Part shown: in pieces, positions 1-64,000 of the stretch
Position numbering within the stretch: the first letter of the stretch is position 1
Layout of the letters: the number at the start of each line of letters is the position of its first letter
Source: Aerococcus sp. Group 1
GTDB taxonomy: Bacteria > Bacillota > Bacilli > Lactobacillales > Aerococcaceae
Assembly (NCBI RefSeq): GCF_000193205.1
Contig: NC_015278.1
Coordinates: forward strand, 1,550,001 to 1,614,000
Direction: 5' to 3'
Length of the DNA: 64,000 nucleotides
The notes under the pieces: model-generated
What the model was told of the DNA's origin: nothing
Seen by the model: only the letters and a program-made list of their open reading frames with translations
Databases searched by the model: none
Translations under genes and position numbers: made by a program

Positions 1-79
1 ATCCTAAACTCTTTTTAAAATACGAACTATCTAATCAAAACGTGTCCAAAAGTCAGCCCTGACGTCCACTTCACACAGG

Positions 80-285
80 GTGTAAGATTTGGCGTATAGG
101 CTTGGATGGTTGAAGCAAGTCAGAATAAAAGCGAAGCATTCGCTTGTTTCTGACTTGTGAAACCACTCCAAGTCTGCCAAATTGAACCCAAGAACGAACG
201 ATGTGCGATAGGCTCCCGCCTATCTTCATAGTTTGTTCCAGTTGCTATAGCTGTTCGAAGCGCAAGCGAGTTACAGATATAGTAT
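80..285. repeat. Structured non-coding region: three consecutive hairpins downstream of smc
   Basis: No convincing gene is seen in positions 1-354. The stretch folds into three successive inverted repeats. The first pairs about 87-120 with 151-181, with an inner GCGAAGC/TTCGC palindrome. The second is 191-239, with GATAGGC/GCCTATC at its centre and GAAC/GTTC-like outer arms. The third is 245-282, pairing CTATAGCTGT with ACAGATATAG. A 66-codon minus-strand frame (120-320, GTG start, AAGGAG only 3 nt upstream) crosses the whole structure. I read it as a translated repeat rather than a gene, but it is not excluded. The organisation resembles a dispersed intergenic repeat or a structured RNA. Confidence 0.5.
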
Positions 286-354
286 GCATAGCTCTTCAAG
301 GCTCTTTTGACTTTTGTCACACTCTCCTTGACTAGGATTTAAACGGCTACTCTA

Positions 355-3300
355 CTAATTCAATTGATCATCGACATCTTCTAAACGCACCGAAGCCAGT
401 TGAGAAATTCCCTCTTGTTGCATGGTCACTCCATAGAGAATATTAGCGGCCTCCATGGTCCCCTTACGGTGGGAAATGACAATGAATTGGGTTTTTTGGG
501 CGAATTTTTGCAAGTAACGACCATAGCGGGCCACATTGGCATCATCAAGGGCCGCTTCCACTTCATCAAGAATAGAGAAAGGCACCGTTTTAACATCTAA
601 AATGGCAAAGAGCAGGGCGATAGCGGTCAGAGCCCGCTCACCCCCCGATAACAAGCTCAAGAGCTGGAGTTTCTTTCCAGGCGGTTGGGCCATGATTTCG
701 ACCCCAGTATTCAGTAAGTCATTGGGATCGGTGAGCTTGAGGGTCGCCTTACCTCCACCAAAGAGAGCCGGAAAAATACTTTCAAAGGCGTCACGGATAG
801 CTTCAAAGGTGGTCTTAAAGCGGGTAGAGACTTCACTATCCATTTCAGCAATGGTTTGATAGAGATTTTCACGAGCATCGATAGCATCTTGGCGTTGCTT
901 ATCGATAAAGCAAAAGCGCTCATACACCTCATCATATTCCTCAATGGCCTGCATATTGACTGGCCCTAGGCTGTCAATGGCCTGCTTTAATTGCTTAACC
1001 CGGCTGGAGGCTTGGTCAATCGACATGGTTAACTGACTTTCTGCCCGCGCCCGTTCATAGGTCAAACCGTATGATTCACTTAATTGTTCCAGGTGATTAT
1101 CAATCGACACCTCATAGCGACTGACACTGGCCTCTAGCTTAGCAATACTTTGTAAGTTGCTTTGAATTTCTAAGTTCAGTTGACTAATCATTTGGTTGGC
1201 CGCTTCAACCTTTTGACTGGCTTCCTGGCGTTCTTCTTTGGCTGTTTTTAACTGAGTCTGGATGTCTTTACTTTGCTTTTGGAAGCTTTGCAATTGGGCC
1301 TCTAAATGCTTTTTCTTCTCCTCCTGGTCGCTATCATTGGTCAGGGCTTGGCTTAGTAAGTTAGAAAGTTCTTGATAGGCCTTTTCCTGGTCAGCGAGCT
1401 CTGCGGACAAGCTAGCTTTTTGATCCTTAGCCTGCTTAAATTGCTCCTTGGTGACCGCAAAGTCAGTTGCAATCTGTTGAAAATCTTCTTGCAGCCGGGC
1501 TTTTTGCTGGCCTTTTTCTTCATCAGAGAGTAAACGAGCATCGATCTTGGCCTTGGCTGCTTGAATTTTTTCCTGTAAGTGAGTCAGTTTTTCTTGGCTG
1601 GTGGCCAAGTCTGCCTGACTCTGCTTAACATCCTCTTGGCTGAGATTTTTCTCATAATCTTGGCCTTGGACTTCCTTAGCCAATTTCTCCAGCTCTTGAG
1701 TTAAGTGCTCCCTTTCAGTCTGGCTAGAACGCAGGTCATAGCGAGACTCACTACCTTTTTCTTTCAAGCTTTCTAAGGCCTGGGACATCTGATCTTGGCC
1801 TTGCTGCTGGGTCGCTATCCGGCTAGCCGCTTCTTGGTAAGCAACTTCCATGGACTCAATCGCTTGGCTTAAGCTTTGGATGTCATTTTTACGACTAAGG
1901 AGGGAGGTCTGGTTCCGCTTATTAGCGCCCCCGGTTAAGGATCCGCCTGCATTAACGAGGTCCCCGGTCAAAGTGACGACCCGGTAACGAGCATGGAGGG
2001 CCTGGGATAGGCGGCGAGCCCCAGTTAAGTCCTCAGCCAGAATGATATTTCCCATCACATTTTCCATGACGGTTTGAAATTGGTCGTCAAAGTCTACCAA
2101 GTCAACCAACAAGCCGATATAAGCGGGATCAGCTTGGACATGACTCACTTGCTGGTCACTGATCCGACGACTCTTCATGGTATCCAGGGGTAAGAAGGTG
2201 GCCCGCCCAGCCTTCTTGGCCTTCAAGTAGGCAATCACTTCCTGGGCCACTTGACCATCCTGAGTGACGATATTTTGCATGCTGCCTCCTAAGGCCGTTT
2301 CTACCGCTAGGGTATAGTCCTCAGGCACATCGATCAATTCCGCAATAGCCCCAAAAATCCCTCTTTTTTGACTCTTTAATTTCAGGGCGTTTTTAACCCC
2401 GTAATAAAAGCCTTCGTGATTATCCTCTAAATTCTTTAAGGAATCTAATTGAGCTTGCTTTCTCAAAAGCTTTTGATAGAGCGTCTGGTTAGCATTGGTC
2501 GCCTTTTGAACTTGGTCTTGTGCTTGTTGCAAGGACTGGGCTTGGATTTGGTATTCTTGGAGCAAATTTTTTAAAGCTTGCTCTTTTTGACTAATCTCTT
2601 GGTCCAATCCTTCCTGCTGGTCTTCCAGTTTAGCCTGTTCTTTTTGGCTGATCCGGATCCTCTCAGCATATTTTTCTTGGTTCTTTTGTCCTTGTTGGAT
2701 ATCCTTCTCAGTTTGCTGGATTTGATTAGATAAATGGCTCTCTTCCTGTAAATAAGCAATATATTGGTTACGTAAATCTTCCAAATCTTCTTGGCTATAA
2801 TCACTTAAAGCGGCTAATTGATCCTTAAGGGATTGATAGGAGTCGGCTTGGCTTTGATAAGTTTTTTGGTACTTATCTAGCTGGGCCTGGTTACTTTTTA
2901 AGTCCGTTTTCATTTTTTCGATTTTTGCTTGTAAATTGGCCTGTTCTTTTTCTTGGCTTTGGCGGTTAGACTGGATAAAACGCTGTTCCTGCTCCATCAT
3001 TTGCAGTTGACTGCGCAATTTCTCCACAGCCTGGAGCTTGACCACATAGTTATCATTGAGATCATTGACACGGTCATCAGACTGTTCTTCAGCAACCTTG
3101 GCTTGGGCCAGAGCTGTTTCTTCCTTGTCAAGCTGCCTCTTCTTGGCTTCATTGCTTGCTTGAATGCTTTCCAAATCTTGCTTAGCCAGTTGCCATTGTT
3201 CATTGAGGGTTTCAATTTGAACGGCAGTCAAGGCAATTTCAATTTGACTGAGCTCTTGCTTCTTATCCCGGTAAGAAACGGCTGCTTCTTTTTGCTCCTT

Positions 3301-3915
3301 GAGGGGTTCCAAGCGTCCTTCAATTTCTGATAGGATATCTTCAATTCGATTTAAATTCTCTTGAGACCGGTCAAGCTTGCGTTCAGCTTCTTGCTTCTTA
3401 CTCTTATACTTCATGACCCCAGCAGCTTCTTCAAAGATAGCCCGCCGCTCTTCAGCCCGCTGGGTAAAGATTTCTTCCACCTTACCTTGGGAAATAATGG
3501 AGAAGGATTCCTTCCCCACTCCCGTATCCATCATTAACTGGGTGATATCCTTTAAGCGGCAATTTTGACCATTAATTTTATAGATACTGTCCCCCGAACG
3601 GGTATAGCGTCTCAAGACCGAGACTTCATCACTATCCATATCAAGAACCCGGTCTCTGTTATCAAAGGTTAAAACAACCTGGGCGTATTGGGATTGGCGG
3701 CGACTTTGTGAACCTGAGAAAATAACGTCATCCATTCTTTTCCCCCGCAGTGATTTGGCGGATTGTTCACCGAGCACCCATTTCACTGCTTCAGTGATAT
3801 TCGATTTACCACTACCGTTTGGTCCAACTATGGCTGTAAAACCCTGGTCGAGTTCGACCCGGGTTTTCTCTGCAAAGCTCTTAAAACCGACCATTTCAAT
3901 TGTTTTTAAATACAC
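355..3915 (-). CDS. smc: Chromosome segregation protein SMC
   Basis: This is the 1186-residue ATPase of the Smc-ScpAB condensin, which compacts and helps segregate the chromosome. The N-terminal head has Walker A GPNGSGKSN at about residues 31-39. Long coiled coils flank a hinge at roughly 500-680. The C-terminal head has the ABC signature LLSGGERAL and Walker B ending in ILDEVEAALDD. Length and layout are standard for Firmicutes. The start is GTG with AAAGGA about 10 nt upstream. It lies 14 nt after rnc, the usual rnc-smc arrangement. ftsY, which commonly follows, is not in the window directly downstream. Confidence 0.97.
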   Translation of the reverse strand: MYLKTIEMVGFKSFAEKTRVELDQGFTAIVGPNGSGKSNITEAVKWVLGEQSAKSLRGKRMDDVIFSGSQSRRQSQYAQVVLTFDNRDRVLDMDSDEVSVLRRYTRSGDSIYKINGQNCRLKDITQLMMDTGVGKESFSIISQGKVEEIFTQRAEERRAIFEEAAGVMKYKSKKQEAERKLDRSQENLNRIEDILSEIEGRLEPLKEQKEAAVSYRDKKQELSQIEIALTAVQIETLNEQWQLAKQDLESIQASNEAKKRQLDKEETALAQAKVAEEQSDDRVNDLNDNYVVKLQAVEKLRSQLQMMEQEQRFIQSNRQSQEKEQANLQAKIEKMKTDLKSNQAQLDKYQKTYQSQADSYQSLKDQLAALSDYSQEDLEDLRNQYIAYLQEESHLSNQIQQTEKDIQQGQKNQEKYAERIRISQKEQAKLEDQQEGLDQEISQKEQALKNLLQEYQIQAQSLQQAQDQVQKATNANQTLYQKLLRKQAQLDSLKNLEDNHEGFYYGVKNALKLKSQKRGIFGAIAELIDVPEDYTLAVETALGGSMQNIVTQDGQVAQEVIAYLKAKKAGRATFLPLDTMKSRRISDQQVSHVQADPAYIGLLVDLVDFDDQFQTVMENVMGNIILAEDLTGARRLSQALHARYRVVTLTGDLVNAGGSLTGGANKRNQTSLLSRKNDIQSLSQAIESMEVAYQEAASRIATQQQGQDQMSQALESLKEKGSESRYDLRSSQTEREHLTQELEKLAKEVQGQDYEKNLSQEDVKQSQADLATSQEKLTHLQEKIQAAKAKIDARLLSDEEKGQQKARLQEDFQQIATDFAVTKEQFKQAKDQKASLSAELADQEKAYQELSNLLSQALTNDSDQEEKKKHLEAQLQSFQKQSKDIQTQLKTAKEERQEASQKVEAANQMISQLNLEIQSNLQSIAKLEASVSRYEVSIDNHLEQLSESYGLTYERARAESQLTMSIDQASSRVKQLKQAIDSLGPVNMQAIEEYDEVYERFCFIDKQRQDAIDARENLYQTIAEMDSEVSTRFKTTFEAIRDAFESIFPALFGGGKATLKLTDPNDLLNTGVEIMAQPPGKKLQLLSLLSGGERALTAIALLFAILDVKTVPFSILDEVEAALDDANVARYGRYLQKFAQKTQFIVISHRKGTMEAANILYGVTMQQEGISQLASVRLEDVDDQLN

Positions 3916-3929
3916 ACACTTGCCGTCCT

Positions 3930-4627
3930 TTATTTATCTTTTTGTATATCCTCGAGGGCCTGTTTGGCTGCCGCCTGTTCAGCATGCTTCTTAGAAGTCC
4001 CCTGGCCTTGACCGATGATTTCACCATCCAAACAGACCGCCACTTCAAAGCGTTTATTATGGGAGGGGCCAGATTCCTTTAATAAACGATAAGATAGGTT
4101 AATCTGACCATCTTTTTGTAGTTCTTCTTGGAGGGCGGTTTTATTGTCTCGATGGTCCTTAAATTCCCCGCTCTCGATCTTAGGATAAATGGTTTGCTCT
4201 AGAAACTTCTCAATAGCATCTAACCCAAGATCAAGATATAAGGCTCCCACAACGGCTTCAAATAAATCACAAAGTAAAGAAGAACGTTCTCGACCACCAT
4301 TGGCTTCTTCACCGTGCCCTAGACGGACGTATTGGTCAAAGCCACACTCCTTACACCGTTTACTCAAAGATTCCTCACAGACAATTAAGGCCCGGATCCG
4401 GGATAAGTCGCCTTCTGGTAATTGGGGAAAGTAATGGTAGAGGAAATTAGATACTGTTAACTCTAAAACAGCATCCCCTAAAAATTCAATCCTTTCATTG
4501 TCTTCTAAATTTTTTTGCGTTTTTCATTCACATAGGATGAATGCGTAAAGGCAATTTGATAATGACGTTTTTCTTGAATGTCCAAATCAAATTGCTCTTT
4601 AAAAAGCTGCTTAATGGCTTTAAACAT
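3930..4627 (-). pseudogene. rnc: Ribonuclease III, frameshifted as read (probable homopolymer error)
   Basis: RNase III cleaves double-stranded RNA in rRNA and mRNA maturation. The ATG at 4627 follows AAGGAGG. The first 41 codons end in FTHSSYVNEKRKK and then hit a stop. The rest continues in another frame as NLEDNERIEFLGD, the RNase III signature helix, then the catalytic domain and a C-terminal dsRNA-binding domain (about residues 160-230). The break is in a run of seven A (forward T at 4510-4516); an eighth A restores a 232-residue protein of normal length. Either a base is missing in the assembly or the gene is damaged. Three other conserved genes here show the same kind of lesion, which favours the former. 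Confidence 0.93.
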
Positions 4628-4645
4628 GGTTTTCCTCCTTAATAA

Positions 4646-4891
4646 TTAACTCTTTTTCGCCAAACTGATAGCATCAACTAATTCTTCTAAAGTTTCAATA
4701 TGGTCTGCGGTTGAATCGGGGATGGAGACCTTGAAATAATCTTCTAAGGTCATGACCAGCTCCACAATATCTAAGGAATCCGCCCCCAGGTCCTTAGATA
4801 AGTGGGTGGTTTTATCGATTTTCTCATCTTCCAAACCGAATCGTTCGCTGATCATTTCTCGAACGATATCAAAAATTTTTCTCTCTTCCAT
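4646..4891 (-). CDS. acpP: Acyl carrier protein
   Basis: This 81-residue protein carries growing acyl chains on phosphopantetheine in fatty acid synthesis. The attachment serine is Ser39 in the motif GADSLDIVEL. The ATG at 4891 is chosen over a TTG at 4915 because AAGGAAG sits 8 nt before it and because the length then matches ACPs. It lies between plsX and rnc. The fabD and fabG genes that sit between plsX and acpP in Bacillus are absent here, so the rest of the pathway must be elsewhere. Confidence 0.96.
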   Translation of the reverse strand: MEERKIFDIVREMISERFGLEDEKIDKTTHLSKDLGADSLDIVELVMTLEDYFKVSIPDSTADHIETLEELVDAISLAKKS

Positions 4892-4930
4892 AGTTGGTCT
4901 TCCTTCCCAAAGCAATTCCTTTCTAAAAAA

Positions 4931-5950
4931 CTAGTCTTCTGCTTGACTTTCCTTATTAGCGATTTGTTGGGCCAGACTGTCATAGGTGCCTGACTTGACA
5001 ATTTGCCGGGCCTGACCGATAGTTGCAGCAACAGTTTTGGCACTAGCGTTACCGTGACACTTAATCACTGGGGCTTTAACCCCAAATAGGGTCGCTCCAC
5101 CAACACTTTCAATATCAAATTGTCCTAGGGTTTCCTTTAAGGAATTTTTTATCAATAGAGCTCCTAGTTTTGTTTTTAGGTTCCCTGATTTGAGGCTATG
5201 ACTGACCAATGTAAGTATCTCTTTAGCCGTCCCTTCAATAGCCTTTAGAACGGCATTACCGGTAAAGCCATCACTAACCACCACATCGCAGGCCCCGGCT
5301 AAGATGTCACGAGATTCCACATTACCGATGAAGTGGATCTGTTCTTCTTGGCTCAATAATCCAAAGGCTTCTTTAGTGACTTTGTTGCCCTTAGTATCCT
5401 CAGAACCATTATTCAGAAGTCCCACCCGTGGCTGACTCTTGCCTAAGACATCCTTGGCATATTGGTTGCCCATCAAGGCATTCTCCCAAAGTTGCTTGGC
5501 CTTGGCATCGGCATTAGCGCCCATATCTACCAAGACAAAGGATTCCCCTGATTCTCTTAAATTAGGTAGGGTTCCCAATAAGGCCGGACGGTCAATCCCT
5601 TTAATTCGTCCGACTAGCAAGGTCCCTGCTGCTAAAAGGGCCCCAGTATTACCTGCTGAGACCATGGCATCTGCCTGTCCTTTTTTTACCGCCTTAGCGG
5701 CAACAACCATGGAGGCATCCTTCTTGCGGCGGATGGCCCGGACTGGTTCATCATCACCAGCAATTTTTTCAGAACAGTGGACAATCTCAATAGGATAGTC
5801 GCCCTCAGGAAGCAAGTCTTGGATTTGGTCTTGGTCCCCATAGAGCAGGATCTCAATATCGGAATAGGTCTGGACTGCTGCCAGGGCCCCTTCCACGATA
5901 GCTTGAGGGGCGTGGTCACCACCCATAGCATCTACTGCAATTTTAATCAT
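4931..5950 (-). CDS. plsX: Phosphate acyltransferase PlsX
   Basis: PlsX converts acyl-ACP to acyl-phosphate, the donor for PlsY in the first step of phospholipid synthesis. The N-terminus IKIAVDAMGGDHAP is the family signature, with further conserved stretches MVSAGNTGALLAAG and VSDGFTGNAVLK. The ATG at 5950 is preferred, giving 339 residues, because AAAGGAG lies 8 nt upstream; a GTG at 5959 would add three residues. It follows recG closely and precedes acpP, its substrate carrier. No fapR gene is present between recG and plsX, unlike Bacillus. Confidence 0.96.
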   Translation of the reverse strand: MIKIAVDAMGGDHAPQAIVEGALAAVQTYSDIEILLYGDQDQIQDLLPEGDYPIEIVHCSEKIAGDDEPVRAIRRKKDASMVVAAKAVKKGQADAMVSAGNTGALLAAGTLLVGRIKGIDRPALLGTLPNLRESGESFVLVDMGANADAKAKQLWENALMGNQYAKDVLGKSQPRVGLLNNGSEDTKGNKVTKEAFGLLSQEEQIHFIGNVESRDILAGACDVVVSDGFTGNAVLKAIEGTAKEILTLVSHSLKSGNLKTKLGALLIKNSLKETLGQFDIESVGGATLFGVKAPVIKCHGNASAKTVAATIGQARQIVKSGTYDSLAQQIANKESQAED

Positions 5951-5973
5951 GTGCTTCACTCCTTTAGCCTCGA

Positions 5974-8013
5974 TCAGGCTTGACGTTCTTCTTCCATTTG
6001 ATTCAACCAGACGCCTAGTAAGGGATAGTCCTGGGCATTTTCCATGAGGTAGGGAGCAAATTGAATAGCGTCCTGGCGGCTATATTCCAGAATCTCACCA
6101 TCCTCGACCGGGTCGGCTAAGTGGAATTCAGGTAAGCCACTTTGCTTGGTTCCAAAATAGTCCCCTGCTCCCCGTAACTCTAAGTCTTGCTGGCTCAAAT
6201 AAAAGCCATCATTGGACTCAGTCATTATTCGCATCCGTTCTTTACCGTTTTCCGTATGGGGGTCAGCCAACAAGAGACAAAAAGAAGCGGCTTGCCCCCT
6301 GCCAACCCGGCCCCGTAATTGGTGGAGTTGGGCTAGACCGAAGTGGTCGGCATCCAAGATAACCATTAAGCTGGCATTGGGGACATTGACTCCCACCTCA
6401 ACCACCGTCGTGGCCACCAAAAGCTGGATCGTATTGTCACTATAGGCCTGCATGACAGCTTCTTTTTCTTCATTAGATAACTGCCCATGAAGGAGGCCGA
6501 CTTGGTAGTGGTCCCCAAAACGGGCCTGGTAATCAGCATAAATTTTTTCGGCGTTTTGGGCCTCGACTTTTTCTGACTCGCCTACCAGGGGACAAATAAT
6601 ATAAGCTTGCCTGCCCTTAGCTAGTTCCTGCTTTAAGAGGTAGTCGACCTGGCTAGCCTCCTGGGGCCTTAGCCAGAGGGTCTTAACCGGCTGACGGCCA
6701 GCGGGAAGTTCCTTTAACTTGGAAACTTCCATATCGCCCATCAAAGTAATTTCTAGGGTCCGGGGAATAGGGGTAGCGGTCATATAGAGGACATTGGGAT
6801 GGCGGTCTGTATTCTTATCGATTAATTGCCGGCGCTGCTTAACCCCAAAGCGGTGCTGTTCATCGATAATGACTAGCCCCAGGTCCTTAAAGTGAACATC
6901 CTCCTGGAAGAGGGCATGGGTGCCGATCATCAGGTCAAGGTCTCCCTGGGCCAACTGGGCGAGAATTTGCTTACGTTCTTTGCCCTTGGTAGACCCAGTT
7001 AATAAGGCACAGCGCAGTCCTGTGGCTTGGTATATACTTTGGGCCTCTTTAAAGTGCTGTTCAGCTAAAATTTCGGTAGGCACCATTAAGGCTCCTTGAA
7101 AGCCAGCCGATACAGCTGCCGCTAGGGCGATTAAAGCCACAATGGTCTTCCCACTCCCCACGTCCCCTTGCAAAAGCCGGTTCATAGGATAGGGTTGTAG
7201 AAGGTCCCGGCAAATTTGATTAGTGACTTCTTTTTGTCCCTGGGTCAATTCAAAGGGAATCGAGCGGATAAATTCTTTCAGCTGGTCATTGTCATAGAGA
7301 ATCTGTACCCCTGCTTCTTGATAACGTTGGTTGAGCTTGCGCCATTGAATACGGAGACTATAGAGGAAGAGTTCCTGGTACTTAATCTGGCGCCGGGCAT
7401 GCTGGCTATCAGCCTCGGTATTCGGGAAATGCATTAAGCGAATGGCCTGGCGATGGGGAATTAACTGGTAGCGCCTTGACAATTCTTCGGGGATAAGCTC
7501 AGGAATCTGATCTTCATACTGGTCAAGAGCTGTCTTAATTAACTGCCTTAAAGCGGACTGCGAAAGCCCCTTAGTCGTATGGTAGACAGAGGCGGTCTCA
7601 TTATCCTCACTGGAAAAATTGATAAGTTTAATCCCTAACAATTGCTGGCGCTTGGCTTCATAAGTCCCATAAATCAGGATCTCTTCTTGGCTATGAATTT
7701 GCCTTTTGAGGTAGGCTTGGTTGAAGAAATTAACATTGATAATTTCATGGTCCACCTGCAAACGAAAATGCAGGCGGTTGCCCTTGCGCCCCCGAAAATA
7801 ACTCACCACTGGTTCAGTAACCACACGTCCCTTTAAGGTCGCTTTTTGATTGTCGGCCAATTCCTGAATACTTTTAACCGATAAGTCTTCATAGCGAAAA
7901 GGAAATTGACAAAGTAAATCATAAATGCTTTCAATCTTCAAACGCTTCAACAGGGCTGCTTTTTTAGGGCCTACTCCAGTTAAGACGCTGACTGGATCAG
8001 TGATACTCGTCAT
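5974..8013 (-). CDS. recG: ATP-dependent DNA helicase RecG
   Basis: RecG is a branch-migration helicase that remodels stalled replication forks and Holliday junctions. The 679-residue protein has an N-terminal wedge/OB region (about 50-150), Walker A in GDVGSGKTIVAL near residue 285, the DEQH box in IIDEQHRFGVKQRRQL, motif III TATPIPRT and a C-terminal helicase lobe ending in QLRGRVGRG. Length is normal. It sits in the conserved fakA-recG-plsX neighbourhood and probably shares a transcript with plsX, 23 nt downstream. Confidence 0.97.
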   Translation of the reverse strand: MTSITDPVSVLTGVGPKKAALLKRLKIESIYDLLCQFPFRYEDLSVKSIQELADNQKATLKGRVVTEPVVSYFRGRKGNRLHFRLQVDHEIINVNFFNQAYLKRQIHSQEEILIYGTYEAKRQQLLGIKLINFSSEDNETASVYHTTKGLSQSALRQLIKTALDQYEDQIPELIPEELSRRYQLIPHRQAIRLMHFPNTEADSQHARRQIKYQELFLYSLRIQWRKLNQRYQEAGVQILYDNDQLKEFIRSIPFELTQGQKEVTNQICRDLLQPYPMNRLLQGDVGSGKTIVALIALAAAVSAGFQGALMVPTEILAEQHFKEAQSIYQATGLRCALLTGSTKGKERKQILAQLAQGDLDLMIGTHALFQEDVHFKDLGLVIIDEQHRFGVKQRRQLIDKNTDRHPNVLYMTATPIPRTLEITLMGDMEVSKLKELPAGRQPVKTLWLRPQEASQVDYLLKQELAKGRQAYIICPLVGESEKVEAQNAEKIYADYQARFGDHYQVGLLHGQLSNEEKEAVMQAYSDNTIQLLVATTVVEVGVNVPNASLMVILDADHFGLAQLHQLRGRVGRGQAASFCLLLADPHTENGKERMRIMTESNDGFYLSQQDLELRGAGDYFGTKQSGLPEFHLADPVEDGEILEYSRQDAIQFAPYLMENAQDYPLLGVWLNQMEEERQA

Positions 8014-8040
8014 TGGCTTACTCCTTCCCGCTATAGGCTA

Positions 8041-9054
8041 TTAAAGATCGATGTCCGCTAAGATATTAATTAAGTCGCGGCGATAATTGTAACCAGATAA
8101 TTGGTTAACCACCAGGAATTCATCGCAATCTAATTCTTTCATCAAATGGCTAAATTTAGCCTGAATTTCTTTAGGACTAGCGGTTAATTTAGCCTCTTGG
8201 TAATGGTCAATGGTTTCCTTCTCCTCATCGGAAAAAGGATAGAATTCCGCTTCCTCCACACTCAAGAGTTGGTACAAGGCCCGCTTGTTACTCCTAAAGG
8301 TCAGTATCCAAGCATCAATAGCCTTCTCTAGACCTTCCAAGACATTCTCATCATAGGCTGAAATGACATAGAGCGACACCATGACATGGGGGGTATTACT
8401 AATCCCATTGGGTTTAAAATACTTGCGATAAATACGGATAGCTTCTTTACATTCTTCATAAGAAGGATTGAGGAAGAGACCAAAAAGCATGCCCCAGCCT
8501 TGTTCAGCAATATAGCGAACATGGCGGGTGCTAGTCACCATGACATAATAAGGAATCTCATGGTCAAATAAGACTGGCATGGCCCGGGCTTTCCCCTCTT
8601 GGTGGACTGACCGTTGATCATGCATATAGTCATAAAGGGCAACTAATTCATCCTTATAGGGTTTGGGATTCTTAAAGTCAAAGCCCCCCATTTCCTTTTG
8701 GTCAGCTTGTTCCTTAGGATTGCTATAACCGACCCCCGCTTCAATCCTACGAGGGGCTAAACATTCCAAGACTTTAAAGTTCTCAGCCAGTTGATAGGCA
8801 CTTAAATTATCCAGCATCACCCCACCCGTACCCAGGCGGATATGCTTGGTAATCTCTGCTGCGTAGCCTAATGTGACTTGGGGGCTTGACCCTAAGAGTG
8901 CCGGGGTGCTGTGGTGTTCAGCAAACCAGTAACGAGCCAGTCCCTTTTCATCTGCCAATTGTAATAAATTCATGGCGCTTTTAAAGGATTCGATCGCAGT
9001 CATTTCACGATCGCGAGGGATAAAATCCAAAATACCTATTTTCATATGACTCAT
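8041..9054 (-). CDS. LLM-class flavin-dependent oxidoreductase (luciferase-like)
   Basis: This 337-residue protein belongs to the bacterial luciferase-like monooxygenase superfamily, in the subgroup with short names such as MsnO8. Visible family features are the N-terminal KIGILDF strand, YWFAEHHSTPALLGSSPQV (a conserved His-rich flavin-site loop), IRLGTGGVMLDNLSAYQLAE and EAGVGYSNP. Such enzymes use FMN and a reduced-flavin supply, and the substrate cannot be read from the sequence. It is inserted between fakA and recG, where Bacillus has sdaAB-sdaAA, so it is an accessory gene in a core cluster. A terminator-like hairpin separates it from fakA. Confidence 0.85.
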   Translation of the reverse strand: MSHMKIGILDFIPRDREMTAIESFKSAMNLLQLADEKGLARYWFAEHHSTPALLGSSPQVTLGYAAEITKHIRLGTGGVMLDNLSAYQLAENFKVLECLAPRRIEAGVGYSNPKEQADQKEMGGFDFKNPKPYKDELVALYDYMHDQRSVHQEGKARAMPVLFDHEIPYYVMVTSTRHVRYIAEQGWGMLFGLFLNPSYEECKEAIRIYRKYFKPNGISNTPHVMVSLYVISAYDENVLEGLEKAIDAWILTFRSNKRALYQLLSVEEAEFYPFSDEEKETIDHYQEAKLTASPKEIQAKFSHLMKELDCDEFLVVNQLSGYNYRRDLINILADIDL

Positions 9055-9077
9055 TCTCTTTCACCCTTCTAAATATA

Positions 9078-9105
9078 GAAAACAGACTGCAAGACAGCCT
9101 GTTTC
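9078..9105 (-). terminator. Rho-independent terminator after fakA
   Basis: On the minus strand a hairpin AAACAGGCTG / CAGTCTGTTT with a 5-nt loop is followed by TTTTCTAT. It begins just after the fakA stop codon and precedes the flavin oxidoreductase gene. Confidence 0.6.
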
Positions 9106-9109
9106 TTAA

Positions 9110-10777
9110 CTATTCAACAGAAATTAAGTAACTATAGACAGGCTGGTCCCCTTTATAGACTTCAACTTCTAATTGATCATTATCTTCAGTGATAAGGTCG
9201 GCTAACTGACTAGCCTCTTCTTCACTGATGTCTTCACCATAGATTAAAGTCACTAATTCACTTTCGTCATCGGTTAAGGCCTGTACTGTTTTACGGGCAG
9301 CCTGACTCTTATCCTTATCACAGACTTGAATATCGCCTTCAACGAGGCCCATATAGTCACCCTTGTGGATAGTTAAACCAGAGATGGAGGTATCCCGAAT
9401 TGCATGGGTCACTTGACCACTCTTGACTTCATGGAAGGCTTCTTTCATGGAGCTCTCATTACTTGCTAAGTCATCATTGAGGTTAAAGCCAAGTAAAGCT
9501 GCTAATCCTTGGGTAATCGACTCGGTTTCCAAGACCACGGTAGGTACTTCGCTAACGTCAGCTGCTTGTTTAGCCGCCATAAAGATATTCTTATTGTTAG
9601 GTAAGAGGATGATATTTTCAGCATTGACTGCTTCAATAGCCTTGACAAAGTCTTCCGTCGACGGATTCATGGTCTGACCACCGGAAATGATGTAGCTAGC
9701 ACCTGCCTCTTTAAAGAGTTCGCTCACACCCTCACCGGCACAAACAGCAATAATACTGTAGGCTTGTTTTTCTTTAGGGGCTGCCTTGACCTTATTGGTC
9801 AAGATATCCTCATGTTGCTGGCGCATATTGTCCACTTTCACCTTGATTAAGGTCCCAAATTTTTGCCCATAATTGAGGACATCACCAGGACGTTCAGTAT
9901 GGACATGGACCTTGACCACTTCATCATCATTAACCACTAATAAGGAATCCCCGCGTTCACTCAGGTAATTCCGGAAAGTCTCGTAGTCAAAGTCTTCATA
10001 GTCTTCTGAGCCTTGCCCTAAGGCCACCATAATTTCGGTACAGAAGCCGAATTTGATATCTTCTGAAGACACGGAATGGGAAGTATTATAGTAATTTTCT
10101 TCATGGGCCAATTCCGTGAGGTCAGTATTTTCCACATTGGTATGGAAACTAGCCACCGCTTCGCCTGTCAAGGCCTCTAAAAAGCCAGCATAGATCAAGC
10201 ACAGTCCTTGCCCGCCAGAATCAACGACGCCAACCTCTTTTAATACAGGCAACAAGTTAGGCGTATTCTCTAAAGCCAAGTTAGCGCCTTCAGAAACAGC
10301 GCGCATGACTTCAATGACGTCATCACTCTTTTCAGCTTGGACCAAACCTGCTTCTGCTCCCTCACGAACCACGGTCAAGATCGTCCCTTCCACTGGCTTC
10401 ATGACTGCCTTATAGGCTGACTTAACCGCCTGGTCAAAGCTATTGGCTAGGGCCTTGGCATCTAACTTTTCGAGACCCTTACAGCCCTTAGCAAAACCTC
10501 TAAAGATTTGGGATAGGATTACGCCGGAATTTCCCCGTGCACCCATTAGTAAACCCTTAGCTAGGGCATCAGCGACTTCTTCGACACTGTGCCCGTCGTT
10601 CTTCTCGACTCCGTCTAATCCCGCTGAAAAGGATAGGTTCATATTGGTTCCTGTATCCCCATCAGGTACCGGAAAGACATTTAAGGAATCGACATAATCT
10701 GCCCCTTGCTTTAACTTGTCGCAACCTACGGCAACCATGTTTCTTAATTCTGATGCATCAATGACTAACTGACTCAT
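9110..10777 (-). CDS. fakA: Fatty acid kinase catalytic subunit FakA (DhaL/DegV-like, YloV family)
   Basis: FakA phosphorylates exogenous fatty acids held by a FakB protein, so that they enter phospholipid synthesis through PlsX and PlsY. The 555-residue protein has an N-terminal DhaL-type nucleotide-binding domain (about 1-200, with NVFPVPDGDTGTNM and ARGNSGVILSQ, including the metal-binding Asp residues), a middle domain, and a C-terminal DegV-like domain. It follows asp23 by about 20 nt, the standard yloU-yloV pair. Location near plsX fits the lipid role. Older annotations call it dihydroxyacetone kinase-like. Confidence 0.9.
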   Translation of the reverse strand: MSQLVIDASELRNMVAVGCDKLKQGADYVDSLNVFPVPDGDTGTNMNLSFSAGLDGVEKNDGHSVEEVADALAKGLLMGARGNSGVILSQIFRGFAKGCKGLEKLDAKALANSFDQAVKSAYKAVMKPVEGTILTVVREGAEAGLVQAEKSDDVIEVMRAVSEGANLALENTPNLLPVLKEVGVVDSGGQGLCLIYAGFLEALTGEAVASFHTNVENTDLTELAHEENYYNTSHSVSSEDIKFGFCTEIMVALGQGSEDYEDFDYETFRNYLSERGDSLLVVNDDEVVKVHVHTERPGDVLNYGQKFGTLIKVKVDNMRQQHEDILTNKVKAAPKEKQAYSIIAVCAGEGVSELFKEAGASYIISGGQTMNPSTEDFVKAIEAVNAENIILLPNNKNIFMAAKQAADVSEVPTVVLETESITQGLAALLGFNLNDDLASNESSMKEAFHEVKSGQVTHAIRDTSISGLTIHKGDYMGLVEGDIQVCDKDKSQAARKTVQALTDDESELVTLIYGEDISEEEASQLADLITEDNDQLEVEVYKGDQPVYSYLISVE

Positions 10778-10798
10778 GCAGCGTCTTCCTCCCTTCGC

Positions 10799-11161
10799 TT
10801 ATTGGTCCTCTGTATATATGCCTTGGACAAAGACGTTCACTACATTAGCAGTGATGCCTAGTTGCCGTCCTAAATCATATTTTACAGAGCGTTGCACGTT
10901 ACGACAAATTTCTGAGATCTTGGTGCCATAGTTTACCATAATATAAACATCGACGATCACCAGATCAGCCTCGCTACGAACAACGACTCCCTTGGTATAA
11001 TTTTCAATTTTTAAGATTTCAGAAATGCCATCACGGATTTGGTTCTTGCTGGCCATGCCAACCACACCATAATTTTGTGTGGTAGCCATTCCCACAACCT
11101 TAGCAATCACGTCATTAGTAATTTCAATTTCGCCATATTCAGAATCCATTTTTACAGGCAT
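10799..11161 (-). CDS. Asp23/Gls24 family envelope stress protein (YloU-like)
   Basis: This 120-residue Asp23-family protein begins with YGEIEITNDVIAKVVGMAT and contains VRSEADLVIVDVYIMVNYG, both typical of the family. Members are abundant, associate with the membrane in staphylococci, and are induced by alkaline or envelope stress. Their biochemical activity is not settled. It is the first gene of the asp23-fakA pair, with AAGGAGG 6-7 nt before the ATG. The divergence of this pair from rpmB by a terminator means it needs its own promoter in 11162-11290, where I see only a weak TACAAT -10 candidate. Confidence 0.88.
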   Translation of the reverse strand: MPVKMDSEYGEIEITNDVIAKVVGMATTQNYGVVGMASKNQIRDGISEILKIENYTKGVVVRSEADLVIVDVYIMVNYGTKISEICRNVQRSVKYDLGRQLGITANVVNVFVQGIYTEDQ

Positions 11162-11291
11162 TGTTTTTCCTCCTTGTTAATAAGAGTCATTTTTTGATGA
11201 ATACGCTTGAAGATTCTTATATCATAATCCTTTTCCCATTGTACCAATTTTTGCCGGATATTGCACTCTCTGGCCTAAATTAAAGGATAAT

Positions 11292-11345
11292 AATAAAAAA
11301 CACATTAGCGGTAGAATGATTAACACTCTATGGCTAATGTGATTT
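11292..11345 (-). terminator. Rho-independent terminator after rpmB
   Basis: Outer arms CACATTAGC and GCTAATGTG (11301-11341) enclose a partly paired loop. On the minus strand they are followed by TTTTTTATT. It ends the rpmB transcript. Confidence 0.85.
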
Positions 11346-11364
11346 TCTATCGTTAGTTTGTTGA

Positions 11365-11553
11365 CTAAACACGTTGAACTTTTCCTGATTTAAGGGCACG
11401 AGCTGAAACCCAAACACGTTTAGGTTTTCCATCAACTAACACACGAACTTTTTGCAAGTTTGGTTTAAAGGTACGTTTTGAGCTGTTTAAAGCGTGTGAA
11501 CGGTTGTTTCCAGATTTTGCTTTACGACCTGTGAAATAACATTGTTTTGCCAT
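11365..11553 (-). CDS. rpmB: 50S ribosomal protein L28
   Basis: This 62-residue L28 protein of the large ribosomal subunit begins [20 protein letters not shown] and ends with [16 protein letters not shown], both diagnostic. It has no zinc-binding cysteine pairs, so it is the C-minus form common in Lactobacillales. It is monocistronic, with its own promoter at 11597-11625 and a terminator at 11292-11345. The position between thiN and asp23 is the same as in Bacillus. Confidence 0.97.
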
Positions 11554-11596
11554 GTTGAATAACTCCCTTCTTACAGTTTTTTGAACATACTAGAAT

Positions 11597-11625
11597 ATTT
11601 TATCATAGGGGTTACTGGGTTGCAA
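11597..11625 (-). promoter_or_regulatory. Sigma-A promoter of rpmB
   Basis: On the minus strand, TTGCAA (11620-11625), a 17-nt spacer and TAAAAT (11597-11602) stand about 45 nt before the rpmB start codon. Confidence 0.75.
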
Positions 11626-11653
11626 GTTCTTTTAGAAAATACTTAGCAAATAA

Positions 11654-12334
11654 CTAGTGAGCATCCCTGGTTTGTAAGACCATCAAGAGCCCAGAAGTAA
11701 AGCTTAAGGACATGGGGCGTCCATCAGGGAGAAACTCGTTAGAAATAAAGGACCGCGGGTTATCAGAAGCAAAGTCCTCTAAGCGGTATTTGACGTCTTT
11801 TAAGGTCAACCCGCTGACGGGCCCCATAGAAATCAAGGAAAGATAGGTCATGCCTTCATAGGGATAAATGATATGGTCACCAGGCTCCAAAAAGCGAACC
11901 GTGTTGGTATCGGAAACAAATTCTAATCGAGAGATGACCGGTTGAAAACGGTCTTGGTAAGCCATCCATAGGTTATTAAGGGTGTGGTCGAGACGCCCCC
12001 CCAGCATGCCATAAAAAATGATATGTTCAGCCTGGGGCCAATTTTTTATCATTTCCACCAGTGCAGCCTCGGTATCAGTATCATTCTTCTCACTGGGTAA
12101 GACAATCGATTCCTGGGCCGCTTCTTGGATCGCTTGTCTTTCCTCCGCCGTCACCGAATCAAAGTCCCCCACAGCTAGGTTGAGGGGTAAGCCGGCCCGG
12201 AGCAACTCTCTCGCCCCACGATCAATGCCTACCCAGGCCACTTGGGGGTCGTTTTTGTAGCTAGCAATAATGGGATTGTCCAAATGAGCAATTGAACTTC
12301 CCACAGCAATAATACGTTGAATCATTTTCCTCAC
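11654..12334 (-). CDS. thiN: Thiamine diphosphokinase
   Basis: This enzyme transfers pyrophosphate from ATP to thiamine to give thiamine diphosphate, the cofactor of the pyruvate dehydrogenase encoded later in this window. Family motifs are AVGDFDSVT, SEKNDTDTEAAL and MLGGRLDHTLNNL. The length is 226 residues from the GTG at 12334 or 223 from the ATG at 12325, and neither has an ideal ribosome-binding site. It follows rpe by a few bases, so the two are probably translated from one message. Confidence 0.93.
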   Translation of the reverse strand: MRKMIQRIIAVGSSIAHLDNPIIASYKNDPQVAWVGIDRGARELLRAGLPLNLAVGDFDSVTAEERQAIQEAAQESIVLPSEKNDTDTEAALVEMIKNWPQAEHIIFYGMLGGRLDHTLNNLWMAYQDRFQPVISRLEFVSDTNTVRFLEPGDHIIYPYEGMTYLSLISMGPVSGLTLKDVKYRLEDFASDNPRSFISNEFLPDGRPMSLSFTSGLLMVLQTRDAH

Positions 12335-12340
12335 TCACTT

Positions 12341-12988
12341 TTAGCAGCAAGCATCGCGCAAGGAAGCGATGGCTTGGTTAGAATCCCCTTTGTAGACATA
12401 AGAGCCGGATACAAAGACATCCACCCCTTGGTCGTAGCACTGACGAATGGTGGTGTTATCGATCCCACCATCGACTTGGATTTGATAATGGTAGCCTTTT
12501 TCCTGACGAATTTGGTCCAGTTCAGTCATTTTTTCTACCATATCTGGAATGAAGGCTTGGCCACCAAAGCCTGGGTTAACCGTCATGACTAAGACCATAT
12601 CAACCATATTCAAAATCGGTGTGATGGCTGCTACTGGAGTCGCTGGGTTAAGGGCCACCGCTGCCTTCATGCCTTGGGATTGAATATTTTGAATGGTCCG
12701 GTGTAAGTGGGTGACCGCTTCAAAATGCACCGTCATGCTATCAGCTCCCGCTTGGGCTAGGGATTCGATATAGTCATCCGGATTATCTACCATCATATGG
12801 CAATCAATGAAGAGTTTGGTGTGGGGACGTAGGGCTTCCACCATGGGTGCACCAAATGTGAGGTTGGGGACAAAGTGGCCATCCATAATATCCACATGAA
12901 CCCAGTCTGCTCCAGCCTCTTCAATCCGGACAACTTCTTCACGCATACGACCGGTATCAGCATTTAAAATACTTGGGGCAATTTTCAT
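12341..12988 (-). CDS. rpe: Ribulose-phosphate 3-epimerase
   Basis: Rpe interconverts ribulose 5-phosphate and xylulose 5-phosphate in the pentose phosphate pathway. The 215-residue TIM barrel shows KIAPSILNAD, DWVHVDIMDGHFVPNLTFG (metal-binding His and Asp), FIDCHMMV, MTVNPGFGGQ and VDGGI, all family signatures. Its ATG overlaps the rsgA stop codon as ATGA, implying coupled translation in the prkC-rsgA-rpe-thiN series. Confidence 0.97.
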   Translation of the reverse strand: MKIAPSILNADTGRMREEVVRIEEAGADWVHVDIMDGHFVPNLTFGAPMVEALRPHTKLFIDCHMMVDNPDDYIESLAQAGADSMTVHFEAVTHLHRTIQNIQSQGMKAAVALNPATPVAAITPILNMVDMVLVMTVNPGFGGQAFIPDMVEKMTELDQIRQEKGYHYQIQVDGGIDNTTIRQCYDQGVDVFVSGSYVYKGDSNQAIASLRDACC

Positions 12989-13917
12989 TTTTTCTTCCTC
13001 CTATTTTTCTGTTGGTAATCGGGTTTTTTATTGATAATTTCCTGCAAAAATTCTACATAATGATCATAACGACTCTGACTAATCTCGCCCGCCGCTAGGG
13101 CCGCTTTAATGGCGCATTGGGGCTCGTGGGTGTGGGAGCATTCCCGGAACTTACAGAAATCACTCCGCTCTCTCATTTCAGGGAAGTAGTCTCCCAGGTC
13201 TTCCTTTTCAATGCTATCTAAGCTTAAACTGGAAAAGCCAGGCGTGTCGACTAGCTTACCCCCATAAACATCATGTAATTCAACATGGCGGGTGGTATGC
13301 TTGCCCCGACCCATGCCCTTAGAAATAGCAGCAGTTTCCTTATGGAGATCAGGCAGGAGATGGTTTAACAAGGTGGTCTTACCAACCCCTGACTGTCCCA
13401 TAGCGGCAATGGTTTTCCCATGAAAAAGTTCAGTCAGCAAATCATCGTTGGCTTGAGCCAGAGCCAAATTCGTTAAGACCTGGTAGCCCAGGGACTGGTA
13501 ATTAGCTAAGAGCGGCCTTAATTCTTCACGTTCTGCTTCATCGAGTAAGTCTAACTTGGAAAAGTAAAGCGCTGGCTGGATCCGTTGACTTTCACTATAG
13601 ACCAGCATACGGTCAATCAACTTGCTAGGAATGTGAGGTTGGGTCACGGAAGCGACGACAAAGGCTAAGTCAATATTGGCCACAGGCGGCCGGTCAAGCT
13701 CATTTTTGCGTTCTTTCACGGCAGTTAAGACTCCTTCATGGGGATTATCTGCTTGAAAGCTGACATAGTCACCTACTAAGGGAGTCAACTGTTCCTTACG
13801 AAAGAGACCACGCGCCCGGGTTTGGTAAATCTCCCGACTATCTTGGTCCTCAATATAGTAAAAGCCACTCAAGACCTTAACGATCTGGCCCTGTTTTTCG
13901 GTTTGTCTATTAGTCAT
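12985..13917 (-). CDS. rsgA: Ribosome small subunit-dependent GTPase A
   Basis: RsgA is a circularly permuted GTPase that checks late 30S assembly. The 310-residue protein has an N-terminal OB fold, the permuted GTPase order with G4-like YFSKLDLL before the P-loop GQSGVGKTTLLN, then DTPGFSS, and a C-terminal zinc motif (CKFRECSHTHEPQC). A basic NRRKKK tail follows. It overlaps prkC by 8 nt and rpe by 4 nt. In Firmicutes RsgA is a known PrkC-type kinase target, consistent with this linkage. Confidence 0.96.
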   Translation of the reverse strand: MTNRQTEKQGQIVKVLSGFYYIEDQDSREIYQTRARGLFRKEQLTPLVGDYVSFQADNPHEGVLTAVKERKNELDRPPVANIDLAFVVASVTQPHIPSKLIDRMLVYSESQRIQPALYFSKLDLLDEAEREELRPLLANYQSLGYQVLTNLALAQANDDLLTELFHGKTIAAMGQSGVGKTTLLNHLLPDLHKETAAISKGMGRGKHTTRHVELHDVYGGKLVDTPGFSSLSLDSIEKEDLGDYFPEMRERSDFCKFRECSHTHEPQCAIKAALAAGEISQSRYDHYVEFLQEIINKKPDYQQKNRRKKK

Positions 13918-15961
13918 CGCCTGGTTTCACTCGATTCTCTAAAATCGTCTTGCCGTCACGAACCACCTTGAAACGAGCGGTTTTATTAGGCTCAGTTTCA
14001 AAACTCAAAGTATAAGACTTATCGTCAGTGATGGTAAAGTGATCAGCCACTTCATTGTAAGAATGGTTTAAATCATCAATGTAAATCTCAATGTCATTAG
14101 CTGCCTGCCGTTGAGAAGTAGACTCGCTATCCGAATCTCCACGAGATCTTTTGCCCTTGTAAGGAATAGTGATGGTGTGACGGAAGCTGTGTGTGGGCTC
14201 CTCCTCAGGCCCTAAAGAAAGGGTCACAGTCAAATTCGCCCCGCGGTTGAAGTTGGCTCCAGGCGCGATACTTTGGGAGACCACTAAGCCCTTAGCCACA
14301 GAATCTGAATTAGCTTCATTAAAACTGACATTCAAGCCTACACTTTGGGCATATTGTTGGACACCCGCTTGATTTAAGCCTTGCAGGTTGGCCATCGTTA
14401 AGGGTTCCTTACCCAGACTCACGACCAAGTGCAGGTTGGTTTCACTAGCCACCACACTAGAGCCTGGAGCTGGGTTTTGGGAAATCACTTTCCCCTTTTC
14501 AACCTCTTCACTATAGACTTCTTCACTACTTACAGAAAAACCTTTCTTCTCAGCATCTTTTTTAGCCTGTTCTAGGGTCTGTCCTTGGTAGTTAGGGATT
14601 TCAATGGGTTCCTTACCCTGGCTAATATAGAGATCAATGGGCTGGTCTGCCTTGACCTTTCGCCCACTACTCGGATCGGTCCGGATCACTCGCCCGCTTT
14701 CCACCTGGTCGCTATATTCTTGATGACTCTCACCCAGGCTAAAGCCATTATTAACCAGGCTATTACGGGCCTGGTCCTCGGTCATATTGGTTAAATCAGG
14801 GACCGGTTGACTTTGACCCTGGCCAAAGACAAAGACGCCGAAAAGCAATAAGATAGCTAAGAGCCCCCCAATGAACCAAGGCCATCTCCGCTTGGACCGA
14901 CTGGATGCTTTTGGCGGAGCTGCTTTTACTTTTGCCTCACTTTGGGCCTCTGCCTTTTGACTCGCTAAGCCGGCACCGATCGGCATGGCCTTGGTCGCTT
15001 GAGCCGTTTCCTTGGGCTCTGGCTTGGCTTGGGGAGTGACCTTAGTTTCGTCAGTGATTTGTTTTTCGATCGCGTCCTTAGCCATAACAATGGTTTCATT
15101 CTTCATCAATGAAGGTGTAAATGGTGCTTCATTGGCCCGGCTAGGATCTAGACAGGTCGCTAAATCTTGCCGCATCTGTTCGCAAGTCTGATAGCGTTCA
15201 TTAGCTTCCTTGGCCGTTGCCTTCATAATAACATTTTGCATGGCTTGGGGGATATCGGAACGGAATTGATTAATATCCGGTAGGGATTCCTGGAAGTGCT
15301 GAATGGCTATGCTAACGGCAGATTCCCCGTCGAAGGGGACCTGGCCAGTGAGCATTTCAAAGGAAACAATCCCCAAACTATAAATGTCGGATTGGTAACT
15401 AGCCATCGACCCCCGGGCTTGTTCGGGGGAGAGGTAATGGACCGAACCAATAATGGTATTGGTCTGGGTAATTGAAGTCTCGGTAGAGACCAAGGCAATC
15501 CCAAAGTCCATGATTTTTACCTGGCCATCCGGTTTAATCATGATATTTTGCGGTTTTAAGTCCCGGTGGATAATCCCCTTGCGATGGGCGCATTCAACCC
15601 CAGCCAGGATTTGCATCATGATTCCTTGATAAGTTTCTTTACTGATGGGATGGTTTTTGCGAATAAATTGTTTAAGGTCAATTCCCTCAATGTATTCCAT
15701 CACGATATAGTGGCCATCATCATCGTCACCGACATCGTAAATATTAACAATATTGGGGTGGTTCACTTCTGAAATCGACATGGCTTCCCGCTTGAAGCGT
15801 CGGGTCGCGTCATCCATATCCGAAGTCCCAATGCGAAGGAATTTAATGGCAACCTCCCGTTCCAAAATTGGATCGTAGGCTAAATAGACGGTTGCCATTC
15901 CTCCCGAGCCAAGGTGGCGGATAATTTCATAACGATTACCAATCACTTGACCTTGTTTCAT
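13910..15961 (-). CDS. prkC: PASTA-domain serine/threonine protein kinase
   Basis: This 683-residue membrane kinase senses cell-wall fragments and controls division and envelope homeostasis. The cytoplasmic kinase domain (about 10-270) has GSGGMATVYLA, the lysine in VAIKFLR, HRDLKPQN and DFGIA. A juxtamembrane linker leads to one membrane segment near residue 360 (WPWFIGGLLAILLLFGVFVF). Three PASTA repeats follow, starting near VPDLTNMTEDQA, IEIPNYQGQTLEQA and LTMANLQGLNQAG. After the PASTA repeats there is an additional Ser/Arg-rich linker and a C-terminal beta-rich domain of about 75 residues. It overlaps its phosphatase gene by 4 nt. Confidence 0.97.
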   Translation of the reverse strand: MKQGQVIGNRYEIIRHLGSGGMATVYLAYDPILEREVAIKFLRIGTSDMDDATRRFKREAMSISEVNHPNIVNIYDVGDDDDGHYIVMEYIEGIDLKQFIRKNHPISKETYQGIMMQILAGVECAHRKGIIHRDLKPQNIMIKPDGQVKIMDFGIALVSTETSITQTNTIIGSVHYLSPEQARGSMASYQSDIYSLGIVSFEMLTGQVPFDGESAVSIAIQHFQESLPDINQFRSDIPQAMQNVIMKATAKEANERYQTCEQMRQDLATCLDPSRANEAPFTPSLMKNETIVMAKDAIEKQITDETKVTPQAKPEPKETAQATKAMPIGAGLASQKAEAQSEAKVKAAPPKASSRSKRRWPWFIGGLLAILLLFGVFVFGQGQSQPVPDLTNMTEDQARNSLVNNGFSLGESHQEYSDQVESGRVIRTDPSSGRKVKADQPIDLYISQGKEPIEIPNYQGQTLEQAKKDAEKKGFSVSSEEVYSEEVEKGKVISQNPAPGSSVVASETNLHLVVSLGKEPLTMANLQGLNQAGVQQYAQSVGLNVSFNEANSDSVAKGLVVSQSIAPGANFNRGANLTVTLSLGPEEEPTHSFRHTITIPYKGKRSRGDSDSESTSQRQAANDIEIYIDDLNHSYNEVADHFTITDDKSYTLSFETEPNKTARFKVVRDGKTILENRVKPGDD

Positions 15962-16701
15962 GACACATCCCCTCCCTCAATCCTGGCCAGGACCACCGAA
16001 ATATTATCCCGGCCCCCAGCTTGGTTGGCTGCAGCGATTAAGGCCTGAGCCGCCTGATTAACATCTTCATCGCTAGCGATAATCTGACCGATATCGTCAT
16101 CAGTCAGCATATCGGTTAAACCATCTGAACAGAGTAAGAGCATGGTCTGAGCCTCTAAGGCAAACACCGAAATATCCACCTTAATATCTTCGCTTACCCC
16201 CACGGTCTGAGTTACAATATTCTTTTGCGGATGGTTTTGGGCTTCAGATGGGGTAATCATGTTCATATCCAGGAGTTCTTGGACAAAGGAATGGTCGCGG
16301 GTCAAAGGCTTCAAGGCCTCCCCATCGTAGCAATAGGCCCGACTATCACCGACATGGGCGACAATCCCCTGCCCTTCAATAATCGCAATTCCCACAATAG
16401 TGGTCCCCATGCCTGACAAATCATTATATTTTTTTGAAGCTTGTAAAACCCGGTCATTAGCAGAAACAATATTATCTTCCAACCAAGTTTGAACCGCTTC
16501 AGTATCGGTCTTAGGAGACTCCTCCCAGGCATGGCCCACTGCATAGAGGGCCATTTCACTGGCCACGTCACCAGCATTATGGCCGCCCATGCCATCACAG
16601 AGCAGGAGTAGGGCCTGCTCGGCTTGATTATAAAAAACCCCTACTTGGTCTTGATTTGAGCTTCGAATTTGACCAGTATCGGTCAACTGACTAACTTCCA
16701 T
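15958..16701 (-). CDS. stp: PP2C-family serine/threonine phosphatase
   Basis: This 247-residue Mn/Mg-dependent phosphatase reverses phosphorylation by PrkC. PP2C metal-binding motifs are visible: RSSNQDQVGV, LLLCDGMGGHNAGDVAS, VAHVGDSRAYC, LLLCSDGLTDML and GGRDNISVVLA. The gene lies directly upstream of prkC with ATGA overlap, the usual paired kinase-phosphatase cassette. It follows rsmB by about a dozen bases; the rlmN gene often found between them is missing. Confidence 0.96.
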   Translation of the reverse strand: MEVSQLTDTGQIRSSNQDQVGVFYNQAEQALLLLCDGMGGHNAGDVASEMALYAVGHAWEESPKTDTEAVQTWLEDNIVSANDRVLQASKKYNDLSGMGTTIVGIAIIEGQGIVAHVGDSRAYCYDGEALKPLTRDHSFVQELLDMNMITPSEAQNHPQKNIVTQTVGVSEDIKVDISVFALEAQTMLLLCSDGLTDMLTDDDIGQIIASDEDVNQAAQALIAAANQAGGRDNISVVLARIEGGDVS

Positions 16702-16712
16702 AGTAATTGCTC

Positions 16713-18125
16713 CTAACTTTGTTTTTCTAATAAGGCGACAAAAAAACCATCGCTATTAAAATGATGTGGTAAGATTTCTAGGCAAGCGTCATTGATCAAA
16801 GATGGCTGTATAACTTCCTGCCACTCAGGGCCAATGGCTTTGAGAGCGAAATCTGGGTGGGTCGCTAAAAATTTTTCGACCACTTGCCAGTTCTCTTCTG
16901 CTGTTATTGTACAGGTACTATAGACTAAGCGGCCAGCCTTTTTTAGTAGGGGACTGACATTATTTAAGATTTCTAATTGAATTTTTTGCAAATTCTTTAG
17001 ATCTTGAAAATCCTTGTTTAACTTGGTATCCGGTTTGCGCCGGAAGAGCCCCACACCTGAACAGGGAGCGTCAACTAAAATTCCGTCAAAACTTTCCGCT
17101 GGAAATTTTTCCCCAAGTTGGCTGGCATCCCCTTGTTGGATACTTACCTGACTATCGACATGCATGCGTTTAACATTATCAGCAATTAAGGGTAATTTAT
17201 TCTCAGCAATATCAAAAGCTAAGACCTGGCCCGTTTTACCTACATATTCAGCTAATTGGACCGTCTTGCCCCCAGGTGCCGCACAGGCATCTAGGACCCG
17301 GTCGCCAGCTTTGGGATTCAAGATATCGACGGCCAGGCTGGCAGCCTCATCTTGAATGGTAATAACTCCCTTCTCAAAGAGTTCAGATTGCGCTGGATTA
17401 CCGGTTTTAACTTTTAGCTGGTGAGGAGCTATCTGACTGCTTTGGTTAGGAAAACCTTGATCGGCTAAACTCTGACTAATTTTATCCTGGTCCTGCCAAT
17501 AGTCGCGACTAATTCGCACATTAACCTGGGCTGGTTCTACCATGGCTTGGGCAATTTGCTGGGTAGTTTCAAAGCCAAAGCGTTGAGTAAAATATTTCAC
17601 CCAATCTAAGGGCAAGCTAGTCTCTAAGGAAAGAACATAGGCCTGGTCGCCTGCCTGCTGGCTAATAAAGTCCTCGATGGTCGGATAGGTCCGGAAGAGG
17701 TTACGCAGGGTCCCATTGGTAAAACGTCCCATGGTCTGGTTACCGCGCTTCTTAGCGATACGCACGGCCTCGTCAACAATGGCGTGGTCAGGAACGGCAT
17801 CGAGATAATAATGCTGGTAGGCTGATAATTCGAGTAGGGCTAGCAGCCACTTCTTGGTCCGCTTATAGAGTTTCAATACCTGTTTTAAGAGTTCTTGGAG
17901 GGTCCAATGGAATTGCAGACTTCCGTAAACTAGGCGGGTATAGAGATCTCGGTCCGAGTCTTCTACCCGACTGTAGCTGAGCACCTGGTTGACTTCTTGG
18001 TTAACAAAGGCCTCGCCCTTATAGACTAGGTTTAGGGTTTCCATAGCCTGGTAGCGGGCGCTAGCTTTTAGGCCTGAAGGCTTATTGGAATGTGTCGCCG
18101 ACTTCAATTTGACCCGCTCCCCCAT
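16713..18125 (-). CDS. rsmB: 16S rRNA (cytosine-967-C5) methyltransferase
   Basis: RsmB methylates C967 of 16S rRNA with S-adenosylmethionine. The 470-residue protein has an N-terminal NusB-like RNA-binding domain (about 25-170) and a C-terminal Rossmann methyltransferase. The SAM motif is DACAAPGGKTVQLAE, and the two catalytic cysteine regions are DAPCSGVGLFRRKPD and VYSTCTI. The ATG at 18125, inside fmt, is supported by AGGAG 8 nt upstream, giving a 44-nt overlap with the end of fmt. Confidence 0.95.
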   Translation of the reverse strand: MGERVKLKSATHSNKPSGLKASARYQAMETLNLVYKGEAFVNQEVNQVLSYSRVEDSDRDLYTRLVYGSLQFHWTLQELLKQVLKLYKRTKKWLLALLELSAYQHYYLDAVPDHAIVDEAVRIAKKRGNQTMGRFTNGTLRNLFRTYPTIEDFISQQAGDQAYVLSLETSLPLDWVKYFTQRFGFETTQQIAQAMVEPAQVNVRISRDYWQDQDKISQSLADQGFPNQSSQIAPHQLKVKTGNPAQSELFEKGVITIQDEAASLAVDILNPKAGDRVLDACAAPGGKTVQLAEYVGKTGQVLAFDIAENKLPLIADNVKRMHVDSQVSIQQGDASQLGEKFPAESFDGILVDAPCSGVGLFRRKPDTKLNKDFQDLKNLQKIQLEILNNVSPLLKKAGRLVYSTCTITAEENWQVVEKFLATHPDFALKAIGPEWQEVIQPSLINDACLEILPHHFNSDGFFVALLEKQS

Positions 18126-19038
18126 TAATAAAACTCCTAATATCCATGGCCTTCTTCCCTGCTGGTTGGATTTCAGTAATAGCTAAGACCGTTCCACTTC
18201 CGCAAGCCACTAGGAAACGGGCTGGTTTCTTGTCAATAGCGATCACCGTTCCTGGGGCTTGATCAGTTTCATCGTCTTCAAGCACTTCACTTGCCCAGAT
18301 CTTCCAGCGCTTGTCATCAAAGAAAGTGTGGGCCACTGGCCAGCTATTAAAGGCCCGAACTTGGTTATGGATTTCTTGGGCAGTATTGTCCCAGTTGACC
18401 CGCTCCTCTTCCCGGGTGATATTAGGTGAAAAAGTTGCTTCCTCTTCATTTTGAGGAGTCTCAGTCACTGTTCCATCAAAGAGAGCGGGTAAGGTTTCTA
18501 GCAATACTTGACTGCCCAGTTCACTCAAGCGGTCAAACATTTCAGCGACAGTAACTTGGTCATCAATAGGGATAGCGGCTTGCTTTAGGATTGCTCCAGC
18601 GTCCATTTTCTTAACCATACGAATAATACTTATCCCGGTCTCTTTTTCTCCCTTCCAGATGGCGTAGTGGACAGGTGCCCCGCCCCGATACTTGGGAAGG
18701 AGGCTGGCGTGGACATTAATGGCCCCGTATTTGGGGTAATTCAATAAACGCTCAGGTAAAAATTGCCCGTAAGCAGCCGTCACGATTAAATCAATATCCC
18801 CCTGGCTGAGCAGCTGGTCGATGTCTTGGTCTTGGCTGATTTTTTCAGGTTGGTAGACGGGAATATCAGCCGCTTGGGCCGCTTCTTTAACCGCTGAGGC
18901 TTGGAGGCGGTGTTTCCGCCCCACGGGTCGGTCAGGCTGGGTAACCACAGCACTAACTTCATAATCAGGGTGGTCAATTAAGGCCTGTAGACTCCTGACC
19001 GAAAATTCTGGTGTCCCCATAAATACAATTTTTTTCAT
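18082..19038 (-). CDS. fmt: Methionyl-tRNA formyltransferase
   Basis: Fmt formylates initiator Met-tRNA using 10-formyl-THF. The 318-residue protein shows the N-terminal KIVFMGTPEFSVRSLQAL, the catalytic LLPKYRGGAPVHYAIWKGE (HxSLLPKYRG region) and the C-terminal OB-like domain with VNWDNTAQEIHNQVRAFNSWP. The def gene that normally stands beside fmt is not here but at 63662. GAGGAAG precedes the ATG. Its 3' end overlaps rsmB. Confidence 0.97.
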   Translation of the reverse strand: MKKIVFMGTPEFSVRSLQALIDHPDYEVSAVVTQPDRPVGRKHRLQASAVKEAAQAADIPVYQPEKISQDQDIDQLLSQGDIDLIVTAAYGQFLPERLLNYPKYGAINVHASLLPKYRGGAPVHYAIWKGEKETGISIIRMVKKMDAGAILKQAAIPIDDQVTVAEMFDRLSELGSQVLLETLPALFDGTVTETPQNEEEATFSPNITREEERVNWDNTAQEIHNQVRAFNSWPVAHTFFDDKRWKIWASEVLEDDETDQAPGTVIAIDKKPARFLVACGSGTVLAITEIQPAGKKAMDIRSFINGGAGQIEVGDTFQ

Positions 19039-19081
19039 AATAAATAACTTCCTCCTCAGTGCAATCCATGTCCCCGGTTTC

Positions 19082-21514
19082 CTATAAGAAAGATAAAGGC
19101 TCTACATCAATTGAGACATAGAGTTTCTTTTTACTCCAGTCTTGAGCCAAGTCACGGAGTTCTTGGAATAGGGGCTGAATGTGTGCTTGATTGCGGTACT
19201 GGTACAAAATTTGATAATAATAACGGTTTTTAATCCGAGAAATGGCATTTTGACTCGGACCAATGACATAGTCCTTACTGCCCTGGCTGCGTTCACGCAG
19301 TAAAGTAGCCAAGGTTAAGGCCGCTTTAAGGGCATCTTTTTCATTAAAGTGTGAGATAGATAATCTGATGGTATAGAAATAAGGGGAATAATGGTTGAGT
19401 TTACGGTAGGTCATTTCCTTTTGGTAGAAGCGGTCATAGTCGTGGTGTTTAGCAAGTTGGAGGGCATAGTGGTCTGGATTAAAGGTTTGAATCATGACCT
19501 GGCCTTCCAAGTCACCCCGGCCGGCCCGACCACTCACCTGGGTTAAGAGCTGAAAGGTTCGCTCTGAAGCCCGGAAATCAGGCAGGTAGAGGGAAGTATC
19601 CGCATTGATCACTCCCACTAGGGTAATATTAGGAAAATCCAATCCCTTAGCTATCATTTGCGTTCCCAATAAGATATCCGCTTCGCCACTAGCTACTTTG
19701 GCTAACAAACGCTCATGGGCGCCCTTTTTACGGGTGGTATCATTGTCCATTCTGACTAAGTTCTTACCAGGAAAGAGTTGGTAGATCTCTTCTTCGACCT
19801 TTTCCGTTCCACTACCAAAGGGACGTAAGTGTTGGCCTTGGCAGAGGGAGCAGACTTGGGGGTAGGGCCGGCTATAGCCACAATAATGGCACTGCAAACT
19901 GCGATCACTATAATGATAGGTTAGGGAAACATCACAATTTTGACATTGAAAAACATACCCACAATCCCGACACATGACATAATTAGCATAGCCCCGTCGG
20001 TTAAGCATGAGGGCCACTTGTTGGCCCTGGCTTAAGGTTTGATCGATGGCTTCTTTGAGTGAGCGGGAGAATTGATAGTAATTTTTATGCTTAAACTCTT
20101 CCCGCATATCGATCAAGTCAACTGCTGGTAAAGACTTACCGTTAATCCGTCCAGGGAGACTAAGCAAGTGGTAGACCCCATTTTGGGCCCGAGCCCGGCT
20201 TTCTAAGGCGGGTGTTGCTGACCCTAAGAGTAAGGGACAGGAATGGTAAGACGCGCGCCACTTAGCCACATCCCGGGCATGGTAGCGCGGGGCTTCCTCT
20301 TGTTTATAAGTGGTCTCATGTTCCTCATCAATAATGATGATGCCAATATTATTAATCGGGGCAAAAATCGATGACCTCGCTCCGACAACCACTCGAGCAT
20401 CCCCCCGACGCATCTTCCGCCATTCATCAAAATGCTCGCCAACGCTTAATTGACTGTGAAGGACAGCGACCAAGTCTCCAAAGCGCCCCTTAAGTTGGGC
20501 CACCATTTGTGGGGTCAAGGCAATTTCTGGTACCAATAGAATGGCATTTTGCCCTTGGTCAAGGGCTTGGCGGATTAATTGCAGGTAAACTTCCGTCTTC
20601 CCACTACCCGTCACCCCTTGCAAGAGATAGGTGTCATTAACTTGGTCACTAATCGCCTGTTTGACTTCTTGGTAAACCCGATTCTGATCGTCAGTTAAGG
20701 GTTTATCTTGGGTTCTTTCTTGATAGCGGTCAGCATAAGGATCACGGTCAACTTCAACCTCAAACAACTTTAACCAACCGAAGTCTTGGCCACGGCGGAT
20801 GGTCTGTAGGGAGAGGTCATAATTCTCCCGCAGCCATTTGACGCTCACCCGCCGGCCTTCAAGTTCCATAAGCACTTCACAGAGTAAGATCTGCTTTTTA
20901 GCGGTTTTTCTAAGTTGGTCGCGCTCCTGTTCTAATTGGTCTGCATCCAGGAGCGGTTGGATCCATTTTTCAGTTTTATAATGTTTGCGGTCGGCAACGC
21001 GGTAGTCAACGCTGACCTCGCCTGCCTCTTTTAAAGCTAGCAAGTCTTTTAACTGGTCGGCTTCCTCAGCCGTCTCCCAGGACACTTCTTCCTGGTCTTT
21101 AAAGTAGCTTTGCCGGTGTTGGTAAGTCAATGTCTCACTAGGAACGAAATACTTATGGTAGTCCACCTTTAACAAGCGGGGCAGCATGGTTTGGTAACAA
21201 GTTACCACATAAGAAAACAAATGCTCGGCCATATCTCGGCCCAGGCTCAACATTTCCGGAGTTAAAACCGCTTGGTCATCAAGCAGGCTAGTGATCTCCT
21301 TAAGTTCACCTTCAAATTCACTGGTCACGGTTAATTCCACCACATAGGCCAGTACCTGGCGAACACCAAAAGGAACTTGGACGCGCATCCCCACCTGAAT
21401 CAAGTCTTGATAGCGGTCGGGAATATAATAATCATAGGGATGATCAGTCTGCATGGTGGGAACATCAACAATGACCCGGGCAAAACGGGGGGCTCTTGCC
21501 TTTTCTGTGACCAT
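19082..21514 (-). CDS. priA: Primosomal replication restart helicase PriA
   Basis: PriA reloads the replicative helicase at stalled forks. The 810-residue protein has an N-terminal 3'-binding domain (ARVIVDVPTMQTDHPYDY), Walker A GVTGSGKTEVYL, DEEHETTYKQEE (DEEH box), and two zinc-binding clusters (CRDCGYVFQCQNC and CHYCGYSRPYPQVCSLC). The chosen ATG at 21514 has AAAGGAG about 8 nt upstream; longer readings start without a ribosome-binding site. It heads the priA-fmt-rsmB-stp-prkC run, after a terminator that closes gmk-rpoZ. Confidence 0.96.
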   Translation of the reverse strand: MVTEKARAPRFARVIVDVPTMQTDHPYDYYIPDRYQDLIQVGMRVQVPFGVRQVLAYVVELTVTSEFEGELKEITSLLDDQAVLTPEMLSLGRDMAEHLFSYVVTCYQTMLPRLLKVDYHKYFVPSETLTYQHRQSYFKDQEEVSWETAEEADQLKDLLALKEAGEVSVDYRVADRKHYKTEKWIQPLLDADQLEQERDQLRKTAKKQILLCEVLMELEGRRVSVKWLRENYDLSLQTIRRGQDFGWLKLFEVEVDRDPYADRYQERTQDKPLTDDQNRVYQEVKQAISDQVNDTYLLQGVTGSGKTEVYLQLIRQALDQGQNAILLVPEIALTPQMVAQLKGRFGDLVAVLHSQLSVGEHFDEWRKMRRGDARVVVGARSSIFAPINNIGIIIIDEEHETTYKQEEAPRYHARDVAKWRASYHSCPLLLGSATPALESRARAQNGVYHLLSLPGRINGKSLPAVDLIDMREEFKHKNYYQFSRSLKEAIDQTLSQGQQVALMLNRRGYANYVMCRDCGYVFQCQNCDVSLTYHYSDRSLQCHYCGYSRPYPQVCSLCQGQHLRPFGSGTEKVEEEIYQLFPGKNLVRMDNDTTRKKGAHERLLAKVASGEADILLGTQMIAKGLDFPNITLVGVINADTSLYLPDFRASERTFQLLTQVSGRAGRGDLEGQVMIQTFNPDHYALQLAKHHDYDRFYQKEMTYRKLNHYSPYFYTIRLSISHFNEKDALKAALTLATLLRERSQGSKDYVIGPSQNAISRIKNRYYYQILYQYRNQAHIQPLFQELRDLAQDWSKKKLYVSIDVEPLSFL

Positions 21515-21593
21515 ATCCATTCTCCTTTCCGCTATTTCTCTATCTATTGTACTAAAACTTAAATCAGCTTCCAACTATCTCTAGTTTTCTTAA

Positions 21594-21625
21594 GCACGAA
21601 AAAAAGACCGGCTAACCGATCTTTG
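21594..21625 (-). terminator. Rho-independent terminator after rpoZ
   Basis: On the minus strand AAAGATCGG and CCGGTCTTT pair around a TTAG loop and are followed by TTTTTTTCG. It separates gmk-rpoZ from priA. Confidence 0.85.
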
Positions 21626-21638
21626 TTCGTGGTTATTA

Positions 21639-21863
21639 TTAGTTAAGGCTTTCGTCCTTAGCTAAAGAATCTGGATCAATACCTAAATCACCAGAATTAA
21701 TCTCTTCTAAGGCTTGGCCAACATACTTAGGAGAATGATAGTCTGTTAACATCGGATTTTGGTTTTCTTGAAGTTCGTGGGCCCGTTTAGCGGCAATGGT
21801 ACACAGAGAATATTTAGAATTTACTTGCTTTAACAAAGAATCAATCGATGGATAAATAATCAT
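21639..21863 (-). CDS. rpoZ: DNA-directed RNA polymerase omega subunit
   Basis: This 74-residue omega subunit stabilises the beta-prime subunit of RNA polymerase. It begins [20 protein letters not shown] and contains IAAKRAHEL, the diagnostic omega helix. The C-terminal half carries [15 protein letters not shown], as in other Lactobacillales omegas. It lies 2 nt after gmk, the usual gmk-rpoZ pair, and ends at a clear terminator. Confidence 0.95.
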
Positions 21864-21865
21864 AA

Positions 21866-22491
21866 TTAATCTCCCTCTCCTAGATAATTCTCAACAATAT
21901 CGTCAATAAAACGGTCAACTTTCAAATGTTCTGCCTTAATGATGGTTTGGATCCGTTTTACCGCTAGATCCACATCATCATTTTCCACCACATAGTCATA
22001 TTGGGTCATTAATTGCAACTCGGTACGAGCCTTGTCCATCCGTTCCGCAATCACTTCTGGACTGTCCGTTCCCCGGTTAACAATGCGTGATTCCAATTCT
22101 CTTAAGTTTGGTGGTGCCAGAAAAATGAAAACCCCATCAGGCATCCGCCGTTTTACCTGCAAGGCACCCTGCACTTCAATTTCTAAGAAGACATCCTTTC
22201 CTGCATTTATCATTTTATCAATGTAATCCAGGGGTGTCCCGTAAAAATTTCCTACATATTCCGCATATTCTAACAACTTTTCATCTTCGATCATTTTCTC
22301 GAACTCTTCTCGCGATACGAAAAAATAATCCTTTCCGTCTACTTCCCCTTCACGTGGTTGACGTGTAGTTGCTGAAACGGAATAGAAAAATTGATTTTTT
22401 CTTGATCAGTCTCAAATAATGCTTTACGGACCGTCCCTTTACCTACCCCAGAGGGTCCTGAAAGCACAACCAATAATCCTTTCGATTTCAT
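21866..22491 (-). pseudogene. gmk: Guanylate kinase, frameshifted as read (probable homopolymer error)
   Basis: Gmk converts GMP to GDP and is normally essential. The ATG at 22491 opens [20 protein letters not shown] (P-loop), reaches DQEKINFS, and then runs off frame to a stop. The second frame resumes as [22 protein letters not shown] and continues through [15 protein letters not shown] and [15 protein letters not shown] to the end. One extra base in either the T5 run (22386-22390) or the A6 run (22395-22400) of the coding strand gives a complete 208-residue enzyme. Since the gene should be essential, a sequencing gap is the likeliest cause. Confidence 0.94.
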
Positions 22492-22747
22492 AGAACACCT
22501 TTCATCCTTTAAAAGTTTATAAAGTGTATCATACCACAAATTAAAAGACTTGTCGTAAATTATTTAAATAAAGTAAATAATTAAAAGTCCTTATTCTTTT
22601 CATGACTAAGTGTCGCATGGAATAAATTGGCAGCCACACGATCTTTATTAGAGTTAAGTTCATTTTAGCATAGATTTATCCCTTTGAAGCGATTTTACTT
22701 CACTTAAAAGCTTTCTCACCTATAAAAAACATCTGTTCGAATTTCAC

Positions 22748-22800
22748 TTGACACTAGAACGAACGTTCGCTATACTATAAATCAGTTAGAACAAACGTTC
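22748..22800 (+). promoter_or_regulatory. SOS promoter with two LexA (DinR) boxes
   Basis: A near-perfect sigma-A promoter, TTGACA (22748-22753), 17-nt spacer and TATACT (22771-22776), has a GAAC-N4-GTTC box (22757-22768) inside the spacer. A second box GAAC-AAAC-GTTC (22789-22800) lies just after the -10. The box form is the Firmicutes LexA operator. The centres are 32 bp apart, about three helical turns, so two dimers could bind one face. The site serves the gene at 22839. Confidence 0.88.
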
Positions 22801-22838
22801 TGAAATTGTTTATTTTTATTATTTAAGGAGGGTCTAAG

Positions 22839-23219
22839 ATGCAAAATCCAAGTCAATCGTTCTCATGGAATAGCTTAATTCATAATATTATCCCCTTAAG
22901 TTCACAGACAAACGTCGCTAGACCGTTACAGTCCATTAATAAAACCCCCGCTGAAAAGCTTACAGACCTAGCGCCTAGTTCAGAAAATGACGACCTATCC
23001 AGTCAGATCAAGGATTACCAAAAACAACAGCTTCCCGTCTACATTACCGTTAGACGCAATATGGGTAATATGTATACCAAGGACACCCTCTTTGGCTATT
23101 TTCAAAAATATTCTTCCCATCCCCAAAGTCAAATGGTTATCTTTGAAGATATCGATAGCGAGGTTAACTTTATGATTCCTAAGCAAGAAATCCTTGCCAT
23201 CTGGGAACCCAATGCCTAG
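22839..23219 (+). CDS. LexA-controlled protein of unknown function
   Basis: I do not recognise this 126-residue protein. It has no signal peptide or membrane segment, so it is unlike the SOS division inhibitors YneA and SosA. The N-terminal ~70 residues are polar and low in pattern. The C-terminal ~60 (from LPVYITVRRNMG to QEILAIWEPNA) look like a compact beta barrel: alternating hydrophobic strands, a central GYFQKY turn and a final IPKQEILAIW strand. This is faintly like the C-terminal part of YolD-type proteins that accompany SOS Y-family polymerases, but that link is inference. AAGGAGG stands 7-8 nt before the ATG, and two LexA boxes overlap its promoter. Confidence 0.75.
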   Translation: MQNPSQSFSWNSLIHNIIPLSSQTNVARPLQSINKTPAEKLTDLAPSSENDDLSSQIKDYQKQQLPVYITVRRNMGNMYTKDTLFGYFQKYSSHPQSQMVIFEDIDSEVNFMIPKQEILAIWEPNA

Positions 23220-23310
23220 AATGAGCACTTATTTATAACGATTCAATCACTTTACTAAATAAAAACTTCTACCATCACCAAAATAACTTCTCAATCATCG
23301 TTTAACTAAG

Positions 23311-23390
23311 AAAAAGCCAGTTTACTCACTTTCTTGATGTCCTTCCTAAGCGAAGCACTAAGAAATCCCCCAGAGAGTAAACTGGTTTTT
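23311..23390. terminator. Bidirectional terminator between convergent genes
   Basis: Arms AGCCAGTTTACTC (23315-23327) and GAGTAAACTGG (23375-23385) enclose a ~45-nt loop. TTTTT follows on the plus strand and AAAAA precedes it, giving CTTTTTC on the minus strand. It lies between the SOS gene and cls. Confidence 0.75.
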
Positions 23391-23446
23391 ATTTATCAAT
23401 TAATCTTAATGAGCATCCGTTCTGCTTTTGAAATTAAATTATATTT

Positions 23447-24907
23447 TTATAAAATCGGTGCTAAGAGACGAGAGCCCTTTTGTTTGAACTTCTTCCAACC
23501 GGATTGATTGTCGAAGTATTCTTGGGTCAGGACTGTCGAATCCTCTAAGTCACGTTCATATTGGGCAATCAATTCAGCCACAACTGCCTTATCATAGATA
23601 AAGGCATTGACTTCAAAATTCAAGCGGAAAGAGCGAATATCGAAGTTGGCTGTCCCCACACTGGCAATCCGGTCATCCACAATCATCATCTTGGAATGCA
23701 AGAACCCCTTGTCATAACGATGGACATGAACACCACTGGCTAAGACTTCCTTACTATAGTACTCAGTGGCTCGATAAACAAAGGGGTGGTCCGGCTTACA
23801 TGGGATCATGATATGGACTTCAATACCAGACAAGGCAGCAAGTTCCAAGGCCTCCAAAATCGGTGAATCCGGAATAAAGTAAGGCGTGTGCAAGTAAATC
23901 CGTGACCTGGCCATGGTGATCATCTTCAAATACCCCATCTTAATTTGGTCGGTTTCATCTTCAGGTCCAGATGAAACAATTTGCATAGGCACTTTATCCG
24001 CAACCGGAAATAAAGGGAAATAGTCATGGGCCAATTCAGGTTCAGCCAGTAAGAGACTGGTATCCTCCTCCGTTGACGCATACCAGTCAACCACAAAACG
24101 ACTTTGCAGGGCTTGAACCGCCTCGCCAACTACCCTTAAATGGGTATCGCGCCAGTAACCCAAGGGCCCCTTACCAATATATTCCTTAGCAATATTAAAG
24201 CCACCGATATAACCAACCCGGCCGTCAATCACAACAATTTTGCGGTGGTTACGGAAGTTCAAGCGAAAATTTTGAATCCAGGTCGAGTAACCAAAGAAGG
24301 CCGAAGCCACTCCCCCTGCTGCTCGCAAGGCTTCTAAATCCTTATCCTTTAACTGACGACTTCCCAAGGCATCATAGAGGAGTCTGACTTCAACCCCCTC
24401 TTGGGCTTTTTTAGTGAGGGCATCTAAGACCCGGTTGCCGACCTCATCAGGAGTGAGGATATAGTATTGGATATGGATATGGTGCTTGGCTGCCGCGATA
24501 TCCCCTAAGAGGGCTTCAATTTTTTCCTTCCCTTCATCAAAGATTTCAACCTCATTATTAGCGGTTAAAATAGAAAAATTAGAGCGGTAAAGCAAGATAA
24601 TTAATTCTTGCAGTTCAGGATCATAGTCAGAGATGAAACGCTGTTTGCCCGAGTCATCAATGTTTTTATTGACCAGGGTGGTCATCCCCATGGCTTCCTT
24701 CTCATTCAATTGGAAGATCTGCTTATCAGAAATTTTCCTTCCCAAGAAAAAGTAAATCACAAAGCCTAGTCCCGGTAATAAGATTAGGACAAGTAACCAA
24801 GCCCAAATCGTCGCTACTGGCCGCTCTTGGCGAAAAACCGTGTAAATCGCCGACACCGTATTAATTAAAATAATGGCAATAATTAAAATAGTCATCCAGT
24901 TGGTCAT
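23447..24907 (-). CDS. cls: Cardiolipin synthase
   Basis: Cls condenses two phosphatidylglycerol molecules to cardiolipin at the membrane. From the ATG at 24907 (AGAGG 9 nt upstream) it has 486 residues, the usual length; the frame stays open further upstream without a ribosome-binding site. Two N-terminal membrane segments precede two phospholipase-D motifs: NHRKIVVIDGRVGYIGGFNI and HSKMMIVDDRIASVGTANFD. Both catalytic HKD triads are intact. It is probably transcribed alone, ending at the convergent terminator. Confidence 0.95.
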   Translation of the reverse strand: MTNWMTILIIAIILINTVSAIYTVFRQERPVATIWAWLLVLILLPGLGFVIYFFLGRKISDKQIFQLNEKEAMGMTTLVNKNIDDSGKQRFISDYDPELQELIILLYRSNFSILTANNEVEIFDEGKEKIEALLGDIAAAKHHIHIQYYILTPDEVGNRVLDALTKKAQEGVEVRLLYDALGSRQLKDKDLEALRAAGGVASAFFGYSTWIQNFRLNFRNHRKIVVIDGRVGYIGGFNIAKEYIGKGPLGYWRDTHLRVVGEAVQALQSRFVVDWYASTEEDTSLLLAEPELAHDYFPLFPVADKVPMQIVSSGPEDETDQIKMGYLKMITMARSRIYLHTPYFIPDSPILEALELAALSGIEVHIMIPCKPDHPFVYRATEYYSKEVLASGVHVHRYDKGFLHSKMMIVDDRIASVGTANFDIRSFRLNFEVNAFIYDKAVVAELIAQYERDLEDSTVLTQEYFDNQSGWKKFKQKGSRLLAPIL

Positions 24908-24993
24908 AAATCCTAACCTCTCTCTCAAGCTAAATAAGATTATAGCAAATTTCACAATAAATAAAATAAAACTAAAAGGCATACTTCCCCTAA

Positions 24994-25024
24994 TAAGCAA
25001 AAGAGCTGGAGCCAGTGCTCCAGC
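24994..25024 (-). terminator. Terminator-like hairpin after the 25061 gene
   Basis: On the minus strand GCTGGAGC and GCTCCAGC pair around a 4-nt loop (25005-25024), followed by TCTTTTGC. It would end the asd/rnjB/membrane-protein side before cls. Confidence 0.6.
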
Positions 25025-25028
25025 TTCC

Positions 25029-25060
25029 TTGGGCTGTATTTGCTTTGGGCTGTATTTGCT
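25029..25060. repeat. Two tandem copies of a 16-bp unit
   Basis: TTGGGCTGTATTTGCT occurs twice head to tail (25029-25044, 25045-25060), immediately after the stop codon of the minus-strand gene at 25061. Confidence 0.9.
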
Positions 25061-25666
25061 TTAATCATCATTCAGTAAGCGAGAACGCTCACGCCTTGAT
25101 ATATAAGGCGTATTTTTAGGGATAAAGTTCTTAGCCGAAACATTCATAATCACAATCAAGATAATCAGGCTAAGGGCAATATTCACCAAGGCTGACAGGG
25201 CATTTTGTTGGAAGTTAGCCTGGGTGGTTAGGCTAAGGTCACTGACTAAATATTCATAAGTCAGGAAACGCACTAAGAAATAGGCTAGCCATGCCAGGAT
25301 AGTACCGGTTACCAAGTTAAGATAGGCTGATCCCATCCGACGATTATGCAAGGTCCGTTGTAAATTACGAGCAAAGAGACCCGCAATGCCTAAACAACCA
25401 CTAGCGATAATCATACCAATAATTTGTCCGATATGATTGCCTGGGTTATCGAGTCCAATGCAGGAAACGGCTCCTAACAAGAGGCCGGCGAAACTTCCGG
25501 CAAAATTTCCGCGCCTGAAAGCATAGTAAATCAGCAAAGTATAGCCAATTCTTAAAGCAATTCCCCATTCGGAAATAACCGCTGGGAATATTAACTGAAT
25601 AAGAAAAGCTAAGGCTAGGTAAAGTAAGCCTTCAACGATAATCACTAAACGTTGGGAAGATTTCAT
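25061..25666 (-). CDS. Small integral membrane protein, possibly ThiT-like S component
   Basis: This 201-residue hydrophobic protein has about six predicted membrane segments and a positively charged tail (SRRERSRLLNDD). The segment order and the YYAFRRGNFAGSFAGLLLGAVS stretch after the second helix recall ECF-transporter S components of the ThiT/YuaJ thiamine family, where FRRG and a following Gly-rich helix are common. The thiamine-binding aromatic residues cannot be confirmed by eye, so a role in vitamin uptake is a guess. It follows rnjB by about 20 nt and probably shares its transcript. Confidence 0.55.
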   Translation of the reverse strand: MKSSQRLVIIVEGLLYLALAFLIQLIFPAVISEWGIALRIGYTLLIYYAFRRGNFAGSFAGLLLGAVSCIGLDNPGNHIGQIIGMIIASGCLGIAGLFARNLQRTLHNRRMGSAYLNLVTGTILAWLAYFLVRFLTYEYLVSDLSLTTQANFQQNALSALVNIALSLIILIVIMNVSAKNFIPKNTPYISRRERSRLLNDD

Positions 25667-25685
25667 AACTTAGTCCTTTCTAATG

Positions 25686-27488
25686 CTAGGATTTTGCGTC
25701 TTGTTTCTGCTTGTGATTTTTATTGTGCTTGTTTTTTGAGTTCGATTTATTATTTTTCTTGGCGTTATTCTTTTGGTTGGAATTGTTCTTTTGGTTCTCT
25801 TTCTTGAAATTACGCTTACCACGACGGTGAGATGATTCCATGATCACCGGTAAAACCATAGGACGGCGGTTGGTTTCCTTATAGAGGTATTTAGCCACCA
25901 CTTCGCGAATTTTACCCTTTAAGTCGGCCCAGTCAAAGTTTTTGGGATCTGCTAGGGCCTGCTCAACCTCTTCGCGGACCAGTTCCTTGCTGGCGTTAAG
26001 GAGGTCGGTACTTTCCTTCATAAAGACAAATCCCCGCGAAATGATTTCAGGTTGGGAAAGAATCTTGCCCTGGCTTCTTGAAATGGTCAAGACAATCACA
26101 AAAATCCCATCTTCTGAGAGGATACGACGGTCACGTAAGACAATATTACCAATATCGCCAACCCCACTCCCATCAACCAAGACATTCTCAGACGGAACTG
26201 AGTTGGCTAGGCGGAGTTTGCCCTTCTCGTATTTAAGAACGTCACCCTTTTCAAGTAGAAAGATATGGTCATCATCATAGCCCAGGCTTTGAGCAATTTT
26301 GCCATGGGCGTGTAAGAGACGGTATTCTCCTGATACGGGCACCACATAGTCTGGATTGAAGAGACCAATCAGGACTTCTAAGTCCTTGGGTGATGCATGA
26401 CCGCTGGATTTATAAGCCGATAAGACTTGCAAGGCATGGCCACCAGCCCGGTAAATCTCATCTTCAGTATCGGCCATGACGGTCTCTAAGCCCACCGATG
26501 GACTCGAAGTAATCAAGACCAGGTCGCCCTTTTGAATTTTAATATTCTTATGCGAGCCCTTGGACATGGCTTGTAAATTGGTTAAGATTTCCCCGTATTC
26601 GCCCGTCTCTAAGATAATAATTTCATCATCAGCGAAGTTCTTTAAATTATCATTGGGCTGAATCAGGTTCTTGGAAGGAATGGTGAGCTTGTTCAATCGA
26701 ATGGCCACATCGATAATTTCTTCAATTTGGTCGCCTGATAAGAAAACATGACGGTTGGTTGCCCGCGCCACATTTAAGACTTGTTGGATCCGTAAAATAT
26801 TACTATCCACCGTGGCTAAGACAACCCGACCACTGGCCTTGTCCACTTCTTTTAAAATAGCTTGTTCCAATTTTTCTTCCGAGGTATTCTCAAAATAGGA
26901 ATCCGCATGTTGGGAATCACTCAAGAGAGCAATTACTCCAGATGAAGCAATTTCGCCAATGCGGTTAAAGCTGGTCTTATAACCATCGCCAACCGTCAAA
27001 TCAAATTTGAAGTCCCCAGTATAAACAATGCTGCCTTGATCAGTTTGCACTGCAATCCCCAGGGACTCAGGCACCGTGTGGGTCGTACTAAAGAATTTAA
27101 CGACAGCATCGTCAAAATCGATCTCGTTAGAATCATCGATCACGTAGAAGTCTTTGAAATTCTTAACTCCACGCTTCTTACAATTAATCTTAGCTAGTTC
27201 AATGGTCAATTCCGTCCCAAAGACGGGAACATTGACCTCTTTTAAGAGATAAGGCAAGGCCCCAATCGCATCGGCATGGCCGTGACTTAGGAAAACCCCA
27301 GCCACCTTATCTTTATGTTCAATGACATAGGTAAAATCAGGGATCATGATATCGACCCCTAACATCTCATCAGGTGGGAAGATTAGGCCACAGTCCAAGA
27401 TAAATATCTTATCCTTGACTTCAACCAGGTACATGTTCTTACCATCTTCACGAACACCACCCAATGGAATAATACTTATTCCACTCAT
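25686..27488 (-). CDS. rnjB: Ribonuclease J2
   Basis: RNase J proteins are 5'-3' exonucleases and endonucleases of mRNA decay and rRNA maturation. The 600-residue protein has a metallo-beta-lactamase domain, a beta-CASP insert and a C-terminal domain. The active-site motif reads SHGHADAIGALPYLL; the Ala in place of the usual second His is the hallmark of J2 rather than J1, which has HGHEDHIGG. J2 is weakly active and pairs with J1. The last ~40 residues are a Lys/Asn-rich tail (for example KKNNKSNSKNKHNKNHKQKQ), longer than in Bacillus J2. The gene follows asd, as in Bacillus. Confidence 0.88.
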   Translation of the reverse strand: MSGISIIPLGGVREDGKNMYLVEVKDKIFILDCGLIFPPDEMLGVDIMIPDFTYVIEHKDKVAGVFLSHGHADAIGALPYLLKEVNVPVFGTELTIELAKINCKKRGVKNFKDFYVIDDSNEIDFDDAVVKFFSTTHTVPESLGIAVQTDQGSIVYTGDFKFDLTVGDGYKTSFNRIGEIASSGVIALLSDSQHADSYFENTSEEKLEQAILKEVDKASGRVVLATVDSNILRIQQVLNVARATNRHVFLSGDQIEEIIDVAIRLNKLTIPSKNLIQPNDNLKNFADDEIIILETGEYGEILTNLQAMSKGSHKNIKIQKGDLVLITSSPSVGLETVMADTEDEIYRAGGHALQVLSAYKSSGHASPKDLEVLIGLFNPDYVVPVSGEYRLLHAHGKIAQSLGYDDDHIFLLEKGDVLKYEKGKLRLANSVPSENVLVDGSGVGDIGNIVLRDRRILSEDGIFVIVLTISRSQGKILSQPEIISRGFVFMKESTDLLNASKELVREEVEQALADPKNFDWADLKGKIREVVAKYLYKETNRRPMVLPVIMESSHRRGKRNFKKENQKNNSNQKNNAKKNNKSNSKNKHNKNHKQKQDAKS

Positions 27489-27584
27489 TACAACTCCTCT
27501 TTCTTCTTATAATAATTGTTTATAAAGGAAAGAAGCATCTTTATAACCTATTGGTAAAGATGCTTACTTCATCTTTTATAGCTT

Positions 27585-28628
27585 TTAGATCAAATTCCGA
27601 GCGATTAAGGTTTCGGCAATCTCGATGGAATTATAAGCCGCACCCTTCCATAAGTTGTCGGAAACAATCCATAGATGGAAGCCATTCTTCACATCCAGGT
27701 CTTGACGAATCCGTCCTACAAAGGTTTCGGGACGGTTGACCGCATTAACCGGTTGAGGATAGACTTGTTGTTTAACATCATCTTCGACAACCACATTATC
27801 CGCTTGGTCTAAAACAGTCATCAAGTCTTCAATCGTCACATCATCACGGTCAATTTCAATATAAACCGACTCAGCATGACCTTTAATGACAGGCACCCGT
27901 ACACAAGTTGCTGAAACAGGTAAATCAGGACGACCTAAGATTTTCTTGGTTTCATTGGTCATCTTCATTTCTTCAAAGGTGTAGTGGTTGTCCTGGAACT
28001 TATCAATTTGCGCCAAAACGTTAAAGGCCATTTGATAATGTTTGACATCGCCTGCCACTGGTAAAATTTTAGGCTGGTCAATTTCATCGCCTGATAAGAT
28101 ATCACGGAATTGATTTTCCATTTCTAAGACAGCCCGAGTTCCTGCGCCAGAAACCGCTTGATAGGTTGAAACAATAACCCGTTTTAAGCCAAAAGCCTTT
28201 TCGATAGGTCTTAAGGCCATCACCATTTGAATGGTTGAACAGTTAGGGTTGGCGATTAAGCCATGGTGGTCATCCATGGCTTCCTGGTTCACTTCTGGGA
28301 CAATCAAAGGAGTGTCTTCATCCATCCGGTAGGCACTGGTATTGTCAACCACAATCGCACCCGCTTCAACAGCCTTAGGGGCAAATTCCTTGGAACGGTC
28401 CCCGCCTGCTGAGAAGAAGGCAATATCAATTCCTTCAAAAGAATCAGCGGTTAATTCTTCTACGGTATATTTTTCCTCGCCCACACTTAACTCTTTTCCA
28501 GCAGAACGGCTAGAAGCCAGTAAGCGGACCTGGTCATAAGGAATCTTGGATTGGGCTAATAAATAACGGAGTTGTTCGCCCACAGCTCCAGTCGCACCAA
28601 CAATAGCGATATTATATTTCTTTGTCAT
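27585..28628 (-). CDS. asd: Aspartate-semialdehyde dehydrogenase
   Basis: Asd reduces aspartyl phosphate to the semialdehyde, feeding lysine, diaminopimelate, threonine and methionine synthesis. The protein from the ATG at 28628 (GAGGGAG upstream) has 347 residues. NADP-binding [12 protein letters not shown] is at the N-terminus, and the catalytic cysteine stands in [15 protein letters not shown]. The [14 protein letters not shown] stretch and the C-terminal helix are normal. No other lysine or threonine pathway gene is adjacent. Confidence 0.96.
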
Positions 28629-28815
28629 GTTTACACTCCCTCTATTTTCATGTTTGATCAAGCTTATAACTCATTTTACCAAATTATCAAGGCTTTCACA
28701 AATTAACTTCATTGTAAAGTCGCAACAGATAAAATTTCTGCTTCCCGAGAATGTCACTAAGTAGTCCCTCTGGTCAGTCCTAGCCTTATAAGTTTAAATC
28801 AATTTTTTCAAAATT

Positions 28816-28850
28816 CTAAAAAAGAGAGCTGACTAAGAGCCAACTCTCTC
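28816..28850 (-). terminator. Rho-independent terminator after pnp
   Basis: On the minus strand an 11-bp stem (GAGAGTTGGCT with AGTCAGCTCTC, two G-T pairs) is followed by TTTTTTAG. The rest of 28662-28890 shows no gene. Confidence 0.85.
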
Positions 28851-28890
28851 AATAAAAATCTAATATTTTTGATGTCACCTATCCGGTAAC

Positions 28891-31011
28891 TTATTCAGCG
28901 TCTTTGTCGGTCAAAGCCTTCATGGAGAGGTTGATCCGACCGCGGTTATCGACTTCAATGACTTTAACTTTGACTTGGTCACCAATTTGAACCACATCTT
29001 CAACCTTATTGGTGCGTTTATGTTGGAGTTCAGAAATGTGAACCATCCCATTTTGTTTGGGGGTTAATTGGACAAAGGCGCCAAATTTTTCAATCCGAGT
29101 AACGGTCCCAGTAAAGACTTGGCCGACTTCAATTTCCAAGGTGAGTTCTTCAATGATTTCAATCGCCTTATCAATCATGTTCTCATCACTCGAAGAAATA
29201 CTTACTTGGCCATCGTCATCGATATCAATCTTGACTCCGGTAGCTTCGATAATCTTATCGATGGTTTCGCCACCCTTGCCGATGACTTCACCGATCTTTT
29301 CAGGTTTAATTTGAATCATCTTAATCTTCGGTGCATAAGGGCTGAGATGGTCACGTGGCGCATCCAGAGTGCCTTGGAGGTGGTCCAATAGTTGCATTCG
29401 GGCAACTTTAGCTTGGGCTAGGGATTCACGGAGGATATCCTCAGTGATTCCTTTGATTTTAATATCCATTTGCAAGGCGGTAATCCCTTGTCTGGTTCCG
29501 GCTACCTTAAAGTCCATATCACCTAAGTGGTCTTCGAGGCCTTGGATATCGGTCAGAATAGTATATTTATTGTTATCTTCTTGGTCCATAATCAAGCCCA
29601 TGGCGATCCCCGCTACGGGTGCTTTGATCGGCACACCAGCATCCATCAAGGCCAGGGTTCCTGCACAAATAGAAGCTTGAGAAGAAGAGCCATTGGATTC
29701 TAAGACTTCAGCCACTAAACGAATGGTATAAGGAAATTCCTCTTGGGAAGGGATTACTCTTTGTAAGGCCCGATGACCTAATTCCCCATGACCAATTTCC
29801 CGACGACCTGGTGAACCGTAACGTCCAGTGGATCCCACTGAATATTGGGGGAAGTTGTAGTGGTGGATGAAGTGCCGTTCGGTTTCAGGACTAATCCCAT
29901 CCAAGGGTTGGTATTCAGATAGGGGGGCTAGGGTACATGCGGAGAGGACTTGGGTTTGTCCCCGGGTAAATAAACCGGACCCATGAACCCGTGGCAAGAG
30001 CCCTACTTCGGAAGAGAGGGGACGAATTTCGTCAATTTTACGCCCATCCGGACGGACCTTGTCTTCGGTAATCAGACGGCGAACTTCGTCATACTCTAAC
30101 TTATCAGCTAGGGCCACAATTTGATTATGTTTAGCGACAAAGTCTTCGTCATCTAGGAATTGGCTATCGTAAAACTCAATCATTTCGTCCTTAACCGCTT
30201 GAACGCCTTCTTCACGTTCCAATTTGTCAAAGATTTGGATAGCGTCTACCATTTTTTGATGGTAGCGAGTATAGACTTCCGCTTCAGTTTCTGGAACAAA
30301 AGCTTCCGCCTCAAAAGGCATTTTTTCTTGGCCAACTGCTTGACGGATCTCTTCTTGGAAATAGCAAAGTTCCTTAATGTTTGCATGACCAAACATCAAG
30401 GCTTCTAACATTTCTTCTTCACTTAATTCTTGGGCAGAGGATTCCACCATATTAATAGCAGTTTGAGTCCCAGCAACGGTCAGTTCCAAGTCAGATTGTG
30501 CTTGTTGGTCTAGGGTTGGATTAATGACTAAGTTGCCATCTACACGGCCCACATTCACTCCGGCAATCGGACCATCGAAGGGAATATCCGAAATGGTCAG
30601 GGCCACTGAAGACCCTAACATTGCTGCCATTTCTGGGCTACAGTCATTATCCACCGACATGACGGTGTTAATCACTTGGACTTCATTTTTGAAGCCTTCG
30701 GGGAACATGGGCCGGATAGGACGGTCAATCAAACGCGCAGTTAAGGTGGCGTGTTCGGTTGGCCGGCCTTCTCTTTTAATGAAGCCGCCTGGAATTTTAC
30801 CAGCAGCATATTGTTTTTCTTCATAATTCACTGTAAGAGGGAAGAAATCTTGGCCTTCTTTGGCTTCCTTAGCCCCAACAACAGCGGTTAAGACGACAGT
30901 ATCTCCGTAGCGGACCAGGGCCGCAGCATTAGCCTGTTTAGCCAGTTGACCGACTTCGATTTGAAGCGGACGGCCCGCCCAATTCATTTTAAATACTTGT
31001 TTTTCAGACAT
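28891..31011 (-). CDS. pnp: Polyribonucleotide nucleotidyltransferase
   Basis: PNPase is a phosphorolytic 3'-5' exoribonuclease of the RNA degradosome and a competence and cold-shock factor. The 706-residue protein has two RNase PH domains (about 1-130 and 310-540), a KH domain ([18 protein letters not shown]) and an S1 domain ([20 protein letters not shown]). The catalytic region [15 protein letters not shown] is intact. It follows rpsO across a terminator, the standard rpsO-pnp pair. Confidence 0.97.
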
Positions 31012-31125
31012 ATTTACTCCTTTTCTACCCCAACCACCTACTAAGCAAGGTTATATGTTTTTTCTAAAGCACATAACTTTGATTAGTAAGAGGTCAATAT
31101 AGGGGCTTTATCTAGATTTTACTTT

Positions 31126-31158
31126 AAAAAAGCGAGACTCCAAAGAATCTCGCTTTTT
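31126..31158. terminator. Terminator after rpsO
   Basis: GCGAGA and TCTCGC pair around a 9-nt loop, with T runs on both sides in either reading (31126-31158). It partly separates rpsO from pnp. Confidence 0.85.
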
Positions 31159-31184
31159 GTGGGCTTGGAACCCTTTCGCTTCAA

Positions 31185-31454
31185 TTAACGACGTAAACCT
31201 AAACTCTTAATTAAGTTACGGTAACGAGTAACGTCTTTGTTACGTAAGTAAGCTAGTAAGTTACGACGGTGACCGATTTTCTTCATTAAACCACGGTAGG
31301 AATGGTGGTCTTTCTTATGAGTTTTAGCGTGTTCGTTAAGGTTGTTGATATCTGCAGTTAATAAAGCAATTTGTACTTCAGCAGAACCAGTATCCCCTTC
31401 ATGTGTTGCGTATTTTTCGATAATAGCGTCTTTTTCTTCTTTAGTTAATGCCAT
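31185..31454 (-). CDS. rpsO: 30S ribosomal protein S15
   Basis: S15 binds 16S rRNA early in 30S assembly. From the ATG at 31454 (AAAGGTG upstream) the protein has 89 residues, the standard length, starting [20 protein letters not shown] and containing [23 protein letters not shown] longer in-frame reading upstream lacks support. It is transcribed from the promoter at 31553-31581 through a structured leader and ends at a strong terminator. Confidence 0.97.
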
Positions 31455-31581
31455 TATATTCACCTTTCTTTCTCTTGTATTCTTCCATAGTCTGAGTAAG
31501 CCGTTGGTGATTCGGCTGACCAAGAAAATGGTTGTGCTATAGCACAGCAGTCATTATACGAGAAATCGGTTAAACTTGCAA
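31455..31581 (-). promoter_or_regulatory. rpsO promoter and structured leader
   Basis: TTGCAA (31576-31581), a 17-nt spacer and TATAAT (31553-31558) form a near-consensus minus-strand promoter. The ~95-nt leader has the perfect palindrome TGTGCTATAGCACA and a second CAGCCG/CGGCTT hairpin before the ribosome-binding site. S15 is autoregulated through leader RNA in several bacteria, so this leader could be an S15 target. Confidence 0.65.
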
Positions 31582-31678
31582 GAAATATCCCTAATTTTAC
31601 TCGACATTACCATCAATTTTTGGCCTTTTTCCAGTTTTTCACTTAAAATAAAGATAATTATAACAAAGGAGAAGACTT

Positions 31679-32566
31679 ATGAAACATTTAGATCGAACAT
31701 TCTTCCCCCATTTACTCGGCTCGCTACTTGCTTTGATCCCCTTCGCCCTAATTTGTTTAACGGCAGCTATCCATCCTGCCTTTATCCAAGGGGCTGATCA
31801 AGCGATTGGTGGGGCTCTGTTTGCTTGGGGACCCCAGTGGTGGCAGACCCTTGTCACTTACTTCACCGAAATGGGGACCACGGTTTATATTATTATCGCC
31901 GCTCTCATTATCAGTGCCATTCTCTATTACTTCAGGTACCGTTTCCTAGGGATTTGGTTTTCTAGCCAACTTATTCTTGGTGTCCTGCTCGGTAACCAAA
32001 GTATTAAGTATATTGTGAAACGTCCACGCCCTAGTTTCATCCAACCCCTTATCGAACAAGGTGGTTATTCCTTTCCTAGCGCCCACTCCATGGGGAGCGT
32101 CTTAATGTATGGGGGCTTGTGCTTAATTGCTTTTTACTTTATCCGTTCTTACAAGAAGCGCCAAATTTTAGGAATTGCTACTGGTATTCTCTGCTTAGCC
32201 ATCGCCCTCAGCCGGGTCTACCTTGGCGTTCATTATTTTTCCGATATTGTGGCCGGCTTGTCCTTAGGAGTGGCCTGGTTAAGCTTATCCAGCACACTCT
32301 TGCCTGCATTTCCAAGGGCCATTAAAGACGAGCCAGCTGACCCTGACGATAGTCAAGCAACAGCCACAAAAGATGACCAAGCAAGGGCTGAACAAACCAA
32401 AGAAAAAAGCGGTCCCAAGCTCCACGTGATTCAAAGTAAGAGTGAGGATCCAGGCACACAGGACCGCTTCATCACTAGCTTAGACACTGCTGAGGGCCAA
32501 GACTTAGCTGACGATTTAGAGAAATTGGAAGCAGAGCCTGACCCCAGTGATGACAATGAGGACTAG
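31679..32566 (+). CDS. PAP2-family phosphatase (membrane)
   Basis: This 295-residue membrane protein belongs to the type-2 phosphatidic acid phosphatase superfamily. Six membrane helices span about residues 10-205. The three PAP2 motifs are present: KRPRPSF, PSAHSMGS and SRVYLGVHYFSD. The likely substrate is undecaprenyl pyrophosphate or a phosphatidate/PGP lipid. After the last helix comes an unusual ~90-residue cytoplasmic tail rich in Asp, Glu and Lys with no recognised domain. It is monocistronic, and a terminator follows. Confidence 0.88.
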   Translation: MKHLDRTFFPHLLGSLLALIPFALICLTAAIHPAFIQGADQAIGGALFAWGPQWWQTLVTYFTEMGTTVYIIIAALIISAILYYFRYRFLGIWFSSQLILGVLLGNQSIKYIVKRPRPSFIQPLIEQGGYSFPSAHSMGSVLMYGGLCLIAFYFIRSYKKRQILGIATGILCLAIALSRVYLGVHYFSDIVAGLSLGVAWLSLSSTLLPAFPRAIKDEPADPDDSQATATKDDQARAEQTKEKSGPKLHVIQSKSEDPGTQDRFITSLDTAEGQDLADDLEKLEAEPDPSDDNED

Positions 32567-32599
32567 TCAAAAACAAAAGTTAAATCTGAAGCGCAAAGA

Positions 32600-32640
32600 G
32601 CTCCCCATTGCAGATTGTAGCAATGGGGAACTTTTCTTTT
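32600..32640 (+). terminator. Rho-independent terminator after the PAP2 gene
   Basis: CTCCCCATTG and CAATGGGGA pair around a 10-nt loop and are followed by TTTTCTTTT on the plus strand. It may also serve the convergent uvrB. Confidence 0.85.
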
Positions 32641-32695
32641 GTAGTTCTTTACTCTTTTTACTGTCAATAAGCATAGTTTATATAATTGACCAACA

Positions 32696-34690
32696 TCACT
32701 TAATCTTATATTCTGCCTTAAGTTCTAAGATGATATCCCGCAATTCAGCCGCTTTTTCGAAGTTCAGGTCTTTAGCCGCTTGACGCATTTCTAATTCCAC
32801 ATTGTGGACAGCTTCTTCTTTTTCATTGCGGTTCATGCCCCGGATGGTATCCATGAGCGATTCATTTTCTTCTGCATTATTCACTGCGGTAGTAATGCGG
32901 ATGGAATCACGAATTTCTTTTTGGATGGTTTTTGGGGTGATGTGATGTTCTTCATTATAAGCCTCTTGAATCGCCCGCCGTCTAGCAGTTTCATCAATGG
33001 CTGCCTGCATGGACCCGGTCACAGTATCAGCATACATGATCACATGGCCATTTTCATTACGGGCAGCCCGGCCTATGGTTTGGATCAGCGACCGCTCATT
33101 ACGGAGGAAACCTTCTTTGTCCGCGTCTAAGATAATCACCAGAGACACTTCTGGCACATCGATTCCTTCCCGCAGGAGGTTAATCCCCACCAGGACATCG
33201 AAGACGCCCAGGCGGAGGTCACGGATAATTTCGGTCCGCTCGAGGGTTTTAATATCCGAGTGTAGGTATTTCACCTTGATCCCGACCTCTTCTAAGTAAT
33301 CGGTCAGGTCTTCGGACATTTTTTTGGTCAGAGTGGTGACAAAGACCCGGTCACCTCTATCTACCCGCTCATTTATTTCACTAATCAAGTCATCAATTTG
33401 ACCCTTAATCGGGCGAACTTCCACTTTGGGGTCTAAGAGACCGGTTGGCCGGATAATTTGTTCCACGACTTCGCCATTAGACTTCTCAATTTCATAATCT
33501 CCAGGGGTAGCGGAAACATAGATAGCTTGGTTGACCCGTTCTTCAAATTCAGCTAATTTCAAAGGCCGGTTGTCTAAGGCACTAGGCAGACGGAAACCAT
33601 AATCCACTAGCTGTTCCTTCCTGGCCTTGTCGCCGTTGTACATGCCGCGTACTTGGGGCATGGTCATGTGGGATTCATCAACCATGAGTAGGTAATCGTC
33701 AGGGAAGAAATCCAGCAAGGTATATGGGGGTTGACCCGGAGCCCGACCGTCCATATGGCGGGAATAGTTCTCAATCCCGTTACAATAGCCCATTTCTAAT
33801 AGCATTTCGATATCATAGCGAGTTCTCTGTTCCAGACGTTGGGCCTCTAGGAGTTTGCCTTCGTCATTAAACTTCTTCAATTGGACCTCTAGTTCAGCCT
33901 CAATGGAGTCAACCGCTCTTTGCATCTTATTATAGTCAACCACAAAGTGAGTGGCTGGATAGATGGGATAGTGTTTGACGTCATTTTTGACTTCACCGGT
34001 CAAAACATCAACTTGACGAATCCGATCAATTTCATCGCCAAAGAACTCTACCCGGATGGCTTCACTATCGCGGGAAGGCAGGAAGACTTCCACCACATCC
34101 CCGCGCACTCGGAAAGTTCCCCGGCGAAATTCAATGTCATTACGCTCATATTGCATATCCACCAAACGCCGCATAAAGTCGTTACGGTCAACTTCTTGAC
34201 CTTGGCGGATAGAAAGCACATGGTTTTTATATTCCATTGGATCGACTAAACCGTAGATACAGGACACCGAAGCCACAATGATGGTATCCCGGCGTTCCAA
34301 AATCGATGAGGTGGCTGAGTGGCGGAGCTTATCAATCTCATCATTGACTGAGGCCGATTTTTCAATATAGGAATCGCTGGAAGGCACATAGGCCTCCGGT
34401 TGGTAGTAGTCATAGTAAGAAACAAAGTATTCGACTGCGTTATGGGGGAAGAATTCCTTGAGCTCTGAATACAGTTGCCCCGCTAAGGTTTTATTATGGG
34501 CTAAGACCAGGGTCGGCCGGTTGGTCTCCGCAATAACATTAGCCATGGTAAAGGTCTTCCCGGTCCCGGTACCGCCCAAAAGGACCTGAGCCTTATCGTT
34601 ATTTTCCACCCCTTCAACCAGTTTTTTGATGGCTTGGGGTTGGTCCCCACTAGGTTGGTAGGATGATACTAATTCAAACTTGCCGTCCAC
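32696..34690 (-). CDS. uvrB: UvrABC excinuclease subunit B
   Basis: UvrB verifies DNA lesions and recruits UvrC in nucleotide excision repair. The 664-residue helicase has Walker [11 protein letters not shown], the beta-hairpin region with [15 protein letters not shown], helicase motif VDESHMT, and a C-terminal UVR motif ([19 protein letters not shown]). The start is GTG with GGAG about 9 nt upstream. Unusually for an SOS-type gene I see no GAAC-N4-GTTC box upstream. uvrA, which often follows, is absent downstream. Confidence 0.97.
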
Positions 34691-34786
34691 TATACTTCAC
34701 TCCATTTTTTCTTTTCTCATATCTAGTTTATCACGACTAGGACCTAAACCCTATTTTAAGCTTCCAATGACTAAGTAAAATTTCTC

Positions 34787-34815
34787 TTGCCAGCCTGGTC
34801 AAATTTCTGTATAAT
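34787..34815 (+). promoter_or_regulatory. Sigma-A promoter of rpsT
   Basis: TTGCCA (34787-34792), a 17-nt spacer and TATAAT (34810-34815) precede rpsT by about 55 nt on the plus strand. Confidence 0.8.
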
Positions 34816-34871
34816 ATTCATGTTAGTGACCTGTTCACTTGAAAAAGCGAAAAAAGAAAGAGGTGGACTCC

Positions 34872-35126
34872 ATGGCAAACATTGCATCAGCTATTAAACG
34901 CGTACGTCAAAACGAAAAGAACGCTGCAGTGAACTCTGCAAAAGTCAGCGAAATGCGTACCGCTATTAAACGTTTCGAAACTGCTGTCCAAGAAGGCGCA
35001 GACAACGTCGAAGAATTACACCAACATGCTCAAAAATTAGTGGACCAAGCAGTTTCTAAGAACTTAATCCACGCGAAAAAAGCAAGCCGTATTAATTCAC
35101 GTATGGCTCAAAAATTAAACAAGTAA
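34872..35126 (+). CDS. rpsT: 30S ribosomal protein S20
   Basis: S20 is an early-binding 30S protein. The 84 residues start ANIASAIKRVRQNEKNAAVN and end with KASRINSRMAQKLNK, both typical. AGAGGTGG before the ATG at 34872 decides the start over an upstream in-frame codon. It is on the plus strand, opposite holA, the common rpsT/holA convergent arrangement. Confidence 0.97.
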   Translation: MANIASAIKRVRQNEKNAAVNSAKVSEMRTAIKRFETAVQEGADNVEELHQHAQKLVDQAVSKNLIHAKKASRINSRMAQKLNK

Positions 35127-35130
35127 TTAA

Positions 35131-35187
35131 AAAAGCCACCGCTTCTCTTAACTGGCCTAAGCCGTTGAAGAAGCGGTGTTTTTTTGT
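35131..35187. terminator. Bidirectional terminator between rpsT and holA
   Basis: CACCGCTTCT and AGAAGCGGTG pair across a ~25-nt loop, with T7 on the plus strand and A6 before it, so it can act in both directions. Confidence 0.85.
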
Positions 35188-35205
35188 GTATTTTTTTACC
35201 TCTGA

Positions 35206-36224
35206 TTAGGCCGCAAAGCGCAAGATAAACCATTCAATGCCTAAGTTAGGGTCTACCTGACCTGACTTAATCTCATAATCCAACTCCACCAAGTCCTGGT
35301 AGGCCGCCAATAATTGCTGGCCATCGTAGGAGCGCATTTGTTTCATACTCATCTTGACCCGGTAAGGATGGGCCCCTAAAGACTTAGCAATAGCCCCTTG
35401 GTCATAACCTGAACGGGATAGAAGAGCAATCTGGCTAAAAAGACGGAAGTTAGCCTCTAAGAGGGCCAAAATCGCAATAGGCTGGTGTTTTTCCTGGATC
35501 AGGGTCCGGTACAAGTCCAAGGCCGCTTCCAAGCGGTGGGCCATGACATAGTCAGTCAAGTGGAAGATATTATTATCCAAGGAAGGGGACACCACGGTCT
35601 CAACATCGTGCTTGCTAATTCGATCTTCCTGACCCACAAAGAGAAAGAGCTTCTCCAATTCATTCATGGCATTGGATAATTGATAATTGGTTCTTTCCAA
35701 AAAGAGCTGTAAGACTGAGCGATCCATCAAGTAGCCCGCATTTCTAACATAGTCCTTGATGTAATTAGTCGTAGTCGCCTCATCCGCCAAGGAAACATCA
35801 ACCAGATTGGCGGCTTTTTTTAACTGCTTAACCACCTTCTTGCGGCCGTCGAGTTTCTCAAAGTCACAGACAAACACCAGGGTCACGTCAGGAGCCGGTT
35901 CAGCCATATAATCCAGCAGGGCTTGGGTATTTTCCTCCTTCTTCCCTTTTTCTGTACTTAAAAAAGCCGGCTGGGTCAACCAAATAATCTTGGGCTCAGA
36001 AAAAAAGAAATGGTATTGGCCTCTACCAAGGCCTCTTCTAAGGAATGTTCTTCTAAGTCTAAGCGGACAAAGTTAAAATCACTGACCGCTTCTTGGTCCC
36101 CAATGACCGCTCGGCTTAACTGATTTTCAAATTCTTGGATCAAAAACTTCTCCTCCCCTAGTAAGAGGTAGATAGGATCCACTTGTCCTGCTTTTATTTT
36201 CTGTATCGTGCTTTGAAAAGTCAT
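35206..36224 (-). pseudogene. holA: DNA polymerase III delta subunit, frameshifted as read (probable homopolymer error)
   Basis: HolA is the wrench subunit of the clamp loader that opens the sliding clamp. The ATG at 36224 (AGGAGG upstream) begins TFQSTIQKIKAGQVDPIYLL and continues to EANTISFF, then reaches a stop in the first frame. The other frame carries on as SEPKIIWLTQPAFLSTEKGK to the normal C-terminus with AHRLEAALDLYRTLIQEKHQP. The break is in a run of seven T on the coding strand (36000-36006 forward); an eighth restores a 339-residue protein of standard length. It follows comEC, the usual comEC-holA pair. Confidence 0.92.
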
Positions 36225-36285
36225 GACGCCCCTCCTCACATCCCATCTATTATAACTGACAAGGCCGACTTTGTCATTAAACAAG

Positions 36286-38610
36286 TCAATCTCCAATAGA
36301 ATCTTCTTCCCCCGCTGCTTTTACCGTCTTAAAAACATAATGCCTTCCCAGGTAAAAATAATGGATAGCCCCATCCCGATCAGTGCGAAAAGTTGTCGCC
36401 TTGACTGCAGCTAGATCATCGACTACCCGGTCACTGGGATGGCCGTAGCGGTTATTCTCTCCCACTGAAATCAAGGCATAGCTGGGTTGCCATTGGGCGA
36501 TTAGATCACTAGGGCTGGAATGGTCAGAGCCATGGTGGGCTACCTTCAAGACATCGATCGGGCTTTTTATCTTTTCTGCCATTTGTGCCTCAGACTCCCC
36601 GTCAATATCCCCTGTAAAGAGAAAAGTCAAGGGACCCATGGCCCCTAACATGGCTAAGGAGTCTTCGTTTTCCCCTGCTCCTGCCTCTTCTGGCATCAAG
36701 ACCTCTAGGCCCATGGACCGACTGAGACTCAGACTTTGGCCGGCTTGGAGCCAGACCACTTGGATATGGGTGTTCTTACTAGCTTTGAGCGCCTGATCCA
36801 AGGTAGTTAGAAATTTATGGTCTTCCTGCATGCCAACAGGTAAATAGAGGATATCCACCGGAATTTGACCAATGATTTCAGGTGCTGACCCATAGTGGTC
36901 AAAGTCGCCGTGAGTCAAGAATAGGCCTGCTAGGCTCCGTACCCCCTGAGCCGCTAAGGCAGGCTGGATCTGACTTTCAAACAAGGTCCGCCTGGGCCGC
37001 TTTTGCCAGTCTTCTTTTGGAAAAGTGGGTCTGCCAGCTGCGTCAATCAGGTAGGCCGAGGCAGAAAACGGCGGTTTGACGAGGATACAATCCCCTTGAC
37101 CAATATCTAAGACAGCTACTTGCCCTAGAGGGGATAAATATGGGAAAAGATATAAGCCTAAGAGAGCCAAAGTCAAGGCCAACCAGCCCCGCCCTTTCCT
37201 CTTGGCTAAGACTTGTCGGTCTAACCAATATGCGAGCACCAAGCAATAAAGCAGGATAAAGACAAAGGGCATATGGCCAGTTAGCCAGTAAAATCCGGGC
37301 AGGTCACTAAAAAAGACCGACAACTTCTCTAGATGAAGGATCACCCAGGTCAGGGGCCAGGCCACTAGAGGCACTAGCCAACCTAATCCTCCTATCCCTA
37401 AACCCACTACCAAAAGGAGCCCAGGAAATAGGCAGACGGAAAACAGCCAGGAATAAAAGTAATTCACCCACAGGACTAACCAAGAGAAACCAGCCTGACT
37501 GACAATGAGAAAAGGAATGGTGACCAAAGTACAGGCCAGGGAGAAGATGAACTCTTCCTGCCAAGCATGCTTAAAGGGCGGCGCTTGTTTAATGATTAAT
37601 AAGGTGGCAGTTAAGGCATAGGACAACTGAAAGCCTAAGGAAAAAATTGCCTGAGGATTGATGAGAAGGATAAACACTACCGACCAGGCGAGGCCAGCCC
37701 AGGGATCGACAGGTCGATCAGTTTTTCTTTGAATAAAGGCGTATAGATAAGACCCAATGGCCCGGATCATCCCATAAGGCAAGCCTAACAAACAGCCATA
37801 AAGGACTAAAACAGCTAAGGCGATCCATTGGTAGTATTCTACCAAGACCCCTAAACGGAGGAGTGACCGCTTCAACAAGGCTAATAAATAGTTGACATGA
37901 AAACCAGATAGGGAAAATAAATGAATAATCCCAATTTCCTGGTAGGTAGCCATGACAGAAGGATCAATGCCTGACTTATCATTCAGAAATAAGGCCTGGA
38001 AATAATCCGCCAAGATTCCTAAGTCTAAGCCCTGTAAATAGGAATAAATGCTCTGGCGAAGGTTGGGCCAAAAATAAGACCAATAGGGTAAATCGACCAG
38101 CTCCTGAACCATCTCTACCTCAAAGACCCAATAAATCTCTTGCCGGCTTAAATAGGCTTGGTAGTCAAAACCATGAAAATTACGCTGGCCGCTGGGAGGG
38201 GTTAAGCGGCCTAGGAGACTGACTTGAAAGGATCGCCCTTGATTTAGCCAAGCCGCCAGCTCAGCCTCAGATTTCATGTAATAGAAGACTTGAAACTTTT
38301 CTCCAGTTGCCACTTCTTGACCCCTAAATTGGACTAAGTCGCCTTCCACCTTCAAGCTATCGATAGCCACTTCTAAAGTTAGAGCAGCCTCCCCAGTGGT
38401 AAAGTGGGACATCCTTTGACTAAGGAGATAAAGATAAAGTCCCATAAATAGCTGAGTGACTAAGATCCACTTAAATAGTCCTTTATCTTTTAAGGCAATC
38501 ACCCGTCCCAAGTACCAGATGTAGAAAATCAAGGTCCATAGCGAAGGTGCCAGCATGAGAGCTGTCAGTAAGAGAACCCCCAAGGCTAACCAAAAAATCT
38601 TCGTCTTCAT
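36286..38610 (-). CDS. comEC: DNA internalization channel protein ComEC/Rec2
   Basis: ComEC forms the membrane channel for single-stranded DNA uptake in natural transformation. The 774-residue protein has an N-terminal OB-like region, the competence domain of about eight membrane helices (roughly 220-480, including GIIHLFSLSGFHVNYLLALL), and a C-terminal metallo-beta-lactamase domain with VAVLDIGQGDCI and FLTHGDFDHYGS. All parts are intact. Its ATG nearly touches the comEA stop, so the two genes are probably coupled. comEB is missing. Confidence 0.95.
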   Translation of the reverse strand: MKTKIFWLALGVLLLTALMLAPSLWTLIFYIWYLGRVIALKDKGLFKWILVTQLFMGLYLYLLSQRMSHFTTGEAALTLEVAIDSLKVEGDLVQFRGQEVATGEKFQVFYYMKSEAELAAWLNQGRSFQVSLLGRLTPPSGQRNFHGFDYQAYLSRQEIYWVFEVEMVQELVDLPYWSYFWPNLRQSIYSYLQGLDLGILADYFQALFLNDKSGIDPSVMATYQEIGIIHLFSLSGFHVNYLLALLKRSLLRLGVLVEYYQWIALAVLVLYGCLLGLPYGMIRAIGSYLYAFIQRKTDRPVDPWAGLAWSVVFILLINPQAIFSLGFQLSYALTATLLIIKQAPPFKHAWQEEFIFSLACTLVTIPFLIVSQAGFSWLVLWVNYFYSWLFSVCLFPGLLLVVGLGIGGLGWLVPLVAWPLTWVILHLEKLSVFFSDLPGFYWLTGHMPFVFILLYCLVLAYWLDRQVLAKRKGRGWLALTLALLGLYLFPYLSPLGQVAVLDIGQGDCILVKPPFSASAYLIDAAGRPTFPKEDWQKRPRRTLFESQIQPALAAQGVRSLAGLFLTHGDFDHYGSAPEIIGQIPVDILYLPVGMQEDHKFLTTLDQALKASKNTHIQVVWLQAGQSLSLSRSMGLEVLMPEEAGAGENEDSLAMLGAMGPLTFLFTGDIDGESEAQMAEKIKSPIDVLKVAHHGSDHSSPSDLIAQWQPSYALISVGENNRYGHPSDRVVDDLAAVKATTFRTDRDGAIHYFYLGRHYVFKTVKAAGEEDSIGD

Positions 38611-38611
38611 C

Positions 38612-39358
38612 TTAATTCACAGTAATTTGTTCTTTGATCTTCTCAAAGGTCTTGTCACCAATGCCAGAGACTTCGGTAATCTCCTCAATCGTTTGAAAAG
38701 ACCCCTCACTTTCCCGATATTGAATAATATCAGCCGCCTTCTTCTCCCCAATGCCCGATATTTCTTGGAGTTGGCTGGCATCAGCAGTATTGATATTGAT
38801 CTTCTGACTATCTCCCTGGCTACTTCCTGCAGTTGGGCCATCCCCAGACAAAGCAGGAGTTATAACCATCAAGTCTTCCGATCCCACTTCTTCATCCAAG
38901 GTCGGCACATAGACCACCATCTGGTCCTGGAGGCGCTGGGAGAGATTAATCCGTTTAGAATCGGCTTGATCATTGAGCCCACCCGCCAAATCAATAGCAT
39001 CAAGGACGCGGTCCCCAGCCTGAACTTGATAGAGGCCGGGCGACTTGACCGCCCCTTTGACATCCACATAGATTAGATCGTCTCCCTGGTCCTCTACATT
39101 TTCCACTTCACCTGAATTTTCTTGCCCTAGCTCTAATGTCTCCGACTGGCTATTGTCCTCTAGATCAACTGATTCCACCAGGGCTGTTGCACTTACTGGA
39201 GCTTGACCCGCTGGACTAAGCACCCGATCAAAAACAAAATAAAACAAAGCAGCCACCAATAAAAGCCCAGCGACCAAGGCTCCAACCAGTAATTTGCCAT
39301 AGTTTTCAATGATTTCTGCAAAAGATAAGCTCTTTAATTCTTCCCACCATGCTTGCAT
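38612..39358 (-). CDS. comEA: Competence protein ComEA
   Basis: ComEA is the membrane-anchored receptor that binds double-stranded DNA during transformation. The 248-residue protein has one N-terminal membrane segment (about 20-45), an acidic linker, an SLBB domain (VDVKGAVKSPGLYQVQAGDRV) and tandem helix-hairpin-helix DNA-binding motifs (INTADASQLQEISGIGEKKA and VSGIGDKTFEKIKEQ). It heads the comEA-comEC-holA run. Presence of both com genes suggests the species can take up DNA, subject to other genes elsewhere. Confidence 0.93.
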   Translation of the reverse strand: MQAWWEELKSLSFAEIIENYGKLLVGALVAGLLLVAALFYFVFDRVLSPAGQAPVSATALVESVDLEDNSQSETLELGQENSGEVENVEDQGDDLIYVDVKGAVKSPGLYQVQAGDRVLDAIDLAGGLNDQADSKRINLSQRLQDQMVVYVPTLDEEVGSEDLMVITPALSGDGPTAGSSQGDSQKININTADASQLQEISGIGEKKAADIIQYRESEGSFQTIEEITEVSGIGDKTFEKIKEQITVN

Positions 39359-39410
39359 AGCGACACCTCTTTCTCTACTTATTCATCCGTAAAGAAAGAC
39401 TCAGTTAACG

Positions 39411-39444
39411 AAAAAAGCTGACTTCAATTTCATGAAATCAGCTT
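39411..39444 (-). terminator. Rho-independent terminator after rsmD
   Basis: On the minus strand AAGCTGATTTC and GAAGTCAGCTT pair, followed by TTTTCG. It isolates comEA-comEC from rsmD. Confidence 0.75.
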
Positions 39445-39451
39445 GAATGCC

Positions 39452-40012
39452 CTATGCTTCAAAACGATAGCAAACCACCCGGGTATGGCCATAGGTTGCG
39501 TTTTTAAAGGCGTGTAAATTTCCCACGGTGTCAGGCAGGTTATCTTGACTATCCAACTCACAAACCACCGTGACTTGGTCACTGAGCCAGCCCTCTTCCT
39601 GGAACTGAAGGAGCAAGTCTTCTAAATGTTGGCCCTTATAGGGTGGATCTAAGAAAACCCAGTCAAATTGTAAGTCAGGAACCTTCTTCCGTAAAGACTT
39701 CAACTGCTTTTGGTTGTCCCCCTTCAATAAGTGGTAACGCTCCTCAAGATGGGCCTTAGCCACATTCTTAACGATTGTTTCTTGTGCCTTACGGAAACGT
39801 TCAAAAGCATAAACCTCATCAGCTCCCCGCGATAGGGCTTCTAGTCCCAGAGCTCCGGATCCCGCATAAAAGTCAAGGACAATCCCGCCATCTAGGTATT
39901 GACCAATAATATTAAACATGGATTCCTTAATCTTATCTGTCGTGGGCCGGGTATTCGATCCTGGCACCGCTTGTAGGGGGATTCCCCCAAATTCACCGGC
40001 AATAATCCGCAT
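39452..40012 (-). CDS. rsmD: 16S rRNA (guanine-966-N2) methyltransferase
   Basis: RsmD methylates G966 of 16S rRNA. The 186-residue SAM enzyme starts RIIAGEFGGIPLQAVPG and has NTRPTTDKIKESMFNII, LDFYAGSGALGLEALSRGA (SAM loop) and the catalytic FLDPPYKG. It normally lies next to ylbG and coaD. Here coaD is missing and ylbG has been separated by about 3.1 kb of surface-protein genes. Confidence 0.95.
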   Translation of the reverse strand: MRIIAGEFGGIPLQAVPGSNTRPTTDKIKESMFNIIGQYLDGGIVLDFYAGSGALGLEALSRGADEVYAFERFRKAQETIVKNVAKAHLEERYHLLKGDNQKQLKSLRKKVPDLQFDWVFLDPPYKGQHLEDLLLQFQEEGWLSDQVTVVCELDSQDNLPDTVGNLHAFKNATYGHTRVVCYRFEA

Positions 40013-40103
40013 CTTGCCACTTCCCTTCTCAATTCGCTATTCATTATAGCACAGTCATTTGCTAAGAGACGACCGATTCATAGCCCTTTTCCCTGCTATA
40101 AAC

Positions 40104-40140
40104 AAAGAAAGACCTTGGTACTAAAGCACCAAGGTCCGCT
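40104..40140 (-). terminator. Terminator of LPXTG gene 1
   Basis: GACCTTGGT and ACCAAGGTC pair around ACTAAAGC; on the minus strand TTTCTTTG follows. It is closely similar to the terminator of the second LPXTG gene. Confidence 0.8.
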
Positions 40141-40217
40141 AGAGGGAGAGTAAGATAATCTTGCACTTTTATTTAAGCAATTTAGATACTATTAACTATC
40201 GCTTAAGGTCTAGTTAA

Positions 40218-41072
40218 TTATTTACGACGACGGAATGAAAGTGCTGAACCAGCAGCAACTAAGGCAACACCTAAGCCAGCAACAGAACCAGCAACTACAC
40301 CAGTAGCTGGTAATTTAGCGTTAGCTTTTTGAGCTTTAGCTTCTTTCTTAGCTTTGTTGTCTTTTTTAGCTTTTTCGTTAGCTACGACAACTTTAGAATC
40401 TTTGTCAGATTTCTTCTTGTCATCTTTCTTAGAATCGTTTTTCTTAGCTTTGCTGTCTTTGTTAACTTCGCTATCTTTCTTGTCTTTGCTGTCTTTGTTC
40501 TTGTCGTCTTTCTTGGTGTCGTCTTTCTTAACTTCGTCTTTTTTATCTTCTTTAGCAGGTTTTTCTTCTTTTTCAACGTAGCTGAAAGTTGGGGTCCATT
40601 TACCTGAAGCAGTTTGGACAGCATCTACATGGTTATTCACTTGTGCTAATGCGGTACCTTCTAATTTAGAACGGTTAAGCATTGCTTCACCAATTTCGAT
40701 AGCAGCTTTTTTGGTTTCTGCTTCGTATTCGTATGGTGAGTGGTTTGGATCTTCAACAGATTTTTCTTCTGGTTGTGCTACAGCAGGGTTACCAGAAACG
40801 TTTGAAGGTACACCATCTTTGTCTAAACCTGGTTTAAATAAGTTTGATGAGTTATTTTCTTCAACAGGTTTTACTTCTGGTTTTGCAGGTGTAGCTTCTG
40901 GTTTTACGTTTACAGCTGGTTTACCAGAAATGTTTGTAGGTACGCCATCTGCGTCTACTGGTGTTACAAATGGGTCTGCTGCGTGAGCTACAGAAGCGTC
41001 AGCTGCGAATAAAACACCAGCTGCTGCAGTGGTAGCAGCTGCGCCTAATAATAATTTTTTCAAGTCTTTCAT
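40218..41072 (-). CDS. LPXTG cell-wall-anchored protein 1 (Lys-rich linker)
   Basis: This 284-residue secreted protein of unknown function starts with a signal peptide (about 1-31, cleaved after AHA). Two related short repeats follow, DADGVPTNISGKPAV (40-54) and DKDGVPSNVSGNPAV (84-98). Next is a helical unit (about 113-166, YEYEAETKKAAIEIGEAML to TASGKWTPTFSYV), then a Lys/Asp-rich linker (169-250) with excess Lys. The sortase signal LPATG is at 254-258, followed by a hydrophobic helix and RRRK. It is a paralogue of the 41579 gene and nearly identical in signal and anchor regions. GGGAGG precedes the ATG. Role in adhesion or envelope binding is inference only. Confidence 0.92.
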   Translation of the reverse strand: MKDLKKLLLGAAATTAAAGVLFAADASVAHAADPFVTPVDADGVPTNISGKPAVNVKPEATPAKPEVKPVEENNSSNLFKPGLDKDGVPSNVSGNPAVAQPEEKSVEDPNHSPYEYEAETKKAAIEIGEAMLNRSKLEGTALAQVNNHVDAVQTASGKWTPTFSYVEKEEKPAKEDKKDEVKKDDTKKDDKNKDSKDKKDSEVNKDSKAKKNDSKKDDKKKSDKDSKVVVANEKAKKDNKAKKEAKAQKANAKLPATGVVAGSVAGLGVALVAAGSALSFRRRK

Positions 41073-41300
41073 AATATTGACCTCCCATTACAAAATCATA
41101 TATTTCTTTGCCAGTGCACTAGTAAAGAATTTCAACGTATTTATCGCTGAACTTTCGTGCAAGTAAATTTTTTATCCCCCTCTATAAATTAATTTTATTA
41201 AATATTCAATTATATTCAAGTTATACTTCGTAAAATCTTCACACTTTTAGCATTTTCTGGCTAATATTTCATATTTTTGACACAATAAAGGTAGTATTTA
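41073..41300 (-). promoter_or_regulatory. Leader of LPXTG gene 1 with palindromic element
   Basis: An imperfect 24-bp palindrome centred on AGTGCACT (41105-41128) is repeated almost exactly upstream of the paralogue. Further out, TTGCACG and GGGGGATAAAAAATTT-like sequence is also shared. The rest of 41129-41470 is AT-rich with no gene seen. Confidence 0.6.
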
Positions 41301-41468
41301 TAAGGATTGTAATTGATATTTACAAAATTTACAATTTAATTACGGAAATATTAATTTAACAATGCTATCCTTTATTTCTATTTCTTTTTATGATTTTTAA
41401 AATTTTAAGCAAAAAAATGTTGATAAAGAACTTTTAATTCTCATCAACACCTAGATCCTATAGAATAC

Positions 41469-41500
41469 AAAAAACCTTGGCTCCGAAGCACCAAGGTTAA
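41469..41500 (-). terminator. Terminator of LPXTG gene 2
   Basis: AACCTTGG and CCAAGGTT pair around a short GC-rich loop, with T-rich sequence on the minus strand side. Confidence 0.8.
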
Positions 41501-41578
41501 GTAGAGGGAGAGTATGATATTTTGCACGCTTTTTAAGCAATTAAGATATTATTAACTATCCTCTAAAGAGCTAGTTAA

Positions 41579-42697
41579 TTATTTACGACGACGGAAAGCG
41601 AATGCTGAACCAGCAGCTACTAAAGCAGCACCTAAGCCAGCAACAGAACCAGCAACTACACCGGTAGCTGGTAATTGAGCGTTAGCTTTTTCAGCTTTAG
41701 CTTCTTTATCAGCTTTTTGATCTTTTTCGTTAGCTACTACAACCTTGGTATCTTCTTTCTTACCATCTTTTTCAGTTGCTTCAGCTTTTTCGTCTTTATC
41801 TTCTTTTTCAAGTTTGCTAAAGTCGAATAGATCTTCTAATTCAGTATTAGCTTCTACTTGTAGTTGAACGTAATATTTACCATCCGCACCTACTTGAATG
41901 TCATAGCCTTTGTTTACTGGATCATTCTTGATTGCAGTTTCTGCAGCTACGAAAGCGTCTGCTAAGTTGTCATAAGCTTGATCTGGATCAAATTCAAATT
42001 CTGGGTCTTCTTCTACTAAACCACTGAAGTCAAAGAGATCTTCTAAGGTTTTTTCAGTTTCTTCAGCAGGCTTTTCAGTGCCTTCTGCTGGAGTTTCTTC
42101 TTCTGCTAAACCGCTAAAATCAAAGAGATCTTCTAAGGTTTTTTCGGTGTCTTCTGCTGGTTTTTCATTTTCTTCAGCAGGAGTTTCTTCTTTTTCTACA
42201 TAGCTGAATTGTGGAGTCCATTTACCTGAAGCAGTTTGAACAGCATCAACATGGTTATTAACTTCTGCTAAAGCAGTTCCTTCTAATTCAGAACGTTTAA
42301 GCATAGCTTCACCAATTTCGATAGCAGCTTCTTTGGTTTCTGCTTCATATTCATATGGTGATGCGTATGGATCTTCTTCTACTACTTCTTCTGGTTGTTC
42401 AACAGCTTCATTACCTGAAACGCTCGTAGGTACCCCATCTTTATCTACACCTGGCTTAAATAAGTTTGAAGAATTATCTTCTTCAACAGGTTGTACATCT
42501 GGAGCTTCAGTTGCAGGTTGTGTTGGTTGATCTACGTTCACTGCGGGTTTTCCTGAAATGCTTGTAGGTACTCCATCTGCATCAACTGGAGTTACATATG
42601 CATCTGCTTTAGCAACTGCAGCGTCAGATGCAAAGAACACACCAGCTGCTGCGGTTGTAGCCGCTGCGCCTAATAATAATTTTTTCAAGTCTTTCAT
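41579..42697 (-). CDS. LPXTG cell-wall-anchored protein 2 (Glu-rich linker)
   Basis: This 372-residue paralogue has a signal peptide (about 1-31) and the repeats DADGVPTSISGKPAV (39-53) and DKDGVPTSVSGNEAV (85-99). The conserved helical unit spans about 113-167. A strongly acidic linker follows with a perfect-length 30-residue tandem duplication (171-200, 201-230), each ending in TLEDLFDFSGL. A second, diverged unit (about 236-285, with GADGKYYVQLQVEANTE) resembles the first. A third LEDLFDFSKL copy is at 287-296. LPATG is at 342-346, then a helix and RRRK. Function unknown. Nothing else nearby suggests a pilus or sortase locus. Confidence 0.92.
   Translation of the reverse strand: MKDLKKLLLGAAATTAAAGVFFASDAAVAKADAYVTPVDADGVPTSISGKPAVNVDQPTQPATEAPDVQPVEEDNSSNLFKPGVDKDGVPTSVSGNEAVEQPEEVVEEDPYASPYEYEAETKEAAIEIGEAMLKRSELEGTALAEVNNHVDAVQTASGKWTPQFSYVEKEETPAEENEKPAEDTEKTLEDLFDFSGLAEEETPAEGTEKPAEETEKTLEDLFDFSGLVEEDPEFEFDPDQAYDNLADAFVAAETAIKNDPVNKGYDIQVGADGKYYVQLQVEANTELEDLFDFSKLEKEDKDEKAEATEKDGKKEDTKVVVANEKDQKADKEAKAEKANAQLPATGVVAGSVAGLGAALVAAGSAFAFRRRK
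42008..42187 (-). repeat. Tandem 90-bp repeat in LPXTG gene 2
   Basis: Two adjacent 90-bp units (42098-42187 and 42008-42097) encode the 30-residue repeats of the acidic linker, differing at only a few residues. In-frame repeats of this kind can change copy number between strains. Confidence 0.85.
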
Positions 42698-42900
42698 AAT
42701 CTATTGACCTCCCATTACAAAATTGAGTGATAGATACACTGCGATATGTAATTGTTATATTTAATATTTATCTTTCTTTGCCAGTGCACTAGTAAAGAAT
42801 TTCAGCTTTCTTATAAGCTGTGATTACCGTGCAAAATTTTATCACCGCTCTCCCTTATATATTTTATTTTAACAGATATTTTTATTTTTTGTATGAATAA
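42698..42900 (-). promoter_or_regulatory. Leader of LPXTG gene 2 with the same palindrome
   Basis: The 24-bp palindrome of gene 1 recurs at 42775-42798, here 78 nt from the start codon instead of 33. The GACCTCCCATTACAAAAT segment at the ribosome-binding site is shared too. Positions 42860-43116 are AT-rich with no gene seen. Confidence 0.6.
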
Positions 42901-43116
42901 AGCACATAAAGTTCACAATTTAATCATATTTTATAAAATTACTAAAATATGACACGATAAAAACCATTCATAGCAGGCAATTTGTATATTTCAATAGAAA
43001 TCATTAAATAAATTACATTTTCATGACAATTGTCATCATTGAGTAAACATCACTGACATTGTAAGTTTCTTTATAACTTTGTTTGGCTTTTCGTTAACTT
43101 TCATTTTCAAGACAAT

Positions 43117-43147
43117 TAAAAAACGCAGCAGGTTTTCTGCTACGTTA
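43117..43147 (-). terminator. Rho-independent terminator after ylbG
   Basis: On the minus strand AACGTAGCAG and CTGCTGCGTT pair, followed by TTTTAATT. Confidence 0.8.
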
Positions 43148-43153
43148 ACTTAT

Positions 43154-43462
43154 TTATTTGGGTGGATAGTTAAAGTCTTCAAACTCCTTGATGACTTTGG
43201 CGCGATCTTCTTCGCCGTCTAAAGCCACTGTAAAATCCATGTTAATGGTCGCTTTGGGAGAGACAGTGACTTTGATGACTTGGCGGACTTTCCTAAGTCC
43301 CTCGACAGCTTCTTCTACCTGGTCCTTATCGACATAAAGGATGGCGTATTTACGTTCCTTATTCAGGTAGTGAAGATAACCATAGCGTTTCAATTGCCGG
43401 GTTTTTTGAGTGGAATTCAACCAGACGACGAGTTCTTGCCGTTGTGTATATGAATTGGTCAT
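43154..43462 (-). CDS. ylbG: UPF0298 family protein YlbG
   Basis: This 102-residue protein is the UPF0298 (YlbG) family, recognised by RQELVVWLNSTQKTRQLKRYG and YAILYVDKDQVEEAVEGL. Function is unknown. It normally sits beside rsmD; here a terminator and the LPXTG pair intervene. It follows pyc by 35 nt. Confidence 0.85.
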   Translation of the reverse strand: MTNSYTQRQELVVWLNSTQKTRQLKRYGYLHYLNKERKYAILYVDKDQVEEAVEGLRKVRQVIKVTVSPKATINMDFTVALDGEEDRAKVIKEFEDFNYPPK

Positions 43463-43497
43463 GGCACCAGGCTCCTTTCTTTGAAGTTATTATTGTC

Positions 43498-46400
43498 TTA
43501 TTCAGTTTCTAATTCAATGAGTAGGTCTCCAATTTCAACTTGTTCTCCTGCTTGGACAGTGACTTGGCGGACCCTGCCGGCTTTTGGTGCCTTGATCGTG
43601 GTTTCCATCTTCATGGCTTCAGTCACTAGGACCACTTGGCCAGCGCTGACATGGTCGCCTTCACTGATTTCTACCTTGAGAATCGACCCGGGCATGGTTG
43701 CTGCAATGTGGTTAGGGTTATTGGTATCCGCCTTGGGACGACTAGCCACCACATTGGTGTAGTGGGCGTCTTGGACGGCAATTTCCCGCCGTTGACCATT
43801 CAAGTCGAAGTAGATAATCCGTTGACCAGAGTGGTCGGCTTCCCCAATTTCAATTAGGCGAATCAGGAGGACCTTGCCCTTTTCAATTTCAACGGTAATG
43901 GTTTCGCCTTGCCGCATGCCATTGAAGAAGGTAGGCGTATCGACATTGGAGATGTCACTGTAACGAGCTATCTTCTCCCGGTAGTCGGTGAAGACCTTAG
44001 GATACATGAGATAGCCGAGTAGGTCTTTATTATCGACATCATCGCCGATTTTTTCGGTCAATTCTGCCTTGACTTGGTCGAAATCAACGGGCTCCAGTAA
44101 AGCTCCAGGGCGTTCTTCAGTATAATCAGCGCCTTTAAGGATGATGTCGCGGACATCTTCTGGGAAGCCGCCAGCCGGTTGGCCCAGCTTGCCTTGGAAG
44201 AATTCAATCACAGAATCAGGGAAGTCGATAGTCTTGCCCTTTTCATAGAAGTCTTCAATAGATAGATCGTTTTGAACCATGAAGAGAGCCATGTCACCGA
44301 CCACCTTGGATGATGGGGTTACCTTGACGATGTCACCAAAGAGCAAGTTGACATCATGGTACATGACCTTGACCTCTTCCCAACGGTCCCCTAAGCCTAC
44401 TGAAGCGGCTTGTTGTTGGAGGTTGGTATACTGGCCTCCTGGCATTTCGGTCCGGTAAATTTCGGTTTCTGGGGTTTTTAATCCCGAGGCGAAATCTTCA
44501 TAATAGGTCCGCACACTTGACCAGTATTGGTTCATAGCTTGGGCGTTCTTCACATTAATCGTTGGCTTACGGTCATTGTGTTCCAAGGCATAGTAGAAAC
44601 TGGTCATACTTGGTTGGCTGGTGGTCGAGGAAAAGGCTGAAGTAGCCACGTCCACAATATCAATGCCCGCCCGAACGGCTTCGGAATACATCATAATCCC
44701 GTTACCCGAGGTGTCATGGGTATGGAGATGAATCGGCACATCGATTTTGTCTTTTAGTTCAGAAATCAAGATATAAGCGGCTTGTGGTTTCAAGAGCCCT
44801 GCCATATCCTTAATGGCGATAATGTCAGCGCCCATAGTTTGGAGGTCCTTGGCTAAGTTGACATAGTAATTGAGATCATATTTGCTGCGGTGAGGGTCTA
44901 GGATATCCCCGGTATAGCACATGGCTGCTTCGGCAATCTTTCCAGTTTCCTTGACAAATTCCAGAGGACGCTCAATTTGCTTGGACCAGTTCAAGCTGTC
45001 AAAGATTCTAAAGACATCAATTCCGGTGTCTGCTGCTTGTTTAATGAAAGCCCGGAGCACATTGTCTGGATAGGCCGTGTAACCCACAGCATTGGACCCT
45101 CTAAAGAGCATTTGCAGTAAGGTATTGGGCATGACTTGGCGGAGTTTTTCTAAGCGGACCCAAGGATCTTCAGTTAGGAAGCGGTAGGCCGTATCAAAGG
45201 TCGCCCCGCCCCAGACTTCTTGGGAGAAGATGGCTGGGTTAGCCGCCTCCATTTGTTTAGCCGCCTTGAGCATGTCGCGGGTCCGCATCCGGGTCGCGAT
45301 CAAACTCTGGTGGGCGTCCCGCATGGTGGTTTCAGTTAAGAGAACTTCCTTGCTGTCATGGATATAGCGCTGGACGCCAGAGGCCCCTTCTTGGTCGAGA
45401 ACCTGTTTGGCGGTCGGACGGTCTAAAGAAACGGCTTCTAAGTCAGGAATGTGAGCCGGACGGTAGTGGGGCTTATCTTTTTGTTGTAAGCCTGGGAAAC
45501 CATTGACGGTCGTGTCCCCAATATATTGGAGGATCTTATTACCCCGGTCGCGGTTACGCTCCTTAGGGAAGTCGAAAAGTTCGGGGGTATTGTCGATAAA
45601 GGTGGTGGTGGCTTGGCCACTGGTAAAGGTCGGATGGGTGAGCACATTCATTAGGAATGGAATATTATTGTGGACACCCCGGATCCGGTATTCCCGTAGC
45701 CCCCGGGCCATCTTCCGCACCGCATCTTCAAAGGTCATGGAATGGGAAACCAGCTTGGTTAAGAGAGAATCATAATAAGGCGATACCTCGGTATTGGTAT
45801 AACCATTTCCAGCGTCTAACCGTAGACCAAATCCCCCCGGTGACCGATAAGTATTAATTTTCCCGGTATCAGGGAAGAAATGGTTGGCAGGGTCTTCCGT
45901 CGTGATCCGACATTGGATGGAATAGCCAATTAAGGGCATTTCTTCCTGCTTAGGAATTCCTATCTCTGCTAAAGTCTTCCCTGCTGCGATTTGGATCTGA
46001 GCTTGGACAATGTCGATACCGGTAATTTCTTCACTGACCGTGTGTTCCACTTGGACCCGGGGATTGACCTCAATAAAGTAGAAATCATCACCAGAAACCA
46101 GGAATTCGACAGTTCCCGCATTGACATAGCCCACATTTTCCATCAATTGCCGAGCGGCTTCACAGATCCGTAGTCTTAAGTCATGGTCTAAGGAAACGGA
46201 AGGCGCCATTTCCACTACTTTTTGGTGGCGACGCTGGATCGAACAGTCTCGTTCCCATAGGTGGACCACATTGCCGGCTTGGTCGCCTAAGATTTGGACT
46301 TCAATGTGCTTAGGGTTTTCAATGTATTTTTCCGCATAAATTTCATCAGAACCAAAGGCAGTCTTGGCTTCACTTTTAGCGGTCTTATAGGCTTCTTCCA

Positions 46401-46932
46401 CTTCATCGTCAGAGCGGACTACCCGCATCCCCCGGCCACCGCCACCTAGGGCAGCTTTGACCATAATCGGATAACCCACCTCCTTGGCAAAGGCCTTGAC
46501 CTCTTCAACCGATTCCACATCCCCTTCAGTCCCGGGAACTTCTTGGATGCCTGCCTGATGGGCAGCAGCCTTGGCTTTAATCTTGTCCCCAAACATGTCT
46601 AGGGTATCGGTATTTGGTCCGATGAAGATAATCCCCTCTTCCCGGCAGCGACTAGCAAATTCTTGATTTTCAGAGAGAAAGCCATAGCCGGGATGGATGG
46701 CATCAGCCTGGGTTTCCTTAGCGATACGGATAATATCTTCAATGTCTAAATAGGCATCAACAGGTTTCTTGCCGGCGCCAACCAGGTAGGATTCATCAGC
46801 CTTAAAACGGTGGACACTGGTTTCATCTTCACGGGCGAAGATAGCCACAGTTTCAATGCCTAATTCATAGCAGGCCCGAAAGACCCGAATAGCAATCTCG
46901 CCACGGTTGGCGACTAAGACTTTTTTAATCAT
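43498..46932 (-). CDS. pyc: Pyruvate carboxylase
   Basis: Pyc carboxylates pyruvate to oxaloacetate with ATP and biotin, feeding aspartate synthesis. From the ATG at 46932 (GGAGGG upstream) the protein has 1144 residues. It comprises the biotin carboxylase/ATP-grasp domain (GGGGRGMRVV, about 1-450), the carboxyltransferase barrel (LLTETTMRDAHQSLIATRMRT onward), the allosteric domain and a C-terminal biotinyl domain with EAMKMETTI. All domains are intact. The position after ftsW matches Bacillus. With the PDH operon it sets the fate of pyruvate. Confidence 0.96.
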   Translation of the reverse strand: MIKKVLVANRGEIAIRVFRACYELGIETVAIFAREDETSVHRFKADESYLVGAGKKPVDAYLDIEDIIRIAKETQADAIHPGYGFLSENQEFASRCREEGIIFIGPNTDTLDMFGDKIKAKAAAHQAGIQEVPGTEGDVESVEEVKAFAKEVGYPIMVKAALGGGGRGMRVVRSDDEVEEAYKTAKSEAKTAFGSDEIYAEKYIENPKHIEVQILGDQAGNVVHLWERDCSIQRRHQKVVEMAPSVSLDHDLRLRICEAARQLMENVGYVNAGTVEFLVSGDDFYFIEVNPRVQVEHTVSEEITGIDIVQAQIQIAAGKTLAEIGIPKQEEMPLIGYSIQCRITTEDPANHFFPDTGKINTYRSPGGFGLRLDAGNGYTNTEVSPYYDSLLTKLVSHSMTFEDAVRKMARGLREYRIRGVHNNIPFLMNVLTHPTFTSGQATTTFIDNTPELFDFPKERNRDRGNKILQYIGDTTVNGFPGLQQKDKPHYRPAHIPDLEAVSLDRPTAKQVLDQEGASGVQRYIHDSKEVLLTETTMRDAHQSLIATRMRTRDMLKAAKQMEAANPAIFSQEVWGGATFDTAYRFLTEDPWVRLEKLRQVMPNTLLQMLFRGSNAVGYTAYPDNVLRAFIKQAADTGIDVFRIFDSLNWSKQIERPLEFVKETGKIAEAAMCYTGDILDPHRSKYDLNYYVNLAKDLQTMGADIIAIKDMAGLLKPQAAYILISELKDKIDVPIHLHTHDTSGNGIMMYSEAVRAGIDIVDVATSAFSSTTSQPSMTSFYYALEHNDRKPTINVKNAQAMNQYWSSVRTYYEDFASGLKTPETEIYRTEMPGGQYTNLQQQAASVGLGDRWEEVKVMYHDVNLLFGDIVKVTPSSKVVGDMALFMVQNDLSIEDFYEKGKTIDFPDSVIEFFQGKLGQPAGGFPEDVRDIILKGADYTEERPGALLEPVDFDQVKAELTEKIGDDVDNKDLLGYLMYPKVFTDYREKIARYSDISNVDTPTFFNGMRQGETITVEIEKGKVLLIRLIEIGEADHSGQRIIYFDLNGQRREIAVQDAHYTNVVASRPKADTNNPNHIAATMPGSILKVEISEGDHVSAGQVVLVTEAMKMETTIKAPKAGRVRQVTVQAGEQVEIGDLLIELETE

Positions 46933-46992
46933 AATATTCCCTCCGTTAATGCTTGAATTAGCTTTGCCTATGAAAGCGGTTATAATAGCCTC

Positions 46993-47001
46993 ATTATAAC
47001 A
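46993..47001 (-). promoter_or_regulatory. Extended -10 promoter candidate for pyc
   Basis: TGTTATAAT on the minus strand lies between ftsW and pyc. The -35 region is poor, so the call rests on the extended -10 element. Confidence 0.45.
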
Positions 47002-47008
47002 CAAGAAA

Positions 47009-48288
47009 TTAAGAAAGCTGTTGAGCAAGCATCATCCGGCGGTTACGATAGTCAATGGCTAGGGCCAAGCCTACCATAATACCAGTTGTCATGATTGAGG
47101 AACCCCCGTAGGAAATAAAGGGAAAGGTAACCCCGGTAATGGGGATAAGACCAGTGATCCCTCCCAGGTTGACAATGGCCTGGCTGAGGAAATAGAACCC
47201 CACGCCAATCATGACCAATTGGTAGAAGTTATTTTGAATTTTCTTGGCCCGGTAGAAAATATAGAAGGTGAGATAGAAATAAAGGGCCAAGATTACAAAG
47301 AGGCCGATAAAGCCGTACTCTTCACCGATGATCGCCATGATAAAGTCGGTATGGGCTTCAGGCAGGTAGCCGGTCTTTTGGATACTGTTGCCTGGTCCTT
47401 GACCCAGTAACCCCCCCATGGCTAAGGCATAGAAAGAGTTGACTAGTTGCAGTCCCGAGCTCTTGGCGACTTTGAAGGGATCAGTAAAGGAAATAAAGCG
47501 CTGGATCCGGTAGTTGACGTCCCCTGAACCCGAAAAATCGAAGAGGTTCAAAAACCCTATCACGAGGACATAGGCTAAGGCGCCTAGTCCCAGGGTTCTG
47601 AGGGTATACTTACTGGAAATTCCTGAAGCTAAGGTCATGCCTCCTAAGATTAAGCCTAATAAGAGGACTCCCCCAGTATCTGGGAAAGTGAGGACCAGCC
47701 CCAGCCAGAAAAATAAGGCCAAAGGAAGGACCAGGTTGGCCTTCACCGTCTTAAAGAAGCCCTTATTCAAGATCGCCAAGCGGTGGCGGTCTAGGTAGTC
47801 GGCCCAGAGCAGAATCATCACGGGCTTAAGAAATTCGACCGGTTGAATCGAAATCGGCCCCAAAATAATCCAGCCCTTGGCCCCGTTAATGGCTGGCATC
47901 AAAAAACGCACCACCAGGAGGAGGACTGTCATCACTAAGAGCAAGCCACTTCTGAACTTAGGTTTTCTGAAGTAATCAGGCTTAAAACGATAAGTCACCA
48001 AGCCAACAACTGTCCCAATGAAGGCAAAAACAACCTGGCGGACAATATAAGTGGTGGCCGATTCATAGCCGGTTTCTTGAAGGGACCGGTAACTGGAAGC
48101 CGAAAAGACCCCAATCAGACCGAGCACCAGCAAGAGAAAACTAGGAATCAGGATATGCTGGTTTAAACCCCAGGAAAAGTTTTGAAAAATCGGATGGGAA
48201 AACTTCGCTTTTTTTCTGGCCTTTTTACTTTTTTATTGGATTTTGCTTGGCTAGCCTTGCCTTGACTAGCTGAATGAATCAATCGCAT
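47009..48288 (-). pseudogene. ftsW: Cell division lipid II polymerase FtsW, frameshifted as read (probable homopolymer error)
   Basis: FtsW is the SEDS-family glycosyltransferase that polymerises septal peptidoglycan. The main frame encodes ten membrane segments and typical stretches (IGVFSASSYRSL, TGLIPITGVTFPFISYGGSS). Its N-terminus is in another frame: the ATG at 48288 (GAGGAG upstream) gives a basic 30-residue start, then the frame breaks in the A-rich stretch at 48209-48234 (runs of 7, 5 and 6). One added A joins it to AKFSHPIFQNFSWGLNQHIL and the first helix, yielding about 426 residues. A sequencing gap is the likely cause. A cytoplasmic basic leader is normal for FtsW. Confidence 0.9.
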
Positions 48289-48384
48289 CAAAACGCTCCT
48301 CATTGATTATATTCTATAAATTAAAGATTACATGCTGACCTATTTTTCAATTATAGCATAGCTAACATGAAAAATAATGAGACC

Positions 48385-48421
48385 AAAAGAAAAAGGCCAA
48401 GACAAAAGTCTCAACCTTTAT
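48385..48421 (-). terminator. Terminator after typA
   Basis: On the minus strand AAAGGTTGAGAC and GTCTTGGCCTTT pair with G-T pairs, followed by TTCTTTTGG. Confidence 0.75.
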
Positions 48422-48448
48422 TCGACTAGTCCGCTTCAATCAGCATCT

Positions 48449-50287
48449 TTAGTCATTTTTCTTTTTACGCTTGTTGTAACGGGCCCGTTCGCTCTTGTTG
48501 AGGATTTGTTTGCGGAGACGAACATTTTCTGGAGTCACTTCACAGTATTCATCGTCATCCATAAATTCAAGCGATTGTTCCAGGTTTAGGATCCGTGGTG
48601 CCTTGATGGTAGCGGTTTGGTCCTTGGTTGCTGAACGGACGTTAGTTAAGTTCTTAGAACGAACAATATTCACGTCAATGTCCGCTTCACGGGCATTCTC
48701 CCCAACAATCATGCCTTCATATACTTCGGTCCCCGGTTCAACAAAGATGGTTCCGCGGTCTTCAACCTGCATGATCCCATAAGTGGTAGCCTTACCGGTT
48801 TCGGTAGATACTAAGGCCCCATTACGACGGCCACCGATTTCTTCCTTAATCACAGCTTGGTATTGTTCAAAGGTATGGTTTAAGATCCCGTAACCATGGG
48901 TCATTTGCACAAATTCAGTAGAGTAACCAATCATCCCCCGGGAAGGCACTAAGTACTCTAAACGCGCGGTTCCCCGTCCAGTGTTTTCCATATTACGCAT
49001 GGTCCCATGGCGTTCATTTAAGGATTGAATCACGGCACCTTGGTATTCTTCTGGCGTATCGATTTGTACGGCTTCAAAGGGTTCGCATTCTACTCCGTCA
49101 ATAACCTTGCGGATAACTTTTGGCCGCGATACTTGAAGTTCAAAGCCTTCGCGACGCATATTTTCAATCAAGATGGAAAGGTGGAGTTCCCCACGACCAG
49201 AAACGACCCATTGGTCTGGTTGGTCGGTATCTTCAACCCGTAAGGAAACATCGGTGTGAAGTTCATATTTCAACCGTTCTTCAATCTTACGTGCGGTCAC
49301 CTTATCCCCTTCACGACCAGCGAATGGTGAGTCGTTGGTTAAGAAGGTCATTTGTAGGGTTGGTTCATCGATGTGTAAGGCTGGTAGGGTTTCTTGAACT
49401 TCAGTATCGGTCACGGTTTCACCCACGTAGATGTCTTCCATCCCAGAAACGGCAATGATGTCGCCGGCCTTGGCTTCATCGATTTCAATCCGGTCTAAAC
49501 CGAGATAACCGAATAATTTAGTGACCCGGAAGTTCTTTTGACTACCGTCTAACTTGTTTAAGGTCACGGTATCGCCCACTCGGATGGTTCCACGGAAGAC
49601 CCGGCCCACTCCGATACGACCTACATAGTCATTATAATCGAGCATGCAGACTTGGAATTGGAGGGGTTCATCTTCATTATCTTCTGGAGCAGGAATGTTT
49701 TCCAGAATACTATCAAAGAGAGGATCCATGGTCTTTTCTTGTTTTTCAGGATCTGGAGCCAAACTTGAAGTCCCGTTCACAGCGGAAGCATAAACGACGG
49801 GAAATTCAATCTGACTCTCATCGGCTCCCAGTTCAATAAAGAGATCTAAGACTTCGTCAACCACTTCTAGGGGACGGGCTGCAGGCTTATCAATTTTATT
49901 GACCACAACCACGGCTGGTTTACCCGCTTCAAAGGCCTTTTGGAGGACGAAACGGGTTTGAGGCATGGTCCCTTCAAAGGCGTCCACCACTAAAACCACG
50001 CCATCCACCATGGTCATAATCCGTTCCACTTCACCACCGAAGTCGGCGTGGCCTGGAGTGTCCATGATGTTAATCCGGGTGCCCTTATAATTCACCGCAG
50101 TGTTCTTAGCTAAGATAGTAATTCCGCGTTCACGTTCAATCGCATTGGAATCCATGGCACGGTCAGCCAGCTGGGTACGCTCATCCAGTGTATCTGATTC
50201 TTCTAAGAGTTGGTTCACCAACGTTGTCTTCCCGTGGTCAACGTGAGCAATAATTGCGACGTTACGAATATCATTGCGATTTCCCAT
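48449..50287 (-). CDS. typA: Ribosome-associated GTPase TypA/BipA
   Basis: TypA is an EF-G-like GTPase that aids 50S assembly and stress growth. The 612-residue protein from the ATG at 50287 has P-loop [39 protein letters not shown], domain II and the C-terminal TypA-specific region ending KRKKKND. GGAGG stands upstream. It is transcribed alone; 50288-50488 holds inverted repeats but no gene. Confidence 0.97.
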
Positions 50288-50387
50288 TATTTTAATTCCT
50301 CCAAACAAAATAATAATGAACTTGTTTTGATTTTCTGTTAATGCTTTTGGTTTTTACAGACGATTCATTGTAACACTCATCTGTCTA

Positions 50388-50427
50388 AAATCCTAGTTTT
50401 TTATCAGTTGGGAAAAAACTAGGATTT
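50388..50427 (-). terminator. AT-rich perfect inverted repeat, probable terminator of the IMPase gene
   Basis: Fifteen-base arms (AAATCCTAGTTTTTT and its complement) around a 10-nt loop lie about 60 nt after the IMPase stop codon. A smaller TCGACTG/CAGTCGA pair is at 50434-50470. Confidence 0.55.
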
Positions 50428-50488
50428 ATCCGTTCGACTGCAGTCAAGCAAAAGTTTGGTTAACAGTCGATGGACAAGAGCGACTCCC

Positions 50489-51283
50489 CTAATCGCCTTC
50501 CTGCACTGAGCGTTCATAGAGGTCACGGAAGGTCTGATAGGCGCTAGGATAGGCAATCACAGAAGCATTGGCTTGCATGAGATTAAGGGCTTGGCCATCG
50601 AGCTGGGTCAGTTTCAAAGGACTTTCATTGACTAGGGCCACCCCTGCCGCTAAATCCCAAGGCTTGAGGGCTAAGGCGGCATATAGGGACAATTCCCCTT
50701 TTAAGACATTGAGAATTTCCAAACCCGCACTGCCGTTGTAGCGAATCCCTAAGGACTGACTGACCAGGTCTTTAGCATGGTAGCGGTCATCGAGTAAGAT
50801 TTGCCGGTTAAGGGCGATCAGACTCTCACTGATAGCTAGGTCGTCATAAGGGACTTGGTAGACTTGACCATTGCGTTGGATCCCTTGGCCCTTGACAGCT
50901 GAAAAATAGTCATCATTCATCACATCATAGATGGCGCCAAGTTGGACATCCCCATCCAAGGCAAAGGCCACCATAATAGCAAAGTGGTTATGCTGGCAGA
51001 CAAAATTTGTGGTCCCGTCAATGGGATCAATGATCCAGACTGGTCCTTCCAAGCTGTCAATCTGGCCTTGTCCCCCCTCTTCACCTAAGATCTTATCTTG
51101 AGGAAAGTGGGCCTTAATCTGACTACGGATAAATTTTTCGGTCGATTGATCGAGATTAGTCACTAGGTCTTTAGGATTGGACTTGGTTTGAACGATCAAG
51201 GGATTCTTCAAGCCTTCATGAATCTGATCAGCAGCTTGGTAAATCCACTGTCTCACCAATTGGGCACGTTTATTTAAATCCAA
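50489..51283 (-). CDS. Inositol monophosphatase family protein
   Basis: This 264-residue sugar-phosphatase fold protein has the Mg-binding motifs GEEGG and WIIDPIDGTTNFV, and GSAGLEILNVLKGELSLY with KPWDLAAGVALV. The best start is a TTG at 51283 with AAGGAGG 7 nt upstream; the longer reading starts without such support. Bacillus relatives (SuhB/YktC type) hydrolyse inositol phosphate or related phosphates, and the true substrate is unknown. It forms a pair with the UPF0223 gene, as yktA-yktC in Bacillus. Confidence 0.9.
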   Translation of the reverse strand: MDLNKRAQLVRQWIYQAADQIHEGLKNPLIVQTKSNPKDLVTNLDQSTEKFIRSQIKAHFPQDKILGEEGGQGQIDSLEGPVWIIDPIDGTTNFVCQHNHFAIMVAFALDGDVQLGAIYDVMNDDYFSAVKGQGIQRNGQVYQVPYDDLAISESLIALNRQILLDDRYHAKDLVSQSLGIRYNGSAGLEILNVLKGELSLYAALALKPWDLAAGVALVNESPLKLTQLDGQALNLMQANASVIAYPSAYQTFRDLYERSVQEGD

Positions 51284-51365
51284 AAGATTACCTCCTTTAA
51301 TATAGATAGTTTCCATTTAATCCTGCCCTACACTCTTTATGCTAGACTTAAAAGGGCGAAAAACT

Positions 51366-51638
51366 TTAAGCCATTTTTATTGTTTTACTGGATTCTTGCT
51401 GGGCTTTCTTCACAGTAGGATAGAGTTCATAACCTGAGGCTTGGGCAAATTCCTTGGCTAATTGTTTTTCTTCCATCTTACTTGGTATAATTTTCTTAAA
51501 GCCCTTGTACTTGTCGAGAAACTCCTGGCGGTCAATACCGCCTTCATAAGCCGCCTCCAAGGCAACCCATAAAGCAATCACATCAGCAATCTCTTGACTA
51601 GAACATTCAAAGGGAAAGGGATAAGAATAAGCTTTCAT
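51366..51638 (-). CDS. UPF0223 family protein (YktA-like)
   Basis: This 90-residue protein of unknown function starts KAYSYPFPFECSSQEIADVI and has GFKKIIPSKMEEKQLAKEF, both diagnostic of UPF0223. It is all-helical and cytoplasmic. It lies upstream of the IMPase gene on the same strand, and rsuA diverges from it. Confidence 0.85.
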   Translation of the reverse strand: MKAYSYPFPFECSSQEIADVIALWVALEAAYEGGIDRQEFLDKYKGFKKIIPSKMEEKQLAKEFAQASGYELYPTVKKAQQESSKTIKMA

Positions 51639-51798
51639 GTTTATTTCCTCTCTTAATATTAACTATATTTATTATAGCAAACAAAAACAGCTAATAAAGA
51701 AATAGAGTGTGACAGTCACAACAAAGAACAATCATTTTTAATTAAAAACTCTGGAATATTAATTTCAGCCATAAAGTCATTAATAAAGGAGCATCACT

Positions 51799-52530
51799 AT
51801 GCGTTTAGATAAATTTATTGCTAATTTTACCCTCTATAGCCGTAAAGAAGTCAAAAAGTTAATCAAGGCCAAACGGATTACAGTGAACGATTCTATTGCC
51901 AGCCGACCAGAAATGCAGATTGACGAAGAGACAGATACCATTAGTCTAGACGGGCAATGGATCGGATATGAACCCTACATTTACTACCTGCTCAATAAAC
52001 CGCAAAATTGTCTATCTACTACCCGTCCCGGTCCCACATCGATTGTGACGGATTTCCTTCCAGCCAACGAAGTTGAAATTTACCAACCTTTTCCCGTGGG
52101 GCGCTTAGATAAGGATACCGAGGGCCTACTCCTTCTGACTAATGACGGCGACTTCGCCCATGACCTCCTCTCACCCAAGAAATTAGTCAGCAAGGAATAC
52201 TATGCTGAGATTGAAGGTATTGTGACTGAAGAGGATGTCAAAGCTTTCGCTAAAGGGTTAACTATCGACCAAGGCGACCACTGTGCCCCTAGTCAGCTAG
52301 ACATCTTAGCCACTGATCCAGCCAAGAACCGGTCGGAAATCACCGTGACCTTGACAGAGGGCAAGTATCACCAGGTCAAGCGCATGTTTCAAGCGGTCGG
52401 GAAAGAGGTTATCTACCTACAACGCTTTCGAATCGGTTCGCTTTACCTGCCTGAAGAACTTGAGCTCGGTACTGCCTTTAAACTCCTCCCTGAGGAAGCC
52501 CAATTAGCTTTAAAAAACGAGACCGACTAA
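51799..52530 (+). CDS. rsuA: 16S rRNA pseudouridine synthase (RsuA family)
   Basis: This 243-residue enzyme makes pseudouridine in rRNA. An N-terminal S4 RNA-binding domain (MRLDKFIANFTLYSRKEVKK) is followed by the catalytic motif PVGRLDKDTEGLLLLTNDG with the essential Asp, and the C-terminal EGKYHQVKRMFQAVGKEV. RsuA itself targets U516 of 16S rRNA; the exact site here is inferred from the family. AAAGGAG stands 9-10 nt before the ATG. It diverges from the UPF0223 gene and ends at a terminator. Confidence 0.9.
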   Translation: MRLDKFIANFTLYSRKEVKKLIKAKRITVNDSIASRPEMQIDEETDTISLDGQWIGYEPYIYYLLNKPQNCLSTTRPGPTSIVTDFLPANEVEIYQPFPVGRLDKDTEGLLLLTNDGDFAHDLLSPKKLVSKEYYAEIEGIVTEEDVKAFAKGLTIDQGDHCAPSQLDILATDPAKNRSEITVTLTEGKYHQVKRMFQAVGKEVIYLQRFRIGSLYLPEELELGTAFKLLPEEAQLALKNETD

Positions 52531-52550
52531 AAGTCCAATCCATATCAAAT

Positions 52551-52619
52551 AAAAAACTCCTCATTGCCGCCCTGGCTCTAAATCAACAGAGTCCTAAAGC
52601 AAACATTGAGGAGTTTTTA
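52551..52619. terminator. Bidirectional terminator between rsuA and the gln operon
   Basis: AAAAAACTCCTCA and TGAGGAGTTTTT enclose a ~45-nt loop with an inner hairpin. T runs occur on both strands. Confidence 0.85.
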
Positions 52620-52628
52620 TTTGTCATT

Positions 52629-53276
52629 TTATCCGGCAAATTTCAACCGCTTAGCTAGGCGTGATAGGAGGAAGCAGGTGATCCAATAGAGGAAGGTCAT
52701 CGCCACAAAAATTGGAATCACATAAGAGGTTTCCTGACCATAGATAATCCGGGCATTATGGGTCAGCTCTGGCAAGGAAATCACCGTTGCTAGGCTGGTG
52801 TCCTTAATGAGAGCAATCAGCTGACTGACAATGGACGGTAACATGGACCGGATCGCTTGGGGTAGGATAATTAAAATAATCACCTGACCACGGGTGAAGC
52901 CAGTTGAAAGCCCCGCCTCCATTTGCCCCTTAGGCACGGCATTCATCCCACCACGAATGATTTCTGAAATCATGCAAGACTCAAAGATGGTCATCGCTGC
53001 CACCGCTGCCCAAAAGATATTCAAGCGTAGGCCGATTTGTGGTAAGGCAAAGTAAGTAAAAAATATAATTAATAGCAAGGGTAAATTACGGATGGTATCA
53101 ACAACTAAGCCTACTCCCTTGGCTATAAAAGGGAGCTTGAGGTAACGAATGACTCCTAAGAATGTCCCTAAGAGTAAGCTCAAAAGGATGGTTATCCCGG
53201 TGACCTTCAAAGTCACCCATAAGCCTTCTAAGAGAAAGGAAATATTTACCCAAGAAAAAGCATCAGAAAAATTCAT
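52629..53276 (-). CDS. glnP: Amino-acid ABC transporter permease (GlnP type)
   Basis: This 215-residue permease of a polar amino-acid ABC importer has five membrane segments and the EAA loop ESCMISEIIRGGMNAVPKGQMEAGLSTGFT, the docking site for the ATPase. The ATG at 53276 has AGGAGGG about 6 nt upstream. It is last in the glnQ-glnH-glnM-glnP order seen in Bacillus. Together with GlnM it should form a heterodimeric channel for glutamine or glutamate. Confidence 0.88.
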   Translation of the reverse strand: MNFSDAFSWVNISFLLEGLWVTLKVTGITILLSLLLGTFLGVIRYLKLPFIAKGVGLVVDTIRNLPLLLIIFFTYFALPQIGLRLNIFWAAVAAMTIFESCMISEIIRGGMNAVPKGQMEAGLSTGFTRGQVIILIILPQAIRSMLPSIVSQLIALIKDTSLATVISLPELTHNARIIYGQETSYVIPIFVAMTFLYWITCFLLSRLAKRLKFAG

Positions 53277-53287
53277 GATCATCCCTC

Positions 53288-53929
53288 CTAGTTACTCAAG
53301 CGCCGTTCTAGATACTGCATCAAGGCAGTCAGTGGTATGGTTAACACTAAGTAGAACAAAGCCACTAAGATATAAGAATCAAAGGTATTAAAGGTTTCGC
53401 TAGCAATCAAGTCTCCAAAATACATCAAGTCTAGCCCAGCAACCATAGCTAAGATACTCGAGTTCTTCACTAGGTTAATGAACTGGTTGCCTAGGGGTGG
53501 GATCACGATGCGAACGGCTTGGGGAAAGATAATGTAGACCATGGTCTCAGTCGCGGTGAAACCCTGAGATAGCCCCGCCTCCATTTGTCCATGGGGAACG
53601 GCTTCAATTCCCGACCTTACCACATCAGCAATAAAGGCCGAAGTATAGATAGTGAGACCGATTAAACCGGCAGTAAATCCATTTAATTTCACCCAGTATA
53701 AGGGCACCACCACGTAGAAAAACATTACAATAATTAACAAGGGAATATTGCGGAAAAATTCCACATAAATGTCTCCTAGCATCCGTAAGCCCTTAGGATG
53801 GCTGGTTTGCATAATCCCCACCAGACTCCCGATGACTAAGGAAAAAACTAAGGCTAAAACACTGACCATGATGGTATTCTTAAAACCGAGGAACAATTCA
53901 CTGGAATAGTTATTCAATAATTGAAACAT
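53288..53929 (-). CDS. glnM: Amino-acid ABC transporter permease (GlnM type)
   Basis: This 213-residue partner permease shows the same fold as its neighbour, with five hydrophobic segments and the EAA loop AFIADVVRSGIEAVPHGQMEAGLSQGF. It overlaps neither neighbour but lies 1-11 nt from each, so all four genes are likely one operon. Substrate cannot be settled from the permease. Confidence 0.88.
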   Translation of the reverse strand: MFQLLNNYSSELFLGFKNTIMVSVLALVFSLVIGSLVGIMQTSHPKGLRMLGDIYVEFFRNIPLLIIVMFFYVVVPLYWVKLNGFTAGLIGLTIYTSAFIADVVRSGIEAVPHGQMEAGLSQGFTATETMVYIIFPQAVRIVIPPLGNQFINLVKNSSILAMVAGLDLMYFGDLIASETFNTFDSYILVALFYLVLTIPLTALMQYLERRLSN

Positions 53930-53930
53930 T

Positions 53931-54773
53931 TTACTTCCCCTCCTTCACGTCATTAGCAATAGACGCTTCTTGGGCCTGGTCACCAAACCACTTCTTGAAA
54001 ATAGCTTGATAGCTGCCGTCAGCAACCATGTCTTTTAAGCCCTGATTGATGGCTTGGCGAAAGTCGTCTTGACCTTTATTGACCGCAATCCCATAAGGCT
54101 CCCGGGTAAAGGTAGATCCCGCAATATGGTAGTCGGGATTTTCCTTACTGATCCCCAAAAGAATAGCATTATCAGTGGTCATAGCTTGGCCTTGACCAGA
54201 TTTCAGAGCAGTGAAGGCTTCCGAATAATTTTCCAATTCCAAGACCTTGGCCTCAGGGGCGTGTTCTTTAATTCTTTGTGCTGAAGTAGACCCTTTAACG
54301 GCGAGAACCGTATGGTCAGGTCCCAGATCCTCAACCCCCTTAAGCTTGACATCTGGTCCTACTAAGAGGGCTTGCCCGGCATTAAAATAAATATCAGAAA
54401 AATCGACCTGTTTTTTTCGTTCGTCAGAAATGGTCATAGTGGCAATAATAGCGTCGATATTGGCATTTTTGAGTAATGGAATCCGGGTTTTAGAGGTCAC
54501 TTCGACAAATTCTGCTTGAGCATTGGGGCCGACGATCCGCTTGGTCAATTCCTTAGCGATATCAATATCAAAGCCCTCAACTTCTCCTTTTTCAATGTTG
54601 TAAAAGCCGAATAAATTGGTATCCACCTTGACTCCCCAACGAATCTTAGGGGCTTGGTCAGTTTGCAAGCGGTCCATAATATTTTTCTCACTCACAGACT
54701 TCCCACAGGCACTGAGCAAACACAACAGGCCTGTCAGGGCGAGGAGCAAGAGCTTTTTACCTGGATTTTTCAT
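53931..54773 (-). CDS. glnH: Glutamine/glutamate-type binding lipoprotein
   Basis: This 280-residue solute-binding protein begins with a lipoprotein signal (KKLLLLALTGLLCLLSAC; lipobox LSAC with Cys at about 23). The mature part has the type-3 amino-acid-binding fold: FGFYNIEKGEVEGFDIDIAKEL, DAIIATMTISDERKKQVDFS and the second lobe with AVKGSTSAQRI. The Arg/Asp pocket pattern fits acidic or amide amino acids. Specificity is inferred. Confidence 0.88.
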   Translation of the reverse strand: MKNPGKKLLLLALTGLLCLLSACGKSVSEKNIMDRLQTDQAPKIRWGVKVDTNLFGFYNIEKGEVEGFDIDIAKELTKRIVGPNAQAEFVEVTSKTRIPLLKNANIDAIIATMTISDERKKQVDFSDIYFNAGQALLVGPDVKLKGVEDLGPDHTVLAVKGSTSAQRIKEHAPEAKVLELENYSEAFTALKSGQGQAMTTDNAILLGISKENPDYHIAGSTFTREPYGIAVNKGQDDFRQAINQGLKDMVADGSYQAIFKKWFGDQAQEASIANDVKEGK

Positions 54774-54787
54774 GGTAGACCCTCCTT

Positions 54788-55522
54788 TTATAAGCCTTCA
54801 AGGGAGGAGATAAAGTCCCGCGCCCGTCGAGATTTTGGTTGACTGAAGAATTCCTCACTCGGACGATCTTCGACAATTTCACCGGCCTCCATAAAGATAG
54901 TCCGGGTTGAGACATGACGGGCAAAGCGCATTTCGTGGGTGACTACCACCATGGTCATTTGATCACGTTGGGCAATGCCTTGCATAACTTCTAAGACTTC
55001 ACCGACCATTTCTGGGTCCAGGGCTGAAGTGGGTTCATCGAAAAGCAAGACCTTAGGCTTCATAGCCAGTCCCCGAGCAATGGCCACTCTTTGCTTTTGA
55101 CCACCAGAGAGTTGGCTTGGATAAGAATCTCGCTTGTCCCACATATTCACGCGTTTGAGTAGCCGCTCTGCACGCTCATAAGCTTCTTCTTTGGTCTTTC
55201 CAATGACCTTAATCGGTGCCAGGGTCACATTCTCCATAACGGTCATATGCGGATACAATTCAAAGTGTTGGAAGACCATGCCAAAGTCACGGCGGATTTG
55301 ACGGATATTGGTTTTAGGATCAGCAATATCCTCGCCATCACAATAGAGATGACCACTAGAAATCTCTTCCAGGCCATTAATACACCGCAAAAGGGTCGAC
55401 TTACCAGACCCAGACGGCCCAATCAAGGTGACCACCTCTCCCTCAGCAATGCCAAGGTTAATATCTTTTAAGGCATGAAAATCCCCGTAATACTTTTCCA
55501 CATCTTTAAATTCAATGATCAT
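54788..55522 (-). CDS. glnQ: Amino-acid ABC transporter ATPase (GlnQ type)
   Basis: This 244-residue ABC ATPase has Walker A LIGPSGSGKSTLLR, Q-loop GMVFQHFELYPH, signature SQLSGGQKQRVAIARGLAM and Walker B VLLFDEPTSALDPE, then the H-loop THEM. It is the first gene of the operon. The ATG at 55522 has GGAG 8 nt upstream, better than the GTG at 55531. The upstream promoter is at 55592-55620. Confidence 0.95.
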   Translation of the reverse strand: MIIEFKDVEKYYGDFHALKDINLGIAEGEVVTLIGPSGSGKSTLLRCINGLEEISSGHLYCDGEDIADPKTNIRQIRRDFGMVFQHFELYPHMTVMENVTLAPIKVIGKTKEEAYERAERLLKRVNMWDKRDSYPSQLSGGQKQRVAIARGLAMKPKVLLFDEPTSALDPEMVGEVLEVMQGIAQRDQMTMVVVTHEMRFARHVSTRTIFMEAGEIVEDRPSEEFFSQPKSRRARDFISSLEGL

Positions 55523-55546
55523 TTTTCTCACTCCAATCCTGCGATA

Positions 55547-55620
55547 ACCAAATATGTTATATTTTCTTACATATTTGTTATGGTTGTTTATATTTTACGT
55601 ATTTACTTCTGAATTGTCAA
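55547..55620 (-). promoter_or_regulatory. gln operon promoter with inverted repeat
   Basis: TTGACA (55615-55620), 17-nt spacer and TAAAAT (55592-55597) form a near-consensus promoter on the minus strand. Just downstream lies the inverted repeat AACAAATATGT (55569-55579) / ACATATTTGGTT (55547-55557), a likely operator. The remaining stretch to 55748 shows no gene. Confidence 0.7.
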
Positions 55621-55748
55621 ACTATTTTACATATAAATTTAAGGGTTCTTTATTATTTATTAATAAAATAAGTTATTAGCTAATTATTTCAAGAAAAACC
55701 GGTTTTTATGTGTTACTTTTTTTAACAATTTTAAGCAAAAAAGCGCAT

Positions 55749-55782
55749 AAAAAAAAGACCGCATGTTAGCATGCAGTCTTCT
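55749..55782 (-). terminator. Rho-independent terminator of the 55800 gene
   Basis: On the minus strand AAGACTGCATG and CATGCGGTCTT pair around CTAA and are followed by T7. Confidence 0.9.
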
Positions 55783-55799
55783 CTATCAAGTTTAAGCCA

Positions 55800-56225
55800 T
55801 TAGTTTTTAAACAGCTTTGATTCTTTGACTAAGATCCTTAAGACCTGTTGACCGGCCATAATAATCTCATAAAGGGGGCGCACATCTTCCGATACCCGGC
55901 CTAAAGTTCTTAAATAAATTTCACCATCACCCGCTAAACACAGGTGGAAATAGCCGGTGTGGACCCGGTTAAGCCGGTTAATTTCATCTAAGGCCTCGCC
56001 TCGTTGGTTATAGTCCTTCACATAGGCTAGTTTACTGTAGGTAATTTGATAATCCACCGCCGGGTCTTCCTTACCGTCGATAATGATGGCTACAGGGATA
56101 ACCTCCCTATCCGGTAGCTGCATTCCCATTCGGAAGAGTTTCTGTCCACCCTCCAGCTTAGATTCTTCAACCGGGACGCCTCCTTTTAAGGCATAATCCT
56201 TAAATTTATCAGTAATTTTACTCAT
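55800..56225 (-). CDS. Conserved-looking protein of unknown function (YbjN-like fold possible)
   Basis: From the ATG at 56225 (GGATGGAG upstream) it encodes 141 residues. I do not recognise it. The layout, a helix, then strands VIPVAIIIDG and VDYQITYSKLAYV, then a helix EALDEINRLNRVHTGYFHLCL and strands GEIYLRTLGRVS, followed by a C-terminal helix, resembles YbjN / type-III-chaperone-like domains. It has no signal peptide or membrane segment. It was probably the gene next to lpdA before the IS arrived. It ends at a strong terminator. Confidence 0.7.
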   Translation of the reverse strand: MSKITDKFKDYALKGGVPVEESKLEGGQKLFRMGMQLPDREVIPVAIIIDGKEDPAVDYQITYSKLAYVKDYNQRGEALDEINRLNRVHTGYFHLCLAGDGEIYLRTLGRVSEDVRPLYEIIMAGQQVLRILVKESKLFKN

Positions 56226-56390
56226 AGCGACACTCCATCCTAGTCTTTTTTTCCTTAGTATGGCTAAGAAATCCCTAAAGTGCAAGTCATAGATCATTGA
56301 TTAGTCACATATTAGCTAATAAAAAAGCCCTTGCCGGTGTAGTGACCCCCAAAAGTTGGACTAAGAATTCAACTTTTGGGGGTTATTTTT

Positions 56391-56927
56391 ATGTCTAAAT
56401 ATTCATTAGAATTTAAACTGAATTTAGTAGGAGACTATATTGCGAAAAAAGGAAGTTATCGAACCTTAGCTAATAAAGCAGGAATAGATCCTTCTATTTT
56501 ACGAAGGTGGGTTAATAACTATTATGAATTTGGTGTAGATGGTTTAAAGAAAAGGCGGACTCAACAGGTTTATACTGTTGAATTCAAATTAAATGCGATA
56601 GAATTGTATGAAAGTACGGAAATGAGTTATCGCGAATTGGCCAATTCATTAAACATGAATAATCCAAGTCTAATCGCTAATTGGCGAAGAGCTTATCATG
56701 AAAGAGGACTTGATGGCCTTTCCGCGAGGAAAGGAAGGCCACCTAAAGTGTCTAAAAAGAAATCACAAATCAATCAAATAAAGGATAGCAGCGAAACCAA
56801 TCAGTTAAGTGAAGCAAAAATAAAGGAACTTGAACAACGGATTACGGATTTAGAAATTGAGAACAAATTTTTAAAAGGATTGAGGAGACGTGTGGCTCAA
56901 AGAGTCAAGCGAGAAAAGAAGAAATAG
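56391..56927 (+). CDS. IS3-family transposase OrfA
   Basis: This 178-residue DNA-binding subunit has two helix-turn-helix units (SKYSLEFKLNLVGDYIAKKG... and YTVEFKLNAIELYESTEMS...), then a basic linker and a leucine zipper (IKELEQRITDLEIENKFL). The start at 56391 is chosen because it keeps the SKYSLEFK helix. Its end, GAAAAGAAGAAATAG, overlaps orfB. OrfB is in the -1 frame, and AAAAG there may allow -1 slippage to make OrfAB. Confidence 0.9.
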   Translation: MSKYSLEFKLNLVGDYIAKKGSYRTLANKAGIDPSILRRWVNNYYEFGVDGLKKRRTQQVYTVEFKLNAIELYESTEMSYRELANSLNMNNPSLIANWRRAYHERGLDGLSARKGRPPKVSKKKSQINQIKDSSETNQLSEAKIKELEQRITDLEIENKFLKGLRRRVAQRVKREKKK

Positions 56928-57817
56928 TGACCGAAATCACACGTCTCCATGATGAAAAATATGCTTTAAAAGATATTCTTAGCGTTTTAAAGTTTCCTAA
57001 ATCGACCTACTTTTATTGGAAAAATAAAGATGAGGAAATTGATAAGGATGCCGATTTAAAAGAGGAAATGAAAGACATCAGAGAAACCCATAAGGATTAT
57101 GGTTATCGAAGAATGCGAGCTGAACTGCTTTCCCGTGGTTATAAGGTCAGTAAAAACAAAGTTCAACGCCTAATGAAAATTATGGGGATACAGGTCACTA
57201 GCTATACTAGAAAGACAAGAAAATATAATTCCTACAAAGGAACGATTGGAGAGATAGCGCCAAATCGTATCAACCGGCGGTTTGATTCGACCATTCCTTA
57301 TCAAAAAATAACAACAGACACAACAGAATTTAAATACTACTATGCCGATGATTCTGGGAATTATCAAACTGGAAAACTCTATTTAGATCCTTACATGGAT
57401 CTATTTAATCGAGAAATTATTTCTTTTAAGATAACACATCAGCCTAATGGACAAAGCATGTTGGAGGGGCTACAAGCTGCCATTGAAGCAAGTAAATTAT
57501 GTCCATACAGAAGAACCTTTCATTCTGATCAGGGCTGGGCCTATCAAATGAAAAGTTACACCCGGCTCTTGAAGGATCACCGAATTTTTCAAAGTATGTC
57601 TCGTAAAGGAAATTGCTTAGATAATTCGCCAATGGAGAATTTCTTTAGTCTACTAAAACAAGAAGTCTACTATGGTCGGACTTATCATTCCTTTGAAGAA
57701 TTAGCACAAGCGATTGAAGATTTTATAATCTATTACAATGGTGAAAGAATCAAAGAAAAATTAGATTTTAGGAGTCCTATAGAATTTCGTCTTCATCACG
57801 CTTCTTTCGCCGCTTAA
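56927..57817 (+). CDS. IS3-family transposase OrfB (DDE integrase)
   Basis: This 296-residue catalytic subunit has an N-terminal HTH_21-like region (RETHKDYGYRRMRAELLSRGY) and an rve-type DDE core: TTDTTEFKY (first Asp), TFHSDQGWAY (second Asp) and NSPMENFFSLLKQE (Glu). All acidic residues are present. A GTG at 56927 overlaps the orfA stop as TAGTG; in practice it is probably expressed by frameshift fusion. Confidence 0.93.
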   Translation: MTEITRLHDEKYALKDILSVLKFPKSTYFYWKNKDEEIDKDADLKEEMKDIRETHKDYGYRRMRAELLSRGYKVSKNKVQRLMKIMGIQVTSYTRKTRKYNSYKGTIGEIAPNRINRRFDSTIPYQKITTDTTEFKYYYADDSGNYQTGKLYLDPYMDLFNREIISFKITHQPNGQSMLEGLQAAIEASKLCPYRRTFHSDQGWAYQMKSYTRLLKDHRIFQSMSRKGNCLDNSPMENFFSLLKQEVYYGRTYHSFEELAQAIEDFIIYYNGERIKEKLDFRSPIEFRLHHASFAA

Positions 57818-57835
57818 TGATTACACATAAACTTT

Positions 57836-57880
57836 AAACTTATCAAGAGCCGCTACGCTCTTCCTCTTGACAAGTTTAAA
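57836..57880. terminator. Hairpin after orfB inside the IS
   Basis: AACTTATCAAGAG and CTCTTGACAAGTT pair around a GC-rich loop, with T-rich sequence beyond on the plus strand. It may end IS transcription. Confidence 0.5.
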
Positions 57881-57928
57881 TTTCTGAGTAAATGTGTCGG
57901 CAAGAAATAAGCAAGAACTGTAAGCAAC

Positions 57929-57957
57929 AAAAAAGAGCTGGCCAAAGGCCAACTCAC
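57929..57957 (-). terminator. Minus-strand terminator inside the IS right end
   Basis: On the minus strand GAGTTGGCC and GGCCAGCTC pair around a 3-nt loop, followed by T6. It would stop transcripts entering the IS from lpdA and so protects or replaces the broken lpdA terminator. Confidence 0.8.
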
Positions 57958-58024
57958 TATATATAAAGTCCAACTTATTGGGGTCACCATACGGAGCAAG
58001 AGCCTTTTTTGTATTATTTTATGC

Positions 58025-59434
58025 TTACATATGGATTGGCATACCAAGAACGCCTTCTGCTGTATCCATTAAGCTTTCCCCGAGGGATGGGTGGCCATGA
58101 ATAGTTAGGGCGATATCTTCAGCATTCATGCCCGCTTCAATAGCTAAGCCAGCTTCAGCCATCACATCTGATGCGCCAACGCCGACCATTTGGGCACCAA
58201 CAATCACCTTGTCATCCTTAGTAGCTACTAAGCGAACGAAGCCTTCTTTTTGATTTAATGACAAAGCCCGTCCATTCCCAGCTAATGGAAACTTGGTTGC
58301 TTTCACATCAAGACCTTGGTCTTTGGCTTCTTTTTCGGTTAGACCATAGGAAGCAATTTCAGGGTCAGTAAAGGCAACGGAAGGCATTACCTTGTAGTCC
58401 ACTGCAGCGGCTTTACCAGAAATGGCTTCCGCAGCAATTTTACCTTCGTAGGAAGCTTTGTGGGCTAAAGCAGCACCAGGAACCACGTCACCGATCGCGA
58501 AGATATTCTTCACGCTGGTACGACCTTGGTTATCAACTTCAATTAGGCCACGGTCATTCTTCTTAACACCTAAGGCTTCTAAGCCGAGATCTTCAGTGTT
58601 AGGACGACGACCAACACAGACTAAGACATAGTCCGCTTCAACTTCGTTAGCCTTACCGTCAATTTCATATTTAACGGTTACAGAGTCCCCGTTATCGACA
58701 GCTTCCTTAGCCATGGCGTTAACATGGATATCCATGCCTTTGGCTTTCATGCCTTTTTCGACAACCTTAACCATATCCTTTTCAAAGTTAGGTAAGATTT
58801 GAGGAGAACCTTCTAAGATGGTGACTTGGCTGCCGAGGTTAGCATAAGCTGAACCGAGTTCGGCACCGATGACCCCACCACCGATAACAACAAGTTTCTT
58901 AGGCACTTCTTTTAAGTTTAAGGCACCTGTGGAGTCAATGACACGGCCACCAAACTTAAAGCCTTTGATTTCAATTGGATGGGAACCTGTTGCAATGATT
59001 GCGTGTTTGTAGCTATAAAGTTGGTGTTCATCACCTTCACCCATCACGGTTAATTCACGTTCATTGTTGAAGAAAGCTTCTCCGCGGATAATTTCCACTT
59101 TATTTTTCTTCAATAGCATTTCTACCCCACTGGTTAGGGTTTTAACCACGCTATTGTCTTTCCATTCTTGTGTTTTGGTGAAATCTAAGCTAGCTTTTGA
59201 ATCCACACCAAAGACGTCTAAACCGCCATTGGCTTCATGGTAAGCATGTCCAGCTTGGATTAAAGCCTTGGAAGGAATACAGCCAACGTTTAAGCAGACA
59301 CCACCAATATATTCACGTTCAATAATGGCTACTTTTTGTCCCATTTGGGCTGCGCGGATCGCCGCAACGTATCCGCCAGGTCCAGCCCCAACAACGACTG
59401 TATCCAATTCAATTGCCATTGCACCTACAACCAT
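58025..59434 (-). CDS. lpdA: Dihydrolipoamide dehydrogenase (E3)
   Basis: E3 reoxidises lipoamide of PDH with NAD. The 469-residue flavoprotein has the FAD motif [20 protein letters not shown], the redox pair [15 protein letters not shown], an NAD Rossmann [17 protein letters not shown] and the C-terminal catalytic HGHPSLGE. The ATG at 59434 with AAGGAGG upstream gives an N-terminus [10 protein letters not shown], as in enterococcal E3. It ends the operon. Its terminator was split by the IS. Confidence 0.97.
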
Positions 59435-59449
59435 TTACTAACTACCTCC

Positions 59450-61075
59450 TTAAGATTCCATTAATAATAATTCAGGATCGCTAAGCAGACGACCAACTTC
59501 GTTCAAGGCTTTTTGTCCTGTTGCGCCGTCGACGATACGGTGGTCGAATGTTAATGAAAGTTTCAATACTCGACCAACTGCTAATTCACCATTATCGTCA
59601 ACTACAGGTTGTTGCACAATTGCACCAAAGCCTAAAATGGCAACCTCTGGGTAGTTAAGAATTGGGGTGAAGTATTCCCCGCCAACTGAACCGATGTTAG
59701 AAATTGAAACAGTACCGTCTGACATGTCAGCAGCCTTCAATTTACCTTCATGGGCCTTGGCAGCTTTATCATTAATTTCATCAGCAATATCAAACATGGA
59801 TTTGCGGTCTGCATTATGAACTACAGGAACGTATAATCCTTGATCAGTATCAGTAGCAATACCAATGTTGTAATATTTCTTCAATAAGAATTCTTGGGCG
59901 TCATCATCAACTGAAGCGTTAAGCATTGGGTATTTCTTAACTGCAGCAATTAAAGCTTTCACTGCATATGGTAAGAAGGTTAACTTGGTATCACGTTCAG
60001 CAGCAATACCCTTGAATTTCTTACGGTGATCCCATAGCTTGGATACTTCCACATCCTTGAACAAGGTCACTTGAGGAGCAGTGTATTTAGAGGTTTCCAT
60101 GGATTTAGCGATAGCTTTACGCATTGGAGTCATCTTCACGTGTTCTACATCGCCGTCTTCATGGCTTTCCTTCTTAGGTGCAGCTTTCTTAGCAGGTTCT
60201 TCGCTGGCTTTAGCACTTGTTGCTTCAGCAGCTGGAGCACTTGCGCTTGCAGCTTGTCCGTCAAAGTTATCAATGTCTTCTTTGAGAACACGGCCATTCT
60301 TACCGGTACCTGCAACTTGAGAGATGTCAACACCTTTTTCACGCGCATATTGACGCACGGAAGGCATTGCTAATACACGTTTGTTTGGATCAGCGGTTTG
60401 TGGAACGCCACCGTTGCCATTAGCTGCACCGGTTGCTCCTTCATTGCCTTCGTCAGCTTTTTCAAGTTGAGCTGGAGAAGCTGGAGTTGAAGATGGTGCT
60501 GAGCCTTCGCTGTTATGTTCTGGTGAGTCGATTTCAGCAAGAACATCACCCACATTGGCTACTTCACCGGCAGGCACAATGATGTTCTTAATGGTACCAG
60601 CAACGGGTGCGTATACTTCTTCAACGGATTTGTCATTTTGAATTTCAACAACCGCAGTATCTTCAGTGACTTCGTCGCCTTCACTGACTAGCCATTCAGC
60701 GATCTCACCTTCGGCCATTCCTTCACCAACATCTGGTAGGCGGAATTGGTAATATCCGGTACTTGCATTAGCTGAAGGAGCTGAGGCTTCTTCACTAGCT
60801 GGAGCTTCAGAAGCTGTATTATCACTTTCTGGTAAACCTTCCCCTGAGAAGTCAATCAAAGGTTCCCCAACGATAGCTACGTCACCTTCCTCAACGTATA
60901 ATTTTTCAATTTTACCGCTTACAGGTGAAGCGATTTCTTCAACAGATTTATCATTTTGGATTTCAACAAGAACATCTTCTTCTTGGACGGAGTCTCCGAC
61001 AGCAACGTGCCAGCTAACAACTTCGCCTTCGCTCATGCCTTCACCGACGTCTGGCATATTAAAAGTATATGTCAT
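59450..61075 (-). CDS. pdhC: Pyruvate dehydrogenase E2 (dihydrolipoyl acetyltransferase)
   Basis: E2 forms the PDH core and moves acetyl groups to CoA. The 541-residue protein has two lipoyl domains (lipoyl Lys at 43 and about 152, both in [10 protein letters not shown]), Pro/Ala/Ser-rich linkers, a peripheral subunit-binding domain ([15 protein letters not shown]) and the catalytic acyltransferase domain with [11 protein letters not shown]. Two lipoyl domains are common in Gram-positive E2. Confidence 0.97.
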
Positions 61076-61127
61076 CTTTTTTCATCATCCCTTCTTAGCT
61101 TAAGTGATTCAATAGGATTACTTATTT

Positions 61128-62114
61128 CTAGAAATTAACTGTGTTCTTAACTGCTTCTTTGATGTCATCAGCATTTGGCAACCAGTCATTTTCTGCTAAA
61201 CCAAATGGGTAAACTGTATCAGGAGCTGATACGAATTCAATTGGTGATTCTAGAGAAAGAATGAAACGTTGAGAAATTTCAGCGATCACATTGTTACCTG
61301 CACCAGCTTCACGTTGAGCTTCTTGCACCATGACAACACGGCCGGTTTTTTCAACAGATTTACCAATGGTTTCATAGTCAACTGGTGAAATCGTCCGTAA
61401 GTCAATGACTTCAACAGAAATATTTTCTTTTTCTAATTCTTCCGCAGCCTTAAGCGCTTCACGTACCATGTAACCATAAGCGATCACAGTAACGTCAGAG
61501 CCTTCACGAGCCACATTGGCTACACCTAGAGGAATGGTATATTCTTCTTCAGGAACTTCTTCACGGAATGAACGGTATAACTTCATGTGTTCAAGGAATA
61601 AGACTGGGTCATTGTCACGAATTGCTGAAGCAAGTAAACCTTTAGCTTCATAAGGACTTGATGGCACAACCACTTTCATCCCTGGGGTTTGGACAAAGAG
61701 ACCTTCTACTGAATCCGCGTGCATTTCAGGTGTGTGAACCCCACCACCAAATGGTGAACGAACGGTAATTGGGAAGTTACGGGTTGCTCCATAACGGAAG
61801 CGGTAACGTGACATTTGTCCAGCTAAGGAGTCCATCACTTCAAATACGAAAGCGAAGAATTGGATTTCCATGATAGGACGGAAACCTTGGAGACAAAGTC
61901 CGATTGCCATACCACCAATACCTGATTCAGATAGAGGCGTATCACTTACACGGTCTTCACCATATTTATCAAATAAACCTTTAGAAGCACGGAACACACC
62001 ACCGTTTTTACCTACGTCTTCACCGAAAAGTAAAATTTTATCGTCACGAGCCATTTCTTGGTCTAACGTTGCAGTGATGGCTTCTACCATTGTTTTTCCA
62101 GTTCTCTTGGCCAT
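61128..62114 (-). CDS. pdhB: Pyruvate dehydrogenase E1 beta subunit
   Basis: E1-beta, with E1-alpha and thiamine diphosphate, decarboxylates pyruvate and acetylates lipoyl E2. The 328-residue protein starts [19 protein letters not shown] and has [35 protein letters not shown] and [12 protein letters not shown]. The ATG at 62114 directly follows pdhA by 2 nt, suggesting coupled translation and equal subunit dosage. Confidence 0.97.
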
Positions 62115-62116
62115 CC

Positions 62117-63220
62117 TTATTCACTCTCCTTCGCTTCATATTTTTCAATTTGTTCTTTAATGTTTTGTCCTGGTTCTTCAAACATGTTCTTCAAGAAGTC
62201 GGAAACTTTTTGCTTAGGTGCAGCTTCAGCTTTCTTGATGGCTGCTTGAACTTCTTCTTTAACGCTTTCGACATAGTCGCTTTCACTTTGTTCGTCCCAG
62301 AGACCTTTTTCTTCTAGGTATGCACGGAAACGAATAAGTGGTTCACGACTGGTCCAGCTTTGGATATCTTCATCGGTACGATAAATCTTAGGATCGTCAC
62401 CGGAAGTGGAGTGAGCGCCGAGACGGTTGGTAATGGTTTCAATTAAGACTGGTCCGTTACCTGCTGCAGCCCATTCACGTGCTTGTTTAGCTACCGCATA
62501 AACTGCTAAGGCATCGTTACCATCCACTTGAACACCTGGCATACCAGCTGCAACGGCTTTTTGTGCTAAGGATTTGGCTGCTGATTGTTTATGACGTGGG
62601 GTGGAAATCGCAAAACCATTGTTTTGAATGAAGAAAACAATTGGTGCTTTATAGCGACCAGCATAGTTCCAAGCTTCATATGAGTCCCCTTGACTTGAAC
62701 CACCGTCACCAGTATAGGTGTAAGTAACATTCTTAGAACCATTTAATTTTTGACCAACAGCATTACCCATACCTTGGATAAGTTGGGCCCCAATAATAAT
62801 TTGTGGAGGCATTGCATGGAAGTCTTCTGGATAATCATTTCCTTCAACGTGTCCACGAGACCAATGGAAAGCCTTATCTACTGGTAATCCCTTAGCCACT
62901 AATTGTGGAATATCACGGTAACCTGGGAATAGCCAGTCATCTTGTTCAAAGGCATAAGAGCTAGCCATTTGTGAAGCTTCTTGTCCATAAGTTGGCGCAT
63001 AGAAGCCTAAACGTCCTTGGCGAGCAAGTGCCATTGAGCGTTCGTGTAAGGTTCTTGAAAAGACCATCCGTTTCATTATTTCTACAAGTTGGTCGTCAGT
63101 TAAATCTGGCATAATGTCAGGGTTAACGACTTTTCCTTCCTCGTCTAGTATACGAACCATTTGGAACTGTTCGTCAATACCAGCAAGTTGTGCTTGATAA
63201 TCTACTGGTTGTTTTGCCAT
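62117..63220 (-). CDS. pdhA: Pyruvate dehydrogenase E1 alpha subunit
   Basis: E1-alpha binds thiamine diphosphate. The 367-residue protein has the ThDP motif [20 protein letters not shown]...NN (TGDGG to QNNGFAIS) and [16 protein letters not shown]. The ATG at 63220 is chosen over one at 63259 because AAAGGA lies about 10 nt upstream and the length fits. It heads the pdhA-pdhB-pdhC-lpdA operon; thiN earlier in this window makes its cofactor. Two cre sites lie upstream. Confidence 0.96.
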
Positions 63221-63375
63221 CTGTACACATTCCTTTCTGTAAAGAAAATATTTTGCCATGCCTTGGCATTGGCTTATTCACCCTTCACTTCACTAATTTA
63301 TCATGGAAAGGAAGCGAATTCAAACAATTGAGGTCCAAATCCTAACTTTCTATATTAGAACAGTTGCTTTATTTG

Positions 63376-63389
63376 TGTAAACGTTAACA
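63376..63389. promoter_or_regulatory. CcpA cre site, perfect consensus
   Basis: TGTAAACGTTAACA fits TGWAANCGNTNWCA at every position. It lies 156 nt before the pdhA start in the divergent pdhA-def interval, so CcpA should link PDH expression to carbon supply. Confidence 0.85.
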
Positions 63390-63499
63390 TGTGCGTAGTG
63401 ATTGATTTCCTAAAAGTCTGGCTAAAGTACTTATATAAAGCCATTTTTAAAAATAATACAGGCGTTTGCAACTGTTATAATACTGTTATAGTCCAATTG

Positions 63500-63513
63500 A
63501 GAAAGCGCTTACC
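63500..63513. promoter_or_regulatory. Second cre-like site
   Basis: AGAAAGCGCTTACC matches the cre consensus at 12 of 14 positions, with mismatches only at the ends. It is 110 bp from the first cre. The rest of 63221-63661 shows no gene. Confidence 0.6.
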
Positions 63514-63661
63514 TTGTGAAATTTTTATTAATTGAGGGATACATTTATTGTTCTGATTCGATGATTTATGGCCTTAAAAAACGGCGAGATCCTTTTGACT
63601 TATTTGCTGTAATTTGAGAAAATGAATTAAAATATAAGATAGTTAATGGAGGATAAGCTGT

Positions 63662-64000
63662 ATGTACTTAATGGATGACATAACCCGTGATGGTAATCCA
63701 GTTTTACACCGTGAAGCAGATACCATCACTTTTCCCTTAAATGAAGCGCAAAAACAAGCCGCTCACGATATGATGGAATACCTGTATAATAGTCAAGATG
63801 AAGAAAAGGGCCCTGAACTTGGTCTCCGCGCTGGTGTCGGTCTCGCTGCCCCTCAAGTAGGTATCGGCGAGAAGATGATCGCCCTTTTGGTTCCTAATAT
63901 CGAAGATCCTGATTCCGATGAAGAGATTATTTTAGAAGGGGTTATGGTCAATCCAAAGATCATTAGTCATTCCGTAGAAAAAGTTTGCCTCAGAGAAGGC
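63662..64000 (+). CDS. def: Peptide deformylase (cut by window end)
   Basis: Def removes the formyl group from nascent proteins. The 113 codons visible have motif 1 [10 protein letters not shown] and reach VCLREG just before motif 2 (expected EGCLS); the metal-binding HEXXH lies beyond the window. The ATG at 63662 has GGAGG 9-10 nt upstream. It is divergent from pdhA and away from fmt, its usual partner. Confidence 0.92.

Follow-up and report, generated by a model that had tools for sequence, protein, structure and literature searches.

A conserved LexA-boxed gene of Lactobacillales is predicted to encode a YolD-domain protein whose N-terminal arm differs

A gene for a 126-residue protein (forward strand, 22839..23219, with its ATG at 22839) was analyzed in the window, the whole 64-kb stretch of DNA considered here. 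Comparison of profiles and predicted structures supports its assignment as a YolD-domain protein, in which a helix and an SH3/Sm-like barrel appear homologous to those of YolD and the N-terminal arm is different. The gene reads as a conserved member of the LexA regulon of Lactobacillales, and its predicted control by LexA is all but certain, because its operators are conserved and a syntenic counterpart, lp_1611, was reported as induced (accessible text of PMC2174512). The gene is tied to no single Y-family polymerase type. Neither the domain nor the regulon is new, but no description of the family, of how widely it is spread or of its distinct arm was found in the literature searched.

A preliminary description of the DNA had proposed a consensus promoter with two GAAC-N4-GTTC boxes 32 bp apart, and positions, spacer and open reading frame were as claimed. 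On the forward strand, a −35 element TTGACA (22748..22753), a −10 element TATACT (22771..22776) at a spacer of 17 bp and a ribosome-binding site AGGAGGG (22826..22832) were read by eye. Pattern searches placed one perfect LexA box, GAACGAACGTTC, inside the −35/−10 spacer (22757..22768) and the other, GAACAAACGTTC, 12 bp past the −10 element (22789..22800). Missed by that description was a third LexA-type box, AAACATCTGTTC (AAAC-N4-GTTC, one mismatch; 22727..22738, forward strand), which stands 5' of the −35 element in register with the other two. No further perfect box occurs in the window. By itself this number is unremarkable (chance expectation 0.96 per window), because two or more were reached in 22 of 100 shuffles. 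The clustering in a single promoter is the remarkable part, since none of the control upstream regions (260 bp, 43 window ORFs of at least 150 amino acids) contained a perfect box (0/43) or two boxes with at most one mismatch (0/43). The three-box pattern, which was composed after the sequence had been seen, matched the window once and did not occur in any of 100 shuffles.

The gene had been taken for an orphan, and it appeared so because single-sequence searches found little. Only one other protein cluster among 5.8 billion was retrieved; it is named Aerococcus (97% identity), in keeping with an Aerococcus origin of the window. A single-sequence search of genome contigs gave no relative. The product had no match in NCBIfam or PHROGs, two sub-threshold matches in Pfam (E 0.053 and 0.12), and none below E 0.001 in the viral library; with no family match over the cut-off in Pfam, NCBIfam or PHROGs, the statement that it is not a recognized SOS protein held. 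The orphan status was contradicted by profiles and the promoter pattern, which revealed relatives in 15/15 Aerococcus genomes, in 26 further genomes of the family and in much of Lactobacillales.

Across the Aerococcus promoters (15 genomes plus the window), at least two perfect boxes were present in 15/16, the exception being G002 with one perfect and two imperfect boxes. Three or more boxes with at most one mismatch were counted in 11/16; two of these boxes, the third in G009 and the fourth in G007, do not keep the register and could be chance occurrences. The 5' box occurs in similar register also in G001, G002, G003, G006, G007, G011, G012, G014 and G015. GAAC and GTTC are constant in the Aerococcus boxes, and the inner four bases vary. 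The genus profile A1 matched 41/76 family genomes at E ≤0.1, 26 of them outside Aerococcus, where "family" is the grouping used by the search tool and takes in genus g19, which agrees with named Trichococcus loci in both proteins and promoter. All 26 matches outside Aerococcus carried a perfect box abutting the −10 element and a second box, AAAC-N4-GTTC, 5' of the ribosome-binding site, and the weakest match (E 0.0136) was among them. Many of the 35 family genomes without an A1 match still have the promoter and a family ORF according to the pattern search. The check on conservation of both boxes in related genomes was therefore positive, and the tight LexA control proposed earlier is upheld as a prediction, with at least two boxes of at most one mismatch in 16/16 Aerococcus promoters and two in 26/26 matched family genomes outside the genus. 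This conservation is the strongest evidence that the boxes are real.

The spread across the order was followed with the pattern GAACN4GTTC-N0-2-TATANT-N8-20-RAACN4GTTC, which was found in 119/395 Lactobacillales genomes from 40/80 genera, with 0 matches for the reversed-pattern control. From this set, 67 matches at 66 loci were read, and 58/67 stand 5' of a family ORF, a call made with scoring models built mostly from the same sequences. The other nine were five matches in f3, upstream of a 66–72-residue protein with hydrophobic stretches, two in f8, and two (G140, G205) that probably belong to UvrX operons, judging from a YolD-type match about 1.5 kb on. A divergent gmk gene served as a synteny marker; in the window it lies on the reverse strand (21866..22539) with an interrupted reading frame. 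It is divergent within 1200 bp at 26/58 family loci and within 450 bp at 23. In f9, equated with Lactobacillaceae by matching named contigs, the arrangement of the window was found at 18/18 family-gene loci, including one that reads 59 codons only (G360, L227). Among the matches listed, gmk is divergent in 24/26 named Lactobacillaceae loci with a family ORF, and the remaining two stop about 100 bp from the box; 42 of at least 80 named loci were read, the rest being set aside by organism name, and L237 (no ORF by the rule used) and L299 (54 codons) were excluded from the gmk count. Profile A4 matched 87/148 Lactobacillales genomes at E ≤0.01, a count that takes in ordinary YolDs and weak box-less f4 homologues. 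In 200 genomes spread over the class it matched nine, all f4; the negatives outside the order carry limited weight, since A4 misses Aerococcus G001 and G015. The f4 homologues (L365, L366, L367, L368, L381) are weak, full-length matches (E 3e-8 to 2e-5) in what is probably a Streptococcus-like family, and no LexA-type boxes were found 5' of them, which suggests a LexA-independent branch of the family.

A LexA DNA-binding domain was detected in 15/15 Aerococcus genomes (partial in G010), a set that does not include the window's own assembly. In G001, the nearest compared genome (22% of sampled 31-letter words in common with the window), 14 perfect box sites were found genome-wide, against 35 for the reversed pattern. 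Those situated 17–81 bp 5' of an ORF comprise two at this gene and others at recA, at a detached YolD (L033), at the UvrX-type polymerase and at an ORF of 99 residues; one further box lies 191 bp 5' of a 204-codon ORF, and all others fall inside coding frames. The 99-residue ORF (L164 1185-1484, site at 1147780) has its perfect LexA box 17 bp 5'. No perfect box was present in the 16 Aerococcus loci retrieved by the LexA-domain search.

A link to measured induction came from gene order. The family gene of L. herbarum (L258) has gmk on one side and, on the other, an opu-type transporter operon on the opposite strand, named by eye, and the gene order at lp_1611 of Lactiplantibacillus plantarum WCFS1 matches, making lp_1611 the probable Lactiplantibacillus counterpart. 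In the accessible text of PMC2174512, from 2007, lp_1611 is listed as "unknown", with a LexA/DinR motif and 32.9-fold induction by H2O2; no further mention of it was found in the literature searched. The comparison is thus with a gene known from one array study and likened to the window family by gene order, with the LexA/DinR motif, strong induction and an adjoining opu-type transporter on the side of likeness. The proposal of an undescribed SOS effector therefore stands in part: no function is assigned in the literature found, but the motif and induction of lp_1611 were already reported and UniRef labels two listed members (P0013, P0070) "YolD-like family protein".

The structure model divides the product, on the forward strand, into an N-terminal arm predicted to be flexible (residues 1–48, 22839..22982), a helix at the start of the YolD-like domain, delimited also by profiles (residues 49–63, 22983..23027), and a five-strand SH3/Sm-like barrel of the WYL type, seen also by fold comparison (residues 67–122, 23037..23204). 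Helix and barrel recurred in predicted models of two distant family members. The closest solved structures to the models were WYL domains (PafBC, BrxR, CapW, DriD) and Hfq, several of the matched entries being complexes with single-stranded DNA or RNA. A Foldseek search of the PDB gave nothing below E 0.001; its top rows were ribosomal protein L19 and the PafBC WYL domain, and the relation to L19 was rejected as common SH3-type topology only. Profile A4 had 0 matches among PDB sequences. The maximum 19-residue hydropathy across 93 family members was 1.37, in agreement with the earlier statement that a membrane helix is absent, and the C-terminal small beta barrel with YolD resemblance was borne out when structure models and profile comparison were run. 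Two candidate arm motifs were dropped by eye: a beta-clamp pentapeptide, where the likeness to SLF or DLF lacked the leading Q, and mimicry of the N-terminal motif of RecA.

YolD/YqjX (PF08863) is the proposed Gram-positive counterpart of UmuD, a small subunit for UvrX/YqjW polymerases. PF08863 gave no match to the window protein at E ≤10, and none among eight diverse members. A PF08863 search of the 15 Aerococcus genomes did not find the family and likewise missed the UvrX-adjoining YolD of G012. The Aerococcus YolD beside the UvrX-type polymerase is a long form of 158–188 codons (L064 219-719; equivalents L057–L061, L065, L066), which Pfam YolD misses. Family members were grouped into profiles AERO (13), F1 (28, the rest of the family), F2 (9) and F9 (43), and compared with OPER (6, YolD beside UvrX in Aerococcus) and YOLD (12, chosen by the KW motif, with one gene present twice as L034 and L055). 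Within the family, hhalign probabilities were 99.1% for F2–F9, 98.4% for AERO–F1, 97.1% for F1–F9, 96.6% for F1–F2, 89.0% for AERO–F2 and 80.7% for AERO–F9. The strong values toward YolD were 97.2% for F2–OPER (E 4e-11), 94.7% for F2–YOLD, 93.7% for F9–OPER and 92.6% for F9–YOLD, and the known pair OPER–YOLD scored 97.9%. Lower values were obtained for F1–YOLD (74.5%), AERO–OPER (42.8%), AERO–YOLD (41.3%) and F1–OPER (22.7%). Since AERO alone is weak (41–43%) and F2 and F9 are strong, the tie of the Aerococcus proteins to YolD runs mainly via their Lactobacillales relatives. Reversed profiles reached at most 2.4%, and for each of the six pairs tested, 0/60 column shuffles scored as high as the real profiles. 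The aligned region consists of the helix plus the barrel.

The arm differs. The motif K[WYF]...E[HQL] was present in 15/16 PF08863 loci and in 0/93 family members (88 distinct). On the PF08863 side, five loci without KW were read afterwards, four having the KY or KF form and L137 none, and five weak rows (L035–L039) were left out. In the accessible text of PMC12926913, the K[WYF]...E[HQL] arm is modelled as inserting into YqjW. The window family resembles YolD/YqjX in size, in the succession of a flexible arm, helix and SH3-like barrel, in LexA control and in profile homology over helix and barrel; unlike YolD/YqjX, it has neither a Pfam match nor the arm motif, and it was not found beside a Y-family polymerase.

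For the window, the absence of a neighboring Y-family polymerase noted earlier was confirmed by eye among the ORFs listed for 17–29 kb. In the compared genomes, DinB-type and UvrX-type polymerases were separated by PF00817 score alone. By that measure the gene occurs with a single match of DinB-type score in 4/15 Aerococcus genomes (G002, G008, G009, G010; G008 and G010 are 85% complete) and with one DinB-type match only in 7/148 Lactobacillales genomes (G018, G084, G088, G091, G153, G173, G194), so that in 11 genomes overall the gene is accompanied by a DinB-type match alone. G119 and G133 have the gene and one match of the lower-scoring type only. In Aerococcus, an ORF with the YolD motif adjoins 9/12 lower-scoring (UvrX-type) polymerases; in G001 the YolD sits elsewhere with a LexA box of its own, and next to the UvrX of G004 and G005 the motif was not detected.

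The arms of YqjX and of UmuD' have been modelled to insert into their polymerase. By analogy, the reading we prefer, to which we give about an even chance, is that the product is an SOS-induced YolD-domain accessory whose arm addresses a client other than UvrX in damage tolerance or replication. Of its two or three operators, one occupies the −35/−10 spacer and another lies just past the −10 element; together they would hold the gene off until RecA-driven cleavage of LexA releases it. The arm would then dock into a partner in damage tolerance or replication that is not UvrX and not strictly DinB; candidates are, for example, the beta clamp, PolC, DnaE or RecA. The barrel may make contact with protein or single-stranded DNA. 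More tentatively, and on balance doubtful, the UmuD-like YolD barrel with its new arm could be a second polymerase manager aimed at a core replication factor and so form an SOS brake on replication or division.

The chief alternative compatible with the tight control is a checkpoint role, in which a cytoplasmic product would inhibit division or the restart of replication and multiple operators would be kept because leaky expression would be harmful. The promoter is the most heavily operated found in G001 and bears the only conserved three-box array seen, and no small divergent yneA/sosA-like gene was found beside lexA in two loci (L076, L080), although such a gene was looked for at these two only. 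The SOS division inhibitors YneA and SosA have a membrane segment. The window family is likewise small and tightly LexA-controlled, but it lacks such a segment (93 members) and does not lie beside lexA. Its homology is to YolD and not to any known division inhibitor, and box-less homologues exist in the Streptococcus-like family; we consider such a growth brake unlikely.

Distinctly improbable is that the product is a detached small subunit of a UvrX-type mutasome, with uvrX and the gene induced separately by LexA and the two proteins then joining. Apart from the YolD-like domain, such a subunit is suggested by the tandem perfect boxes, which in the 15 Aerococcus genomes were confined to this gene (14 genomes) and the second Y-family polymerase (7 genomes). 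The gene could be the partner of UvrX in G004 and G005. A precedent is the LexA-controlled yolD of S. aureus (SACOL1986), which is unlinked to UvrX according to the accessible text of PMC6511836 and PMC11442139. That protein is described there as the YolD homologue partnering UvrX, however, and the Aerococcus gene occurs in addition to such YolDs, as the motif-bearing neighbors at most UvrX loci and the LexA-boxed YolD of G001 illustrate. The missing arm motif and the retention of the gene in DinB-type-only genomes also argue against a UvrX subunit.

An Sm/Hfq-like RNA-binding protein or a WYL-like sensor acting on gene expression after damage would agree with the closest solved structures and their nucleic acid ligands, but a common fold proves no function, the profile homology points to YolD and a DNA-binding domain is not attached, so we regard this as very unlikely. 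A chance pair of boxes in an ordinary promoter, which the shuffle counts for two perfect boxes per 64 kb would allow, can practically be dismissed, since boxes and protein are both conserved and the probable counterpart lp_1611 was reported as induced (accessible text of PMC2174512).

For the preferred YolD-domain accessory, comparison with other small subunits may be useful. The accessible text of PMC12926913 describes subunits that have only the YqjX arm in common; the window family looks like the reverse, with the barrel common and the arm different, and comparison of the two may reveal the separate roles of arm and barrel. Since several families have retained this LexA target behind a stereotyped promoter with multiple operators, it should be of importance for damage tolerance, mutagenesis or growth arrest. 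The literature searched has little on the SOS response of lactic acid bacteria and their relatives, and L. plantarum WCFS1, with the probable counterpart lp_1611, offers an easy test ground for the role of the gene.

Several minor observations were made at these loci. The window gmk is listed as two frames (66 and 142 codons) and as a single intact 224-codon ORF in G001; since gmk is normally essential, the split probably reflects a sequencing error. About 100 bp 3' of the gene, an inverted repeat, agccagtttactc ... gagtaaactggtttt, was seen by eye at about 23315–23390, a possible terminator common to the gene and cls. At L207, L208, L209, L210 and L278, the last from Enterococcus mundtii, a double-box promoter of the same type stands 5' of an unrelated protein of 66–72 residues, whose long hydrophobic stretches make it a candidate SOS membrane protein. 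The double-box promoter stands 5' of a Y-family polymerase, not of the small gene, in Lacticaseibacillus sharpeae (L242) and Staphylococcus auricularis (L252). In Alicyclobacillus herbarius (L291) it is followed by a protein of 119 residues that has a hydrophobic segment and an apparent LysM end and looks YneA-like by eye.
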